Part shown: positions 1 through 64,000 of the stretch, one piece after another
Layout: each line of letters opens with the position of its first letter
Position numbering within the stretch: the first letter of the stretch is position 1
NCBI GenBank assembly: GCA_905236715.1
Contig: CAJOMQ010000005.1
Location: 1-64,000 of the forward strand
DNA: 64,000 nucleotides
Origin: an uncultured Bacilli bacterium
Lineage (GTDB): Bacteria; Bacillota_I; Bacilli_A; RFN20; CAG-826
Direction of reading: 5' to 3'
Notes under the pieces: model-generated
What the model was told of the DNA's origin: nothing
What the model saw: the letters and a program-made list of their open reading frames with translations, nothing else
Databases searched by the model: none
Translations under genes and position numbers: made by a program

Positions 1-2
1 AT

Positions 3-83
3 GTTCAGAAAGGAACTTTCATAGATTCCATTTATACAAGAGGATTGCCATATAAAAAACTGAATAAAAAGAAAAAGCGCTAA
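3..83 (+). CDS. C-terminal end of an unidentified protein (partial)
   Basis: Frame 3 is open from the window edge to a TAA and encodes a basic tail ending in KKLNKKKKR. The sequence before it (GTFIDSIYTRGLPYKK) reads like real protein, but 26 residues are too few to name a family. The small genes that follow look like mobile-element cargo, so this is probably the end of an element gene. That is inference; the upstream sequence would settle it. Confidence 0.35.
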   Translation, partial: VQKGTFIDSIYTRGLPYKKLNKKKKR

Positions 84-89
84 TGCGCT
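65..89 (-). terminator. Possible weak intrinsic terminator, minus strand
   Basis: AGCGC-TAAT-GCGCT forms a 5-bp stem. On the minus strand it is followed by a T-rich tract (complement of gaataaaaagaaaa). The stem is short and no minus-strand gene is visible upstream of it, so it may be fortuitous. Confidence 0.25.
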
Positions 90-202
90 CTTAGCTGATC
101 GCAGAGCAATGCTCATAACTCAACGCTTTCGCGGAATCTAGCCTCAGCATCAATATTAAAACAAATTATTAAATATATATCAAGAAAAATCGGAGGTAAG
201 TA

Positions 203-307
203 ATGAAAACAAAACACAAAACTAAAAGCAAAAAAGTAAGTAAAAGCTTCTCTGGAGAAACTACTTTAAAGCAACTTCCAGATAATACTTACTTTGTTCA
301 AAGGTAA
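203..307 (+). CDS. Small basic protein, 34 aa
   Basis: An ATG with an excellent ribosome-binding site (ggagg, 6 bases upstream) opens a 34-residue ORF starting MKTKHKTKSKKVSKSF. It is lysine/serine-rich at the N terminus and ends in NTYFVQR. It is below the ORF-track threshold. No family is recognised. The strong Shine-Dalgarno is the main argument for translation; it may be a tiny DNA-binding element protein, a leader peptide, or the intact start of a gene that has lost its remainder. Confidence 0.4.
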   Translation: MKTKHKTKSKKVSKSFSGETTLKQLPDNTYFVQR

Positions 308-394
308 TTTGTTCTGCTACATCGAAGTTCAAATAGAAGTCTACGTGATTTTCATAGTGTTCCTCAAGCACTTTAGTGCGTTGATAGGAATTAT

Positions 395-408
395 AAGGGG
401 AAACCCTT
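395..408 (+). other. Small GAAA-loop hairpin
   Basis: AAGGG-GAAA-CCCTT is a perfect 5-bp stem with a GNRA tetraloop, 40 bases before the ribosome-binding site of the next gene. There is no T-run directly after it, so it is not a clear terminator. It could be an mRNA structure in the leader; function unknown. Confidence 0.3.
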
Positions 409-449
409 CCTCTTATACTAAGATTTTTAATTACTGGAGGATGTCAATA

Positions 450-821
450 TTGGATGTATCTGTGTTCATTACGCAAAAGATTATATTAGCTTATTCCAGA
501 AGAATCGATAGATCACGTTTTGAAGTTGGAAAGATAGCTAGAGAACCTATTCCAAGAAAGTTAAAAAATTCTGATCGCGGCGCTGGATTAAAAACTGTAA
601 CTGTTCATACATCATTGACCGCAAGCGAAAATCAAGCTTTAGAAGATGTTATTAAATATCATAACTTCATCGATAAATATGGGAGGCCAGAATACTCGCA
701 ATTTTTAGCATGCGTGATTATCAAAATGTGGGGAGATCGCGATGAAGCGGAAGAAGTTCCTGTGAATTCAACCCCTAGAAAGACTACCGGTTTGGATGCT
801 TTAAATCCAAATAATTTCTGA
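450..821 (+). CDS. Putative small DNA-binding/mobilisation-type protein
   Basis: The ORF track begins this frame at 294, but that overlaps the 34-aa ORF and codes for non-protein-like sequence. A ggagg at 436-440 sits 9 bases before an in-frame TTG at 450, giving about 123 residues. The centre (VTVHTSLTASENQALEDVIKYHNF, then PEYSQFLACVIIKMW) resembles the beta strand plus two helices of ribbon-helix-helix proteins such as relaxosome accessory factors. That match is by pattern only. It lies with other small basic ORFs and probably belongs to a mobile element. Start and function are both uncertain. Confidence 0.4.
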   Translation: MDVSVFITQKIILAYSRRIDRSRFEVGKIAREPIPRKLKNSDRGAGLKTVTVHTSLTASENQALEDVIKYHNFIDKYGRPEYSQFLACVIIKMWGDRDEAEEVPVNSTPRKTTGLDALNPNNF

Positions 822-828
822 GATTGAT

Positions 829-1191
829 ATGGCAAAGAAAAAAACAAAATTAGAAATTGGCAAATTTTATTACATTTTTGGCGGAAAACCGCATCCAGCT
901 CAAATTTATGAAATTGATAAAAAATACAAAACATACAAATCAATTAAAACTGGAACAACAAAAAGGTCAGACATGACTCCTATTAAGCCGATTCAGAATG
1001 GATATGAAAAGAGTTTTGTTCATAAAAGACCTGTTGAGGGAGTTAGAAGCGACTATGGAGATAGAGAACTAGTCGGATTAGCGTTTGATCCTTCCGATGA
1101 ATCAACAATAAACACAATCAAGCAGCGAAAACCCAAACGAACTAAAAAAGCTAAATTACGTTACAAAGAAAAAATGCCACCAAGCGACTAA
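829..1191 (+). CDS. Hypothetical basic protein of mobile-element type
   Basis: This 120-residue protein is very basic (MAKKKTKLEIGKF at the start, KRTKKAKLRYKEK at the end) with a compact middle (KPHPAQIYEIDKKYKTYKSI; KSFVHKRPVEGVRSDYGDRELVGL). From memory, small proteins with a similar KPHPA...VHKRP...ELVGL layout occur in integrative elements of Firmicutes, but I cannot name the family. It begins 7 bases after the preceding stop without a clear ribosome-binding site, which suggests coupling to the upstream ORF. Real coding is likely; function unknown. Confidence 0.5.
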   Translation: MAKKKTKLEIGKFYYIFGGKPHPAQIYEIDKKYKTYKSIKTGTTKRSDMTPIKPIQNGYEKSFVHKRPVEGVRSDYGDRELVGLAFDPSDESTINTIKQRKPKRTKKAKLRYKEKMPPSD

Positions 1192-1276
1192 GGCCAAAAG
1201 GGTGGCGACCTGCATAAGCAAGTATAAATATTAAAACGAATCATGATTTAAAAGTCAAGATAAATTGGAGGCAAAA

Positions 1277-1462
1277 ATGAAAGAACAGGTAAAAAGGAGC
1301 AATAAAGCTCACATGCGTTTAAGAAACAATGCAAAGACAGCACAAGAAGCAAGATATCACTTAGCTTGTGTTATGTCTCAGACAAATATGGATAAGTTGT
1401 TAACAAAGCAAATAAATTATAATGACAAAGGCCAGAGCCTTAATCCTTTAATTATGTTTTAA
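1277..1462 (+). CDS. Small hypothetical protein, 61 aa
   Basis: The track starts at a TTG (1265), but a ggagg at 1267-1271 places the true start at ATG 1277 (MKEQVKRSNKAHMRLRNN). The product is helical and basic at the N terminus (AKTAQEARYHLACVMSQTNMDKLL). No family is recognised. It closes the row of small mobile-element-like genes and is followed by hairpins with T-rich tails. Confidence 0.45.
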   Translation: MKEQVKRSNKAHMRLRNNAKTAQEARYHLACVMSQTNMDKLLTKQINYNDKGQSLNPLIMF

Positions 1463-1513
1463 TTGTATATTTTTCTTTATAAAATAAAGAAAAAAATTAC
1501 TAAAAAGAAATAC

Positions 1514-1545
1514 AATCGGCGGTTTTTCGCGCTGATTTTGTTTCA
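1514..1545 (+). terminator. Intrinsic terminator after the small-gene cluster
   Basis: AATCGGCG pairs with CGCTGATT (8 bp, one G-U) around an 8-base loop and is followed by ttgttt. It lies 50 bases after the last small ORF. The tail is moderate, so confidence is medium. Confidence 0.5.
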
Positions 1546-1753
1546 TGCTTTCAGGCCAGATTTGTGTCAAATCAAGGAGAAGAAAAAGGAAAAAGGAAAT
1601 GTATTTTGGTGTTGTTGTTAAGTGTTTATTTAATAGGCATATCTCCTCCTCCAGCTAGAAATAATTTCAATTTTTACTTGCAAGACATTTCTTAAGAAAT
1701 GTATATCAATTAATTTCAAGTCTGAACTATCCCGGACCGCCAAAAGATAACTG

Positions 1754-1796
1754 AAACGAGCGTTCTCCAACCCGAGGACGTCGTTTTTGTTTTGTT
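1754..1796 (+). terminator. Intrinsic terminator ahead of the purA remnant
   Basis: AAACGA and CGTTCTC pair with GAGGACG and TCGTTT, with a single bulged G and a CAACCC loop. The stem is followed by a strong T tract (tttttgttttg). No gene lies immediately upstream. It would insulate purA-purB from element transcripts and may mark the element end. The stretch 1546-1753 holds nothing else I recognise. Confidence 0.6.
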
Positions 1797-1803
1797 GCAT
1801 TGA

Positions 1804-4522
<2,719 letters not shown>

Positions 4523-4687
4523 ATATTAGGAAATATTATTCGGTATGTCCTTTTCCTACGCGGTTAAACTAAACTGTCGCCACTTTTATTAGAAGCTTTT
4601 TAAGCAATTATGACCTTCGTACCTATACAAATTTCCTTCCTATCACCTGTAGGTGGAAATATATGTTTTTACAATTGTCATTGGTGA

Positions 4688-4693
4688 TATAAT
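4688..4693 (+). promoter_or_regulatory. Extended -10 promoter before the 33-bp repeats
   Basis: TATAAT is preceded by TGA, giving an extended -10 (TGnTATAAT). An upstream TTTTTA/TTTACA region could act as a poor -35. The predicted start point falls on the first bases of the tandem repeat, so the repeat array would form the mRNA leader of the ATPase gene. The stretch 4523-4687 shows no other recognisable feature. Confidence 0.4.
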
Positions 4694-4695
4694 TT

Positions 4696-4815
4696 GGCGC
4701 AATTGTGAAAAATTAGTTGAAAAAAGTTGGCGCAATTGTGAAAATTTAATTGAAAAAAGCCGGCGCAATTGTGAAAATTTAATTGAAAAAAGCCGGCGCA
4801 ATTGTGAAAGGAGCC
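4696..4815 (+). repeat. 33-bp direct tandem repeat, about 3.5 units
   Basis: Units start at 4696, 4729, 4762 and 4795 with ggcgcaattgtgaaaa and continue to ttgaaaaaag. Units 2 and 3 are identical; unit 1 differs at a few bases. The last unit is cut short, and its GTGAAA runs straight into AAAGGAG, the ribosome-binding site of the ATPase gene. The period is a multiple of three, so one frame (4653-4835) shows an 11-residue repeat RRNCENLIEKS, but that ORF lacks a good start and is probably not a protein. Confidence 0.85.
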
Positions 4816-4821
4816 TATCTT

Positions 4822-6155
4822 ATGGAAATGCCTGAAATTGAATTTAAGAGAAAAATATATGACAAAATGATTGAATGGAAAGAAAAAAGAGCACCCAATT
4901 ACGCTTTATTTTTAAGAGGCCCAAGGCGTGTTGGCAAATCTACGCTTGCAAATAGATTAGGACTAGATAAATACAAATCATATATAGAAATTAGATTTGA
5001 TAGAGCTCCAGAAGAAATTAAAAACCTTTTCGTTAATTCTTTATTTGTTTGAAAAACTCCAAGTTCACTACAAAACAAAACTTTATAAAAGAGAATCGCT
5101 TATTATCTTAGATGAAATCCAATTATTTCCAGAAGCTCGTCAAGCGCTTAAAACATTATTAGAAGATAAAAGATACGATTATATTGAAACTGGTTCTTTA
5201 GCATCTATTAAGAAAAAATCAAAAAAAATATTAATTCCATCTGAAGAATATCCGCTTGATGTTTATCCTTTGGATTTTGAAGAATTTCTTTGGGCAATAG
5301 ATGATGATTTCACTTTTGACATCATTAGAAAACATTATGGATCATTAAAGCCACTTGCGTCATCCCATAGCGCAATAAAGAAATTATTCAGAACATACAT
5401 GTTAGTTGGCGGTATGCCACAAGCTGTTTTGGCTTATGTTAAGACAAAAGATTTTGGAGAAGTAGACTTTGCTAAACAACAAATATTAACACTATATGAA
5501 TGTGATATGGATGAGCAAGAGGAAGAAAACCCTGAAACATTAAAGAATATTTTTTGGCATATCCCTTCCGAATTATCTAAGCATGATAAGAAATTTGTTT
5601 TATCTCATATCGACCCTAACGCAAGAATAAGAGATTATAAAGGCCCTTTGGGTTGGCTTAATGACGCCATGATAATTAATATGTCAGAAAACGTCAGTGA
5701 GATTTCAACGGCCTTTAATCTTTCGACAATCGATCCTTATTTTAAATGTTATTTGATGGACACAGGGTTGTTGGTGTCATTAGCTTTTAAAAATAAAGAC
5801 TATCTAGAAAACGAACTATATAAGGCCATTTTATTTGATAAACTCCACATCAATGAAGGGATGCTAATTGAAAATGTTGTTGCTCAGGAGCAGTGGAGAA
5901 AAGGTTTTCTATTATAAAAAAGTGAACAAAGAAACCAAAAAAGCAGAAGCAGAGATTGACTTCCTTATAAGAAGAAACAATAAAGTTAATCTTGTTGAAG
6001 CAAAATCAAGTGATTCAAACAATATCGAGTCTTTAAAAAAAGTAAAGGAAATGTTTTCGGATAGAATCGGAAAACAAATTGTTCTTCATGAAGGCGACAT
6101 CAAGGTTGAGAACAATATTGTATATCTCCCGTATTATTTTGCTTTCGTTATCTAG
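4822..6155 (+). pseudogene. AAA ATPase with DUF4143-type C-terminal region, frameshifted twice
   Basis: The start is ATG 4822, behind AAAGGAG. The first frame (to 5052) holds a Walker A, LRGPRRVGKSTL. The second (through 5917) continues with Walker B LIILDEIQLF, then a sensor-like ETGSLAS and the long helical region and GGMPQAV motif seen in AAA_14/DUF4143 proteins. The third (to 6155) supplies the nuclease-like C terminus EIDFLIRR...LVEAKSS. Frame changes lie near 5030-5050 and 5885-5900. Joined, the product would be about 440 residues, normal for the family. These ATPases are common in gut bacteria and often occur near mobile DNA; their role is unknown. I call it a pseudogene, though sequencing error cannot be excluded for two indels. 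Confidence 0.8.
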
Positions 6156-6578
6156 AGTTTTGAAATACAGCCACTTTCTCATTTTTTGGTCGAATTTCAT
6201 AATTTAAATATCTTTTTTAATACCGTTGTCTTCGGACATATATTTTATAACCTTTGTAGATGGGCAGATATTCATCGCTTTAATCAAATAAATATTGTTC
6301 TCGTCTAAAAGTACATTGTCTTGTTGAAATAGGCGAGACTTTCCTGTTTTCTAAGCAACCATTCTGGTCACAGTCTTTAAAAGGTGACCAATCCATATAT
6401 ATGTGAAATATTATCCTAGTAGAAATAATGTGTCTAAATTTGCATCTTATGGCGACGAGGAGTGATATTTTTTCTGATATTAAAAAGCCCCATATTATTG
6501 ATAACATAGAGCATTTTATTGTGTAATATCGTTAAATGAGACTTTTGTTTTTCACTAAAAAAAAGATAAATAATGGTA
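6156..6578. other. Intergenic region without recognisable gene
   Basis: This stretch lies between the broken ATPase and the sugar-transport locus. A 75-aa minus-strand ORF (6280-6507) has no ribosome-binding site and unconvincing composition. There is a small GGTCAC...GTGACC hairpin near 6367-6390. I see no RNA gene or known riboswitch. It may hold decayed sequence. Confidence 0.4.
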
Positions 6579-6608
6579 TTGAGAATAAAATGACCCTTAT
6601 TATATAAT
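6579..6608 (+). promoter_or_regulatory. Sigma-70 type promoter of the transport operon
   Basis: TTGAGA (6579-6584), an 18-base spacer and a perfect TATAAT (6603-6608) lie 38 bases before the msmK-like start. The LacI-type palindrome begins 11 bases after the -10, so a bound repressor would cover the start point. Confidence 0.75.
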
Positions 6609-6618
6609 AATTATGTCT

Positions 6619-6634
6619 ACTAAAACGTTTTAGT
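6619..6634 (+). promoter_or_regulatory. LacI-family operator, perfect 16-bp palindrome
   Basis: ACTAAAACGTTTTAGT is a perfect palindrome with the central CG typical of LacI-family sites. It overlaps the predicted transcription start of the operon that itself encodes a LacI-type regulator. An almost identical site lies at 19952-19967 before the second unit. I infer autoregulated control of both units by the LacI protein at 8657. Confidence 0.8.
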
Positions 6635-6645
6635 GAGGTGCTCAT

Positions 6646-8655
6646 ATGGCCAAATTATCTTTAAAACATCTTTATAAAATTTATGATAACGGCACTAAGG
6701 CTGTTGATGATTTTAATTTAGAAATTGGCGATGATGAGTTTGTTGTTTTCGTTGGTCCTTCTGGATGTGGCAAATCTACGACTTTACGTATGATTGCGGG
6801 TTTAGAAGATATAACAGCCGGTGATTTTTTAATTGATGGCATTTTAGCTAATAACCTCGAGCCAAAAGATAGAGATATGGCTATGGTTTTCCAAAACTAT
6901 GCTCTTTATCCTCATATGACTGTTTATGACAATATGTCATTTGGTCTAAGAATTAATAAAACTTTGTTACCAGCATATGACAAAGAAGGCAAAGAAATTC
7001 TTAACGAGGATGGAACACCAAAATTAACCATAAGACACTATACAAAAAAAGAAATTGATGCTCGTGTTCAAGAAGCGGCAAGAATGCTTGATATTGCAGA
7101 CCAATTAACCAAGAAGCCAAAAGAAATGAGCGGTGGTCAGCGTCAGCGTGTCGCTTTAGGTAGAGCCATTGTTAGAAAACCCAAAGTATTTTTATTGGAT
7201 GAACCATTATCTAATTTAGATGCAAAATTGCGTAGCTCAATGCGTAGCGAAATTATCAATCTGCACAATAGACTTGGAACTACCTTTATTTACGTGACAC
7301 ACGATCAGATTGAAGCCATGACAATGGGAACGAGAATTGTTGTTATGAAAAAAGGCGTTATTCAACAAGTTGATACACCAATGAATTTATATGATTATCC
7401 AGAAAATTTGTTTGTAGCAAGCTTTATTGGCACTCCACAAATGAATTTTTTGGAAGCAAATATTTTCTTTAAAGATAATTCCTACGTTTTAGATTTTGGT
7501 GATTTTTCCATTGAATCAGACATGGCATTATTTAGAAAACTTGATTTAGCTAATGTTTTACAAAAAACAAAAGTAAAAGTCGGAATACGTCCTGAACATA
7601 TTCTTTTAGCTGATGAAGGTGAAAAAAATAGTTTTAAAGCCACAATCAGTATTATTGAATCTTTGGGAAACGAAGCTAATTTTCTCTTAAAAACGATGAA
7701 TGGTGAGCATTCATTTACTGCCAGATTGTTAAGAAATGACGCATTAAAGGTTGGAGATACTATTTGTGTTAAATTCGATTTAGAAAAAATACATTTATTT
7801 GATATTGATAGTGAAAATACTCTCTTGCCTCGTGTCCCCACTAATTCGGTGATTAAAGCGGAATATTTGAATGGCTTTTTCAAGATTTTTAATAAGAAAA
7901 TTCCTATTTTGGAAAGATATAAAGCAGAAATCATTAATGGAACATATTATTTGCACATTCCTAATTCATCATATTTAGAAGGGAAAGATTATTCTTTGCC
8001 GATGATAAATAAAGAATGTATCAATAAGAAATGGCTTATTACTATGAAAAGTGATGGGGGATATCTCAATTATTATTCGGAAAAATATATTGACAGTGAT
8101 ATCGCCGATTTTTCCTTGGATTGGTCTAAAATTTCTGTTTACGATGAAAAATACCAATGTGTGATTCCCGCAATGATTGAAGAAAATATTATTGATGGCA
8201 CACTGGTACCGGTTAAGAAACCTATGACTTTGCTAAATGGAACATTGTACGATCAAGAAGAAGCGGAAGAAAAAATAAATAATTCTTCGACAAAAATAAA
8301 ATCTAAAATCAAAAATATGAAGGTGTTTGACTATGAAATATTTGGCCAAACTTACACTCCTAACGATAAATCGATCATTAAAATATATTCTCTTTTAGGT
8401 AAAAAGTTTGCTTTACACAACATTAAATTTACTATTCCTTGTGAATCATTTAGTTTTGCTAGTGAAGGTATTGAAGGCATTATTAAGGATATATATGAAT
8501 ATAGTCACAGCAAATTTTATCGTATTGAAATAGGCGATAAAGAAATCGTTGTAAAATCTAATGAAAGCCATGATGTAGGTGAAACAGTACTTATCAATTT
8601 CGATATAAATAGTATCGGTGTTTTTGATGTTAATTTTGGAGTGAAATTAATCTAA
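6646..8655 (+). CDS. Sugar ABC transporter ATPase (MsmK/UgpC type) with long C-terminal extension
   Basis: The first 240 residues are a MalK-like ABC ATPase: Walker A GPSGCGKST (37-45), Q-loop FQNYALYPHM, signature MSGGQRQRVALGRA (161 onward), Walker B VFLLDEP, H-loop THDQ. A TOBE region with VGIRPEHI follows. Two oddities stand out. About 28 residues (105-133, PAYDKEGKEILNEDG) are inserted in the helical subdomain. The protein also runs to 669 residues where family members have about 370; the extra 280 residues contain a tract resembling a second TOBE set (FGQTYTPND... near 565). It would energise the two permeases encoded downstream. TGAGGTG serves as ribosome-binding site. Confidence 0.92.
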   Translation: MAKLSLKHLYKIYDNGTKAVDDFNLEIGDDEFVVFVGPSGCGKSTTLRMIAGLEDITAGDFLIDGILANNLEPKDRDMAMVFQNYALYPHMTVYDNMSFGLRINKTLLPAYDKEGKEILNEDGTPKLTIRHYTKKEIDARVQEAARMLDIADQLTKKPKEMSGGQRQRVALGRAIVRKPKVFLLDEPLSNLDAKLRSSMRSEIINLHNRLGTTFIYVTHDQIEAMTMGTRIVVMKKGVIQQVDTPMNLYDYPENLFVASFIGTPQMNFLEANIFFKDNSYVLDFGDFSIESDMALFRKLDLANVLQKTKVKVGIRPEHILLADEGEKNSFKATISIIESLGNEANFLLKTMNGEHSFTARLLRNDALKVGDTICVKFDLEKIHLFDIDSENTLLPRVPTNSVIKAEYLNGFFKIFNKKIPILERYKAEIINGTYYLHIPNSSYLEGKDYSLPMINKECINKKWLITMKSDGGYLNYYSEKYIDSDIADFSLDWSKISVYDEKYQCVIPAMIEENIIDGTLVPVKKPMTLLNGTLYDQEEAEEKINNSSTKIKSKIKNMKVFDYEIFGQTYTPNDKSIIKIYSLLGKKFALHNIKFTIPCESFSFASEGIEGIIKDIYEYSHSKFYRIEIGDKEIVVKSNESHDVGETVLINFDINSIGVFDVNFGVKLI

Positions 8656-8656
8656 T

Positions 8657-9652
8657 ATGAGCAATATTACAATTAAAGATGTCGCTAAAAAAGCTAACGT
8701 TTCTATTTCGACGGTTTCTTTAGTGTTGAATGGAAAAGCGGAAAATATTCCTGATGTTACGATAGAAAAAGTCAAAGATGCTTGTCGCACATTAAATTAT
8801 AAAAGAAATATGAATGCTTCATCTTTAAAAAGCAAAGTTAGTAAATTAGCCGGTTTAATTGTGCCTGATTTAGAAAACTCGTACTATTCTCGTGTTGCTA
8901 GTTGTATATCCACAATTCTCTATGAGCGCGGTTATAGTTTGGTAATTTCCAGCTGCGATAATAATTTTGAAAAAGAGGTCGACTATATTAACCAAATGGC
9001 CGCGAGACAGGTTGATGCTTTGTTTCTCTTTCCTTCAGCAATTGGCTTATCCGACAAGAACAAACCATTATTGAAGAAAACACTCGATGATTGTGGTTTA
9101 AAAATAATTATTCTTGATAGACAAACTTTCTTAAATTCATATATTGAAGTGGTGAATGATGACTTCTATGGTGCGACTTTGGCTTGTCAATTTTTGGTTA
9201 ATAAAGGCTTTAAGCGAATTGCTTGTATCACTGGGCCAAAAAATGTTTCATCTAGTGATGATCGTTTAGCGGGATATCTTGAGGTTGTCAAACAAAATGG
9301 TATTTTTGACGAAAGCCTTATCTATGTTGGCGATTATCATTCTGAATTAGCGAGAATACAAGCTAGATTAATTCTTCAAAGAAATGATGTTGATGCCATT
9401 TTCGCCTTTAATGATTTATCCGCTTATGCCGTTTATGAAGTGGCTGGAGAACTAAATAAAAAAGTAGGAGAAGATATTTTTGTTGTGGGTTATGACAACA
9501 ACCCATTCTCAGCCTTAATTACTCCTAAATTAACTTCTGTCGGACAAAATATTAATGAAATGTGTCAAATTGCGGTTGATAGAATGTTTGACAAAAGAAA
9601 TGTCATTGAAACTATAAAAGTGCGTCCAACTTTGGTGGAGAGAGATGAATAA
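8657..9652 (+). CDS. LacI/GalR-family transcriptional regulator
   Basis: The 331-residue protein opens with the LacI helix-turn-helix and hinge: ITIKDVAKKANVSISTVSLVLNG, then LNYKRN. A periplasmic-binding-like sensor domain follows (GLIVPDLENSYYSRVA, DAIFAFNDLSAYAVYE, VGYDNNPFS). It probably represses both units of the locus by binding the TAAAACGTTTTA sites at 6619 and 19952 and is released by an unidentified sugar ligand. It begins one base after the ATPase stop without its own strong ribosome-binding site and overlaps the next gene by 8 bases, so it is co-expressed with its targets. Confidence 0.95.
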   Translation: MSNITIKDVAKKANVSISTVSLVLNGKAENIPDVTIEKVKDACRTLNYKRNMNASSLKSKVSKLAGLIVPDLENSYYSRVASCISTILYERGYSLVISSCDNNFEKEVDYINQMAARQVDALFLFPSAIGLSDKNKPLLKKTLDDCGLKIIILDRQTFLNSYIEVVNDDFYGATLACQFLVNKGFKRIACITGPKNVSSSDDRLAGYLEVVKQNGIFDESLIYVGDYHSELARIQARLILQRNDVDAIFAFNDLSAYAVYEVAGELNKKVGEDIFVVGYDNNPFSALITPKLTSVGQNINEMCQIAVDRMFDKRNVIETIKVRPTLVERDE

Positions 9653-10628
9653 GAATATGAGAATGTTTCACAAGAAAACCCCATATGAATTGACTCTAGA
9701 TAGCATTTCTCCTTTAGCTACTAAGCACAAAAAGAAAAAACTTACTAGAAGTAGCATGCAATTAGCAATCATGGTTTTTTTTATCTTCATCTTTGCTTAT
9801 TTGCCTATGTTTGGCTTAATTTTGGCATTTAAAAAAGGAGATGGCTACCTCAACATAATGGATGCTATCTTTAATTCTCCTTGGGCAGGATTTGATAACT
9901 TTAAACATTTTTTTGAGGACCCTGATTTTGCTAATGTCATGCTCAATACATTAGGCCTTAATTCATTACAACTTTTAATTAATTTCCCAGCGCCTATTAT
10001 CTTTGCCATATTATTGAGCGAACTGCCATGGAAAAAAATAAGAAAAACGATGCAAACCATCACCTATTTCCCTTATTTCTTATCTTGGATTACATATGGC
10101 GGAATTATTCTTACTTTAATTAATAGTGACGGCATTGTTAATACAATTTTATTGAAAACAGGCATTGTCAACACTCCTGTCGAATTCGGCGAAGCGAAAT
10201 GGTTTTGGCCTTTAATTATCATTACATCCTTATTAAAAGGTTTAGGCTGGGGATCAATTATTTATGTGGCGGCAATTGCTGGTATTGACCCGCAATTATA
10301 TGAAGCGGCTAACATGGATGGTGCTAATAGGTTTCATAAAATCTTCCACATTACTATCCCCTGTATTGCTCCAACTATTGTTTTGTTCTTTATATTGTCA
10401 GTCAGCGGAATCTTAAATAATGGTTTTGACCATATATGGACATTCCAGACGCAAATTAATTTATCTAGAAGTGAAGTACTTGATACTTTTATTTATAAAT
10501 ATGGCGCCGTTGAACAAATGTATTCTTACACAACTGCAGTTGGCTTTTTCAAATCGGTTGTTGCGATTGTACTTTTAGGTGTTGGCAATTTTGTGGCCAA
10601 GAAAACCACTGGAAGTGGGGTAATCTAA
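9645..10628 (+). CDS. ABC transporter permease, LplB/CUT1-like
   Basis: This 327-residue membrane protein has a basic cytoplasmic N terminus, about six membrane segments starting with MQLAIMVFFIFIFAYLPMFGL, and the permease EAA loop YEAANMDGANRFHKIFHITIP near residue 220. The size and the PMFGLILAFK segment match the LplB group, which serves complex oligosaccharides. It overlaps the LacI gene and pairs with the next permease. Substrate cannot be read from sequence. Confidence 0.93.
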   Translation: MNKNMRMFHKKTPYELTLDSISPLATKHKKKKLTRSSMQLAIMVFFIFIFAYLPMFGLILAFKKGDGYLNIMDAIFNSPWAGFDNFKHFFEDPDFANVMLNTLGLNSLQLLINFPAPIIFAILLSELPWKKIRKTMQTITYFPYFLSWITYGGIILTLINSDGIVNTILLKTGIVNTPVEFGEAKWFWPLIIITSLLKGLGWGSIIYVAAIAGIDPQLYEAANMDGANRFHKIFHITIPCIAPTIVLFFILSVSGILNNGFDHIWTFQTQINLSRSEVLDTFIYKYGAVEQMYSYTTAVGFFKSVVAIVLLGVGNFVAKKTTGSGVI

Positions 10629-10629
10629 T

Positions 10630-11553
10630 ATGGTAGTAAAAAAATCATATAAGAAAAACCGCCTAATGGTTGGAACAACAGGTAAAAAGCATCGCAAAGG
10701 TGTGTTTGACTACGTAAATTTAGTCTTTATGATTATTTTTGCTTTATTAAGTGTCTATCCACTTATTTATGTTTTGGCGGGTTCATTTAATCAGGGTTCT
10801 GATTATATTGCTGGAGGAATATATCTATTTCCACGCGTATTTTCTCTTGAAAATTATCGTGTTGTTCTTGCCGACGTAAGACTTTGGAAGAGCTATGGAA
10901 TAACTATTGCAAGAACCATTTTAGGAACTATTTCTGGTGTCTTATTTACCGCTATCGTGGCCTTTGCAATGTCGAGAAAAAATCTCATGGGCAAAAGTCA
11001 TATCTATCGTTTCTTCGTTTTCACAATGTTTTTTGGAGGCGGATTAATTCCTTATTTCTGGGTAATCAATCTTCTGGGGCTATTCGATACTTTCTGGGTT
11101 TATATAATTCCAGCTTTATTTTCTGTTTACAACATGTTGGTATTTGTTAATTTCTTTAAGACTATTCCTGAAGAAATCCATGAATCCGCCGTTATGGATG
11201 GGGCTAGCGAATTTAAAATTTTCTTCAGAATTATACTGCCGTTAAGTGGACCAGTTATTTCTACAATTGCTTTGTGGATTGCTGTAGGGCATTGGAATTC
11301 CTTCTTTGATACGATGATTTATACATCTAACAACAATTTATGGACTCTTCAGTACTACTTAATGAAGGTCATTAATGAATCATCTATGCCGGCAGCAGGC
11401 ATTGCTTTACCGCAAGAATTATTGGATAAGATTGCCCCAGAGACTGTTTCTCTTGCCGCTATCATTGTTTCAGTCATTCCTATTTTTGCTTTATATCCAC
11501 TTATTTTAAAAACACTAACCAAAGGTGTTGTTATAGGCAGTTTAAAAGGGTAA
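10630..11553 (+). CDS. ABC transporter permease, YtcP/LplC-like
   Basis: The 307-residue protein is the second permease half. It has six membrane segments, the YPLIYVLAGSFNQG segment typical of the YtcP/LplC group, and an EAA loop PEEIHESAVMDGASEFKIFFRIILP. It starts one base after the first permease. With that permease, the binding lipoprotein and the MsmK-like ATPase it forms a complete CUT1-type importer. Confidence 0.93.
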   Translation: MVVKKSYKKNRLMVGTTGKKHRKGVFDYVNLVFMIIFALLSVYPLIYVLAGSFNQGSDYIAGGIYLFPRVFSLENYRVVLADVRLWKSYGITIARTILGTISGVLFTAIVAFAMSRKNLMGKSHIYRFFVFTMFFGGGLIPYFWVINLLGLFDTFWVYIIPALFSVYNMLVFVNFFKTIPEEIHESAVMDGASEFKIFFRIILPLSGPVISTIALWIAVGHWNSFFDTMIYTSNNNLWTLQYYLMKVINESSMPAAGIALPQELLDKIAPETVSLAAIIVSVIPIFALYPLILKTLTKGVVIGSLKG

Positions 11554-11567
11554 TTAGGAGGTTGTTT

Positions 11568-13304
11568 ATGAGCAAAAAATCAATTATTGTTTCCTTAATT
11601 TTATCAGGCATTGTTTGTACTACATCTGGTTGCTTTCGTAGCACAGGACCCACGAAAGAAATTAAATATCCAGACTATCCATTGACTCCAGACGATAAAG
11701 ATTCTTGGGAATATTTCAAAGATGAAAACGGAAATGTTGAGTCCTGGGATATTGAATGGTATGTCAATGATTCGACTTTCGCGTGGAACTCATATGGCAG
11801 TGACAGAGTCAGCCAAATTATCAAACAAAAAACCGGTGTTAATATCAAATTTACAGTTCCAGTAACTGATGATGGACAAAAATTATCTACCTTAATTTCC
11901 GGAAATAAACTTCCTGATTTAATTTCTGTGCAATGTTGGTATAACCAATGCCATCAATTGGCGGATCAAGGTTATTTGTATCCATTAGATGGTTTGATTG
12001 AAAGATGGGCCCCCTCCTTCAAAAACAGAGAACAGGAAGATATTTGGAAATATTTTTCCGAATCTGATGGAAATACATATGGGATTCCCAATTTTGCCTA
12101 TTCCACTCAATATGTTAATGATTCCGATAAAATGGAACCAAACGGTGGCTTATTAGTCCGCAAAGATTGGTATTTAGAAGCGGCTGCTGCCGGATATGAT
12201 ATGACTACTCCGACATCATTCATTGCGGGGTGCAAATATATTTCAAGTCAGCATTCAGATATTATTCCATTACAATTATCTTCTTTCACTTCCGAAGGTA
12301 ATACCTCTATAAACTGGCTATCTCAATATTTTTGTTCCGCTTTTGAAGATAGCAAAGGCAATTACCAAGATACCCGTTTGACGGATAGATATAAAGAAAT
12401 GCTGGAATTTCTCAACACTTGTGTGAAAGAAGATATTGTTAAAACCGCAAATTTCTCCGATAAAGCCGAACAAATTAGAACCAAAATTTCTCGTGGGAAA
12501 GTATTTGTTAGTGCAGTCACACCACAAGATTTTCAAACCGCTTTCCTCAAATGCTATACAGATGGTGTGGAATATATACCACTTGTTTTAAAGAACAAAG
12601 ATGGCCAGGCACCCATTTTGCAAGATATTTCCGGCAATGGTTATTTATTAACAATGGTGTCGAAAAATTGTAAAAGACCCGATAAAGTTATCAAATTATT
12701 GGATTTCTTATATAGTGAAGAGGGACAAAGATTAGTGGCTTTTGGTATCGAGGGAGAATCTTATAATTGGAATGATACCCATGATGCCATTGTCTGGACT
12801 GATCGTTATGTTGCTGGCATCAATGGTGATTTAGAGGCACAAGCATGGATTAATGAACTTGGCTTATATCAAATGACTCTCCTAATGAATCTTGCTTACA
12901 TTAACAAAGTTAAACCGCTTAATGGTAGAAGAGCAAGCGATATCTATATCGATAATTTGAAAAGACCAATGATTCCTTATGCGTATAATTTCAAGCCCAC
13001 CTTTTTAAAACATGATACGACGAAAGAAAATTATTTTGATATTGCCACAAAATATGACAAAACCAAGACCAAATGGGCGGAATTCATTGTCCAAATTCTC
13101 AGAGGAAGCAACTGGAAAAACGAATACGATAGTGCAATAAAATACCTCAATAGAATTGGCTTAGAAGAAGTCAACGCCTTCTATTCTGAGTCCTACAAAG
13201 AAACAAAAGAATTATTAGGTATTGAATGGGGTTATCCATCTAATAGACCAGACTATACGGAGCCAGTAACTGGTCCTAATGGTGATCCTAGTTACTATAG
13301 ATAG
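11568..13304 (+). CDS. Extracellular solute-binding lipoprotein of the importer
   Basis: The ORF track starts at TTG 11562, but AGGAGG places the start at ATG 11568 (578 residues). A signal peptide ends in a TSGC lipobox near residue 23. The mature protein is a large family-1-type binding protein of the LplA class, with GNKLPDLISV, a Trp-rich cleft region and IVQILRGSNWKNEYDSAI near the end. It would be anchored outside the membrane and deliver a glycan fragment or glycoside to the two permeases just upstream. The length of over 550 residues is usual for binders of longer oligosaccharides. Confidence 0.9.
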   Translation: MSKKSIIVSLILSGIVCTTSGCFRSTGPTKEIKYPDYPLTPDDKDSWEYFKDENGNVESWDIEWYVNDSTFAWNSYGSDRVSQIIKQKTGVNIKFTVPVTDDGQKLSTLISGNKLPDLISVQCWYNQCHQLADQGYLYPLDGLIERWAPSFKNREQEDIWKYFSESDGNTYGIPNFAYSTQYVNDSDKMEPNGGLLVRKDWYLEAAAAGYDMTTPTSFIAGCKYISSQHSDIIPLQLSSFTSEGNTSINWLSQYFCSAFEDSKGNYQDTRLTDRYKEMLEFLNTCVKEDIVKTANFSDKAEQIRTKISRGKVFVSAVTPQDFQTAFLKCYTDGVEYIPLVLKNKDGQAPILQDISGNGYLLTMVSKNCKRPDKVIKLLDFLYSEEGQRLVAFGIEGESYNWNDTHDAIVWTDRYVAGINGDLEAQAWINELGLYQMTLLMNLAYINKVKPLNGRRASDIYIDNLKRPMIPYAYNFKPTFLKHDTTKENYFDIATKYDKTKTKWAEFIVQILRGSNWKNEYDSAIKYLNRIGLEEVNAFYSESYKETKELLGIEWGYPSNRPDYTEPVTGPNGDPSYYR

Positions 13305-13316
13305 AGAGGTACAATT

Positions 13317-14723
13317 ATGCTTAATATATTAAAAATTCTAGGCCTTATCACTTTATCAGCATCCTCTATTGTTTGCTCAAGTATAGGGAAAAACCAAATA
13401 CAAAACATTACTCCCGGCAACGATTATCTAAATGTTGATTTCAATGATGATATTAAGGGTGGAGTGAAAATTACCTGTTCGCGAGATACCGAAAATAACG
13501 ACTTTTCGGAAATGACGATGACTTTTCCTAATGCGTTAGATTTTTCCACTCAACATGCTTTTACTATGAAAATGAAATCAATCTCCACTGGTTTTCCATT
13601 CTTTTTCAATGTTTTTGATGAAAATGATAATTCTATCCAATTACCAGCAAATAACGACTCCACAAAACGCATTTATCATGTTGATAGTAGCGGAGTGGTT
13701 TACAAATGTTTAAGAGGTGGCAATCCCAACACCATTAAATATGAATCAAATACGAGTGGCACTCTTGTTTTCCCTCTTGATAGCATGATTCCGCTAAGTG
13801 GGACAATCGATTATACAAAAATCAAAAAAATTAAAATTTCGATTGCCGTTTTTTATGATTATGATTTTGCTTGCTGCTTTGGCGACATAGGTGTTATCGA
13901 TGATGATGGAAAATGGTCAATGAAATTTGATTGCTCAGAATATAAATTTAATGAAATTTACGCAATCACTGCATTTCCAGAATACATGAATATTTCCGAA
14001 GTAAAAAATTCTGGCAAAGCCACTTGGATGGGCGATGCTAAAATAATTAATGAATTAAACTATGCATCCACTGAAGAATTACAACATGCCGTAACGTGGA
14101 ATAGCGGAGATAATGTTTGCTCATATTGGCAAGAGGATGATGCCATGCGTGTCCACATTGGCCCCTACGAAATTGGCCATACCTATGGCAGCTATATGTG
14201 TTTGAAAATTAGCAATAGTGATGCATTAGATGATTATGATTTCACTCGTGATGTGGATGGGGAAACTTCATATGCCAAAGGCTTGACAATGTTTGTGAAG
14301 AATTGCTCGAGAAAAGAAATAGGCATTAATTTACAATTTGACGAATTGACACAAGCTAACACATACGAAAGATGGATTATGAAAGGCTATCCCGCCATGT
14401 ATTACGCCTGGGACGTCATCAAAAATGAAGAATATGTTTTTTATTCTAAAAGTGACCAATTCCAAATTCCCGTTGGCTTTGAAGGCTATGTGAGAATTCC
14501 TTTTGATCAATTGCAAGTTCCCGATTGGAATATTGGCACCGATGGTGTAGACCAAGAATTAGATTTAAGCCGATTCAATAAAGAATTTTATTTAACTAGT
14601 GATAATACACGTTACGAAGATTTGGAATTCCTTATTAAAAATATAGGTGTGTACTTCAATGACACTTATAAAGCCAATCTTTTTGATAACAGCCACGGCA
14701 TTAAATCCAATATGGGTTTATAG
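13317..14723 (+). CDS. Secreted protein with two beta-sandwich-like regions
   Basis: The 468-residue product begins with a signal peptide (ILGLITLSASSIVC); the SIVC tail is a weak lipobox, so lipid anchoring is uncertain. No family is recognised. Two halves show the same pattern of alternating strands ending in a plate-like segment: TLVFPLDSMIPLSG...IKISIAVFYDYDF and GYVRIPFDQLQVPDW...LIKNIGVYFNDTY. That layout resembles carbohydrate-binding jelly-roll modules, and the same pattern appears in the proteins at 20003 and 21170. It sits between the binding protein and the first propeller lipoprotein, so a glycan-binding role is likely (inference). Confidence 0.6.
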   Translation: MLNILKILGLITLSASSIVCSSIGKNQIQNITPGNDYLNVDFNDDIKGGVKITCSRDTENNDFSEMTMTFPNALDFSTQHAFTMKMKSISTGFPFFFNVFDENDNSIQLPANNDSTKRIYHVDSSGVVYKCLRGGNPNTIKYESNTSGTLVFPLDSMIPLSGTIDYTKIKKIKISIAVFYDYDFACCFGDIGVIDDDGKWSMKFDCSEYKFNEIYAITAFPEYMNISEVKNSGKATWMGDAKIINELNYASTEELQHAVTWNSGDNVCSYWQEDDAMRVHIGPYEIGHTYGSYMCLKISNSDALDDYDFTRDVDGETSYAKGLTMFVKNCSRKEIGINLQFDELTQANTYERWIMKGYPAMYYAWDVIKNEEYVFYSKSDQFQIPVGFEGYVRIPFDQLQVPDWNIGTDGVDQELDLSRFNKEFYLTSDNTRYEDLEFLIKNIGVYFNDTYKANLFDNSHGIKSNMGL

Positions 14724-14732
14724 GAGGATCTT

Positions 14733-15872
14733 ATGAAAAAAATTGTTTCATTATTTTTTGTCTTAGCATCGATATCTTTGATGTCTTGCAGTCATGAGAA
14801 TGATAATTCCAATAGCGGTAGTAATAATATTGATCCGTCAATTATTCCAGAGCCAACTTCGGGTGAATCTAAAAACAAAAAAGGCATTGGAACCATTTTT
14901 GATGAATATTTAGGTTATAACACTAAAGACGCAACAGTTTTTGAAGAAGAAGATGCGCGTTACGTTATTTATGATGGGCAAAAAGAAAAAGAGGGTAAGC
15001 AAATTTTTGTATCAAGAAAAGCCGTTAAAGAGGGCAACCAATGGGTTTATGGTGAAAAACATTTGGTTTTGGAAGGTAGCGAAAATGGATGGGATATAAA
15101 TATTTCTAATCCATCCGTTGTTAAAGGCAGTTTTGCATATCAGGGTAATGATTACTCCTATTTACTTGCGTATAATGGGAACAATACAAGTGACAATACG
15201 AATAACCATATAGGTTTTGCTGTGAGCAATGATGTTTTAGGCACTTGGATTAAAGTGGGTAATCAACCATTGTTGAAAAATCCAGAAAACCAGGAAGCGG
15301 CTTATGGATATGGTTCCCCTTGTTTGTTATCATATGATAATTTAGGCAAAGGCTATATATTTTATGCTGTTGGTGAAATCAATGTCTCTTTTGGGGCTGT
15401 AAAAACTTATGATTTTTCCAATTTAGATGCCCCAGTCATCGAAGGAGGATATTCTTCTTTGCCCGTTACCGGTTTAAATGATAATCAAGATTTAAATGTC
15501 ATATTAAATGCTGGTTTTGCTTTTAATGCGGACAAAAGCAAAGTTTACATGGTCAAAGACCGTCTTCCTGTCAGTAATAATGTTCCTAATCAAAGTAGTG
15601 CGATAGAAGTAGCCAAAGCCAATGCCGAAATCATTGCCAATCACGATGAAAGCTGGTCTTCTTTAAAAATAATTAATTCATTCGATACAATGGATGAAGA
15701 AGATGAGGAATCATTAGGATGGGATGAAATTTATTCCGGTGATTTTGTTACTGACCCCTATGGCAAAATTATTTCTGAAACCAAATTAGAGATAATATAC
15801 AGTACTTTTGATGAAGAGGGTTCTTTACCTAAATTTTCTTCAACACTAGCCAGTTATGAGGTGAATTTGTAA
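14733..15872 (+). CDS. Beta-propeller lipoprotein, divergent member (A)
   Basis: The 379-residue protein has a signal peptide with lipobox LMSC and a Ser/Asn-rich linker. It then carries blades resembling five-bladed glycosidase propellers: DATVFEEEDARYVIYDG, NPSVVKGSFAYQGNDYSYLLAY, SPCLLSYDNLGKGYIFY, LNAGFAFNADKSKVYMVK. It shares these blocks with the proteins at 15875, 18660 and 21170. Where those have DPSV it has NPSV, and it lacks their RNHNTG/RNHNAG block. If the Asp is catalytic in the others, this copy may only bind. aggagg upstream gives a good start. Confidence 0.7.
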   Translation: MKKIVSLFFVLASISLMSCSHENDNSNSGSNNIDPSIIPEPTSGESKNKKGIGTIFDEYLGYNTKDATVFEEEDARYVIYDGQKEKEGKQIFVSRKAVKEGNQWVYGEKHLVLEGSENGWDINISNPSVVKGSFAYQGNDYSYLLAYNGNNTSDNTNNHIGFAVSNDVLGTWIKVGNQPLLKNPENQEAAYGYGSPCLLSYDNLGKGYIFYAVGEINVSFGAVKTYDFSNLDAPVIEGGYSSLPVTGLNDNQDLNVILNAGFAFNADKSKVYMVKDRLPVSNNVPNQSSAIEVAKANAEIIANHDESWSSLKIINSFDTMDEEDEESLGWDEIYSGDFVTDPYGKIISETKLEIIYSTFDEEGSLPKFSSTLASYEVNL

Positions 15873-15874
15873 TT

Positions 15875-17077
15875 ATGAAATATAGACATCTATTTGTTTT
15901 GCCTTTATTGACATTGCTGCTTGGTTGTTCAAACACCAATTCCTCTTCTGTGGAGCCCCAAAAAACAAGAAGCTTTTTACCAGAAGTCGGAGAGGTGCGT
16001 ATGCTATTTGATCACGGGACGATGGGGGAAAGCAATTTTTATAATTATTGCCCATCTATCTTTGTCGAAGATAACAAAGAGCATGTCTATTATTGCACAA
16101 ATAAAGATGAAGGAAATGTGACCGATTATGTCGGCTATCGCGTTGGTACATTATCGGATAATGAAATTAAATTTTCTGACACTGATTTTGCTTTAGAACA
16201 TGGTGAATTGGGCTCTTGGGATTCCCGCCACGTTTGCGACCCTAGCGTTGTGAAAGGAAAATTTAAATTTCACAATGAAACATACTCTTATCTAATGGCG
16301 TTTTTAGGGTGCGTTCCTAGCGATTGCACTTTAAATGAAACAGGAATAGCTGTGGCTAAAAGCCCGGAAGGTCCTTGGATTAAATGCGATTATAGTAGTG
16401 ATAATACAAAAATTAATCCAATTGTTCCTTATAGCGATTTCTCTTGTGACACTAATAGTTGGGGAACCGGCCAGCCGTCTGTTGTTTCTGTGGATAAAGA
16501 AGGAAAGGTTTTAATTTTTACAACAATTGGAGCCACTAATGGTACTTTTACCAATATCCGCTTATATGATTTTTCCGATATCGACCATTATCAAAAATTA
16601 CAAGAAAAAAACAAATTTACTTGTGATGGCATTCGACAAAATTACAGCGGCGACTCCTTTATTAACAACGCCGATTTTGCCTATGATTTAAAAAATCGAA
16701 GAGTGATTATGGCCAAGCCACGTCAATATTACGGTAAGGATGGATTAAATCCAAATTTTGTGGCGGACACAATTGATTTATATTACATCGATGATACTGA
16801 ATTTGACGATATTGGTGTTGGGGATGTTTTATTTGCCGGAAATAACACTGCTAAATCATGGAAATTAATTGGTTCAATTAATCAAGAATTAACTGGATTT
16901 TTAAGAAACCATAATACTGGATTAATTACTGACCCTTATGGTCATTTGTTTGATCACACTAAAATTGGGGTTGCTTTTACACGAAGTGATGAGGGCTTAG
17001 GTAATAACTGGAGTTATTTAAATACCTACCGCATTTATGCGACTAGTTTTGCTATTCCAGAAAGCTATTTCAATTAA
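15875..17077 (+). CDS. Beta-propeller lipoprotein (B), putative glycosidase-like
   Basis: The 400-residue protein has a signal peptide with lipobox LLGC. Blade motifs run in order: YNYCPSIFVEDNKEHVYYCTN with GNVTDYVGYR, CDPSVVKGKF...YLMAFLGC, GTGQPSVVSVDKEG, NNADFAYD, RNHNTGLITDPYG. The acidic residue in DPSV and the WDSRH segment before it recall GH43-like enzymes, but I cannot assign a CAZy family. Cys residues in CPS, YYCTN, GCVPSDC and CD are unusually frequent. It starts 2 bases after propeller A. One 98-base stretch is about 90% identical in DNA to propeller C. Confidence 0.72.
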   Translation: MKYRHLFVLPLLTLLLGCSNTNSSSVEPQKTRSFLPEVGEVRMLFDHGTMGESNFYNYCPSIFVEDNKEHVYYCTNKDEGNVTDYVGYRVGTLSDNEIKFSDTDFALEHGELGSWDSRHVCDPSVVKGKFKFHNETYSYLMAFLGCVPSDCTLNETGIAVAKSPEGPWIKCDYSSDNTKINPIVPYSDFSCDTNSWGTGQPSVVSVDKEGKVLIFTTIGATNGTFTNIRLYDFSDIDHYQKLQEKNKFTCDGIRQNYSGDSFINNADFAYDLKNRRVIMAKPRQYYGKDGLNPNFVADTIDLYYIDDTEFDDIGVGDVLFAGNNTAKSWKLIGSINQELTGFLRNHNTGLITDPYGHLFDHTKIGVAFTRSDEGLGNNWSYLNTYRIYATSFAIPESYFN

Positions 17078-17084
17078 AAATCGT

Positions 17085-17780
17085 ATGGCGATGAATTTTT
17101 ATAAAACATTATCAAATCCATTCTTCCGTTTTTGCCGGAGATTTTTCATTTTGCTATGTTTAAATTTCATCTTTGTTTTTATGAGTATCACATCATTATT
17201 TGTTCTCTTTGCCCCCGGTCTTATTTCATTGCACATTGTTTGTTGTCAAATAGTCCATGATGAGGATGATAATCCCTTTAAGACTTTTTTTGTAGAAATT
17301 GTCAAGCAATGGTCTTTTGGGTGGCGTTTTGAATTGTTGATTATGAGTGTTTTGTTAATTTCTGGCGCTCTTTATTTTGGCGATTATATTTATGCAACTT
17401 ATATTTCTTATGATTTATTTGTGTGGTTTTCATTAATATTTGTTTCGGTCATTTTATTGGTTCTTATAACCATTTATTTCAATTTTATTTCCTATAACAA
17501 TTACATTAACGACGACACTTTTTTTATGATGCTAAGAAAAAGCGCTTTAATTACCAAAAAGCATGTATGGCATTCTTTGCTGATGGTTTTGTTTTTCTTA
17601 GCGATTGCAGTTGTTTGTTTTCTTGTCCCTTTTATTATTCCTTTTGTCCCTTTTAGCGCTAGCGCTATTATATGCGAAGCATTTAATAGAAAAATGTTTA
17701 CCAATATTGCTATAGAGGAACAGGAAAGAATGCTAAAAGAAGAAAATTTATTTCTACCATCTACAGAATTGAAGGATTGA
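17085..17780 (+). CDS. YesL/DUF624-like membrane protein
   Basis: The track start (17037) overlaps the previous gene; ATG 17085, 7 bases after that stop, gives 231 residues. There are about five membrane segments, with the N-terminal pattern NPFFRFCRRFFILLCLNFIFV and the LFAPG segment seen in YesL/DUF624 proteins, which accompany Lpl-type sugar importers in Bacillus polysaccharide loci. The function of that family is unknown. The context here (importer, LacI, secreted propellers) matches its usual company. The start lacks a clear ribosome-binding site. Confidence 0.72.
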   Translation: MAMNFYKTLSNPFFRFCRRFFILLCLNFIFVFMSITSLFVLFAPGLISLHIVCCQIVHDEDDNPFKTFFVEIVKQWSFGWRFELLIMSVLLISGALYFGDYIYATYISYDLFVWFSLIFVSVILLVLITIYFNFISYNNYINDDTFFMMLRKSALITKKHVWHSLLMVLFFLAIAVVCFLVPFIIPFVPFSASAIICEAFNRKMFTNIAIEEQERMLKEENLFLPSTELKD

Positions 17781-17784
17781 TTTT

Positions 17785-18663
17785 ATGAAAAAGAACATTT
17801 TAGTTATTGGCTCATTAAATATGGATTACACCATATATTGCGATAAATTTCCCAAAGATGGCGAAACCATTTTTGGTATTTCTCGATTTATTCAACCAGG
17901 CGGTAAGGGCGCTAATCAAGCCGCTGCCGTAGGCAAAAGTGGATTAACTAATTGTTATTTCTTGGCTTGTCGTGGCATCGATAATGATGGTGAGCAAATT
18001 GAAAAGACCCTCACTGATATTGGGGTGCACTGTTTAATGAAAAAAGTTCCTGTAGAAACAGGTAACGCGACTATATTTGTCAATCGCGAATCAGAAAACC
18101 AAATTGTGGTCGTCTCTGGCGCGAATAACGAATTGATACCCGATGATTTAAAAGATGTTGAATTCAAAGATTATTCATGCATTGTTTTACAAAATGAAAT
18201 ACCAGAAAAAACCAATGAATATATCATCAAAAAAGCACATTCATTAAATATACCTATTATTTATAATCCCGCTCCATATAGACCAATGAGTGAAGAACTT
18301 TATGAAAAGATCAATTATTTCATCGTCAACGAGGTTGAATTGCAATCTTATGCAAAAGAACCAAATATTGATAAAGGAATAAATATCTTATTAAGCAAAG
18401 GAATTCAAAATTTAATAGTGACATTAGGCTCTAAAGGTTCTCTATTTGCTTCCTTAGACCAGACAATTTCGGTTCCATGCTATAAGAGTAAAGTAGTGGA
18501 TACGGTTGGCGCTGGTGATACATATGTTGGCTATTTTGCTAGCGGTTTATGCAGTGGGTTAGACGTCGCCTCGGCGATGGATTTAGCCTCTCGCGCTAGC
18601 TCCATAACTGTTTCTAGAAAAGGCAGCATTATTTCTATTCCAAAAGGTGAAGAAATTAAATGA
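17785..18663 (+). CDS. PfkB-family sugar kinase, ribokinase-like
   Basis: At 292 residues it has both PfkB signatures: the N-terminal GGKGANQAAAVGKSG near residue 40 and the C-terminal DTVGAGDTYVGYFASGL near 240 with the catalytic Asp. The start GSLNMDYTIYCDKFPKDGET and the length match ribokinase. It would phosphorylate the imported or released pentose in the cytoplasm. A nucleoside hydrolase lies in the second unit of the same locus, which strengthens ribose as substrate (inference). It overlaps the next lipoprotein gene by ATGA. Confidence 0.85.
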   Translation: MKKNILVIGSLNMDYTIYCDKFPKDGETIFGISRFIQPGGKGANQAAAVGKSGLTNCYFLACRGIDNDGEQIEKTLTDIGVHCLMKKVPVETGNATIFVNRESENQIVVVSGANNELIPDDLKDVEFKDYSCIVLQNEIPEKTNEYIIKKAHSLNIPIIYNPAPYRPMSEELYEKINYFIVNEVELQSYAKEPNIDKGINILLSKGIQNLIVTLGSKGSLFASLDQTISVPCYKSKVVDTVGAGDTYVGYFASGLCSGLDVASAMDLASRASSITVSRKGSIISIPKGEEIK

Positions 18664-19874
18664 AAAAGATTATATTTGCCCTTATATGGACATTTTGTTT
18701 GATGGGCTGTAGTGCAGCCAAACCAATTAGCCCATCAACATCATCTGAAGAAGATAATGGAGACGCAATGAAAGATTTTTTACCAGAAGTAGGAGAAGTA
18801 AAATTACTTTTCAAACATAGTGATACAGAAACCGTTGGTGATGATGGAGAAGATTATTTTTATAATTATTGCCCATCTATAAAAATAGAGAATGACATTG
18901 AGCATGTTTATTATTGCACCAATCAAATTTGGGGAAATGTAACCGATTTTGTCGGATATCGCCAAGGCAAAATTGTTAATGGAAAATTGCAATTTTCTGA
19001 TGAGAATATAGTAATATCTCCCACAAAGGATACATGGGATGAAAGACATACTTGTGACCCTAGTGTTATTAAAGGAGAATTTATCTATAACGACGAGACA
19101 TATTCGTACTTAATGGCGTTTTTGGGGTGCGTTCCTAGCGATTGCACTTTAAACGAAACAGGAATAGCTGTGGCCAAAAGTCCTGAAGGTCCTTGGATTA
19201 AGTGCAATGGAAATCGCACCGATAATAAGCCAATCAACCCCATTGTTCCTTATGTTGATTTTGGTTGCCAAACAAGCAATTGGGGAACTGGTCAACCATC
19301 TCTTTTGTCTATTGATAAAAAGGGAAGAGTGCTATTTTTTACTACAGTTGGTTGTCCAACTGGTTCTTTTACCGATGTGAGAGAATATGATTTTTCCAAC
19401 ATTAATGAATATAAATTAATAAGAGAAGCGAAAGTATTTATCGGTGGAATCCAAGGAAGCAACAAAAGAGTAAATAATGCGGATTTTTGTTATGATTCTA
19501 CACATAAAAAGTTTTTAATGGCAAAAGGTAGATCACCATTTGGTGGTGATGGATTAACCCCCAATTTTATTGCGGACCAAGTCGATTTATATTACGTTGA
19601 TGCGAGTCAATACGAAAATCCATTTGATGTATTTTTTGATGAAGAAGGGAGTGAGAGCTGGATATTTGTTGACACAATTGGCAAAAATTTATCCAATTAT
19701 CCAAGGAATCACAATACTGGTTTAGTGACCAACGAATATGGATGGATGTTTAAAAATGATCGCATCGGTGTTGCATTCACTTCTTCTCAATATGGAAGCG
19801 CAAGCGCTATGTCTTATTTAAAGACATATCGTATTTTTGTTACGACCTTTATGCTTCCGTATTTGAATGATTAA
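18660..19874 (+). CDS. Beta-propeller lipoprotein (C), paralog of B
   Basis: The 404-residue protein has a signal peptide with lipobox LMGC and repeats all propeller-B blocks: FLPEVGEVKLLF, YNYCPSIKIEN...YYCTN, GNVTDFVGYR, CDPSVIKGEF, FLGCVPSDC, GTGQPSLLSIDKKG, NNADFCYD, RNHNTGLVTNEYG. The order of motifs and near-equal length mark it as a tandem-type duplicate separated from B by the YesL-like and kinase genes. It ends the first transcription unit; no clear terminator follows, but the promoter and operator of the second unit begin within 45 bases. Confidence 0.72.
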   Translation: MKKIIFALIWTFCLMGCSAAKPISPSTSSEEDNGDAMKDFLPEVGEVKLLFKHSDTETVGDDGEDYFYNYCPSIKIENDIEHVYYCTNQIWGNVTDFVGYRQGKIVNGKLQFSDENIVISPTKDTWDERHTCDPSVIKGEFIYNDETYSYLMAFLGCVPSDCTLNETGIAVAKSPEGPWIKCNGNRTDNKPINPIVPYVDFGCQTSNWGTGQPSLLSIDKKGRVLFFTTVGCPTGSFTDVREYDFSNINEYKLIREAKVFIGGIQGSNKRVNNADFCYDSTHKKFLMAKGRSPFGGDGLTPNFIADQVDLYYVDASQYENPFDVFFDEEGSESWIFVDTIGKNLSNYPRNHNTGLVTNEYGWMFKNDRIGVAFTSSQYGSASAMSYLKTYRIFVTTFMLPYLND

Positions 19875-19916
19875 CATTCTTCTTTAAAAAAACTTTGTAA
19901 AAAACCAACTAATAAA

Positions 19917-19945
19917 TTGCTTTAGCAAAAATATATGTGTATAAT
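19917..19945 (+). promoter_or_regulatory. Promoter of the second unit of the locus
   Basis: TTGCTT (19917-19922), a 17-base spacer and a perfect TATAAT (19940-19945) stand 57 bases before the start at 20003. The LacI-type palindrome follows after 6 bases, as at the first unit. Confidence 0.75.
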
Positions 19946-19951
19946 AAAGTT

Positions 19952-19967
19952 AGTAAAACGTTTTAGT
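19952..19967 (+). promoter_or_regulatory. Second LacI-family operator
   Basis: AGTAAAACGTTTTAGT has the same 12-base core TAAAACGTTTTA as the site at 6619, with one outer mismatch. It overlaps the predicted transcription start. The shared site ties the 20003-24236 genes to the LacI regulator at 8657 (inference). Confidence 0.8.
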
Positions 19968-20002
19968 AAATGTTAAATACAGCAAAGTGAGGTACTTTAC
20001 TT

Positions 20003-21130
20003 ATGAAAAAGAATTATCTTCTTCCAACATTATTAACCGCCGTTTCTTTGATGCTTGGTGGTTTAACTTTTGCAGGCCAAAAAGGCATACAAAAAGTAGA
20101 AGCAGTTGGAACTTATGTTTCTGAAGTTTGCGTTGACCCCGATATTGATGTTGGAATAAATGTCAAGGCTAGCAGCGAAGCCAGAAGCGATTGGACTATT
20201 GCCCAATTTTATGTTGGCGGTAGCGCCATTGTTGGTAATATGTCAGCTGGTGATTATGTGGCTCTACGAGTTCATGCTCCTACTAGCGCTGGCTCATATT
20301 TTGATATGATTCCTAATTTTGCTGGTAATCCATATCGCATTTCTCTTAATGTTGCTGAAGCAGGTGCGCGTTTTGTCCCAGTTAATTCGACAGCCTTAAG
20401 CAACACGCTAACAAGAGATTTTGATTTACCAACAAATATTTGGGGTGGAATGGATGGTTGGATTTGTTTTCCTAAAACAGGATTTACACGTAATTATTGG
20501 AATACTGGTAATGCTTTAAACTGGAACGCCGATATTTGGGCTGTTTATTTCATGTTCTATGGAACAACAATTGACACCATTAATTTTGATATTGGCGATT
20601 TATGGACCGCAAATATCGATAGTGATGGTTATTTGCATAAAGTAAATCACGTTATTGATTGGACTAAAGCCAATGGAACAAATAACATTAATGATACTGG
20701 AGATGGTAGCACAGATTTGTTATCTATTACCCGCAATAATGAAAACTTAGTTTCTGGTGCCACATTAGCAAGAGCGGTGGCTGACGTTGATGTTTGCAAT
20801 ACCGCTGCATGTTCTACTTTTTATAACAATAATCATGAAGCTATTGATGGCTTAGATAGCGATAATAGAGCCTATTTTGATAATGTCCTAGTCTACGACT
20901 ATGAAAGTGGAGATACCGGGCACACTGGTGGCAAATCGACAGAATATGTTGTTGCCGACAAATGGAATGCTATTATGAATGCTGCTGGTGTAAGTGGTTT
21001 TGCAAGTGCTAGGTTAGTGGTTTTTGATAAAAATAATACTATTTCCATTATTATTCTTAGCGCTGGATTTGCTTTTATCGGCAGTTTAATTGTTTTCCTC
21101 TTTATTAGAAGAAAAAGAAAACATCAATAA
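20003..21130 (+). CDS. Secreted, C-terminally membrane-anchored beta-sandwich-like protein
   Basis: The 375-residue protein has an N-terminal signal peptide (LLPTLLTAVSLMLGGLTFA) and a C-terminal membrane segment followed by a basic tail, FLFIRRKRKHQ, with no LPxTG. Its body pattern (GWICFPKTGF, FDIGDLWTANIDSDG, then TGHTGGKSTEYVVADKWNAIM) recurs in the C-terminal half of the 21170 protein (GWLVMNKDDQ, YDVGDIYMVN, THSQGKNTLYLASYKWNLI). The two therefore share an undescribed extracellular module. It is the first gene of the second LacI-controlled unit. A surface-bound glycan-binding role is plausible; no known domain was recognised. Confidence 0.68.
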   Translation: MKKNYLLPTLLTAVSLMLGGLTFAGQKGIQKVEAVGTYVSEVCVDPDIDVGINVKASSEARSDWTIAQFYVGGSAIVGNMSAGDYVALRVHAPTSAGSYFDMIPNFAGNPYRISLNVAEAGARFVPVNSTALSNTLTRDFDLPTNIWGGMDGWICFPKTGFTRNYWNTGNALNWNADIWAVYFMFYGTTIDTINFDIGDLWTANIDSDGYLHKVNHVIDWTKANGTNNINDTGDGSTDLLSITRNNENLVSGATLARAVADVDVCNTAACSTFYNNNHEAIDGLDSDNRAYFDNVLVYDYESGDTGHTGGKSTEYVVADKWNAIMNAAGVSGFASARLVVFDKNNTISIIILSAGFAFIGSLIVFLFIRRKRKHQ

Positions 21131-21142
21131 TGCTTAAAAATG

Positions 21143-21169
21143 GGCGATTTAAAATCGCCTTTTGTTTTT
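21143..21169 (+). terminator. Intrinsic terminator abutting the next start codon
   Basis: GGCGAT-TTAAA-ATCGCC followed by ttttgttttt. The T-run ends exactly one base before the ATG at 21170. Transcription reaching the propeller-D gene must pass this hairpin, so it probably lowers expression of the downstream genes relative to 20003. Confidence 0.8.
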
Positions 21170-23317
21170 ATGAAAATAAATAAAACCCCAATTCTTTTGA
21201 TATCAATGTTATCTCTCTTCATGGTTCCTTCTTCTTTGGATGGAGATTTTAAAATTGCTGAAGCAGGAACAGCATCGGCCGATATACTTTTTTCTCACGG
21301 CACGATTGGAGTGGATAAATATTACAATTATTGTCCATCTATTATGCAAGAAGAAGATGGAACAAGACATATTTATTATTGCACCAATAAAGTGGCGGGC
21401 AATGTTACGGATTACATTGGATATCGAAAAGGTGTTTTACAAAACGGTTCTTATACATGGAGCGAAGAAACAATCGTATTATCACCATCATCTAGTGGTT
21501 GGGATTCACGACATAATTGCGATCCGAGTGTTATTAAAGGAGTTTTTAATTACAACAACCATGAATATCATTATTTAATGGCTTATTTAGGGTGTTTAAC
21601 AAGCGATTCAAGCCACAATGAAGTGGGAATTGCGGTTAGTGATTACCCACAATCAGGTTGGACTAAAGTTGAATCCATCAATCCCATTTGTCATTTTGTC
21701 GGAACTACTGGATATAGCGGCTGGGAATGGGGATATGGACAACCAAGTATCATCTCTGTTGATAAATTAGGCCAAATTTTATTGACTTATACCACGGGTG
21801 AAAGAGATGGAACTTATGTTCGTGTGGAAAAATGGGATTTTTCTAATTTAAATGCACCGATCAAATTAGCGGAAAATGCACATCTGTTTGTTAATGGATT
21901 AACTGATATTAATAAATCCGCCGATTACGTTTTAAACAATGTGGATTTTGCCTATGATGAAGCAAGTGGAAGAATTTATGGAATTCGTGATAGTCACCCC
22001 AATTCCTCTAATAATCCAGAAGTAGCTACTGAAATACAATTAATTTCTTTAAGCAAGAATTTATCCGATTCTTCTGTTGGCGGAAATTTGTTATCAAGTT
22101 CTGGTAGTTGGGTCGTAGTGGATAATATTGGCGTTTCTAAAACGGGTCTAGAAAGAAATCATAATGCTGGCTTAATTAGAGATGAATACGGGCATTTAAA
22201 TAATCCGTTATCACTTGAAATTATATTGACTGGTGCTTCCGAGTCATCCACAACTTGGGGTGCTTTATCCACCTATCGCTTATATTCATATCAAGTAGGG
22301 ATATTCAATAGTGAAAACGACCATTATATTGATGTGTCTGCAAATATCACCTATAACTTTACTAATCCAGATCAATTATCAACTTTTAGAATTATGCCTG
22401 ATAAGGGAGATTTTTCTTCCGGGAATGCCGTTGCTATAAGAATAAGAAACAACACTGGAGTCGATACTCCAATATGGATGGCTTTTAATTCCACGAGTGA
22501 TTATCGGTATCGAGTTATAAATAATACTGATTCAAGTAAGCAATATTACTTATTTTCCAAAAATGGTGAAGTGAATGCTTATGCCTATCGAACATGGGAT
22601 GGTGATGTCTGGCTTAAACCATATTTTGATGGCTGGCTAGTTATGAATAAAGATGACCAAATAACTGATCCTTCATATGCTAATCAGGGAACATTTTCTT
22701 GGAGTTCTATTTACGCCATATATTTTGGTATACAAACTTATTATGACAGCTACGCCAATTATGATGTTGGCGATATTTATATGGTTAACAATTTTGGCAC
22801 CAGTTTTGTTTTTATTGACCCCGTTTTGCAAGTTGGTTTAACAACAAATGAAAGAACAACACAAAGATTTATTTTAGATTATATGGGGAGTGGAGCCATC
22901 AATATAACTAGAAATAATATTTCTTATATTCCAGTCGTGGGATTAATTGACAAAATTGAATATGCAGATTCTTGTAGTGCGTCCTACGCCGATGGATATC
23001 ATAGTTATTCTAAAATCTTGCCATATTATAACGCAGTGAAAGATGACGCTGTCTTTATGAATTATTTCAACACATCATACATTTATGATTATTCACCGAT
23101 TGATACCACTCATTCGCAAGGCAAAAATACACTATATTTAGCTTCTTACAAATGGAATCTAATAATTGAAAGACATACAAATAAAACATATGGGAGTAAT
23201 CACTTGTTACCAATCAGCGAAAATTCCTTTGTTACAGGTTTAATTATTTTGAATATATCATTTGGTTTGTTTGCGTTTTTGATAATAATAAAAACAAGGA
23301 AGAAAAAACATGGCTAA
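21170..23317 (+). CDS. Large membrane-anchored beta-propeller protein (D) with C-terminal module
   Basis: The track start (21140) lies inside the terminator hairpin; ATG 21170 gives a typical signal peptide (ILLISMLSLFMVPSS) and 715 residues. Residues about 30-375 repeat the propeller blocks: YNYCPSIMQEEDGTRHIYYCTN, GNVTDYIGYR, CDPSVIKGVF, GYGQPSIISVDKLG, NNVDFAYD, RNHNAGLIRDEYG. The rest is the module shared with the 20003 protein and ends in a membrane segment with tail KTRKKKHG. It is thus a propeller-plus-module fusion held in the membrane instead of lipid-anchored. No Shine-Dalgarno is visible because the T-run of the terminator precedes the ATG. Confidence 0.72.
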   Translation: MKINKTPILLISMLSLFMVPSSLDGDFKIAEAGTASADILFSHGTIGVDKYYNYCPSIMQEEDGTRHIYYCTNKVAGNVTDYIGYRKGVLQNGSYTWSEETIVLSPSSSGWDSRHNCDPSVIKGVFNYNNHEYHYLMAYLGCLTSDSSHNEVGIAVSDYPQSGWTKVESINPICHFVGTTGYSGWEWGYGQPSIISVDKLGQILLTYTTGERDGTYVRVEKWDFSNLNAPIKLAENAHLFVNGLTDINKSADYVLNNVDFAYDEASGRIYGIRDSHPNSSNNPEVATEIQLISLSKNLSDSSVGGNLLSSSGSWVVVDNIGVSKTGLERNHNAGLIRDEYGHLNNPLSLEIILTGASESSTTWGALSTYRLYSYQVGIFNSENDHYIDVSANITYNFTNPDQLSTFRIMPDKGDFSSGNAVAIRIRNNTGVDTPIWMAFNSTSDYRYRVINNTDSSKQYYLFSKNGEVNAYAYRTWDGDVWLKPYFDGWLVMNKDDQITDPSYANQGTFSWSSIYAIYFGIQTYYDSYANYDVGDIYMVNNFGTSFVFIDPVLQVGLTTNERTTQRFILDYMGSGAINITRNNISYIPVVGLIDKIEYADSCSASYADGYHSYSKILPYYNAVKDDAVFMNYFNTSYIYDYSPIDTTHSQGKNTLYLASYKWNLIIERHTNKTYGSNHLLPISENSFVTGLIILNISFGLFAFLIIIKTRKKKHG

Positions 23318-24236
23318 AGATAAAATGAAAGTAATATTGGATACAGATATTGGTGATGATATCGATGATGCATTTGCTTTGGCATATTTATTAAGCTCAC
23401 CAGAAATAGAATTATTGGGTGTTACCACGGTCTTTCGTAACAGCGCTCAAAGAGCGAGAATGGCAAAATATTTGATAAAAACTTTTGATAAAGATATTCC
23501 TGTTCACGCTGGCATTGATAATCCCATTAAACAAAATCCTGAAGATTTATTATCAATGGAAGTTAAATCCAAAATTAAATATGACAAAAACGGAAAATAC
23601 TGCATTCCTCAATATGAAGAAATTTATGACAAGGAAGAATATGAAGGCGATGATGCGGTAGATTTCATTATTTCAGAAATTGAAAAATACCCTAATCAAG
23701 TTATTTTATGTGTCATTGGGCCAGAGACCAATATAGCTGCTGTCATCAATAAAAGGCCAGATTTAATTCCTTTAATCAAGGAAATTAGAATCATGGGTGG
23801 CGCAATTGGTGACACTATTAATTATCCAGAATGGAATATTGTCTGTGATCCGGAAAGCGCAAAAATTGTTTATAAAAGTGGTGTAAAAATATACGCCACT
23901 GGTTGTAACGTTACTTTACAGTGCCCACTTTCTGATGAGAACATCGCCTTATTAAAGTCAATTGAGTCAAATAAATTATCGGTGTTAGTAAATATGATGA
24001 ATAAATGGCTAGAACATTATTCTTTTACTAGGCCCGTTCTTCATGATCCATTAGCAGTTTCTACTTTAATTGAAGATTTTGTTGTTTTTAAAAAGAAAAA
24101 AATGAAAGTTATTATCGATGGCGAAAAACGCGGTTGGACTATTCCTAGCGAAGATGGAAAAGAATGCTTTGTCGGTGTTTCGCTTAATCATAACTTAGAT
24201 TTCATTTCCCATATCAAAGAGCGAATTTTTAAATAA
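23310..24236 (+). CDS. Nucleoside hydrolase (IunH family)
   Basis: The 308-residue protein has the family Ca2+ site DTDIGDDIDDAFALAY at the N terminus, CVIGPETNIA near residue 135, RIMGGAIGD, the EWNIVCDPESAKIV block near 180, and a late catalytic-type HDPLAV. The family splits N-ribosides to base and ribose in the cytoplasm. There is no signal peptide, so it acts after import. It overlaps the propeller-D gene by 8 bases and closes the second unit. Together with the ribokinase-like gene it suggests the locus feeds on a nucleoside or other riboside. Confidence 0.9.
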   Translation: MAKDKMKVILDTDIGDDIDDAFALAYLLSSPEIELLGVTTVFRNSAQRARMAKYLIKTFDKDIPVHAGIDNPIKQNPEDLLSMEVKSKIKYDKNGKYCIPQYEEIYDKEEYEGDDAVDFIISEIEKYPNQVILCVIGPETNIAAVINKRPDLIPLIKEIRIMGGAIGDTINYPEWNIVCDPESAKIVYKSGVKIYATGCNVTLQCPLSDENIALLKSIESNKLSVLVNMMNKWLEHYSFTRPVLHDPLAVSTLIEDFVVFKKKKMKVIIDGEKRGWTIPSEDGKECFVGVSLNHNLDFISHIKERIFK

Positions 24237-24332
24237 ATATTTTTCATAAAATCAATTCCTATTTCATGATTAGATTTACCTAATTTTCATTTATAATGAA
24301 AATGGAATTGTATTAAAAATGTAATTTTAAAC

Positions 24333-24385
24333 TTGATTAAGTAACCAAATTGGTTATAATATAAAAAAGGTAACCAATCTGGATA
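24333..24385 (+). promoter_or_regulatory. Promoter overlapped by a TAACCAA...TTGGTTA operator
   Basis: TTGATT, a 16-base spacer and TATAAT (24355-24360). The perfect palindrome TAACCAAATTGGTTA (24342-24356) fills the spacer and the -10 start; a degenerate copy TAACCAATCTGGATA lies at 24371-24385. This layout suits repression by the HTH-type protein encoded directly downstream (inference). Confidence 0.6.
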
Positions 24386-24388
24386 TAT

Positions 24389-24769
24389 ATGAAAAATATT
24401 CGCGAATTAAGAAAAAGCACACAGTTGACACAAAACATTCCTCTATCAACCTTAAGAAAGTGGGAACAAGGAGAAACTTGTCCGTCTTATTATTTGGTGA
24501 AACTTATTGAGCAATCTCTCCCAGTCTCCAATAATGAATTAAAAAAGATCGTCAGTCGAAGCAATAAAATATTTTATATCGATGTTACTCATAAACGAGT
24601 GAGTGATTCCCTTGGTAATTGGATTTCTTTTAATGAAGATTATGAGGATATTATTGAATCTAATGCCGGAATCTATTTAGAAAAACTTTTTAATGGATTT
24701 TATGAATTGGTACATGATTTTGATAAAGATTTATATTTTGATAAAAAAGAAAAAGTCATTTGGGGATGA
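24389..24769 (+). CDS. Small HTH-like protein with a shortened HTH
   Basis: The 126-residue protein begins IRELRKSTQLTQ and resumes with IPLSTLRKWEQGETCPSYYLVKLIEQ. This is the pattern of small Xre-like proteins of Firmicutes, but the usual 8-9 residues between LTQ and NIP (helix 2 of the HTH) are missing in frame. The remainder (IDVTHKRVSDSLGNWISFNEDYEDI) is acidic and unrecognised. The promoter carries an operator-like palindrome, suggesting autoregulation, yet the damaged HTH may not bind DNA. It could be an antitoxin-like or decaying regulator. Confidence 0.55.
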   Translation: MKNIRELRKSTQLTQNIPLSTLRKWEQGETCPSYYLVKLIEQSLPVSNNELKKIVSRSNKIFYIDVTHKRVSDSLGNWISFNEDYEDIIESNAGIYLEKLFNGFYELVHDFDKDLYFDKKEKVIWG

Positions 24770-24852
24770 TTTTAAGTATCTCTGACAAAGAGAATCATTA
24801 TTAATGCATAAAAATAAAATAGTGTGTCTTACACATTCCCCCAAATGGAGAC

Positions 24853-25068
24853 ATGCCTTTAGAAGAAAAAACGCTTAACCATGTGAATGATCCTCTGATT
24901 ATTGATTTAGATCATATCCACCCAGATTTTTCTATTTACCGCAAAGATATTGATGAAGAGCAGAAGCGATATGACATTATCGAGCGGTTATTTTATAAAA
25001 AATTTGAAGCACTGAAGAAATTTCAAAAAAAACGAAGAACTTTCAATAATAAAACCCCTTTGCTTTAA
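24853..25068 (+). CDS. Small charged hypothetical protein, 71 aa
   Basis: An ATG right behind ATGGAGAC opens 71 residues (MPLEEKTLNHVNDPLIIDLDHIHPDF, then a charged helix DEEQKRYDIIERLFYKKFEALKKFQKKRR). Coding character is reasonable and the ORF runs to a strong terminator. The ribosome-binding site sits unusually close to the start, and no family is recognised, so it may not be expressed. Confidence 0.4.
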   Translation: MPLEEKTLNHVNDPLIIDLDHIHPDFSIYRKDIDEEQKRYDIIERLFYKKFEALKKFQKKRRTFNNKTPLL

Positions 25069-25092
25069 TAGCAGAAGGGGTTCTGTTTTATT
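25049..25092 (+). terminator. Strong bidirectional terminator
   Basis: AACCCCTT pairs with AAGGGGTT, extended by TGC/GCA with one bulge. The plus tail is ctgttttattt and the minus tail ttttattatt, so it can serve both the small ORF and the converging nagB operon. Confidence 0.8.
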
Positions 25093-25106
25093 TAATGGTA
25101 TTTTTA

Positions 25107-25835
25107 TTATTTATTTCCCACTAAAGAGTAAGCATCTTCATCGACATAAATTGTGCAATCAGGATGCTTTTGCAATATGGAACAAGGCATTGATTCAGTG
25201 ATTGGTCCTTTAATCAAACCATAAACCGCTTGTGCTTTATTTTTGCCTGTCGCAATTAAAACAATCTTTTTGGCATTCATGATGGATTTTAAACCCATAG
25301 TGACCGCGCGTGTTGGCACTTCACTGATGTCATTAAATAAACGTGAATTATCTTTAATTGTTTGCGCAGTTAATTCCGTTTCATGAGTTAAAGAATCAAA
25401 CGGAGTATTGGGTTCATTAAACGCAATATGACCATCGCTACCGATACCGAGTATTTGAATATCAATACCACCGGCTTTAGCAATCATATCATCATATTCA
25501 TGCATAAATTTTTGATAATCACCCACACCTAATAAGACATTGGTGTTAGCTTTATCAATATCGATATGATTGAATAAATTTTCATTCATGAAATAGCGGT
25601 ATGATTGGTTATGAGTACCATCTAAACCGACATATTCATCAAGATTAAAAGTGGTGACATTTTTAAATGACACTCTTCCTTCTTTATTAGCTTTAATTAA
25701 ATCAGCGTAAACCTGTAGTGGTGATGTACCTGTGGCTAAGCCAATAACCGGTTTTTCTTTTTCGTTAATCACTTTAATAAAATCTTCAGCGATTAAGGCT
25801 GATATTTCTTTTTCGTTTCCAACGACAATTTTCAT
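25107..25835 (-). CDS. nagB: Glucosamine-6-phosphate deaminase
   Basis: NagB interconverts glucosamine-6-phosphate and fructose-6-phosphate plus ammonia. The track start adds 11 residues; the true ATG (MKIVVGNEKE) follows GGAGAC, giving 242 residues, normal for the Gram-positive type. Motifs: GLATGTSPLQVY, FNLDEYVGL (catalytic Asp), LGIGSDGHIAFNEP, and HETELTAQTI...SRLF. It is the last gene of an operon with glmM and a beta-helix protein. That places it at the branch between glycolysis and cell-wall amino sugars. Confidence 0.95.
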   Translation of the reverse strand: MKIVVGNEKEISALIAEDFIKVINEKEKPVIGLATGTSPLQVYADLIKANKEGRVSFKNVTTFNLDEYVGLDGTHNQSYRYFMNENLFNHIDIDKANTNVLLGVGDYQKFMHEYDDMIAKAGGIDIQILGIGSDGHIAFNEPNTPFDSLTHETELTAQTIKDNSRLFNDISEVPTRAVTMGLKSIMNAKKIVLIATGKNKAQAVYGLIKGPITESMPCSILQKHPDCTIYVDEDAYSLVGNK

Positions 25836-25851
25836 AATCTTTGTCTCCTGT

Positions 25852-26505
25852 TTATTTTCTTTCCACAAATTCTTTGGTGGCTTTGATAATGACGTTTTCT
25901 GGATAAACCCCTCGTCCCATCGTTAACGGGTACATTTGACTATTTTTACCCACGATAGTGCCGGGATTTAAAACAGAACCACATCCTATATCAGCGTGAT
26001 CTCCTAATATCGCTCCGATTTTTCTTATTCCGGTAGCAATATCTGTTTCTCCATGGATGACAACGGGTTGACCATCACTTTTTAAATTAGAACAGATGGA
26101 ACCCGCACCCATATGGGCATAGTTGCCTAGTACGCTGTCACCTACATAATTATAATGCGGAACTTGTACATGTTTTAATAATAATGCATTTTTTAATTCA
26201 GATGAATTACCAATAACGCATTCATCACCAATAAGGACAGAACCACGAATATAGGCTCCTGGTCTAATTTCTACCTTATGACCAATAATCGTTGGACCAA
26301 CAATAGTGGCGGTTTCAGCAATTTTTACGTCCTCTCCCACTAAGACATCATCTTTGATTTTGTGATAGCCAGGAAGACCTTCTTTAATAATTTTTTGGAT
26401 ATATTCTTTTAAAAGAGGTAATAATTCCCAAGGATATTCTTTGTCAAACAAGAAATCATCAATATGTGAAATTTCACTAGGAGAAAATAAATCTTTTGTT
26501 TTCAT
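25852..26505 (-). CDS. Left-handed beta-helix protein, GlmU C-domain-like
   Basis: The true start is MKTKDLFSPSEISHI, one base after the glmM stop, with GGTG inside glmM as ribosome-binding site; 217 residues. After a helical N terminus come hexapeptide repeats of a left-handed beta-helix (VLVGEDVKIAETATIVGPTIIGHKVEIRPGAYIRGSVLIGDECVIGNSSEL...). It resembles the acyltransferase half of GlmU-like sugar nucleotidyltransferases but lacks the uridylyltransferase domain. Between glmM and nagB it probably acts on glucosamine-1-phosphate (inference). A separate uridylyltransferase would be needed elsewhere in the genome. Confidence 0.8.
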   Translation of the reverse strand: MKTKDLFSPSEISHIDDFLFDKEYPWELLPLLKEYIQKIIKEGLPGYHKIKDDVLVGEDVKIAETATIVGPTIIGHKVEIRPGAYIRGSVLIGDECVIGNSSELKNALLLKHVQVPHYNYVGDSVLGNYAHMGAGSICSNLKSDGQPVVIHGETDIATGIRKIGAILGDHADIGCGSVLNPGTIVGKNSQMYPLTMGRGVYPENVIIKATKEFVERK

Positions 26506-26506
26506 C

Positions 26507-28135
26507 TTATTCACCGAGATATCCTCCTTTTTTGATGAGATTAAAAATATCATCGATATAATTGAGACATAGTTGTTCATCATCCGCTTCAACCATAATA
26601 CGGATAACTGGTTCGGTGCCTGATTCACGTAATAAAATTCTTCCTTTGTTGGTCAATTCTTCATTAATCTTGGCTACTTTTTGTTGAATTAATGGATTAT
26701 TAGCCACCATCTTCTTATCAATAACACGGACGTTTTTTAAATATTGTGGATATAATTTGACTGGTTCCGCTAATTTGGAAAGTGATGATTTTTTATCAAT
26801 CATTTCTTCGGTAATTTTAATCGCGGTCAAAATGCCGTCACCTGTTGTGGCGTATTTACGAATGATGATATGACCAGATTGTTCTCCACCTAGCCAATAA
26901 TTATTTTTCATCATTTCTTCGTAGACAAAGCGGTCACCAACTTTTGTTTGTACATTATTAATACCAGCTTCTTTTAGCGCTTTGGTTAAACCGGAATTAG
27001 ACATAATAGTGGAAACGACAGTGTTATTATGTAAATAACCATTTCTCTTACTTCTCTGCGCTAAAATATACATGATTTTATCGCCATCGACAATTTCACC
27101 GTTTTCATCAACCGCTAAACATCTATCGCAATCACCATCAAAAGCAAAACCCACATCAAGGTGATTTTCTTTCACTAATTGCTGCAATTTTTCGATATGG
27201 GTGGATCCGATTCCTTTATTAACATTCAAGCCATTGGGTTCATCACCAATAACCATTAAATTAGCCCCTAATGCTGAAAAGACATTGCGGGCAATCATCC
27301 ATGCCGCTCCATTAGCACAATCAAGGCCGATTCTTAAATCTCTAAAGGAAGTCGCGGAAGTGGAAATAAGATAACCTGTATAACGATTTCTTCCTCCTAC
27401 ATGGTCAACCACATAGCCGATGTTTTCTCTTGTGGCATAAGGAAGGTCGCCTTCTAGACCTAATTCTTCCATTTTTCCATCGATATAAAATTCAATGAGA
27501 TGTGTAACATCATCATCAAGTTTTTCGCCACGTTCGTTTAAAATTTTAATCCCGTTATCATAAAAGACATTATGACTTGCGGTAATCATCACACCACAAT
27601 CAAAACCTTCGGTTCTGGTGACATAAGAGACACTAGGAGTGGTGGTAACATGCAAAATATAAGCATCCGCACCAGAAGCGGTGATGCCAGCGCATAAAGC
27701 GTATTCATACATATAAGAACTGCGTCTAGTATCTTTACCAATAACAATACGCGCATGTTCGCCCTTTTTGTGTTTACCGATAAATGGAACTTGTGAATAA
27801 TACCAGCCCAAAAATCTTCCCACTTGATAAGCGTGATAAGCGGTGAGGTTTTTATTTGATTCACCACGGAAACCATCAGTGCCAAAATATTTATTTTTCA
27901 TAGGCGCTTTTATCTCACTTTTACGTACATTTAATTGACAATTATCATCTAATAGTTGATCTACAGATACATGAAATAATTGACTTAATTCAACAAGTTT
28001 ATCCACTTTGGGATTAGCTTCGCCTTTTTCCCATTTTGAGACCGATTGACGGGAAACTGAAATGTGACTGGCTAATTGTTCTTGTGACATATTGGCCGTC
28101 ACTCGTAAATGTGTAATTTTTTCTGCTAATGTCAT
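26507..28135 (-). CDS. glmM: Phosphoglucosamine mutase fused to an N-terminal Xre HTH domain
   Basis: The start is ATG 28135, 6 bases after GGAGG; 542 residues. Residues 1-62 are a clear Xre/Cro HTH (ANMSQEQLASHISVSRQSVSKWEKG, then LFHVSVDQLL). A short linker leads to a complete mutase from residue 79: KYFGTDGFRG, active-site loop ITASHNVFYDNGIK, metal loop FDGDCDRC, and phosphate loop RESGTEPVIRIMVE. GlmM converts glucosamine-6-P to glucosamine-1-P; the family is normally about 445 residues with no DNA-binding part. The internal Met at the mutase start has no convincing ribosome-binding site, so the fusion appears real. It may be a regulator sensing amino-sugar phosphate. Confidence 0.93.
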   Translation of the reverse strand: MTLAEKITHLRVTANMSQEQLASHISVSRQSVSKWEKGEANPKVDKLVELSQLFHVSVDQLLDDNCQLNVRKSEIKAPMKNKYFGTDGFRGESNKNLTAYHAYQVGRFLGWYYSQVPFIGKHKKGEHARIVIGKDTRRSSYMYEYALCAGITASGADAYILHVTTTPSVSYVTRTEGFDCGVMITASHNVFYDNGIKILNERGEKLDDDVTHLIEFYIDGKMEELGLEGDLPYATRENIGYVVDHVGGRNRYTGYLISTSATSFRDLRIGLDCANGAAWMIARNVFSALGANLMVIGDEPNGLNVNKGIGSTHIEKLQQLVKENHLDVGFAFDGDCDRCLAVDENGEIVDGDKIMYILAQRSKRNGYLHNNTVVSTIMSNSGLTKALKEAGINNVQTKVGDRFVYEEMMKNNYWLGGEQSGHIIIRKYATTGDGILTAIKITEEMIDKKSSLSKLAEPVKLYPQYLKNVRVIDKKMVANNPLIQQKVAKINEELTNKGRILLRESGTEPVIRIMVEADDEQLCLNYIDDIFNLIKKGGYLGE

Positions 28136-28179
28136 ATGAAACCTCCGCAACTGCTGGGTGCTTTATATATCTGAAATCT

Positions 28180-28208
28180 ATTATATGGAGGTAAAATAGA
28201 CCATACAA
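28180..28208 (-). promoter_or_regulatory. Promoter of the glmM operon
   Basis: On the minus strand TTGTAT, a 17-base spacer and TATAAT stand about 45 bases before the HTH-glmM start. No clear palindrome for the fused HTH was found beside it. Confidence 0.6.
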
Positions 28209-28360
28209 CGCAATTTTAGTGAATCTATCAATGTTAAAATTAGTTGCGAAAACATGTAATTAGAATTAAATTTTCGTGGAATCACCATATTATTTGGCTA
28301 CGCTATGTTGCTTTTTCTCTTTTTCTTTTGTGCGTAGGGTGGTAAATTTATATCGTTGCT

Positions 28361-29236
28361 ATGCGAACAAATATTTATTTTGATCCAAAGAGTAAAAAAT
28401 TTCCTTATCCGGAAATTACTGATAAACATTATTTGATTGTTAAAAAAGATAATGGGATGGTTTTTGATGAAAATTATCCCTATATTGATAGGTCAAAGAA
28501 GATGCTCGGAAAACAAAAACGCTTGCGTTTTCTTTTAAAAGCTTTAGTTTTCCCAATGACCTATGTCCGTTTGCATTTAAAAATCAAAGGAAAAGAGAAC
28601 CTGAAAAAATATAAAGATGTTTTAAAAGATGGGGCCATTACCATTTCTAATCATGTCAATATGTGGGACTTTTTAGCGGTTACTGCCGCCTTAAAACGGC
28701 AAATGCATGTCCTTGTTTGGGATAAGAATGTCAAAGGCGAAAATGGCAAATTAGTCCGTCTTATCGGTGGTATTCCCATTCCTAATGATAATTTCAAAGC
28801 GATGATTGCGTTTCAAAATGAAATTGAAAATTTTTTAATGGATGATCATGGTTGGTTACATATTTATCCAGAAGGTAGCATGTGGGAATATTACGCACCT
28901 ATCCGCCCCTTTAAATTAGGCGCGGCTTATTTTGCGGTGAAAACTAATAAACCCATTCTTCCTCTCGCTTTTTCATATCGTAAGCCGAATAAATTTAGAG
29001 AAATGATTGGTCAACCAGGTTTTTATACCTTAACCATTGGTGAACCTATTTTCCCCAATCAAGAATTAGCAGCGAAAGATGCGGAAATAGATTTAACTAT
29101 TCGTATGCATGATGCGATTTGTCGATTAGCCAATATTGATCCAGAAGAAAATATTTATCAACCTGTTTTTGATAACGATCAACGTGTTGACTATTACACA
29201 AATTCATACGGAAAAAAACATAAGAATTCCTTCTAA
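28361..29236 (+). CDS. PlsC-like 1-acylglycerol-3-phosphate acyltransferase
   Basis: The 291-residue protein has the acyltransferase HX4D block NHVNMWD near residue 95 and the substrate block IYPEGSMW near 165, as in PlsC and related lysophospholipid acyltransferases. It would make phosphatidic acid at the membrane. An 80-residue N-terminal extension precedes the catalytic domain. The start ATG lacks a Shine-Dalgarno. It is divergent from the glmM operon. Confidence 0.85.
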   Translation: MRTNIYFDPKSKKFPYPEITDKHYLIVKKDNGMVFDENYPYIDRSKKMLGKQKRLRFLLKALVFPMTYVRLHLKIKGKENLKKYKDVLKDGAITISNHVNMWDFLAVTAALKRQMHVLVWDKNVKGENGKLVRLIGGIPIPNDNFKAMIAFQNEIENFLMDDHGWLHIYPEGSMWEYYAPIRPFKLGAAYFAVKTNKPILPLAFSYRKPNKFREMIGQPGFYTLTIGEPIFPNQELAAKDAEIDLTIRMHDAICRLANIDPEENIYQPVFDNDQRVDYYTNSYGKKHKNSF

Positions 29237-29261
29237 TATTTTGTTTAATATGGTTATTAAT

Positions 29262-29290
29262 CCGCACTTACTGTGCGCTTTTATTTTCTA
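29262..29290 (+). terminator. Terminator between plsC-like gene and convergent gene
   Basis: CGCAC-TTACT-GTGCG with tail cttttatttt. The stop codon of the converging minus-strand gene (29268) lies in the loop. Confidence 0.6.
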
Positions 29291-29663
29291 ATCCAAGATA
29301 ATGAATGATGGCGCCGGTTGCAGATAACAATAATGAGAGATGTAACGCCATCGACATATAGCCTAATAAGCCATCTTCAAAAGAAGTAGTGCGCAAGATA
29401 ATGTGTAAGGTAGTGAGCGCTACTAAACCGATTGATAAAATCCAATAATAAATTTGGATATTTTCTTTCTTTTTAATAAAGAAATAAATAATAGAAATAA
29501 TCGCCGTAGCAATGATAAATAAATACATGATAATAGTGAAGAAAATATGAACAAAATTCCCCTTATCAATGGTAAAAATAAACCACACTGAAACACCTGT
29601 GGCTACAGTTAATCCCACTAAAGACATAATTTCACCAATGAGTCTAGCTGTTTTCTTATTCAT
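29268..29663 (-). CDS. Four-segment membrane protein, unknown function
   Basis: The 131-residue protein has four predicted membrane segments (IMSLVGLTVATGVSVWFIF; IFFTIIMYLFIIATAIISIIYFF; IYYWILSIGLVALTTL; LHLSLLLSATGAIIHYL) and a basic KKKEN loop. No family is recognised. Its start overlaps the stop of the 51-aa membrane peptide gene upstream by 8 bases, so they are coupled. Confidence 0.7.
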   Translation of the reverse strand: MNKKTARLIGEIMSLVGLTVATGVSVWFIFTIDKGNFVHIFFTIIMYLFIIATAIISIIYFFIKKKENIQIYYWILSIGLVALTTLHIILRTTSFEDGLLGYMSMALHLSLLLSATGAIIHYLGLENKSAQ

Positions 29664-29811
29664 AGTGGGCTAGTTCCTCAAGAGATTGTTCTTCATCATT
29701 AATTTGTGTTTCTTCTTTTTTTAAACTAGTAAAAGATATGACTGTCGCGGTAATCGCAAATAGAGAAATCAAAGAAGCAATAATAATGCGAATAATTGTC
29801 TTTTTCTGCAT
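29656..29811 (-). CDS. 51-aa single-span membrane peptide
   Basis: Too short for the ORF track. It reads MQKKTIIRIIIASLISLF...TVISF as one membrane helix, then an acidic tail ending EEQSLEELAHYE. It overlaps the next gene by 8 bases (ATGAATAA), which argues for real, coupled translation. No Shine-Dalgarno is visible; TATACT lies 11 bases upstream, so the mRNA leader must be very short. Confidence 0.6.
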   Translation of the reverse strand: MQKKTIIRIIIASLISLFAITATVISFTSLKKEETQINDEEQSLEELAHYE

Positions 29812-29904
29812 ATAACGAATATAGTATAGCAAAAAATAACTTACTCATTAAGTAAATGAAAATGTGTTATCATATTAAAGGTTAATCTTTAAGGATGGAT
29901 TATT

Positions 29905-30852
29905 ATGAAAAAAAGATGGATATTTATTCCCTTAGCTGGCCTTTTTATTCTCGGCCTCTTATTGGGTAGTTTCTTTGATTTACAAATTAACACTGCCTTA
30001 TATGACCGCACTAATGGCTTTGGCTTATTTATGGCGGCATTTGGGGAAACACCAGTCTACGCTTTTATGAGCACCATTGGCTTTGGTTTTGTCTTTTTAT
30101 GCAAAGATTATAAGAAGTGGTGGCAAAGACTAATTCTCATCGTCTTAGGTATTGCAGCATTAGGAATTACCACTTATTTCCAAGGTAAACATATCTTTAA
30201 CATCAATGCTTATTACACTGAAAAAAATTCCATTCAATTACTCGGATATGCTATTGGTTTATTAATTGGTTTATTGGGTGCCGGTGCGGGATATTTCTTA
30301 TTTAAATACGCCACAGTGAATACTAAACAATTACTCTATATTCTTGTTTTCTTAACTGTAGTTATTGGTGTTTCTATCGGCATTAATCAATTGGCTAAAA
30401 CGTTTATGTCACGTCCTCGTTATCGCTTTATTGCTAATAATGATCTTATCGCTAGTGGTTTTAAAAACTGGTGGGATATGTCCGGAAAAGCCATCAAAGA
30501 AGCGTGGGTTGACAAAGGAACTGATGCTGTGACTGGCTTAACCGTCACCAAAGAAGAATTCAAATCTTTCCCTTCTGGTCATATGTCTAATACGATGTCT
30601 TTGGTGGCCATTATGGCGATGTTACCAGTCATCAATGATAGAATTAAAGTCAGACAAGAAATCATGCTTTGCATCGGATTAGCGTGGAATTTAGTTCTCG
30701 CTTTCTCTCGTATGCTCGTTGGTGCGCATTATTTAAGCGATGTCTCTATGGGTGCGTTATTAACCGTTGTGGTTTTCTATGTCATTAATGAAATATTCTT
30801 ACATGTATATGGGAAAATAAGCCTTTCAGAGCCACCTCTAGAAGAACAATAA
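29905..30852 (+). CDS. PAP2-family membrane phosphatase
   Basis: The 315-residue protein has about six membrane segments and the three phosphatase blocks: KTFMSRPRYRF, FPSGHMSN near residue 224 and SRMLVGAHYLSDV near 275. Such enzymes dephosphorylate phosphatidate, phosphatidylglycerol phosphate or undecaprenyl pyrophosphate at the membrane. The substrate cannot be told from sequence. aaggatgg provides the ribosome-binding site and a bidirectional terminator follows. Confidence 0.88.
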   Translation: MKKRWIFIPLAGLFILGLLLGSFFDLQINTALYDRTNGFGLFMAAFGETPVYAFMSTIGFGFVFLCKDYKKWWQRLILIVLGIAALGITTYFQGKHIFNINAYYTEKNSIQLLGYAIGLLIGLLGAGAGYFLFKYATVNTKQLLYILVFLTVVIGVSIGINQLAKTFMSRPRYRFIANNDLIASGFKNWWDMSGKAIKEAWVDKGTDAVTGLTVTKEEFKSFPSGHMSNTMSLVAIMAMLPVINDRIKVRQEIMLCIGLAWNLVLAFSRMLVGAHYLSDVSMGALLTVVVFYVINEIFLHVYGKISLSEPPLEEQ

Positions 30853-30861
30853 GCATAAAAT

Positions 30862-30886
30862 AAGGGAGTATCAACTCCCTTTTACT
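30862..30886 (+). terminator. Bidirectional terminator between PAP2 and tyrS
   Basis: GGGAGT-ATCA-ACTCCC with TTTTACTTT on the plus side and TTATTTT on the minus side. It overlaps the tyrS stop codon. Confidence 0.8.
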
Positions 30887-32099
30887 TTAAGATTGCTCTA
30901 TGGAAAACTTTCTTTCCTTTTTTGATTTTGATACCTTCTTTTAATTGAGATGAAGATATCACCATATTGGGATCGTCAACCTTTTCCCCGTTGATGGATA
31001 AGCCACCCTGTTCAATTAATCTTCTTCCTTCTCCGCGCGAAGTAGTGAGCCCACATTTAACTAAGATGTTCAATAATTGGTCACCTTCTTGAGGGAAATC
31101 AGTAAATTCGGTCGTGGGCATATTATCATCGTCGCCTTCTCCGGAAAATAAAGCTTTCGCCGCTTTTTGGGCTTTATCCGCTTCTTCTTGTCCATGGACT
31201 GATTTAGTCAATTCATAGGCCAAGATTTCTTTCTTTTCATTGATACGGCTATCATCCCATTTTTCCATTTGACGGATTTCTTCCATCGGGATAAAGGTCA
31301 ATAATTTAATGCATTTCATGACATCAGCGTCATCGACATTGCGCCAATATTGATAGAAATCAAATGGCGAAGTTTTATTGGGGTCTAGCCAGACCGCGCC
31401 ACCAACGGTTTTACCCATCTTTTGGCCTTCGGAATTAGTTAATAATGTGATGGTTAAAGCGTAAGCATCTTTACCCGCTTTTTTACGAATTAATTCGGTA
31501 CCCGCGAGCATATTGCTCCATTGGTCATCGCCCCCAAATTGCATATTGCAGCCATATTTTTCATGTAATACATAAAAATCATAAGCTTGCATAATCATGT
31601 AATTGAATTCAAGGAATGATAATCCTCTTTCCATTCTCTGCTCATAACATTTAGCGGCGAGCATTTTATTAACGGAGAAATGAGGACCTAATTCTCTTAA
31701 GACATCCATATATTTGAGATCTCTAATCCAATCAGCGTTATTGATGATGAGAGCTTTATCGGGACCAAATTCGATAAATCTTTCCATTTGTTTTTTAAAA
31801 CAAGCACAGTTGTGGTCAATATCTTCCACGGTCAACATTTTGCGCATATCGCTTTTTCCGGAGGGATCACCAATCATGCCGGTGCCTCCACCTAATAAAG
31901 CAATGGGCTTATTTCCCGCTTCTTGGAGCCTTTTCATGAGCACAAGTGTCATAAAGTGTCCAACGTGTAAAGAATCCGCTGTGGGGTCAAAACCGATATA
32001 AAAAGTGGCTTTTCCATTATTGACCAAGTCGCGAACCTCTTTTTCATCAGTCACTTGGGCGATTAAGCCTCTTTCTTGTAGTTCTTCATAAATACCCAT
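30882..32099 (-). CDS. tyrS: Tyrosyl-tRNA synthetase
   Basis: TyrS charges tRNA-Tyr. The 405-residue protein has the class I motifs: YIGFDPTADSLHVGHFM (HIGH variant HVGH) near residue 40, the KMSKS equivalent GQKMGKT near 225, and a C-terminal S4 RNA-binding domain (LVKCGLTTSRGEGRRLIEQGGLSING). GGAGG sits 8 bases before the ATG. It is controlled by the T-box leader described next. Confidence 0.97.
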   Translation of the reverse strand: MGIYEELQERGLIAQVTDEKEVRDLVNNGKATFYIGFDPTADSLHVGHFMTLVLMKRLQEAGNKPIALLGGGTGMIGDPSGKSDMRKMLTVEDIDHNCACFKKQMERFIEFGPDKALIINNADWIRDLKYMDVLRELGPHFSVNKMLAAKCYEQRMERGLSFLEFNYMIMQAYDFYVLHEKYGCNMQFGGDDQWSNMLAGTELIRKKAGKDAYALTITLLTNSEGQKMGKTVGGAVWLDPNKTSPFDFYQYWRNVDDADVMKCIKLLTFIPMEEIRQMEKWDDSRINEKKEILAYELTKSVHGQEEADKAQKAAKALFSGEGDDDNMPTTEFTDFPQEGDQLLNILVKCGLTTSRGEGRRLIEQGGLSINGEKVDDPNMVISSSQLKEGIKIKKGKKVFHRAILK

Positions 32100-32106
32100 G
32101 TTTTTG

Positions 32107-32372
32107 CCTCCTAAAATAAAATCCTCTACTCAAAAACGGAGCAGAGGACGATATAATCGTGGTACCACCTCTATTTGGATAATCTTCGCAAATTATCCCT
32201 TTGTGTGTGCTTGACACTTCTCTATGACGGGAGAACCCGACTTACCTTACTATGATTTCAGGCAGCAGCTCAGGAATGTATTCGCCTTTATTGAGTTTCA
32301 GTTCTTTCACCAACCGAACCTGTCTCTATAAACCGCTTAAAGGTTACTTGTTTCCGTCTTCGCTTTGGTTAT
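32107..32372 (-). promoter_or_regulatory. T-box riboswitch leader, tyrosine specifier
   Basis: On the minus strand the leader contains the T-box sequence GAGGTGGTACCACG (32158-32171) and the stem-I segment GCGAATACATTCCTGAGCTG, where TAC (32278-32280) fits the specifier codon for tyrosine, matching the downstream gene. A competing terminator, CCTCTGCTC pairing with GAGTAGAGG then attttatttt (32122-32149), completes the switch. Uncharged tRNA-Tyr would favour read-through into tyrS. Confidence 0.95.
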
Positions 32373-32384
32373 AGATTAATCAAA

Positions 32385-34006
32385 TTAATCCGCAATTTCA
32401 ATAGAGAGATAACCTTCACTAGTTAAATTTTCTCCATTGGCTTTTAAGCTTACCTTGGTTTCATCGATGCTATCATCGAATTCTTTAATTTTGTCGGTTA
32501 CTGGCTCTAAATCAAAATAGAAATAAGTCTTATCTTCAATTTTGGTAAATCCAACCACATCATCACTTTCGACGTTGCTATTTAAAATATCAAATAATTC
32601 CTCTACTAAAGCGTCGGTTTCCACTTCCCCAAATTGTGCGGATTCAACACAAAAATAGGTTTTTTGTGAACTAGCTTCCATTTCCGCGGCTTTTAAAGTT
32701 AAGACAAGATTAGTTTCAAATCCGTTCACATTTAAGCCAATCACAAAAACGAGTGAATCATCTAAGATATTGCAATAGAAATTATCAATGAGGAAGTAAG
32801 CATAATCTAATTGACCATTCTGATCTTCGTGATATACCACATCGCTATAACCGATGATGCCGCGGCTACGGAGATATTTATTAATGTCTTTTTCATTTAA
32901 TTTGCAGACTTTTTTACTGCCAATCGCGGCATAGCTAACTTGTGCTTTCGCGTTACCTAAAATCGTGCCAGCGTCTTCATTTAATTCATCCATATATGAT
33001 GTATACAAAGTGACATCAGGAATACCAATCTCTTCTAATAGAGCTTGATGATTCATGGAAAAATTATGTATGTAGGATTTCGTTTGTTCATCACAATATT
33101 CATAACCATTAAAGAGATATTGGAAAACAGTGTTAAGTTTATCTTCTGGTAAATATGGAACTAATTTATCTAATTTACCACCGATTTCCGCTTTGATTTC
33201 ATCAACCCCTAATTGTATGGTGAAGATGGTTTATTAATAAATAAGTGATCATCATCGTTAGTTAATTTGTCGTTATTTTGCAATTTTTTCAAATCAACTT
33301 TCATGTCGATTAAATTATTCGTGGAGGTATCAAAGGTAATGAGATTTTCATTTTCCAAAATGGTGAAAACGTCTTTGACAAATTCATTTTGGTCACTGCC
33401 TTTTTTCAAAGAATCAAACATTACTTCTTTGGATAATCTAATTTGCCAATTTTTCAAATCGAGAACAAAGAGGTCAAAATCTTTTTCATCGTTTAATTTC
33501 ACACCAAACCAACCCAAAACTTTGACCGCGGTTTCTCTATTTAAAGAGAGGTTACCAAGTTTAAATTTATTAATGCCCATGACGAAATCATCATCTGTGG
33601 TTTCAATCGTGGATTCCACACTTAGTCTAGTTTTAAATTTCCAAGCACTTATTTCAATATAGGCCGTGACTTTATTACCTTTGGTTAAAATATAAATATT
33701 TTCTACTGGTCCATCGATATTAGTAAATTCTTTGGTCACAGTAGCAATCACTCCGTTAGCGTCTTTCTTAGTGATAGCGACATCTAAGACGCCATCATCA
33801 TCGATATTATTAAGGCCACGTAAGAAGGCTTTACTACCAACTTCTTGGGCAGTGGTTTCTCCATAATCAGTGACGTTTCTTCTCCCATCATAAGCGAGAG
33901 CCACTAAAACAACAGGTGTCCCCACAATGACAACGAGCAAACCTAAAATAATCCACAAGGGAAGTAATTTACGGCCAATGCTTTTCTTTTTCTTTTCTTC
34001 TGCCAT
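32385..34006 (-). pseudogene. Membrane-anchored protein of unknown function, interrupted by one frameshift
   Basis: The ORFs 33209-34012 and 32385-33056 are halves of one gene. The downstream frame is open well above its listed start, and between them it reads QLGVDEIKAEIGGKLDKLVPYLPEDKLNTVFQYLFNGYEY. The frame changes near 33210-33235. The true start is ATG 34006 (MAEEKKKKS), with one membrane helix (PLWIILGLLVVIVGTPVVLVAL) and a long extracellular part of beta-rich, charged character; about 540 residues in all. No domain is recognised. There is no slippery heptamer at the junction, so a single indel or sequencing error is likelier than programmed shifting. The promoter TTGGTA-N18-TAAAAT ends 8 bases before the ATG. 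Confidence 0.75.
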
Positions 34007-34119
34007 ACACACTTATTTTACAAAAAATGTTATGTAAATACCAATATTTATTGGTGATGAAAAAGTCGTGGAAAGCATTTTTTCTTGTCTAATCTCGTTT
34101 ACATAGTAAAATTAAAGCC

Positions 34120-35406
34120 ATGAAAACATTATTAAAAAACGCTCGTATCTTGACGATGGAAAATGAAAACCTTATCCAAGGTCATATAGTTGTTGAAAAT
34201 AATAAAATTATCTATATCGGTTCTGAAGAAAATAAATACGCTCCCTATGATATCGTTAGAGATGTCAAAGGCAATCTTTTGATGCCGGGCTTTAAAAACG
34301 CCCACGCTCATAGCGCCATGACTTTCTTACGTAGCAAGACCGATAATTTCAACTTGCAAGATTGGCTTTTTAAAGTGGTCATTCCTCGTGAACAATTATT
34401 GACCGAAGACTATGTTTGCGCTTTAGCAAAAGTAGCGTTTTTAGAATATCTCACCAGTGGCATCACCGCTTGCTTTGATCAATATTATTTCCCATTAGGC
34501 ACCGGTAGAGCCGCGGAAGAAATTGGTATGCGTACCGTTTTATTAGGTACATATAACACTCTTTACGGGAAAGAAGATTTACGAAAACTTTATCATCGAT
34601 TCAATGATAAGGAAGATAGCATAGTCACTTATTGTTTTGGTATTCACGCTGAATATACTTGTTCTCCGGAAGAATTACAAACAATGTATGAACTTGTCAA
34701 AGAAGAAAATGCTCGCTTTTTCACCCATATTTGTGAAACCAAAAAAGAAGTCGACGAATGTTATGATCGTCATCAAAAATCCCCCGTGCAATTCTTTATT
34801 GATAAAGGCATTTATGATTTTGGTGGTGGTGGTTATCACTGTGTCTATTTTTCTCAAGAAGACGCTGCTTTATGGAAAAAATATAATCTCAGTGTAGTGA
34901 CTTGTCCTGGGAGCAACACCAAATTAGCGAGTGGTATCGCCCCTGTTTATGATTATTGGAAACAAGGCATTAATGTTGCTATCGGCACCGATGGTCCGGC
35001 TAGCAACAATTCTTTAGACATGTTTAAAGAAATGACATTAGTTTATGCTTCTAATAAAATTCAACAAAAAGATCCCACTGTTTTAGATGCTTTTTCCATC
35101 TTAAAAATGGCCACTGTTAATGGTGCTATTGCTATGAATTTAAAAGATTGTGATGTCTTAGCCGTCAACAAGAAAGCGGATATTATTGAAATTGATTTAT
35201 CAAGACCAAATATGCAACCAATTAACAATATTATTAATAATATTGTCTTTTCTGGTAGCAAAGATAATATTGCCATGACCATGATCAATGGCAAAATATT
35301 ATATGCTGACCGCCAATTTTATGTTGGTGAAGACGTGAATGAAATCTATCAAAAGTGTCAACAAGTGACCGACCGCATTGAAAGAGAATTTCAAGAAAAG
35401 AGATAA
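34120..35406 (+). CDS. Amidohydrolase, SAH/MTA or related deaminase family
   Basis: The 428-residue protein belongs to the metal-dependent chlorohydrolase/deaminase group: metal ligands NAHAHSAM near residue 62, the FGIHAEYTCS segment, THICETKKEVDEC, and GTDGPASNNSLDMF near 293. Members deaminate S-adenosylhomocysteine, methylthioadenosine, guanine or related compounds. The DNFNLQDWL segment after the first His pair fits the SAH/MTA deaminase branch (inference). The promoter TTGTCT-N16-TAAAAT ends 7 bases before the ATG with no Shine-Dalgarno. Confidence 0.85.
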   Translation: MKTLLKNARILTMENENLIQGHIVVENNKIIYIGSEENKYAPYDIVRDVKGNLLMPGFKNAHAHSAMTFLRSKTDNFNLQDWLFKVVIPREQLLTEDYVCALAKVAFLEYLTSGITACFDQYYFPLGTGRAAEEIGMRTVLLGTYNTLYGKEDLRKLYHRFNDKEDSIVTYCFGIHAEYTCSPEELQTMYELVKEENARFFTHICETKKEVDECYDRHQKSPVQFFIDKGIYDFGGGGYHCVYFSQEDAALWKKYNLSVVTCPGSNTKLASGIAPVYDYWKQGINVAIGTDGPASNNSLDMFKEMTLVYASNKIQQKDPTVLDAFSILKMATVNGAIAMNLKDCDVLAVNKKADIIEIDLSRPNMQPINNIINNIVFSGSKDNIAMTMINGKILYADRQFYVGEDVNEIYQKCQQVTDRIEREFQEKR

Positions 35407-35413
35407 CTGAAAT

Positions 35414-36442
35414 ATGAGCATGAAGAAAGGATATTGTATTAAATGTCGCAGCACTAATCCTAAGCGTCATATTTTCAATGTCAACTCTGATGCGGTCAAA
35501 TGCTATTGTCCCCGCTGTATGGCGGAATATAAACCAAAAGTCGCTATCAATAACTTCAACCGCTTTATTGAAAACATGCAAGTCAGCGCGGATATTTCTT
35601 TTAAAATTGCTCGTTTACCAGATATTTCTTATCAAAAATACGCTGATGTGTTGGAATATGAGTCTGATTATGTTCCCGCATTATTAGGCCGTATCTCTTC
35701 TTTAATTCTGGTTTCTACCTTACGTCATAGTCGCTTTTACGATGCAATGCAATTAATTACATTAGATAGTAATAAATTCCACGCTAATGGTTGCCATGAA
35801 CAATATGTGCACTTCTTGAAAAGCGCTAATCAAATGGCCAATGATTATAAAGACAGAATGTTTAAATCTTTGACATTCCGTTCTTATTTTTATGATGTTG
35901 ATTGCATTCGTTTATATGTATTAAGAATGGATGAAATCCATAAATTTAAAAAATTCCTCGCCGAAGAATTAGCAGAAATTGAAGAGGCCGAATCTTTTGA
36001 TTTGGTGAATAAAGAAGCGGAAGAAATCGATGATATGGTTCACCATGAATTCGTGACCGCTGACGGGCATAAACATAGTTTCATTACTTTTGAAATTGAT
36101 AATTACCCCCTTATTTCTACTTCGGATGAAATGGTCAAAACAGGTGTGGAAAAATATCGTCCTTCAACTTTAGACGAAAATGATCGTAAATTGCGGTATA
36201 TCAAGGATCAAATCTTCCGTAGTAATAAAGCCTTATCACGTATAGTTAATTTTGGTTTAGTGTTTGGCGTCGGCTTAGGTACCATAGGTACCATCCTCAT
36301 TATCATTGGTTTATTTTTCACTAATAATAAATTAGTGTTTTGGCCATTATTTATCACCGGTGCCGTTTTAATTTTTGTTTCTGTTATTTCCGTTATAGTA
36401 CAAGCTATATTAAGAGTAAAATTAAAGAAAAGCCGTTATTAA
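35414..36442 (+). CDS. Zinc-ribbon membrane protein, unknown function
   Basis: The 342-residue protein starts with a zinc ribbon (YCIKCRSTNP...KCYCPRCMAEY), continues with a long helical middle, and ends with two membrane segments (IVNFGLVFGVGLGTIGTILIIIGLFF; VFWPLFITGAVLIFVSVISVIV). No family is recognised. It follows the amidohydrolase by 7 bases. Its stop overlaps the converging rdgB stop within a terminator hairpin. Confidence 0.7.
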   Translation: MSMKKGYCIKCRSTNPKRHIFNVNSDAVKCYCPRCMAEYKPKVAINNFNRFIENMQVSADISFKIARLPDISYQKYADVLEYESDYVPALLGRISSLILVSTLRHSRFYDAMQLITLDSNKFHANGCHEQYVHFLKSANQMANDYKDRMFKSLTFRSYFYDVDCIRLYVLRMDEIHKFKKFLAEELAEIEEAESFDLVNKEAEEIDDMVHHEFVTADGHKHSFITFEIDNYPLISTSDEMVKTGVEKYRPSTLDENDRKLRYIKDQIFRSNKALSRIVNFGLVFGVGLGTIGTILIIIGLFFTNNKLVFWPLFITGAVLIFVSVISVIVQAILRVKLKKSRY

Positions 36443-36456
36443 CGGCTTATTTTTTT
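36427..36456. terminator. Bidirectional terminator containing both stop codons
   Basis: AGCCGTTA-T-TAACGGCT with T-tracts on both strands (tattttttt; ttttcttt). The TAA stops of the plus-strand gene (36440-36442) and the minus-strand rdgB (36441-36439) both lie in the hairpin. Confidence 0.8.
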
Positions 36457-37038
36457 CTTCTCATAGAGATAATCAATTAATTTTTTTAATGCGGTTCCGC
36501 GATGTGAATATTGATTTTTTTCTTCTTCGCTCATCGTCGCATAGGTCTTACCAGTGGCTTGACATATAAATATCGGATCATAACCAAACCCACCTTCTCC
36601 AAATGGAGATTCCGCTATTTGGCCATCAACAATACTTTCAAATAAGATTGGCTCTTTTTCTTCATTTAATAAGACAATATCGCAGACAAAACGCGCACTT
36701 TTTTCTTCTTTAGTGGCAGCAAGAATCTTTTGCATCGCATTAGCATGTCCACCGCATTGCTCGGCAAACCTTGCGGAATGTAAACCAGGTAGATTATTCA
36801 TCGCTTTTACTTCTAATCCAGAATCATCAGCGATGACTGGCATATTGGTTAATTTAGCCACCGCTTGCGCCTTGATGAGAGCGTTACCATAATATGTATC
36901 CGCGTTTTCTTCCACATCTTCTGGTTTTAAATTTAAATCAGATAAAGAAAAAACAGTAATTCCATGGGGATTTAATATCTCTTTTACCTCATGTAATTTA
37001 TGTTGATTATTCGTAGCTAAAACTAATTTGTATCCCAT
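36439..37038 (-). CDS. rdgB: XTP/dITP pyrophosphatase (non-canonical purine NTPase)
   Basis: The track start runs into the tRNA gene; the real ATG is at 37038 (MGYKLVLATNNQHKLHEVKEIL), 199 residues. Family motifs: ATNNxxK at the N terminus, VIADDSGLEVKAMNNLPGLHSARFA near residue 65, GEGGFGYDPIF near 150 and SHRGTALKKL at the end. It removes ITP/XTP and deoxy forms from the nucleotide pool. No Shine-Dalgarno is visible; TATTCT lies 10 bases before the ATG. Confidence 0.95.
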   Translation of the reverse strand: MGYKLVLATNNQHKLHEVKEILNPHGITVFSLSDLNLKPEDVEENADTYYGNALIKAQAVAKLTNMPVIADDSGLEVKAMNNLPGLHSARFAEQCGGHANAMQKILAATKEEKSARFVCDIVLLNEEKEPILFESIVDGQIAESPFGEGGFGYDPIFICQATGKTYATMSEEEKNQYSHRGTALKKLIDYLYEKKKISR

Positions 37039-37095
37039 ATTCTTTTTAAGAATAGCACAAAAATATTTATAGATGTGATGATTTTCATTAAGCGT

Positions 37096-37119
37096 AAAAA
37101 GAAAACAGGCAAGCCTGTT
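37096..37119 (-). terminator. Terminator after tRNA-Gly
   Basis: On the minus strand AACAGGC-TT-GCCTGTT is followed by ttctttttacg. It lies 13 bases beyond the CCA end of the tRNA gene and insulates it from rdgB. Confidence 0.8.
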
Positions 37120-37131
37120 GTTTTCGGTTGT

Positions 37132-37205
37132 TGGAGCAGGTGACGGGAATCGGACCCGCATAACTAGCTTGGAAGGCTAGTGTTCTACCACTGAACTACA
37201 CCTGC
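37132..37205 (-). tRNA. tRNA-Gly(TCC)
   Basis: The 74-base gene folds as a full cloverleaf: acceptor GCAGGTG/CACCTGC, D-loop AGTGGTAG, anticodon stem ACTAGC/GCTAGT with loop CTTCCAA (anticodon TCC, reads GGA), T-arm GCGGGTCCGATTCCCGT, discriminator T and encoded CCA. Confidence 0.97.
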
Positions 37206-37218
37206 GTCAGCGGTAGTT

Positions 37219-37248
37219 ATTATATAACGTTGCTGAAGAAATAATCAA
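37219..37248 (-). promoter_or_regulatory. Promoter of tRNA-Gly
   Basis: Minus strand TTGATT, 18-base spacer, TATAAT; the -10 ends 13 bases before the tRNA 5' end. Confidence 0.65.
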
Positions 37249-37251
37249 TTT

Positions 37252-37563
37252 TTATTTTCCGAGGAATTTGACTAGCATTGGCTTAGGCATAAATCCCAAG
37301 CGGGAATCGATAAGCTTTCCATCTTCAAATAGTAATAAAGTAGGAATAGATTGCACATTAAATTTCGCGGCAATTTCCGGAGCTTCATCGACATCCACTT
37401 TAATGACTTTGATATCACCAAATTCCCCATTTCTATCCATTTCTTCTAAAACAGGGGCTAACATTTGGCAAGGGCCACACCATTCGGCAAAAAAATCCAC
37501 AAAGACACGACCTTGTTTCAAGGCTTCGTCAAATTCTAATTCATCATTAATATGTAAGATCAT
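37252..37563 (-). CDS. trxA: Thioredoxin
   Basis: The 103-residue protein is a standard thioredoxin: VDFFAEWCGPCQMLAPVLEEM with the WCGPC redox site near residue 30, the cis-Pro loop QSIPTLLLF and the final helix. It reduces cytoplasmic disulfides. GGAGGGAG gives a strong ribosome-binding site. It is the last gene of an operon with the TraX-like and CPBP genes. Confidence 0.96.
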   Translation of the reverse strand: MILHINDELEFDEALKQGRVFVDFFAEWCGPCQMLAPVLEEMDRNGEFGDIKVIKVDVDEAPEIAAKFNVQSIPTLLLFEDGKLIDSRLGFMPKPMLVKFLGK

Positions 37564-37575
37564 GTTTTCTCCCTC

Positions 37576-38457
37576 CTAAGCGCACAAGAATGCAATCGCG
37601 ACAATAATTATAAGGTGAAGCGGGTAATAGAGATAACTACCATATTCAAACCACTTGGCATTATAACCGCGTTTGCCGTTATAAAGCAAAATAAATGCTC
37701 CCGAAAACATCGCCATATTTTGCACACCGACATCCCAAAATAGATAATCATAATCGATGAGCATGCCACACAAATATAAACCAGTAGTGACCACGATTAA
37801 GGCACCAATAGCAAAAACATTGGTGAGATTTCGATCGAGGAAACTACCTTCTAAATATTCTTTTTTCATCCCCGTTTTATTTTCGTGATAATCTAAGGCC
37901 CATTCCTTTAGAATGTAGGCAAAATAAAATCCGACAATTAATAAGAATGAATACCAACCATATTGTGTTCTTAAAAAGAAGGGGAACCAATAGACAATCG
38001 CTCCGCTTGCTTCATACGCCGTGACACAAAAACTTGTGACGGAAATAGCAAAAGGAATAATGGCTAAAGCTTTCAGATAATTTTCTTTTCTTTTCAATAA
38101 AAAGACCGCAGTAGCCCCTAATAACAAATCAAGAAAAATATTCCCTTCCGCCCATAACGAATATCCTTCAAATATAGGTAGATATTCCACTAAAACCATA
38201 GCGCCAGAAATAATCGTAGCCATAATGCCTAATCGTAAAGCGTATTTAGCAAAACTTTTGGTGTGCATGACACCTTCCACAATCATGAAGCAAAATAATG
38301 GAAGGGCTAATCGGCCAATATAACGGCAAGGTATGACAGCCCAAAAATTACTACCGATAAATTCTTGTAAGGCCCAACCAATATGGTCAATAGTCATTGT
38401 CACTAAGGCAATGATCTTTAACCAAAAGCTCGAAAGAATCGTAAATTTTTTATCCAT
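37576..38457 (-). CDS. TraX-family membrane protein
   Basis: The 293-residue protein has about eight membrane segments and the TraX pattern: LKIIALVTMTIDHIGWAL at the N terminus, CRYIGRLALPLFCFMIVEGV near residue 45, and a C-terminal WFEYGSYLYYPLHLIII. TraX acetylates pilin in F plasmids; chromosomal relatives in Firmicutes are of unknown role, probably acyl transfer at the membrane. It overlaps the CPBP gene by 8 bases. Confidence 0.85.
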   Translation of the reverse strand: MDKKFTILSSFWLKIIALVTMTIDHIGWALQEFIGSNFWAVIPCRYIGRLALPLFCFMIVEGVMHTKSFAKYALRLGIMATIISGAMVLVEYLPIFEGYSLWAEGNIFLDLLLGATAVFLLKRKENYLKALAIIPFAISVTSFCVTAYEASGAIVYWFPFFLRTQYGWYSFLLIVGFYFAYILKEWALDYHENKTGMKKEYLEGSFLDRNLTNVFAIGALIVVTTGLYLCGMLIDYDYLFWDVGVQNMAMFSGAFILLYNGKRGYNAKWFEYGSYLYYPLHLIIIVAIAFLCA

Positions 38458-39304
38458 TTATCACTCCCGCAAGAAAGACCAACATGAAGGATAATAAATT
38501 ATTTGTCATATGAGCGGTTAAACTCGATGCTAAACCAAATTTATGATATAAGAAATTAAAGACAACACCGGCGGCAATATATAGAGGAATATTTAACAAT
38601 TCATTAATCAAAACCTCATTAAATACGGCAGCTTCGATATCTCCAGCTAGATAACTGATAATACAGCTCCAATCAAAATGAATAAACGCAAATGTTAATG
38701 CTGTTAATATATAACCGAGTACGATATGCACCCTTGATAATAAGGAAAATAAACCAACACGATAGGTTAATTCTTCCACAACTGGTCCAAAGATAACAAT
38801 GACAAAAAAGGCCATCACTGGTGAACTCAAAATATAGGAATTTACCGCTGTTTCATTGGCGTTGTCGGTGATGGGATGAACCGCCTGAATAAAAGCGTTA
38901 TACCCCATGTTAAAAACTAGCAAGGCACCTAATCCTGCTAAACCAAACACATATGGTTTCCATCTTTTGAAGGATTTGAATAGTCCCTTATAATGCATCC
39001 ACACTAAAGCGGCCAAAGAACAAAAAATGACCAAATATGACAAGAAATTAATAGTTAATGCAGCGTTATCAATGTCGCCATTTGCCGCCATAAAAATGAC
39101 GGAGAATACAGTTGCGGCGATATTTAATCCAAGGAGACCGACAATAAAAATAATTAATTGCTTAACCCAAGGAATCCAGGTCATCTGATTAGAGAAAGTT
39201 TTTGGTCCCTCTTTGCGTAAGTCGCTCCCACATACGGGACAAGTGGCTTCCGCTACGTCAATTTCACTGTCACAATGTGCACAAGTTTTTTTACCGAATA
39301 ACAT
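38450..39304 (-). CDS. CPBP (Abi) family membrane protease with zinc ribbon
   Basis: The 284-residue protein starts with a double-CxxC zinc ribbon (KTCAHCDSEIDVAEATCPVCGSDL), then about seven membrane segments. The CPBP motifs are present: VVEELTYRVGLFSLL near residue 180 (EExxxR), FAFIHFDW near 210 and a late HMTNN. Relatives include Rce1-like CAAX proteases and bacteriocin self-immunity proteins. Substrate unknown. AAAGGA lies 11 bases before the start. Confidence 0.87.
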   Translation of the reverse strand: MLFGKKTCAHCDSEIDVAEATCPVCGSDLRKEGPKTFSNQMTWIPWVKQLIIFIVGLLGLNIAATVFSVIFMAANGDIDNAALTINFLSYLVIFCSLAALVWMHYKGLFKSFKRWKPYVFGLAGLGALLVFNMGYNAFIQAVHPITDNANETAVNSYILSSPVMAFFVIVIFGPVVEELTYRVGLFSLLSRVHIVLGYILTALTFAFIHFDWSCIISYLAGDIEAAVFNEVLINELLNIPLYIAAGVVFNFLYHKFGLASSLTAHMTNNLLSFMLVFLAGVING

Positions 39305-39388
39305 TTTTGTTTCAATCCTTTAATGAACAATATACACTAATTATGAAATGAAATATAGCATTTACTATGTGAATGCTCATCGTGATTT

Positions 39389-39766
39389 ATGAAAACAGTT
39401 ACGCAAATTTATCAAAGTAATATGGAAGTCATGAAATCCAAATTCATTTCTTTCTTAATACCTCTTTCCCAGCCCGATGATTTCAAATTAGTTTTGAAAA
39501 ATCTCCAAAAAGAGCATTCAAAAGCCAAACATATTGTCTACGCTTATAAAGTAGGTAACAAAAGCAAATCTTGTGATGATCAAGAACCGAAAGGCACCGC
39601 TGGTCGGCCCTTAATGGAATTATTGCTCAAAAAAGAACTAGATAATGTGGCTCTTGTGGTTGTGCGCTATTTTGGCGGCACCAAATTAGGAGCGGGAAGA
39701 TTATTGAGAACTTATGTACAAGCTGGTGTTGATGTTATCAATGCCGCTGAGATAGTAGAAAGGTGA
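39389..39766 (+). CDS. IMPACT/YigZ-family protein, short form
   Basis: The 125-residue protein is the N-terminal UPF0029 domain only: SKFISFLIPL, HIVYAYKVGN...CDDQEPKGTAGRP, then VALVVVRYFGGTKLGAGRLLRTY. YigZ is usually about 200 residues with a second domain, which is absent here. The biochemical role is unclear; eukaryotic IMPACT modulates Gcn2. It precedes an Mrp gene by 7 bases. Confidence 0.88.
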   Translation: MKTVTQIYQSNMEVMKSKFISFLIPLSQPDDFKLVLKNLQKEHSKAKHIVYAYKVGNKSKSCDDQEPKGTAGRPLMELLLKKELDNVALVVVRYFGGTKLGAGRLLRTYVQAGVDVINAAEIVER

Positions 39767-39773
39767 AATATTT

Positions 39774-40604
39774 ATGCCTGATTGTAATGGACAATGCAGT
39801 GGCTGTGCTTCTGCGGATTCTTGTGAAAGTAAAAAAATACAAAAAGCCCAATTAAATGATAAAAGCCATATCAAACGTATCGTCGCGGTTTTATCGGGAA
39901 AAGGCGGAGTTGGTAAATCTTTTGTTACCTCTATGCTTGCCGTTTCTTTAAATCGCCAAGGTTTTAAAGTCGGTATCCTCGATGCTGATATTACCGGTCC
40001 GAGTATCCCAAAAGCCTTTGGCATCCATGATAAAGCCTATGGCGAAGATGATTTAATTTATCCCCTTATTTCTCGTGGTGGGATTAAAATCATGTCCGCT
40101 AATTGTCTACTAGAAGATGAAAGTGATCCCATTGTCTGGCGTGGTGTTTTGTTAGGCAATCTCATCAAACAATTCTATGAAGACGTCCTATGGGAAGATT
40201 TAGATTATCTATTAATCGATATGCCACCAGGAACGGGCGATGTGGCTCTCAGTGTCTTCCAATTATTGCCTGTAGATGATTTAGTGATTGTTTCTTCGCC
40301 ACAAGATTTAGTGAAACTCATTGTGACCAAAGCCATTAAAATGGCTAACATGATGAGCATCAATGTCTTAGGTGTTATTGAAAATATGTCTTATCTATCT
40401 TGTCCAGATTGCGGCAAGAAAATTGAAGTTTTTGGCCCTTCTAAAGTGGAAGAATTCGCTGACGAATTACATTTCCAAGTCTTGGCCAAATTGCCTTTAA
40501 ATCCCAAAAATACCGCTTTAATGGATAAAGGAGAAATCGAAAAAGTTTCTCTACCAGAAATTAATAATGCTGTCGAAGCCATTTTAAAAAGGAGTGATGA
40601 TTAA
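39774..40604 (+). CDS. Mrp/ApbC-type Fe-S cluster carrier ATPase
   Basis: The 276-residue P-loop protein begins with a Cys cluster (CNGQCSGCASADSC), has the deviant Walker A GKGGVGKS near residue 43, DIMP-like MPPGTGD, and a C-terminal CPDCGKKIEVFG CxxC pair. Such proteins transfer 4Fe-4S clusters to apoproteins. AAAGGTG serves as ribosome-binding site. It overlaps the start of the next gene by one base. Confidence 0.92.
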   Translation: MPDCNGQCSGCASADSCESKKIQKAQLNDKSHIKRIVAVLSGKGGVGKSFVTSMLAVSLNRQGFKVGILDADITGPSIPKAFGIHDKAYGEDDLIYPLISRGGIKIMSANCLLEDESDPIVWRGVLLGNLIKQFYEDVLWEDLDYLLIDMPPGTGDVALSVFQLLPVDDLVIVSSPQDLVKLIVTKAIKMANMMSINVLGVIENMSYLSCPDCGKKIEVFGPSKVEEFADELHFQVLAKLPLNPKNTALMDKGEIEKVSLPEINNAVEAILKRSDD

Positions 40605-41863
40605 TGAATGAATTAGAACAAAGAAGAGAAAAACTCTTCGCCATGATGAAAGAAAATAGCATGGCAATTATTTTTGCGGGAACCAGCAAAATTGCTAGTG
40701 AAGATGAAGCCTATCCTTTTGTGGTTAACAATTCTTTCTTTTATCTCGCCGAAATTAAACAAGAAAATAGTGTCCTTTTATTAATAAAAGGAATCGGAGA
40801 AAGAAAAACATATCTCTTTGTTGATGAATATAATGAATTGAAAGAGAAATGGACTGGAAAAAGACTGACCTATCAACAAGCCAGTGATATTTCTCATTTA
40901 GAAAATGTTTATTCCACTAATAATTTTGACAATATGTTGAATTTAGTGATGGCTAATAACGGCAATCAATATGGACGTATTGAATCTGTTTACATTGACT
41001 TAACACCAGAAGTCAAAATCGGTGAAACCAAAAGCACGCAGACATTTGCGGAAGAATTAACATCACGTTATGCCGATATCATCGTTTTAGATGTCAAACC
41101 ACTGGTTACCGCTTTAAGAATGGTGAAAAGCGATTATGAAATTGGCAAATTACGTTCCGCTATTGCGGCCACACACAATGGTATTAATAAATTAATCGTT
41201 TCCTTAAAACCCGGTATGTTTGAATACGAATTAGCGGATATATTTGAATTTTATGGTCGTGAACATGGCCGTCACTCTTTAGCGTTTTCAACTATTATCG
41301 CTAACGCTAAAAACGCCACATGTTTACATTACCCAACCCAAGAAAGTGTCATTCAACCAGATACTTTAATCTTGTTTGATTTAGGCTATAAACACGATGG
41401 TTATTGTGCTGATATTTCTCGTACTTTCCCTGTATCTGGTAAATTTGAAGGTATGCAAAAAGATGTTTACGCTGCCGTTTTAAAAACCAATAAAGCCATC
41501 ATTGAATATGCTCGTGCTGGTTTGACCATTATGGATTTACAAAATCGTGCTCGTGAAATATTGAAAGATGAATTAGTGACTTTGCATTTATTAAAACCCG
41601 AAGAAGATGTGACCAAATATTATTTCCATAATGTTTCCCATCACCTCGGTCTTGATACCCACGATGCTTCTAATCGTGAAAAACCATTAGAAGAAGGTAA
41701 TGTTATCACTGTTGAACCTGGTTTATATATTCCCGAACTAGGTATCGGTGTGCGTATTGAAGATGATGTTCTCATCCACAATGACCACGCTGAATGTTTA
41801 TCAATTGAAATTCCCAAAGAAATCGCGGATATTGAAAAATTATTCCGTAGCAAGAGGAACTAA
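40604..41863 (+). CDS. pepP: Xaa-Pro aminopeptidase (M24B)
   Basis: The 419-residue enzyme has an AMP_N domain (MKENSMAIIFAG...FFYLAEI) and the M24 catalytic domain. The metal ligands are visible in LFDLGYKHDGYCADISRTFPV (Asp, Asp), HNVSHHLGLDTHD (His), EPGLYIPELGIGVRIEDD (Glu, Glu). It removes N-terminal residues preceding proline in the cytoplasm. It is coupled to mrp (TAATG). Confidence 0.94.
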   Translation: MNELEQRREKLFAMMKENSMAIIFAGTSKIASEDEAYPFVVNNSFFYLAEIKQENSVLLLIKGIGERKTYLFVDEYNELKEKWTGKRLTYQQASDISHLENVYSTNNFDNMLNLVMANNGNQYGRIESVYIDLTPEVKIGETKSTQTFAEELTSRYADIIVLDVKPLVTALRMVKSDYEIGKLRSAIAATHNGINKLIVSLKPGMFEYELADIFEFYGREHGRHSLAFSTIIANAKNATCLHYPTQESVIQPDTLILFDLGYKHDGYCADISRTFPVSGKFEGMQKDVYAAVLKTNKAIIEYARAGLTIMDLQNRAREILKDELVTLHLLKPEEDVTKYYFHNVSHHLGLDTHDASNREKPLEEGNVITVEPGLYIPELGIGVRIEDDVLIHNDHAECLSIEIPKEIADIEKLFRSKRN

Positions 41864-41865
41864 TC

Positions 41866-43341
41866 ATGAAAAAATACATCCTAGCTATTGATCAAGGCAC
41901 GACTTCTTCTCGCGCAATTTTGTTTGACCATACTGGTAAAGCCTGTTTTATGGCGCAAAGAGAAGTCACTTGTATCTTCCCCCATTCTGGTTGGGTAGAA
42001 GCTGATGCCTTAGCCATTTGGGTCAGCGTCATTGATGTTACTAATGAAGTTTTAGTGAAGGCCAATATTAAATGGAACGCTATTGATTCTATCGGTGTCA
42101 CCAATCAAAGAGAAACCACGGTTATTTGGGATAAGAAAACAGGCATGCCAGTTTATAACGCGATTGTTTGGCAATCACGTCAATCTGCGGACATCTGTGA
42201 TAAATTTGAAGAACAAAAAGAATTTATCCACGAAAAGACTGGCTTATTAATCAACCCCTATTTCTCCGCTAGTAAGATAAGATTCATTCTTGACCATATT
42301 CCCAATGGACAAAAACGTGCGGAAAAAGGTGAATTAATGTTTGGCACCATCGATTCTTGGCTCATCTATAAGATGACTAACCATCAAGTGCACGCCACTG
42401 ATGTCTCTAATGCTTCCAGAACTTTGTTATTTAATATCCATACCTTAGATTGGGATGAAGAACTTTTAAAATTATTTAACATTCCGAAGAATATGCTACC
42501 TATGGTGAGACCTTCTTCATATAACTATGGTCCCGCTTCTTTCTTTAATAAAACCGTCAATATTTGTGGTGTCGCGGGAGATCAACAAGCTGCTTTATTT
42601 GGCCAAACTTGTTTTGAAAAAGGTGAAAGTAAAAATACCTATGGTACCGGTTGCTTTATGCTATTAAATACAGGAGATACACCAGTATTATCTAAGAAAG
42701 GTTTATTAACCACAGTTGCTTGGCAAATTGGTGACAAAGTCACCTATGCTTTAGAAGGTTCTGTATTTATTGGCGGGGCGATTGTGCAATGGCTTAGAGA
42801 TGAGATGCAGATGATTCGCACTTCGCGCGAGAGCGAGACGGAGGCGCTCGCATGTACATACACACATGGCGTATATGTGGTGCCTGCATTCGTGGGCCTA
42901 GGCACGCCATATTGGGATGATGACGCCCGCGGGGCTGTATTTGGATTGACTAGAGGCACTAACAAACATCATTTCATCCGTGCTTGTTTAGATGGCGTGG
43001 CTTATCAATGTAAAGATGTTTTTAAAGTGATGGAAGAAGAAATGGGTAATCGCTTAGTCTGCTTAAAAGTTGACGGTGGGGCCACCGAAAATAAATACCT
43101 CATGCAATTCCAAAGTGATTTATTGAGGTGTGAAATTAAATTGCCTGTTTGTTTACAGACTACCGCATTAGGGGCTGCTTATTTAGCGGGCCTCAATAGT
43201 GGATATTTCTCTTCTATGGATGAGATTAAATCCATTCACGCTTATCAAGCGATATATAATCCAAAGATGCCTTATGATGAGGCAAAAAAGAATTACGAAG
43301 GCTGGCTAAAAGCCGTCGCGGCGACAAGAGTGTTTAAATAA
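41866..43341 (+). CDS. glpK: Glycerol kinase with a codon-atypical patch
   Basis: GlpK phosphorylates glycerol to glycerol-3-phosphate. The 491-residue protein is complete: DQGTTSSRAILFD at the N terminus, NQRETTVIWDK, the WQSRQ segment, FGTIDSWLIYK, CGVAGDQQAALFG and the C-terminal LKVDGGATENKYLMQFQSD. A window of about 150 bases (roughly 42800-42945, encoding TEALACTYTHGVYVVPAFVG) uses GC-rich, GTG/GTA/GCA/ACA codons unlike the rest of the gene, while the protein stays conserved. A strong terminator follows. Confidence 0.97.
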   Translation: MKKYILAIDQGTTSSRAILFDHTGKACFMAQREVTCIFPHSGWVEADALAIWVSVIDVTNEVLVKANIKWNAIDSIGVTNQRETTVIWDKKTGMPVYNAIVWQSRQSADICDKFEEQKEFIHEKTGLLINPYFSASKIRFILDHIPNGQKRAEKGELMFGTIDSWLIYKMTNHQVHATDVSNASRTLLFNIHTLDWDEELLKLFNIPKNMLPMVRPSSYNYGPASFFNKTVNICGVAGDQQAALFGQTCFEKGESKNTYGTGCFMLLNTGDTPVLSKKGLLTTVAWQIGDKVTYALEGSVFIGGAIVQWLRDEMQMIRTSRESETEALACTYTHGVYVVPAFVGLGTPYWDDDARGAVFGLTRGTNKHHFIRACLDGVAYQCKDVFKVMEEEMGNRLVCLKVDGGATENKYLMQFQSDLLRCEIKLPVCLQTTALGAAYLAGLNSGYFSSMDEIKSIHAYQAIYNPKMPYDEAKKNYEGWLKAVAATRVFK

Positions 43342-43357
43342 GATTAAATCGAATTAT

Positions 43358-43395
43358 AAACAAATAGGGGGTAGTACCCCCTATTTGCTTTTTTA
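43358..43395 (+). terminator. Strong terminator after glpK
   Basis: AAATAGGGGG-TAGTA-CCCCCTATTT, then gcttttttat. Its T-tract overlaps the -35 box (TTGCTT) of the addB promoter. Confidence 0.9.
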
Positions 43396-43413
43396 TATGA
43401 AAAATCTTAAAAT
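43385..43413 (+). promoter_or_regulatory. Leaderless-type promoter of addB
   Basis: TTGCTT, 17-base spacer, TAAAAT; the -10 ends only 6 bases before the addB ATG, and no Shine-Dalgarno is present. Confidence 0.7.
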
Positions 43414-43419
43414 ATTGAT

Positions 43420-45699
43420 ATGCGAAAAATCATTATTGCTCCTTCAAGCATGCACCAAGATTTGATTAATCAATATCGTCAAGATAATGCTTTTTTTGAT
43501 GTTTCTTTAATCAGCAAAGAAGAATTATTGGAACAATGGAAGGGATATTATGATAATTCCGCGATTATCACTCTAATGAAAGAGGGAATGACTTATCAAT
43601 TAGCCAAGGAAATTTTATCTTATTTACCTTATGTTAATCATGGTGATACTGAACATTTAAGATACCTTGAATTATTAAAAGATAAATTAACCTCAAAACG
43701 TAATTATCATTTGAATCAATTTTTCGATAAAAATGAGGTGGAAATTTATGGTTATAGTGACGATGATAATTCGTTAAATTCACTGATAAAATATTTTCAT
43801 ATTCACCCCATATATCATCTAAATAGAAATATTTCTTCAATGGATGTTTTTCAATATGATTCCATGGAAGATGAATGTTATGGTGTTTTAAATAATATTG
43901 CTTCTTTAATTGCCCAAGGAATCGATATTAATGACATCTATATTTATTGTCAAAATGAAGAATATTTATATTATTTAAATAGATTATCAAAAGGCTTTCA
44001 TTTCACTGTCGATTTATCAGAAAAAAGATCTTATTTACAAACGGAACTAGCCAAAGAATTTATATCTTTATTTAAACAAGAAAAAAATCTGCAAAATACG
44101 ATTAAATTATTTAAAAATAGCCATCAAAACGATGATATTTCCATTTTAGAAAATTTATTAAATGATGATTTATTATCTCTTGATTTTCCATATCAGCTAG
44201 ATTTTATTACCAATGAATTAAAGCATTATATTTTAGAACAAAATCATTATAAAAACGCCGTGAAGGTAATTAGTGCTCCAAGAGCGTTTTCTAGTAAATA
44301 TGTTTTTGTCATTGGCTTTGTTCAGGGAGTCTATCCTAAATCTTTCAAAGACAGCAAATATTTAAACGATGAAGAGCTAGAAAAAATTGGCTTAAATACT
44401 TCATTTGTTAATACCAAAATTAGTGAAGATACACAGTTATCATTTTTAGCTTCTGATAATCATTTCAAGATTTCTTATCCTTTAAAAAGTTTATCCGCAA
44501 TATTTTATCCTTCATCTTTTGTTTATAAACATAATTTTTCAATTGTTAAAGCGAACTTTCCTGAAGTTATTTATTCGGAGGAAATGGCCAAATTTTACCT
44601 TGGCGTCATGACTGATAAATATGTCTTTTTTAAAGAAGCATCCGAAGATTTTTTGGCGTTAAAATCACTTATTGAAATTCCTTATCAGACTTATGATAAT
44701 TCTTTTTCTGGTGTTCATGTTTATGACAATGATACGGATTTAAAATTGTCTTATTCTGCGATGAAGACATATCATGGCTGCCCATTTGCTTATTATTCAT
44801 CTACGATTTTAGGACTTGATACTTTTGATGAGAATATTCATACAAAAATAGGTACTGTGGCACACGCTATTTTATCGTGTCAATATAACGATGATTTTGA
44901 TTTTGATACTATTTGGGACGAACAAATCAAACTAAAGGAATGGTCTTGTTCAGAAATGGTTTTACTTGACGCCTTAAAAGAAAAAATCCGTTGTGCCTCG
45001 AATGTTTGCTTGTCCCATCATGCACATGTGAAGGATCCTAAATATCGTTTAGAAGAAACTTTATACACTGATATAGATAAACATACTTTATTAAAGGGAA
45101 CTATTGATAAGACAATTATTATAAATGGTGAATATTTAGTTCTTGTTGACTATAAAACTAATAGTGAATCTTTCGATATGAAAGAGCTCGAATATGGTTA
45201 TTCAATGCAATTACCAACCTATGCTTATTTAGCATTGTCACAAAAGAAGTATGTAGGTTATAAAATTATTGGATTATTTATTAACAATATTTTAGATAAA
45301 TCACTCAAAACAGCCGCTAGTGATAATAGTGTTCCTTCTTATTTAAAATTAAAAGGCTGTGTGATTGATGATATGTCTTTAATTACCTTATTAGATTCCA
45401 CTTTCGAACATGGAGAATCTGAATATATCAATGGTGTGAAAGTCAAAAAAGATGGAGGCCTTTATTCATCTAATGCCATTGTTAATGAAAACGAGATGAA
45501 TTCTTTTGTTGATGTAGCCAAAAAATATTATGTTGATTGCGCCGAAGAATTAAGAGCGAATAATTTTGCGATTGCCCCTAAATATTTAGATGACAAAAAT
45601 TTCGCCTGTACATATTGTCCTTTCCGCGATTTATGTTTCCGCAAAAATAATCAAATTGTTTTTCTTAAAGAAGCAATAGAGGAGGAAGAAAACCAATGA
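43420..45699 (+). CDS. addB: AddB-like subunit of the ATP-dependent nuclease, shortened
   Basis: The 759-residue protein ends in a RecB-type nuclease: LKGTIDKTIIINGEYLVLVDYKTNSESFD, with the QLPTYAYLAL helix, framed by Fe-S cysteines (HGCPFAYY; CTYCPFRDLCF). The middle shows a helicase-like motif region (VFVIGFVQGVYPKS) but no Walker A at the N terminus, where AddB/RexB normally has one. Family members are about 1,150 residues, so the helicase half is reduced. It is coupled to addA by ATGA, which supports the assignment. The pair repairs double-strand breaks. Confidence 0.88.
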   Translation: MRKIIIAPSSMHQDLINQYRQDNAFFDVSLISKEELLEQWKGYYDNSAIITLMKEGMTYQLAKEILSYLPYVNHGDTEHLRYLELLKDKLTSKRNYHLNQFFDKNEVEIYGYSDDDNSLNSLIKYFHIHPIYHLNRNISSMDVFQYDSMEDECYGVLNNIASLIAQGIDINDIYIYCQNEEYLYYLNRLSKGFHFTVDLSEKRSYLQTELAKEFISLFKQEKNLQNTIKLFKNSHQNDDISILENLLNDDLLSLDFPYQLDFITNELKHYILEQNHYKNAVKVISAPRAFSSKYVFVIGFVQGVYPKSFKDSKYLNDEELEKIGLNTSFVNTKISEDTQLSFLASDNHFKISYPLKSLSAIFYPSSFVYKHNFSIVKANFPEVIYSEEMAKFYLGVMTDKYVFFKEASEDFLALKSLIEIPYQTYDNSFSGVHVYDNDTDLKLSYSAMKTYHGCPFAYYSSTILGLDTFDENIHTKIGTVAHAILSCQYNDDFDFDTIWDEQIKLKEWSCSEMVLLDALKEKIRCASNVCLSHHAHVKDPKYRLEETLYTDIDKHTLLKGTIDKTIIINGEYLVLVDYKTNSESFDMKELEYGYSMQLPTYAYLALSQKKYVGYKIIGLFINNILDKSLKTAASDNSVPSYLKLKGCVIDDMSLITLLDSTFEHGESEYINGVKVKKDGGLYSSNAIVNENEMNSFVDVAKKYYVDCAEELRANNFAIAPKYLDDKNFACTYCPFRDLCFRKNNQIVFLKEAIEEEENQ

Positions 45700-48600
45700 A
45701 ATGGTCAGATCAACAACTCAAAGCCATTAACGAAATTGGCTCTAACATTCTTGTCTCCGCTGGTGCCGGTAGTGGAAAGACCGCGGTTTTAACCGAAAGA
45801 ATTCATCATCTTGTGGCCCAGGGCACAGATTTAAATAAATTCTTGGTTTTGACTTTTACTAATGCCGCTTCTTTAGAAATGAAAAGCCGTATTCGTCAAA
45901 AGCTTATGGAAGATCCTAAATGTGTGAAATATGCTGATCAAATCGATAGTGCACATATTGAAACATTTGATGCTTTCTCCTTATTCTTAGTGAAAAAATA
46001 TGCCTACTATTTTGGTATTTCTAATGATGTCAGCATTTGTGATGGTGGGGTCCTTGCCATTAAGCGCAAGAAGATTTGCGATGAAGTATTTGATGAATAT
46101 TACGCCAAAGGTGATCCCAATTTTATCCAATTAATTCAAACTTTTTCCGTTAAAAGTGATAAGGAAATCAAGGAATTTGTTTTACGCATTGGTGATTTTG
46201 CTAATCTCAAAATTGATAAATACGATTTCTTAAAATCTCTTGCTACTGATTTTGGTAATCCCGAACAAGTCGAAGAGATGATTAAAGAAAAATATGATTT
46301 AATGCAAAATAAATTATCGGAATTAGAAACACTAACGGAAGAATTTATCAATGTTGAAGAAGGCGATAATATTGCTAATTTTTTGCATTCTTTTAAACAA
46401 TTTAAAGATTATGATTCTCTTTATCTTGCTCTCAATGAAATTAGTTTTGTTAGCAAGCTAAAAAAAGGTAAAAGTGATGATGATGATTTACGAGGTTACA
46501 TTAAAGATTCTTATGATAGTCTTAAACCCAAAAAGAATGATTTTGGATTAAGCGCAGATATATTAATTTTCTTCACAAAATATAAGGTTTTTGCTGATGT
46601 TTTATCTACTTTATCAATTGAAGTAGAAAGACGTTTCGATGAATTTAAAAAAGAACACAATGCCTATGATTTTTCTGATATCGCTCGTATGGCGGTGACT
46701 TTATTAAGAGATCCACAAATTAAAGAAGAAATGAAAAATTATTTCACCTATATCATGGTGGATGAATATCAAGACACTAGTGATATCCAAGAAGAAGTAG
46801 TTAACGCACTAGGCGACAATAATATTTATATGGTTGGAGATGTTAAACAATCGATTTATCGTTTCCGTAATGCCAACTGTCTTATTTTCCTTAATAAATA
46901 TTTAAAATATGGCAAAAACGATGGCGGTATGAAAATAGATTTAAATACTTCTTATCGTTCTCGTGAAGAAGTGGTAAATGCAATTAATGGCATTTTCTCT
47001 CAATTAATGGTGCCAGAATTAAATCTTATTGATTATAAAGATGGCCATGAATTCTTATATGGCAGAAAAGAATATTCCCAAATTGTGGATAAATCTCATG
47101 ATTATCAAATGGAATCAATTTCATATTCTTATAAAAAAGCCACCGAAGCTTGCCAAGCAGAAGCTGATCTCATCGCGAGAGATATAATTGACAAAATCAA
47201 CAATCATTACCAAGTCTATGATGATAAAGTTCCTAGTAAATTAAGAGATGCGAAATTTTCTGATTTTTGTGTCATCATTTCGAAAAGCAATAATTTTGAA
47301 ACCATTAAAAATACTTTAACGGGATATGGTATTGTATCGGAAATTTGTAAAGAAGAATCTATCAGTAATAGTGAATTGGTTTTAACGGTCAAAAACCTTG
47401 TAAAACTACTCTATTTTATTAGTATTGGCGATATGCAAAGTGCGGATTTTAGACATTCATATGTCAGTGTTCACCGTAGCTTCTTAAACAAACAATCAGA
47501 CCAGGAAATTTATAACGCTTTAAAGAAAGAAAGATATCAATATTCTCCTGTCATTCAAAAAATATTACCCATCAGTGAAGATTTATCTCATCACTCCTTA
47601 TATTCGATGCTTTCACATTTATTTGAAACATTTGATATTTATGACAAAATCATCACCTTAGGTAATGTTTCATCAAATAATAAAAAATTAGAAGTGATGT
47701 TGAATTTAGCTAAAACGATGGATTCGTTAGGATATAATTTATCGGATTTTGTCCAATATTTTGACGATGTTTCTAATTATGATTTATCAATTGATTTAGC
47801 TAATAACGATTCTGGTGAAAATGCGGTGAAGATTATGACTATTCACCATTCTAAAGGATTAGAATTCCCAATATGCTATTTCCCACAATTATTTACTAGT
47901 TTTGATAAATCTAATACGCAAACATCATTTATCGTTGATGATAGATATGGGATTTTAATGCCGCCATTTGGTGATTATCCTTATTCCAATTTAGGTATTT
48001 CCTTGCACAAAATGCATGCAAAACAAGAAGATTTTTACGAAAGAATTCGTGTTTTATATGTCGCTTTAACTAGAGCGAAAGAAAGAATAATTCTCATTCG
48101 TGGATTTAAAGGTGAACCAAAATATATTTATACACCTGATCAAATTAAATCTTTTAATGATTTGATTACGTATTCTTCTTATCCAATGAAAGATGTCGTT
48201 TTTGGTGAAGAAACACCAAAATTAAATCTTGTTGATGTAGATAAGAAAGAAAAGAAAATCACTCTCGAACATATTGAAGTTGAGCCACTTCTCATTGAAC
48301 ATAAAAAAGCCAGTAAAGAGAAAGGTGAAGGGGTTGACCAATCATTATTAGATTTTGGTAATGAAATCCATTATTTATTAGAAATTACTAATTTTGAAAC
48401 TAAAGATACATCCTTTATCAAATCGGAAAAATTACAAAAATATGTCCATAATATTATTGATAATCCATTATTCGCGAATATCAAAAATGAACAGGTGAGA
48501 CATGAGTTCCCATTCTATGATGAAAATAATAATGTGAACGGTATTATCGACTGCCTATTGTTAAAAGATGATCACATTGATATTATTGATTTCAAATTAA

Positions 48601-48731
48601 AAAATATCGATGATGAAAATTATGTTAAACAATTACATACATATCGAGATTACATCGCTAAAATATCTGATAAACCAATTGATTTATATTTAATAAGCGC
48701 TATAACGGGGGAGGTAAAGAAAATTGAATAA
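45696..48731 (+). CDS. addA: ATP-dependent helicase/nuclease subunit A
   Basis: The 1011-residue protein has UvrD-type motifs in order: SDQQLKAI, Walker A VSAGAGSGKTAVLTERI, VLTFTNAAS, Walker B YIMVDEYQDTSDIQ, GDVKQSIYRFR, NTSYRSR, TIHHSKGLEFP and VALTRAKER, then a C-terminal PD-(D/E)XK nuclease (VNGIIDCLLLKDDHIDIIDFKLKN). It forms AddAB with the preceding product. It is somewhat short for the family (about 1,200). GGAGG and overlap with addB ensure joint expression. Confidence 0.95.
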   Translation: MKWSDQQLKAINEIGSNILVSAGAGSGKTAVLTERIHHLVAQGTDLNKFLVLTFTNAASLEMKSRIRQKLMEDPKCVKYADQIDSAHIETFDAFSLFLVKKYAYYFGISNDVSICDGGVLAIKRKKICDEVFDEYYAKGDPNFIQLIQTFSVKSDKEIKEFVLRIGDFANLKIDKYDFLKSLATDFGNPEQVEEMIKEKYDLMQNKLSELETLTEEFINVEEGDNIANFLHSFKQFKDYDSLYLALNEISFVSKLKKGKSDDDDLRGYIKDSYDSLKPKKNDFGLSADILIFFTKYKVFADVLSTLSIEVERRFDEFKKEHNAYDFSDIARMAVTLLRDPQIKEEMKNYFTYIMVDEYQDTSDIQEEVVNALGDNNIYMVGDVKQSIYRFRNANCLIFLNKYLKYGKNDGGMKIDLNTSYRSREEVVNAINGIFSQLMVPELNLIDYKDGHEFLYGRKEYSQIVDKSHDYQMESISYSYKKATEACQAEADLIARDIIDKINNHYQVYDDKVPSKLRDAKFSDFCVIISKSNNFETIKNTLTGYGIVSEICKEESISNSELVLTVKNLVKLLYFISIGDMQSADFRHSYVSVHRSFLNKQSDQEIYNALKKERYQYSPVIQKILPISEDLSHHSLYSMLSHLFETFDIYDKIITLGNVSSNNKKLEVMLNLAKTMDSLGYNLSDFVQYFDDVSNYDLSIDLANNDSGENAVKIMTIHHSKGLEFPICYFPQLFTSFDKSNTQTSFIVDDRYGILMPPFGDYPYSNLGISLHKMHAKQEDFYERIRVLYVALTRAKERIILIRGFKGEPKYIYTPDQIKSFNDLITYSSYPMKDVVFGEETPKLNLVDVDKKEKKITLEHIEVEPLLIEHKKASKEKGEGVDQSLLDFGNEIHYLLEITNFETKDTSFIKSEKLQKYVHNIIDNPLFANIKNEQVRHEFPFYDENNNVNGIIDCLLLKDDHIDIIDFKLKNIDDENYVKQLHTYRDYIAKISDKPIDLYLISAITGEVKKIE

Positions 48732-49857
48732 TACTATTAATCGTTTTTCACGAGAAGATTTTGATAAAGTCATCAATCATTTAAATAATTCCACGAAATT
48801 AAATCGCGATTTTATTTATGATGCTTATGTCTTAACTAGCGACGCTATTCAACAAATTTCTGATAGCAATATGCTTAATGGCACCCCCATTGTTAACCCT
48901 TTAGAAGTTATCTATTATTGTGTAGGCGAATATATCTATTCAGTAGGTTATAAATCAAGTGAAGAAATTGAAAGTTTAAGAAGCAATGAACAGTTCATGG
49001 CTTCAATGGCCGGAGTCATCGCTGATAAATATCTTTCTTTATCAATGTTTAACCACACGGAAAGAAAAATCGCTAACCGCTATTTGCCGCCAACTTCTTC
49101 CTTAAACATCTATCTCAATTTCATTCTGAACATCTTACAAAATTATCGTAAGAACGATCCAATGTCCTCCTTATTAGCGGATATGCTTATGAAATCAGTG
49201 AGTATCGCCCGTTCAATCTTGACCCTACTTGTGTCTGGTTATGAAACCGAAGCCTTTTCAGTATGGAGAACTTTACATGAATGTGAATGCGCATTGGTTG
49301 TTTTAGAAAAATATGGCACAACCGTGATGAACCGTTATTTGATTCATATGCAATACGGAATTGTTTTTAAAAACAATAATCAAGAAGATGAAAGAGGAAA
49401 TAAAATCTTCGCTGATATGAAAAAAGAGATGCAAGAACTCGGTTTAAAGAGCAAAGATATTAAAAAATATATCGAATACGGCTGGCTATATGAAATACCG
49501 GGTGTCAAAGAAGACCCGAATTTCAAACTCAATTTCCGTGATGGATTAGAAAAAATCGCTGGTTTATCGATGTATGGTGACCGCTACGAATTATCTAGTG
49601 AAACCGTACATGTGACCCCAATGCTCATTTATAGTAATAAAGAATATTTCTATTTCATTACTTTGCTCAGTTTATATGAATCATTTTTCCGTTTAGAAAA
49701 AGTATTTGTTTCTTTATTTGCCCCACGTGTTTCTCCCGAACAAATGGAGCAATATAAACAATTACGAAACGTTTATTATTCACAACTTGTTAATATTCAT
49801 AAACGTGAAGCAAACAATTTCAAAAATTGGCAAGCACGTAACAAAAAAGAGAACTAA
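48724..49857 (+). CDS. DUF5677-like protein of unknown function
   Basis: The start is a TTG behind GGGGGAGG, overlapping addA by 8 bases; 377 residues. The middle is an all-helical block (SIARSILTLLVSGYETEAFSVWRTLHECECALVV) like the DUF5677 family, whose members are uncharacterised and occur widely in bacterial accessory genomes. Co-translation with addA is notable and may link it to DNA repair or defence (inference). The stop lies in a terminator loop. Confidence 0.65.
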   Translation: MNNTINRFSREDFDKVINHLNNSTKLNRDFIYDAYVLTSDAIQQISDSNMLNGTPIVNPLEVIYYCVGEYIYSVGYKSSEEIESLRSNEQFMASMAGVIADKYLSLSMFNHTERKIANRYLPPTSSLNIYLNFILNILQNYRKNDPMSSLLADMLMKSVSIARSILTLLVSGYETEAFSVWRTLHECECALVVLEKYGTTVMNRYLIHMQYGIVFKNNNQEDERGNKIFADMKKEMQELGLKSKDIKKYIEYGWLYEIPGVKEDPNFKLNFRDGLEKIAGLSMYGDRYELSSETVHVTPMLIYSNKEYFYFITLLSLYESFFRLEKVFVSLFAPRVSPEQMEQYKQLRNVYYSQLVNIHKREANNFKNWQARNKKEN

Positions 49858-49877
49858 CTGTTCTCTTTCTTTTTTAT
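49846..49877. terminator. Bidirectional terminator with stop codon in its loop
   Basis: AAAGAGAAC-TAACT-GTTCTCTTT, then cttttttatg; minus-side tail ttttttgtt. The TAA of the plus-strand gene is in the loop; the minus-strand gene ends at 49874. Confidence 0.8.
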
Positions 49878-51514
49878 GCGTCTTCGTAACAACTGCCACC
49901 GATAAATTCACGAATAATGGAATTGCATGGTACCCATTTATCGGGCATATCATCGAAGAATTTTAACATACGAATTAATCTTTCCGCGACTGGGAAGAAT
50001 TCATTTTCCGGATCAATTTCTTCTAATAATGGCATCGCATATTTTTTCATCACACTTAATTCAATCGCGGAGAATGAATTAAAGACGAAATTGGCCCCTT
50101 CTTGGGTTCCATAAATCCAGGTGAATTCACCTTTTCTGACACTGGACCACATGCTGATAGTGTCTAAAGCACTAGAACCACGGAATTGATAATCACGCAC
50201 AATTCTTCTTAATAAACGTAAATCAGTGAGTGATAGTGGATTATGGTCATCGATGTTGACTTGTGCTTGTGGGGCAATAAAGATTTTGAATTTTTGATGG
50301 TTGGGAATCGAAGCCGTCATCTTTTCATTTAAAGCGTGAATACCTTCGATAATGATTGGCTGATCAGTGGGTACTTGTAATTTACGACCCGGCACTCTCT
50401 TTCCTAATTTGAAATCAAATTTCGGAAGTTGTACTTCTAATCCCGCGATTAAATCCGCCATATTGTCATTAAACAATTGAATATCTAAAGCATCCACGGA
50501 TTCTAAATCTGGTTTTCCAAATTCATCAAGTGGGACTTTATCTTTAGATAAATAATAATCATCCATCGAAATACGGATGGGTTCGATGCCTCTGGCCAAT
50601 AATTCAATTCTCAATCTATTTGCGAAGGTTGTTTTACCAGAAGAAGAAGGTCCAGCGATACAAATTAAACGAATATCCTCGCGACCATCTTCAATCATTT
50701 GGCCTAATTCGCATAATTGACGGTTGTGATTTTGTTCACACAAGGTAATAAAATCGATATCACCATCTTTTTCAATACGTTTATTAATACCGACAATCGT
50801 GTCACATCCGGTGGCTTTGGCCCATTGATGCGCTCTCTTGAGGGTTTTGCCGAAAGTGGGGGCGTCTTCAAAGGGAGGAATTTCGCCATTAGTTTCCGTA
50901 CGTGGATATTGAATGATGATGCCGGGGTGATAATATCTCACTCGCCATTTTTTGATATAACCAGTGCTCGGCACCATACGGTTATACATATAATTGCGGT
51001 AACCATTACATTCATAAATATGCGCGGTTTTTTCGGGACGATAGGCTAAAATAGCTTTCTTATCATCATAGCCATCTTTATCAAAGATGCGTGCCGCTTC
51101 TTCTTTAGAGACAATTTTTCTCACAAGTGGTAAATCTAATTCCACTAAACGATTCATTTCTTCTTGTAAATCTCTAACCATCATACCATTTGAACAGACA
51201 TGGGGATTTAAGATTTGCATGAAGATAGAACGGGAAACGTTATAAGAGAAACGAATGTTGATATCGGGATAAATATTGTGCATGGCCATCGCCACTAAAA
51301 AACGTAAACTCGCTTCATAGAGAGGTTTGGCATCTCTATCTTTCGTGGTTAAAGGAATTATTTCGGCGTCTTTATCGACGATATATGTTAATTCTCTCAC
51401 ACGTCTATTGACGTAGGCACAGACAATATCTTTATCTTTACCGACAATATCTAATACAGAAACGGGATTCTCATAGGTTTTTGTTTCGTTGTTAAAAGTA
51501 ATTTGAAATGACAT
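49874..51514 (-). CDS. TGS-domain nucleoside (uridine) kinase-like protein
   Basis: The 546-residue protein has a TGS/ThrRS-like N-terminal part (ITFNNETKTYENPVSVLDIV...AYVNRRVRELTYIV) and a C-terminal uridine kinase/phosphoribulokinase domain: Walker A CIAGPSSSGKTTFANRLRIEL near residue 290, SMDDYYLSKDKVPLDEFG, IIIEGIHALNEK, and VRDYQFRGSSALDTISMW. Proteins of this layout are common in Firmicutes and annotated as nucleoside kinases; their in vivo substrate is unclear. GGAGG precedes the ATG. Confidence 0.88.
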   Translation of the reverse strand: MSFQITFNNETKTYENPVSVLDIVGKDKDIVCAYVNRRVRELTYIVDKDAEIIPLTTKDRDAKPLYEASLRFLVAMAMHNIYPDINIRFSYNVSRSIFMQILNPHVCSNGMMVRDLQEEMNRLVELDLPLVRKIVSKEEAARIFDKDGYDDKKAILAYRPEKTAHIYECNGYRNYMYNRMVPSTGYIKKWRVRYYHPGIIIQYPRTETNGEIPPFEDAPTFGKTLKRAHQWAKATGCDTIVGINKRIEKDGDIDFITLCEQNHNRQLCELGQMIEDGREDIRLICIAGPSSSGKTTFANRLRIELLARGIEPIRISMDDYYLSKDKVPLDEFGKPDLESVDALDIQLFNDNMADLIAGLEVQLPKFDFKLGKRVPGRKLQVPTDQPIIIEGIHALNEKMTASIPNHQKFKIFIAPQAQVNIDDHNPLSLTDLRLLRRIVRDYQFRGSSALDTISMWSSVRKGEFTWIYGTQEGANFVFNSFSAIELSVMKKYAMPLLEEIDPENEFFPVAERLIRMLKFFDDMPDKWVPCNSIIREFIGGSCYEDA

Positions 51515-51710
51515 TATGTGTCCTCCTAACTATGTAAACTCGCAATAATGATTTTACTCAAAGGTGTCTCTCAAAGCAATAACATTTGTGGGCTAATCCA
51601 TAACAAATTAAGAAGAAAATGTATCTTTTTTACTCGCACAAGCACGCTTGCGTGTTGAAAAATTTTTTAATTATTATAATAATATAAAAGGCCGAAGGAG
51701 ATTTATTACG

Positions 51711-52916
51711 ATGAAAAACATGGTGTATATTCAATCAGGTGGACCGACATCAGTCATTAATACATCCCTATATGGGGCTATTAAGGAAGCCCAAAAACAC
51801 AAAGACCAAATTGACCACATTTATGGCAGTCAACATGGTATTGAAGGTTTGATTGATGATGATTTAATCGATTTAGGTTTAGAGGACCCTGAACAAATTG
51901 AATTATTATTACAAACCCCCGGAAGTATCTTAGGAACCACAAGAAGAAAACTTCCCAAAGATATTCACGATCCTGTTTATAACAAGATTATTGAAAACAT
52001 TCAAAAACACGAAATCAAATACGTCTTTATCAATGGTGGTAACGACTCCATGGATACCTGCTATAAAATTTCTCAATTAGTCGCGGAAAAAGGCCTTGAT
52101 GATATCGTGGTTATTGGTGTACCAAAAACCATCGATAACGATTTAGCTTGTACTGACCATAGTTTAGGTTTTGCGAGCGCTGCTAAATTTGTCATTAATG
52201 CGATTGATGCGATGGCCAAAGACGCCCAATGCTTCAAAGTGGGAAAAATCCACGTCTTTGAAATTATGGGAAGAAATGCTGGTTGGCTCACTGCCGCACC
52301 TGACATCTTGCCAGAAGACACAAGACCTGATTTATTCTATATTCCCGAAAATAAATTTGATGTTGAGCAATTCTTACGTGATGTGAAAGAAGTCTATGAT
52401 CGAAAAGGCTATGCCTTAGTGGCCATCTCGGAAGGATTAGATATTCCCCGTGATATGTCTAATGTCCGTGTTGATGGCTTTGGCCATGCCCAACTTGGTG
52501 GCGCCGCGACGACCTTATGTGGCATTATCGAATCTCGTTTAGATTTACCCACGAGAGCAGTGGAATTCTCACTCGTTCAAAGAGCTTTCCCCGCCTATAT
52601 TTCCCAAGTTGATAGAGAGGAAGCCCTGCAAACTGGCACGTTAGCGGTGCAATCCGCTTTAAAAGGTGTGACTGGCAAAATGATTATTTTCAAACGCATT
52701 AGCCAAAACCCCTACAAAATCGAATATCAATTAGCCGACTTATCATTAGTGGCGAATGCGGAAAGTGTCATTCCTTCTTCCATGATGCATGATGTTCATC
52801 GCATGGATGAGAGCTTCCGTGATTATATCCGTCCTCTTTTACAAGGCGAAGTATCTTTAAAATATGAAGATGGTATCGCCAAAATGGCGGTCTTTAAGAG
52901 AATTCGTGTCAAATAA
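51711..52916 (+). CDS. PPi-type 6-phosphofructokinase
   Basis: The true start is ATG 51711 behind AAGGAG (401 residues); the track start adds non-coding sequence. GGPTSVINTSLYGAI, NGGNDSMDT, GVPKTIDNDLACTDHS and EIMGRNAGWLTAA are in place. The Asp in GGND and the Lys in PKTIDND replace the glycines of ATP-dependent enzymes, the known marks of pyrophosphate-dependent PFK. It phosphorylates fructose-6-P reversibly using PPi. It is directly followed by the atp operon, so the two energy systems may be co-transcribed. Confidence 0.92.
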   Translation: MKNMVYIQSGGPTSVINTSLYGAIKEAQKHKDQIDHIYGSQHGIEGLIDDDLIDLGLEDPEQIELLLQTPGSILGTTRRKLPKDIHDPVYNKIIENIQKHEIKYVFINGGNDSMDTCYKISQLVAEKGLDDIVVIGVPKTIDNDLACTDHSLGFASAAKFVINAIDAMAKDAQCFKVGKIHVFEIMGRNAGWLTAAPDILPEDTRPDLFYIPENKFDVEQFLRDVKEVYDRKGYALVAISEGLDIPRDMSNVRVDGFGHAQLGGAATTLCGIIESRLDLPTRAVEFSLVQRAFPAYISQVDREEALQTGTLAVQSALKGVTGKMIIFKRISQNPYKIEYQLADLSLVANAESVIPSSMMHDVHRMDESFRDYIRPLLQGEVSLKYEDGIAKMAVFKRIRVK

Positions 52917-52918
52917 AA

Positions 52919-53314
52919 ATGAAAAAATTCTACCGTCAATTAAATGCCTATTTTAAAACGGTATGTTGGACTATCCTCATTACCCTCGCTTTATTTATCT
53001 GCCTCATTCCCCTTTTCTTCTTTAATTTAATGGAATTACCATTAGGGTTGGCATTAGGGGGAATATTTGGTGGGATATATTATCTCATCGCGGGGTTTAA
53101 TCAAAAAGAAGATTACACCAAAAAAAGTCTTATTATTGATGTCATCTTATTAATTACCCGCTTCCTATTATTCGCGGGCGCTGTGATTGGGTTAGCGTTT
53201 CTGTATTACAAAGGCGAAATTCATCTCTTTAATGTTTATGCCTTTGCGGGAGCCTATCTCATCAGTTTATTAACATTTATTCTTATCAGCGGAAAGGAGA
53301 AAAAAATTCAGTGA
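52919..53314 (+). CDS. atpI: AtpI-like membrane protein
   Basis: The 131-residue protein has four membrane segments (ILITLALFICLIPLFFF; LGLALGGIFGGIYYLIAGF; VILLITRFLLFAGAVIGLAFLYY; FAGAYLISLLTFILI) and sits at the AtpI position. AtpI helps c-ring assembly. Sequence similarity to known AtpI is low; the call rests on position and topology. It begins 2 bases after the PFK stop and overlaps atpB (GTGA). Confidence 0.75.
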   Translation: MKKFYRQLNAYFKTVCWTILITLALFICLIPLFFFNLMELPLGLALGGIFGGIYYLIAGFNQKEDYTKKSLIIDVILLITRFLLFAGAVIGLAFLYYKGEIHLFNVYAFAGAYLISLLTFILISGKEKKIQ

Positions 53315-54087
53315 ATTACATTTCTTTACCTGAAATGGGCGAAAAATTCTTAAGCACCGAAATTGCCGGTGAAGTTTTTTCTTCGCTCATCGTCATGGGT
53401 ATTGAAGTGATTCTTTTCGCGATTATTGGTATCATGGCTCATTTCCATGATCCCTTAAAGAAGCCCAAAGGTTTATTAGCCATCGGGGAAATACTTGTGG
53501 AATTTTTTGACCGCCTAGTCTCTGATTTAATGGGGCCACGATTTAAAGGATTCGGTGGGTTTGTGATGGCCATCGCTGTTTATTTATTCCTAGCGTTTAT
53601 CTTTGGCCTAACTGGTTTACCAAGTCCTGTGACTTATATCGCTATTCCGTTATCGTTAGGTTTAACGACATTTGTGCTCATTCACGCGACTAGTGTTCGC
53701 TTTACCAAATTCCGTTATTTCAAAAGATATGTGGAACCAATTCCTTTATTCTTACCGATTAATTTAATCAGTATGTGGGCCCCTTTATTATCTTTATCTC
53801 TCCGTTTATTTGGTAACGCGATTGCCGGATGGACCATCATGACTATGCTTTATTACGCTTTAGAAAATTTATCCGCAAAAATCTTCGCTTTTATCCCCAG
53901 CACTGGTGCGGTTAGTTGGGGTTCGGTTATTTTACCCGCGATTCCGGCGGGTGTTTTGCACCTTTATTTTGATTTATTCTCCGGGTTCATTCAAACGACC
54001 GTCTTTATCTTCTTAACGATGTTATTTATCGGTCAAGAAGCCCCCGAAGATGAAGAATATGAATTACAGACGAAAGGAGGTCATTAA
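53311..54087 (+). CDS. atpB: ATP synthase subunit a
   Basis: The 258-residue membrane subunit starts with GTG behind GGAAAGGAG. The essential Arg lies in LSLSLRLFGNAIAGW near residue 170, and the C-terminal helix pair (ILPAIPAGVLHLYFDLFSGFIQTTVFIFLT) is typical. Subunit a forms the two ion half-channels facing the c-ring. Confidence 0.96.
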   Translation: MNYISLPEMGEKFLSTEIAGEVFSSLIVMGIEVILFAIIGIMAHFHDPLKKPKGLLAIGEILVEFFDRLVSDLMGPRFKGFGGFVMAIAVYLFLAFIFGLTGLPSPVTYIAIPLSLGLTTFVLIHATSVRFTKFRYFKRYVEPIPLFLPINLISMWAPLLSLSLRLFGNAIAGWTIMTMLYYALENLSAKIFAFIPSTGAVSWGSVILPAIPAGVLHLYFDLFSGFIQTTVFIFLTMLFIGQEAPEDEEYELQTKGGH

Positions 54088-54088
54088 T

Positions 54089-54304
54089 ATGTCTAATGCA
54101 CTCGCTGCTGCAATTGCTATTTTGGCGGTTATGCCTTCCGCATTAGGTGAAGCTCTTGTGTGCTGTCACGCTCTTGATGGAATTTCTCGTAATCCCGAGA
54201 ATTATAGCAAAATTCGTACCACAATGATCTTAGCGTGTTCCTTAGTTGAAACAACCGCTATTTATGCATTGTTAGTGGCTATTTTATGTATTTTTGTCGC
54301 TTAG
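54089..54304 (+). CDS. atpE: ATP synthase subunit c with two-carboxylate motif
   Basis: The real start is ATG 54089 behind AAAGGAGG (71 residues). The loop SRNPE and outer-helix site LVETTAIYALL contain the ion-binding Glu. Aligning with Na+-binding c subunits puts Glu (in ALGEAL) at the position of Q32, and E-T-T-x-I-Y at 65-70. A second carboxylate at 32 with Thr66 and Tyr70 is the pattern described for Na+ rings such as Fusobacterium nucleatum. Na+ coupling is therefore likely (inference). Confidence 0.95.
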   Translation: MSNALAAAIAILAVMPSALGEALVCCHALDGISRNPENYSKIRTTMILACSLVETTAIYALLVAILCIFVA

Positions 54305-54320
54305 TAAGGAGGTTATATTG

Positions 54321-54878
54321 ATGATTCAACTAAGTAAATGGCTAGTTGTCTTCGCGCAAGCGGAATCAGAAACGCCCATTTCGGAAGATAGTTTTATAAA
54401 TAAACTCATCCCCAATTGGACTTCTTTTGTTGCGCAACTTGGTGCTTTAATCGTTGTCCTCATCCTCGTGATACTCATCGGTTATAAGCCCTTAAAGAAA
54501 ATGCTCAAGAAAAGACAAGATTATGTGGAAAATTCCATCCGTGATGCGGAAGTCGCCAAATTACAAGCCGAACAAGATCGTGAACAAGCTCATGAAGCGG
54601 TTTTAGCCAGTCAAAATGAAGCTGTGCAAATCCTCGCTAATGCGAAAAATACCGCGGATTTAAAAGCGCAACAAATGTTAGAACAAACCAATATGCAAAT
54701 TGCCAAAATGAAACAAGATGCCGAAGAAGATATTGCGCGTTCCAAACAAGAAGCACTCGATGAAATTCACGATGAAATGGTCTCGGTGGCCTTATCGGCA
54801 ACTAGCGAAATTCTCAAACGGGAAATTAACGAGAAGGACAATGCCCGTATTGTCGAAGACTTTATAAAGGAAATGTAA
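54321..54878 (+). CDS. atpF: ATP synthase subunit b
   Basis: The start is ATG 54321 behind AAGGAGG; 185 residues. One membrane helix (LGALIVVLILVILIGYKPL) is followed by a long charged coiled coil (KMLKKRQDYVENSIRDAEVAKLQAEQ...). It forms the peripheral stalk. The acidic stretch before the helix (AESETPISEDS) is longer than in many b subunits. Confidence 0.95.
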   Translation: MIQLSKWLVVFAQAESETPISEDSFINKLIPNWTSFVAQLGALIVVLILVILIGYKPLKKMLKKRQDYVENSIRDAEVAKLQAEQDREQAHEAVLASQNEAVQILANAKNTADLKAQQMLEQTNMQIAKMKQDAEEDIARSKQEALDEIHDEMVSVALSATSEILKREINEKDNARIVEDFIKEM

Positions 54879-54881
54879 AAC

Positions 54882-55421
54882 ATGAATGAAGTCGCGTCTC
54901 GTTATGGTTTAGCTTTATATTCTCTTGCTTTGGAAAAAGATAAGGTTTTACTTTGGCAAGAAGAAGTAAAAGAAATAATGCGTGCTTTTAAAGAGAACGC
55001 GGATTTTATCATGGTTTTAGGCAGTGATTTCTTATCGATGGAAGAAAGAAAACTAATGCTTCGTACCACTTTAAAAGGAGTGGACAACGAGATTGTTTCT
55101 TTATTAGAAATCGCCATTAATAATCACCGCACAAATGAAATTAATAATATCCTTTTAGCTTTTAATTCTTTGTGTAACGAATATCAAGGAATTGAAGAAG
55201 GATACCTTTATAGTAGTGTTCCATTAGATGAATCTACGATTGATCAAATAAGTGAAAAAATATCTAGTATTGAGCATCATAAAATCGCTCTTATCAATCA
55301 TATTGATCCCAACCTTATTGGTGGTGTCAAAGTGGTGGTACATGACCGTATTTATGATGGTTCAATCAAACATCATCTCGAACAGATGAAAAAAGACCTT
55401 TTAACAAAGGAGGGCAAATAA
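54882..55421 (+). CDS. atpH: ATP synthase subunit delta
   Basis: The 179-residue protein has the OSCP/delta layout: N-terminal helical bundle (ASRYGLALYSLALEKDKV), and the C-terminal strand NHIDPNLIGGVKVVVHDRIYDGSIKHHLEQM. It links subunit alpha to the stalk. It starts 3 bases after atpF. Confidence 0.95.
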   Translation: MNEVASRYGLALYSLALEKDKVLLWQEEVKEIMRAFKENADFIMVLGSDFLSMEERKLMLRTTLKGVDNEIVSLLEIAINNHRTNEINNILLAFNSLCNEYQGIEEGYLYSSVPLDESTIDQISEKISSIEHHKIALINHIDPNLIGGVKVVVHDRIYDGSIKHHLEQMKKDLLTKEGK

Positions 55422-56927
55422 ATGAAAATCAATGCCAATGAAATAAGTGCCTTAATCAAAGAACAAATTAAAAATTATCATGCCAAAGTCGACGCTAATG
55501 ATGTCGGAACTGTGGTCACCGTCGGTGATGGAATTGCCATTATCTATGGTCTAGATAAAGCGATGCTAGGAGAATTATTAATTTTCCCACACGATGTTTA
55601 TGGCATGGTGATGAATTTAGAAACCGATTCTGTCGGAGCGGTTTTAATGGGTGATGATTCTTTGATTAAAGAAGGGGATGTTGTGAAAAGAACTGGTGAA
55701 GTTATGGAAGTCCCTGTTGGGGAAGCGATGCTTGGCCGTGTTGTTAATGCCTTAGGTCAACCAATTGATGGCTTAGGAGAAATTAAGACCACCAGTCGTC
55801 GCCCCATTGAAGTTATTGCCCCCGGTGTTATTAAAAGAAAGTCAGTGGATACTCCTTTAGAAACTGGTTTAACCGCGATTGATGCGATGACCCCGATTGG
55901 TCGTGGTCAACGTGAATTAATTATCGGTGATCGTCAAACCGGTAAAACCGCAATCGCTATTGATGCTATCATCAATCAAAAAGATAAAGATGTCATTTGT
56001 ATTTATGTCGCTATCGGGCAAAAGAATTCCACGGTCGCACAAATCGTGGAGAAATTACGTAATCACCACGCTCTTAGTTACACAATGGTGGTAGCCGCTA
56101 CCGCTAGTGAACCCGCTCCATTACTTTATATTGCACCATATGCTGGATGTGCCATGGCGGAAGAATTCATGAGCCAAGGTAAAGATGTTTTAATTGTCTA
56201 TGATGATTTAAGCAAACACGCTGTCGCTTATCGTACTTTATCTTTGTTATTAAAACGTTCGCCTGGTCGTGAAGCTTATCCTGGTGATGTCTTCTATTTA
56301 CATTCTCGTTTACTAGAAAGAGCGTGCAAATTAGCCCCCGAATATGGTGGAGGTAGTATTACTGCTTTACCGATTGTGGAAACTCAATCTGGTGATATTT
56401 CCGCTTATATTCCCACCAATGTCATCTCCATTACCGATGGACAAATATTCTTAAATACCGATTTATTTAATGCTGGTCAAAGACCCGCGATTGATAGTGG
56501 ACTTTCCGTTTCTCGTGTTGGTGGCGCCGCGCAATTTAAAGCCACCAAGCAAGTCGCTAAATCTTTAAAAATTGATTTAGCCAATTTCACGGAAATGAAA
56601 TCATTCTCCCAATTTGGTAGTGATTTAGATAAATCCACTTTAGCGGTATTAAAACACGGTGAAACCTTATTAGCGATGCTCCGTCAAGAGCAATACAAAC
56701 CCCGTCAATTAGATCAACAAGTCTTTGAATTATATCTATCAAATACCCGTTATTTAGATAATGTTGAACCCAATAAAGTCAGAGAAACAATTGATAGTTG
56801 TTATGATTTTATCGCCGCGAATAACAAAGAAATATTCCCATCAATCAATAAAAATAAACAAATCTTACCCGAAATCGAAGCGGCTTTAAAACAAGCTGTG
56901 GAAACCTATTTTAACGGACAAAAATAA
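55422..56927 (+). CDS. atpA: ATP synthase subunit alpha
   Basis: The 501-residue subunit has Walker [16 protein letters not shown] near residue 170, the VYVAIGQK-like [14 protein letters not shown], the BYDDLSKHA segment and the [11 protein letters not shown]-like [14 protein letters not shown]. Length and motifs are standard. GGAGGG lies 8 bases before the ATG. Confidence 0.97.
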
Positions 56928-56930
56928 TCT

Positions 56931-59579
<2,649 letters not shown>

Positions 59580-59596
<17 letters not shown>

Positions 59597-60413
59597 TCAA
59601 AAATGATTGGAAATTAGAACCGCTATTAATTGTATAATCAGCGGTTTTATTTTCTTCGCCATTTTCATATATGCAGGCGAATTTATCAGTGTAATCAAAA
59701 CCAAAATAAGAAGCGATTTCTAAATAATTATCTTCACTTAAATCGTTTTTATTAATAATGAGGATGTTTTTATCACATTTTTTGGTGAAAGCTTTATAAA
59801 TTGTTTTATATAAATCAATAGAAATAAGAGAAGCATCATCATAAGAATAAATGAGACAATTTTTATTGTCGTTTATAAAAGTTTTTACGGTATTTAAATT
59901 ATTGGCGCAATATAAATTGGTGGAATAAAAATGTTTATTGATGATCGTGGCGAACGCATTATAAGAACCAAATTTTGAATTACTAACTTGATAGGTTAAT
60001 TCTCCATCTTTGATTAATAGCATCGCGGGGGTGCCTTCATAGCCCGAGAAAACTTCGGGATAATCATTTTTCACAAATAAATAATCTTCTTCGCTTTCAA
60101 AGGTAATCTTATAAAATTGACGCCCAGTGTTACGGATATATTTTCCTAGGATAGGTTTGAAATTTATGCAGTGAGAACAATATTCACCATAAATATAAAG
60201 AGGAAAACTCTCTTTGTTATCCAATAATTCATGTAATCTTAACGGAGTCAGTGAATAAATTGTGTCATAATAATCTTCATCTTTGGCTAAATTGTTATAA
60301 GTGTTTGCATAATTAGTCAAAGAGACCAAACTATGTTGGCTATCAATTTGATTACAACTCACTAGTGAAGTGACAATTAATAAGGGAAAGACGAGATATT
60401 TTCTTTTACGCAT
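59580..60413 (-). CDS. Thioredoxin-fold lipoprotein
   Basis: The 277-residue protein has a signal peptide with lipobox LVSC and a thioredoxin-like domain with a CSHC redox pair (YIYGEYCSHCINFKPIL) near residue 80 and a cis-Pro segment GTPAMLLIKDG. It probably acts on thiols outside the membrane. Its last 50 bases contain the atp-operon terminator. The promoter has an extended -10 (TGGTATAGT) ending 6 bases before the ATG with no Shine-Dalgarno. Confidence 0.8.
59618..59655 (+). terminator. Terminator of the atp operon
   Basis: AACCGCT pairs with AGCGGTT around a 15-base loop, then ttattttctt. It lies 22 bases after the atpC stop and inside the coding sequence of the converging lipoprotein gene. 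Confidence 0.7.
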
Positions 60414-60490
60414 AGAGGTACTATACCATATTTTATGACATAATTTTATTTAATTATGCTAAAGTAATATTGAATTTTGGAGGATTTTGT

Positions 60491-61054
60491 ATGCATTGTT
60501 GGCATGATGTACAACCAAATCGCATTACCGCGGATGAATTTGTGGCCCTGATTGAAATTTCTAAAGGTAGCAAAAATAAATATGAATTAGATAAAGAAAC
60601 TGGTCATTTAATTCTTGACCGTGTCTTATTTACGTCGACTATTTATCCACAAAATTATGGTTTCATCCCCCGTACTTATGCCCAAGATTACGATCCTCTT
60701 GATGTTTTAGTTTTATGTTCGGAATCCATTTTGCCCATGTCTTTTGTTAGATGCACCCCAATCGGTGTGATGATTATGAAAGACAATGGCTTACCAGATG
60801 AAAAAATCATCGCGGTTTGTCAGGATGATGCTTTTTATAAAGACTTCAAAGATATCCAAGATATCCCTCCTCACATCATGGATGAAATTAAACATTTCTT
60901 CGCGGTCTATAAATCCTTAGAAGGAAAAGATACGGAAATTGGTGATATTCTCGGTGCTAAAGAGGCCAAAGAAATCATTAATAAATCTCTTTCTTCTTAT
61001 AAACGCGATATTGAACCCAAAATTAAAGCGGAAAGAAATGCCCGCGGATATTAA
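60491..61054 (+). CDS. ppa: Inorganic pyrophosphatase, class I
   Basis: TTTGGAGG places the start at ATG 60491 (MHCWHDVQPNRI), 187 residues; the track's earlier ATG lacks a site. ISKGSKNKYELDKETGHLILDRVLFTST, YPQNYGFIPRTYAQDYDPLDVLVL (metal Asp residues) and CQDDAFYKDFKD are family motifs. It hydrolyses PPi. That would compete with the PPi-type PFK at 51711 for the same pool. Confidence 0.94.
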   Translation: MHCWHDVQPNRITADEFVALIEISKGSKNKYELDKETGHLILDRVLFTSTIYPQNYGFIPRTYAQDYDPLDVLVLCSESILPMSFVRCTPIGVMIMKDNGLPDEKIIAVCQDDAFYKDFKDIQDIPPHIMDEIKHFFAVYKSLEGKDTEIGDILGAKEAKEIINKSLSSYKRDIEPKIKAERNARGY

Positions 61055-61057
61055 ATT

Positions 61058-61582
61058 ATGATCAATGTCGTTTTATATCGACCAGAAAAACCCCAAAATA
61101 CCGGAAATATCATGCGTACTTGTGTAGCTATCCACGCGACTTTACACATTATCGGCCCCCTTTCTTTTTCCATTGATTCGAAAGATTTAAAACGTGTCGG
61201 TATGGATTATATCGATGATTTGAAGATGATTTATTATCCAACTTACGAAGATTTTGCTAAAAAATATCATGAACAAGAAATCTTTTATGTGACCCGCTAC
61301 GCGAATAAGGTCTATAGTGGTTTTTCTTTTGCGGATTCAAGTAAAGATATATTTGTGATGTTTGGCAGAGAATCCACTGGTATTCCACACGATATTTTAA
61401 GAGAGCATCCCGACCATTTATTAAGAATTCCGATGGTGCCCGAAGCGCGTAGCTTAAATCTTTCCAATTGTGTGGCGATAATTGTTTATGAAATATTAAG
61501 ACAACAACAATTTCCTAATCTCGCCACTAGTGAAGCCATTAAAGGCGAAGATTTCTTAATTAAGGAGAAACAAAAGCAATGA
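61058..61582 (+). CDS. trmL: tRNA (cytidine(34)-2'-O)-methyltransferase
   Basis: The 174-residue SPOUT enzyme has PEKPQNTGNIMRTC near residue 10, FVMFGRESTGIP near 105 and IPMVPEARSLNLSNCVAIIVYEILRQ near 130, the three knot motifs of TrmL. It methylates the wobble ribose of tRNA-Leu. It starts 3 bases after ppa. Confidence 0.94.
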   Translation: MINVVLYRPEKPQNTGNIMRTCVAIHATLHIIGPLSFSIDSKDLKRVGMDYIDDLKMIYYPTYEDFAKKYHEQEIFYVTRYANKVYSGFSFADSSKDIFVMFGRESTGIPHDILREHPDHLLRIPMVPEARSLNLSNCVAIIVYEILRQQQFPNLATSEAIKGEDFLIKEKQKQ

Positions 61583-62055
61583 AAAAAATATCACCCATTT
61601 TGCTTTGTTTACCATTTCTTGTTGGTTGTAAAACCTCCTATAATTTTCATCCCTATGAAGGTGAAAAAATCGTTTTAGATTATTGTGAAGATGGCGATTT
61701 AATTCAAGTGGATGCTGATCAATTATATGAAGATGTCATCACCAATCATAAATCGACCATTTATTTATTTGGCTTATCATCTTGTTCTGCGTGCAATAAC
61801 GTGAAAAATAATTTAAAAACTTATGCAACCGGTTATCACTGCAATTTATATTGGATAGAAATGCGCGATGTTTTACAAAATAGCGAAAGTATCGATAAAG
61901 TAAAAAAAGCCACTGTGGGCTATTATGAATGGGGCGAAAATGATGCTTATCCAGAAGTCTATTTCTTCTTAAAAGGAGATGTGGCTTTCCGTTGTGGAGA
62001 AACGGATGTAACGACTTTCATTTCTAATTATGTGGAAGTAGATTCTAACCATTAA
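61579..62055 (+). CDS. Small thioredoxin-fold lipoprotein
   Basis: The 158-residue protein has a signal peptide with lipobox LVGC and a redox-like CSAC (FGLSSCSACNNVKNNL) near residue 70 followed by YPEVYFFLKGDV. It overlaps trmL by ATGA. It is a second, shorter extracytoplasmic thioredoxin-like lipoprotein near the one at 59580, which has CSHC. Function unknown; perhaps oxidative folding or thiol repair of secreted proteins such as the Cys-rich propellers (inference). Confidence 0.75.
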   Translation: MKKISPILLCLPFLVGCKTSYNFHPYEGEKIVLDYCEDGDLIQVDADQLYEDVITNHKSTIYLFGLSSCSACNNVKNNLKTYATGYHCNLYWIEMRDVLQNSESIDKVKKATVGYYEWGENDAYPEVYFFLKGDVAFRCGETDVTTFISNYVEVDSNH

Positions 62056-63412
62056 TTAATAATTTCTTTGTGGATTCACGAATATTTTTAATCACAATAC
62101 TTTGATAGGAAGTTAATAAGGCTTGCCCTAAGAAACTTCCTTTTTTGATATTTTTGATTTGTGTATATTGGACTTCCCCGTCTTCTTGCCCACTCATTAA
62201 TAAAGCCACTTCCGCGGCGGTCAAAATCATTTCATTATTTGGATGATCATTTTCTAAAATGACATGACTACCATGACTATCTTTGATATGGAAGAAGTAG
62301 TGGGTTTTCTTAGCTTTTTTAAAAGTCAATTCGTCATTTTGTTTGGCGTTTTTACCATAATATATTTTGTTATTTTCAATATTGATAACCCCAAAGGTAG
62401 ATACCGGCATCTTCTTAGCAGTGGGGCGATATTTTTTCGGGAATAATTCCTGATAAACCTGGGCTAAATCTTCATCTTTAAGATAAGGGATTTGCTTTAA
62501 AATCATCTGCAAATTAGCGATTTCTTCTTCCGTCTTTTTGATTTCTAATTGATCCATTTCGATAGTTCTTTTCGCTTTTTTATATTTTTTAAAATATTTT
62601 TCCGCATTATTACCTAACGAAAGAGAATAATCATAATCAAGATGATTTTCTTCAACATATTTTTTTAATTCTTCGGGCTCTTGAGAGAACGCTAAAAGGG
62701 TGGTACCAACTTCTTGATAAGACAAATCTTCATGAGCTTGGTTAATCGCTTTATCTAAAATTCCTAATTTATTGTTCAATGATTTAATTCTGGTTTTGAT
62801 ATGTGTGATGAGAGATTTATATTTTTCTAAATTTCTCTCTTGTTTACTTTTTAAAAAATATTCTTCGGCTTCTTTGGCTAATTCTTCTAAATCGATGTTT
62901 TCTTCGGTACTAGATTTTTTATTTTCTAAAAATTGATATTTCATTCCTCTAATTAAAGGACGAGAATTTTCTAATCCAGCGTAATGAGAGGCAAAAATTA
63001 CTAAGCCATCTTGTAAAATAATGAGGTTTTGTCGATGCGGAATTAATTCGAGAATTAAAGTTCTATTTCTTTTCTCGTATAAATCATCTAATTTACTATA
63101 TTCAATGGCTAAAATACGGTCATTATTAATCGTATGTATTTCTTGAATACATCCATCCTTGACCATCTTTCTTAATGTGTCATTTAATGCACCCACGATT
63201 GTGCCGGTGGCCACAATATCATTCACTAACGAAACAAAAGGTGATTGATGATTTAAAGAAACGAATAATTTTCCTTTCCGGTACATGGAAAAAGTAAAAA
63301 GAAAATCATGCGAATTAATCATCGTAATATTAGAAATATGATTGAAACGTAATTTTTCGTTTAAATCATTCGCAATCGTTTTTAAGTTACCGGAAGTAAT
63401 TTTACATTTCAT
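62045..63412 (-). CDS. NFACT-family ribosome quality control protein (RqcH-like)
   Basis: The 455-residue protein has the NFACT-N domain (LKTIANDLNEKLRFNHISNITMIN, then LELIPHRQNLIIL), a central coiled coil (KSKQERNLEKYKSL...) and an NFACT-R-like C-terminal domain (KKTHYFFHIKDSHGSHVILEN). RqcH/Rqc2 binds stalled 50S-peptidyl-tRNA and adds alanine tails. The Bacillus protein is about 570 residues, so this is a short form. Promoter TTGCGA-N16-TAGAAT ends 7 bases before the ATG with no Shine-Dalgarno. Confidence 0.88.
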   Translation of the reverse strand: MKCKITSGNLKTIANDLNEKLRFNHISNITMINSHDFLFTFSMYRKGKLFVSLNHQSPFVSLVNDIVATGTIVGALNDTLRKMVKDGCIQEIHTINNDRILAIEYSKLDDLYEKRNRTLILELIPHRQNLIILQDGLVIFASHYAGLENSRPLIRGMKYQFLENKKSSTEENIDLEELAKEAEEYFLKSKQERNLEKYKSLITHIKTRIKSLNNKLGILDKAINQAHEDLSYQEVGTTLLAFSQEPEELKKYVEENHLDYDYSLSLGNNAEKYFKKYKKAKRTIEMDQLEIKKTEEEIANLQMILKQIPYLKDEDLAQVYQELFPKKYRPTAKKMPVSTFGVINIENNKIYYGKNAKQNDELTFKKAKKTHYFFHIKDSHGSHVILENDHPNNEMILTAAEVALLMSGQEDGEVQYTQIKNIKKGSFLGQALLTSYQSIVIKNIRESTKKLLING

Positions 63413-63419
63413 ATTTAAA

Positions 63420-63447
63420 ATTCTAACATCTTGTCAAAACATCGCAA
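63420..63447 (-). promoter_or_regulatory. Leaderless-type promoter of the NFACT gene
   Basis: Minus strand TTGCGA, 16-base spacer, TAGAAT; the -10 ends 7 bases before the ATG at 63412. Confidence 0.65.
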
Positions 63448-63504
63448 TAAAAGACATTTTCTAAGCAAAAATATTTATGTATTTTTCATATTTGATTTTT
63501 TTCT

Positions 63505-63533
63505 TTGCAGTTAGGGCTGCATTTATTTATAAT
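63505..63533 (+). promoter_or_regulatory. Leaderless-type promoter of gmk
   Basis: TTGCAG, 17-base spacer, perfect TATAAT; the -10 ends 8 bases before the gmk ATG, and the bases between (gcaagcaa) hold no Shine-Dalgarno. Confidence 0.75.
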
Positions 63534-63541
63534 GCAAGCAA

Positions 63542-64000
63542 ATGAAAAAAGGATTACTCGTCATCTTAAGTGGACCTTCTGGTGTTGGTAAAGGCACCGT
63601 CAGAAACCAAATTATGAAAGCGGGTCGCGTGGACCTCGTTTATTCTATTTCGATGACCACGAGAGAAATTCGCGAAAAAGAAACCAATGGTGTGGAATAT
63701 TATTTTGTCACCCCCGAAGAATTCCAAAGAAATATCGATAATGATAATTTCCTCGAATGGGCGGATTTTGTCGGTCACCGTTATGGCACCCCCAAAGATA
63801 AAGTGGAAGAATTACGTAATCAGGGCAAAAATGTCCTATTAGAAATTGAAATCAACGGCGCCAATCAAGTATTTAGCAAAGTCAATGATGACCGCGTGAT
63901 CTCTTTCTTCTTGATGCCACCGAACTTTAAAGCCTTAGAAGATCGCATTAGAAAAAGAAAAAGTGAGAGTGAAGAAGTAATTCAAGCCCGCTTAGAAAAA
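63542..64000 (+). CDS. gmk: Guanylate kinase (partial, runs off the window)
   Basis: The 153 visible residues begin KGLLVILSGPSGVGKGTVRNQI with the P-loop, then SISMTTREIREKETNGVEYYFVT, the GMP-binding YGTPKDKV segment, and RKRKSESEEVIQARL before the edge. Gmk converts GMP to GDP. The C-terminal quarter lies outside. The gene has a leaderless-type promoter. Confidence 0.95.
   Translation, partial: MKKGLLVILSGPSGVGKGTVRNQIMKAGRVDLVYSISMTTREIREKETNGVEYYFVTPEEFQRNIDNDNFLEWADFVGHRYGTPKDKVEELRNQGKNVLLEIEINGANQVFSKVNDDRVISFFLMPPNFKALEDRIRKRKSESEEVIQARLEK

What the first reader, a model, noticed from the sequence alone, without database searches (positions are those of the whole stretch)
54089..54304. 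ATP synthase c subunit with Glu at both ion-site positions
Aligned on RNPE and the ETTAIY site, the c subunit has Glu where Na+ rings have Q32, besides the conserved Glu65, with Thr66 and Tyr70. A two-carboxylate site is known from the Fusobacterium nucleatum Na+ ring. This predicts Na+-coupled ATP synthase or hydrolysis in this lineage.
Basis: partly seen in the sequence, partly recalled or inferred. Interest (0 to 1): 0.6.

Follow-up and report, generated by a model that had tools for sequence, protein, structure and literature searches.

The report
Sodium-type ATP synthase rotor, gut Bacilli
This is the rotor (c) subunit of an ordinary bacterial ATP synthase whose ion site carries the full residue set of known sodium-driven rotors, including a second glutamate as in Fusobacterium, so this uncultured gut bacterium probably runs the enzyme on sodium ions, a known type found here in a new lineage.

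Summary
54089-54304 encodes a 71-aa F-type c subunit in a complete atp operon. It aligns without gaps across the site with the solved Ilyobacter and Fusobacterium Na+ rotors: Glu21 = position 32, Glu54 = 65, Thr55 = 66, Thr56 = 67, Tyr59 = 70. All six same-genus genomes share this E-E-T-T-Y set, and it dominates the order.

The inference is partly right. A second Glu does not indicate Na+: the same motif is reported in the H+ rotors of Streptococcus pneumoniae, Mycobacterium tuberculosis and the Burkholderia N-type ATPase. The prediction rests on the complete set, above all Thr66 with Thr67, which is a published criterion.

Supporting context: the genome has one rotary c gene, a full Rnf operon, an SNF-family symporter, and no hit for five other ion-pump or antiporter families tested. 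The stator residue equal to E. coli aGlu219 is never acidic in the 102 operons paired with this site.

It is a new member of a known kind, the two-carboxylate Na+ rotor. The one departure is the TM1 glycine motif GxGxGxG, which is VxPxAxG here. It suggests a ring of more than 11 subunits. Coupling ion and ring size are untested.

The parts
54089..54304 (+). atpE: F-type ATP synthase subunit c, 71 aa
   Evidence: predicted two-helix hairpin with pLDDT 94.6, TM-score (query) 0.88 to 3ZK1 and 0.87 to 1YCE
54149..54151 (+). Glu21 codon = position 32, second carboxylate
   Evidence: alignment to 1YCE and 3ZK1; nearly invariant in relatives
54242..54265 (+). Leu52-Val53-Glu54-Thr55-Thr56-Ala57-Ile58-Tyr59 = positions 63-70, the helix-2 part of the ion site
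54128..54148 (+). helix-1 motif V14-x-P16-x-A18-x-G20 in place of G25-x-G27-x-G29-x-G31
53311..54087 (+). atpB: subunit a (stator), conserved Arg165 in SLSLRLFGN; Trp174 at the E. coli Glu219 position
   Evidence: PF00119 E=3.2e-32; alignment to PS3 and chloroplast a; residue mapping of PS3 Glu178 to E. coli Glu219 in PMC6377231
52919..53314 (+). small membrane protein in the place of atpI, no family match
   Evidence: role inferred from position only
54324..54878 (+). atpF: subunit b
54882..55421 (+). atpH: subunit delta
55422..56927 (+). atpA: subunit alpha
   Evidence: TIGR00962 E=2e-235
56931..57773 (+). atpG: subunit gamma
   Evidence: TIGR01146 E=6.1e-66
57787..59199 (+). atpD: subunit beta
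   Evidence: TIGR01039 E=6.5e-247
59192..59596 (+). atpC: subunit epsilon
   Evidence: TIGR01216 E=7.4e-25

Best explanation
This is the c subunit of a normal F1Fo ATP synthase with a two-carboxylate Na+ site of the Fusobacterium nucleatum kind. By homology, each site lies between neighbouring c subunits. Glu54 (65) carries the exchanged ion. Glu21 (32) stays protonated and donates a hydrogen bond while its oxygen ligates Na+. Thr55 (66) and the backbone carbonyl of Leu52 (63) complete the shell, Thr56 (67) holds the water, and Tyr59 (70) stabilises Glu54. Na+ is loaded and released past the stator arginine (a-Arg165). In this anaerobic gut Bacilli member the complex either makes ATP from a Na+ gradient set by Rnf, or spends ATP to export Na+ for Na+ symport. 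Shown here: the residues, the operon, the conservation and the genome content. Inferred: Na+ binding, coupling and direction.
For: Gap-free match of the whole ligand set to 1YCE, 3ZK1 and A. woodii 4BEM, all Na+ rotors. The E-E-T-T-Y set in all six same-genus genomes, and 103 of 108 E-E-[ST]-x-Y proteins with a polar residue (T, C or S) at position 67, where published H+ enzymes have Leu, Ile or Val or Met. Genome: one rotary c gene, complete Rnf operon, SNF-family symporter; no OAD beta, membrane pyrophosphatase, complex I/Mrp, NhaC or CPA antiporter matched. The aGlu219 position is non-acidic in 102 of 102 distinct operons with a T/C/S67 Na+-like site, and in 16 of 16 such loci in a class-wide sample, but is Glu in 4 of 4 operons with an Ile32/Ala66 site.
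Against: No biochemistry. The published Na+ rotors have Val at 63 and a glycine motif in helix 1, and neither is kept here. Na+-type rotors can also translocate H+, and the Fusobacterium ring itself is H+-selective at equal ion concentrations. Rnf may pump H+ or Na+, and sequence does not settle which. PMC6377231 argues that subunit a does not set selectivity, so the stator pattern is only circumstantial. The MAG is 94% complete, so gene absences are provisional.
Confidence: 0.76

Rival explanations
1. An H+-coupled rotor that only keeps part of a Na+-like site (the 'mix' type), with the second Glu adding a fixed proton. Two protons are bound per site and one is transported.
For: H+-driven two-carboxylate rotors exist: S. 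pneumoniae and M. tuberculosis, and the B. pseudomallei N-type ring with E-E-T-M-Y. 'Mix' H+ rotors with Na+ motif elements are documented (PMC2914638).
Against: The known cases lack one or more ligands: Mtb is D-E-A-A-I and Burkholderia has Met at 67. This protein has all of them. The stator position used by H+ enzymes is also non-acidic here.
Confidence: 0.15
2. A promiscuous rotor that uses Na+ or H+ according to conditions, as proposed for Methanosarcina acetivorans. In rumen-like acid pH it would carry both.
For: M. acetivorans is reported to couple both ions, with a predicted two-Glu site. Many close relatives are rumen MAGs, where pH can be mildly acid (general knowledge).
Against: Nothing sequence-based singles this out. 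The local residues match Na+ rotors rather than a hydrophobic H+ site.
Confidence: 0.08
3. The Glu21 carboxylate is not in the ion site (register error).
For: None found.
Against: The alignment between positions 25 and 70 has no gap and is anchored on RNPE and ETTAIY. The predicted fold superposes on 3ZK1 at 1.4 A over 69 columns. Glu21 is nearly invariant.
Confidence: 0.01

Closest known systems
Fusobacterium nucleatum c11 rotor (PDB 3ZK1/3ZK2; PMC3692424)
   Same: Glu at 32 and 65, Ser/Thr at 66, Thr67, Tyr70, single hairpin, anaerobe
   Different: Thr instead of Ser at 66, Leu instead of Val at 63, helix-1 motif VxPxAxG instead of GxGxGxG, shorter C-terminus; coupling not measured
Ilyobacter tartaricus / Propionigenium-type c11 Na+ rotor (PDB 1YCE)
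   Same: Complete Na+ ligand set in register
   Different: Gln32 there, Glu here; glycine motif lost here
Acetobacterium woodii c2 subunit (PDB 4BEM)
   Same: Na+ site E-T-T-x-x-Y; Rnf-containing anaerobe (general knowledge)
   Different: Gln32; mixed c1/c2 ring, whereas only one c gene is present here
Burkholderia pseudomallei N-type c17 rotor (PMC5376962)
   Same: Two carboxylates, Thr66, Tyr70, altered glycine motif
   Different: Met at 67 and measured H+ specificity; a second operon there, whereas this is the only one here
Mycobacterium tuberculosis c ring (PDB 8J0S)
   Same: Two carboxylates in the site
   Different: D-E-A-A-I site, H+ driven; lacks Thr66, Thr67 and Tyr70

Membership tests
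F-type ATP synthase subunit c | PF00137 / TIGR01260 match and essential helix-2 carboxylate | tested here: met
   Glu54 invariant
F-type ATP synthase subunit c | Encoded in an atp operon with a, b, delta, alpha, gamma, beta, epsilon | tested here: met
Na+-type c subunit | Gln/Glu32, Glu65, Ser/Thr66, polar residue at 67 (Ser, Thr, Gln, Arg), Tyr70 (PMC2359735) | tested here: met
   E-E-T-T-Y
Na+-type c subunit | Na+ protects from DCCD/NCD-4; Na+-stimulated ATPase | not testable with these tools
   needs protein
Two-carboxylate Na+ rotor (F. nucleatum kind) | Glu32 and Glu65 both ligate Na+, with Glu32 protonated | not testable with these tools
   residues present; geometry needs a ring structure
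c11 Na+ rotor | Glycine motif GxGxGxG in helix 1 | tested here: not met
   VxPxAxG
c11 Na+ rotor | Eleven subunits per ring | not testable with these tools
   only single-chain prediction was available
N-type ATPase | Second, separate operon beside a regular F- or A-type one | tested here: not met
   only one PF00137 match in the genome; no 'alt_F1F0' model reaches its cut-off

The most novel reading that the evidence does not exclude
A Na+-driven two-carboxylate rotor whose helix-1 glycine motif is replaced by VxPxAxG, so that the ring has more than 11 subunits. It would depart from the c11 size of every F-type Na+ rotor characterised up to PMC3692424 (2013), giving this low-energy gut lineage a higher Na+/ATP ratio.
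Probability: 0.35. Interest if true: 0.5.

Novelty: new member of a known kind. Interest (0 to 1): 0.32.

Why it matters
It extends probable Na+ bioenergetics to a large group of uncultured, small-genome gut Bacilli, whose Rnf and ATP synthase would normally be read as proton machines (PMC7301438 does so for Rnf in relatives). The lost glycine motif makes a testable exception to the uniform 11-subunit size of characterised F-type Na+ rings, which PMC3692424 leaves as an open question.

Tried and rejected
Two carboxylates as a marker of Na+: rejected, because H+ enzymes share it. Subunit-a Glu219 as proof of ion type: kept only as a correlation, since the V67 relatives are mixed (one Glu in L114; Tyr in L136, L145, L148) and PS3 work assigns selectivity to the ring; no characterised Na+ subunit a was available as a control. 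Structure prediction confirms the hairpin but says nothing on ion type: its top PDB matches are mostly H+ rings. Papers naming Na+ coupling in RFN20/RF39-type Bacilli: none found. Na+/alanine symporter AGCS in the genome: no match.

Full report
Observation. The ORF at 54089-54304 (+) encodes MSNALAAAIAILAVMPSALGEALVCCHALDGISRNPENYSKIRTTMILACSLVETTAIYALLVAILCIFVA. It matches PF00137 and TIGR01260 above their cut-offs and is the only PF00137 match in the 1.29-Mb, 94% complete genome. It lies in a complete operon: small membrane protein, a, c, b, delta, alpha, gamma, beta, epsilon. AlphaFold2 gives a helical hairpin, pLDDT 94.6, that superposes on 3ZK1 and 1YCE at 1.4 A.

Register. In the alignment with 1YCE, 3ZK1, 4BEM and 8J0S there is no gap between positions 25 and 70 of the Ilyobacter protein relative to this one. 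Glu21 is position 32, Leu52 is 63, Glu54 is 65, Thr55 is 66, Thr56 is 67 and Tyr59 is 70.

Is it chance or local? Fetched relatives came from genus, family and order and from named MAGs, chiefly ruminant and other animal-gut Bacilli. Of 131 distinct c subunits, 108 have Glu at 32, and 108 have the combination E32, E65, S/T66, Y70; position 67 in those is Thr 85, Cys 17, Val 4, Ser 1, Ala 1. All six genomes of the window's own genus carry E-E-T-T-Y. In a class-wide sample, retrieved by similarity to a recalled Streptococcus c sequence and therefore not random, Q-E-T-T-Y and E-E-T-T-Y or E-E-S-T-Y are the commonest sites.

Does the second Glu predict Na+? No. Schulz et al. 2013 (PMC3692424) state that S. 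pneumoniae and M. tuberculosis, both H+ driven, share the two-carboxylate motif, that the added Glu is constitutively protonated, and that for selectivity it is equivalent to Gln or Asn. The M. tuberculosis c subunit aligns as D-E-A-A-I. The B. pseudomallei N-type ring, with Glu30, Glu61, Thr62, Met63 and Tyr66, was measured as H+ specific (PMC5376962). The published Na+ criterion is the complete set with a polar residue at 67 (PMC2359735). The window protein meets it through Thr55 and Thr56. Na+ coupling is therefore the best prediction, on the full set.

Stator. Subunit a keeps the essential arginine (Arg165, SLSLRLFGN). The position that is Glu219 in E. coli and Glu178 in Bacillus PS3 is Trp174 here. 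Among distinct operons with E32/E65/[ST]66/[TCS]67/Y70, none of 102 has an acid there (Trp, Phe, Tyr and others), while four of four operons with an Ile32/Ala66 site have Glu. Sixteen of sixteen Q/E-[ST]-T-Y loci of the class sample are also non-acidic. Exceptions to a simple rule are the Val67 relatives: L114 has Glu; L136, L145 and L148 have Tyr. Sequences are related, so the counts are not independent, and PS3 work holds that selectivity lies in the ring. I treat this as a correlation.

Genome context. The genome has a complete Rnf cluster (C, D, G-position protein, E, A, B, then ApbE-like, NusG-II domain and Hpre_diP_synt_I proteins), conserved in the same genus, and an intact SNF-family symporter. 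No match was found for the oxaloacetate decarboxylase beta family, membrane pyrophosphatase, complex I/Mrp, NhaC, CPA antiporters or AGCS. A soluble pyrophosphatase lies at 60470-61054. The simplest picture is an anaerobe whose Na+ circuit is Rnf plus this ATPase; which way the ATPase usually runs cannot be told from sequence.

What differs. The F-type Na+ rings characterised up to PMC3692424 are all c11 and carry a glycine-rich motif in helix 1; changing those glycines enlarges rings, and this does not by itself abolish Na+ coupling (see also PMC2914638 and PMC5376962). Here the motif is V-P-A-G at the four positions, as in 33 of 108 distinct Na+-like relatives; only 22 keep four glycines. 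This suggests, but does not show, a ring larger than 11.

Verdict. It is a new member of the known two-carboxylate Na+ rotor kind. Ring size is the one point that could be new.

Noticed in passing
L132:3422-3739 (-); L133:2632-2949 (-): RnfB of this genus is only 105 aa: membrane anchor plus one FeS domain (PF04060), without the ferredoxin-type clusters of usual RnfB. The short form is conserved in two genomes of the genus.
   Followed up: partly
L132:5298-5840 (-): The RnfG-position protein has no Pfam or NCBIfam match; it may be a strongly diverged RnfG.
   Followed up: no
L144 and L145 (genome G031); L116 and L148 (G037); L104 and L147 (G035): Some relatives carry two c genes, one with a Thr67 Na+-like site and one with Val67, the latter next to its own subunit a; possibly paired Na+ and H+ ATP synthases in one cell.
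   Followed up: partly
L020, L021, L023, L026 and others (same order): Asp at position 64 next to the ion-carrying Glu65 (ALDETTGIY), giving three acidic residues around the site together with Glu32.
   Followed up: no
L025, L067-L075, L140, L158, L167: Cys instead of Thr at position 67, the water-binding position, in several genera; its effect on Na+ binding is unknown.
   Followed up: no
window 52919-53314: 131-aa membrane protein in the usual atpI position without any family match.
   Followed up: partly
L152: Asp instead of Glu at position 32 (D-E-T-T-Y), the only such case seen in the order.
   Followed up: no
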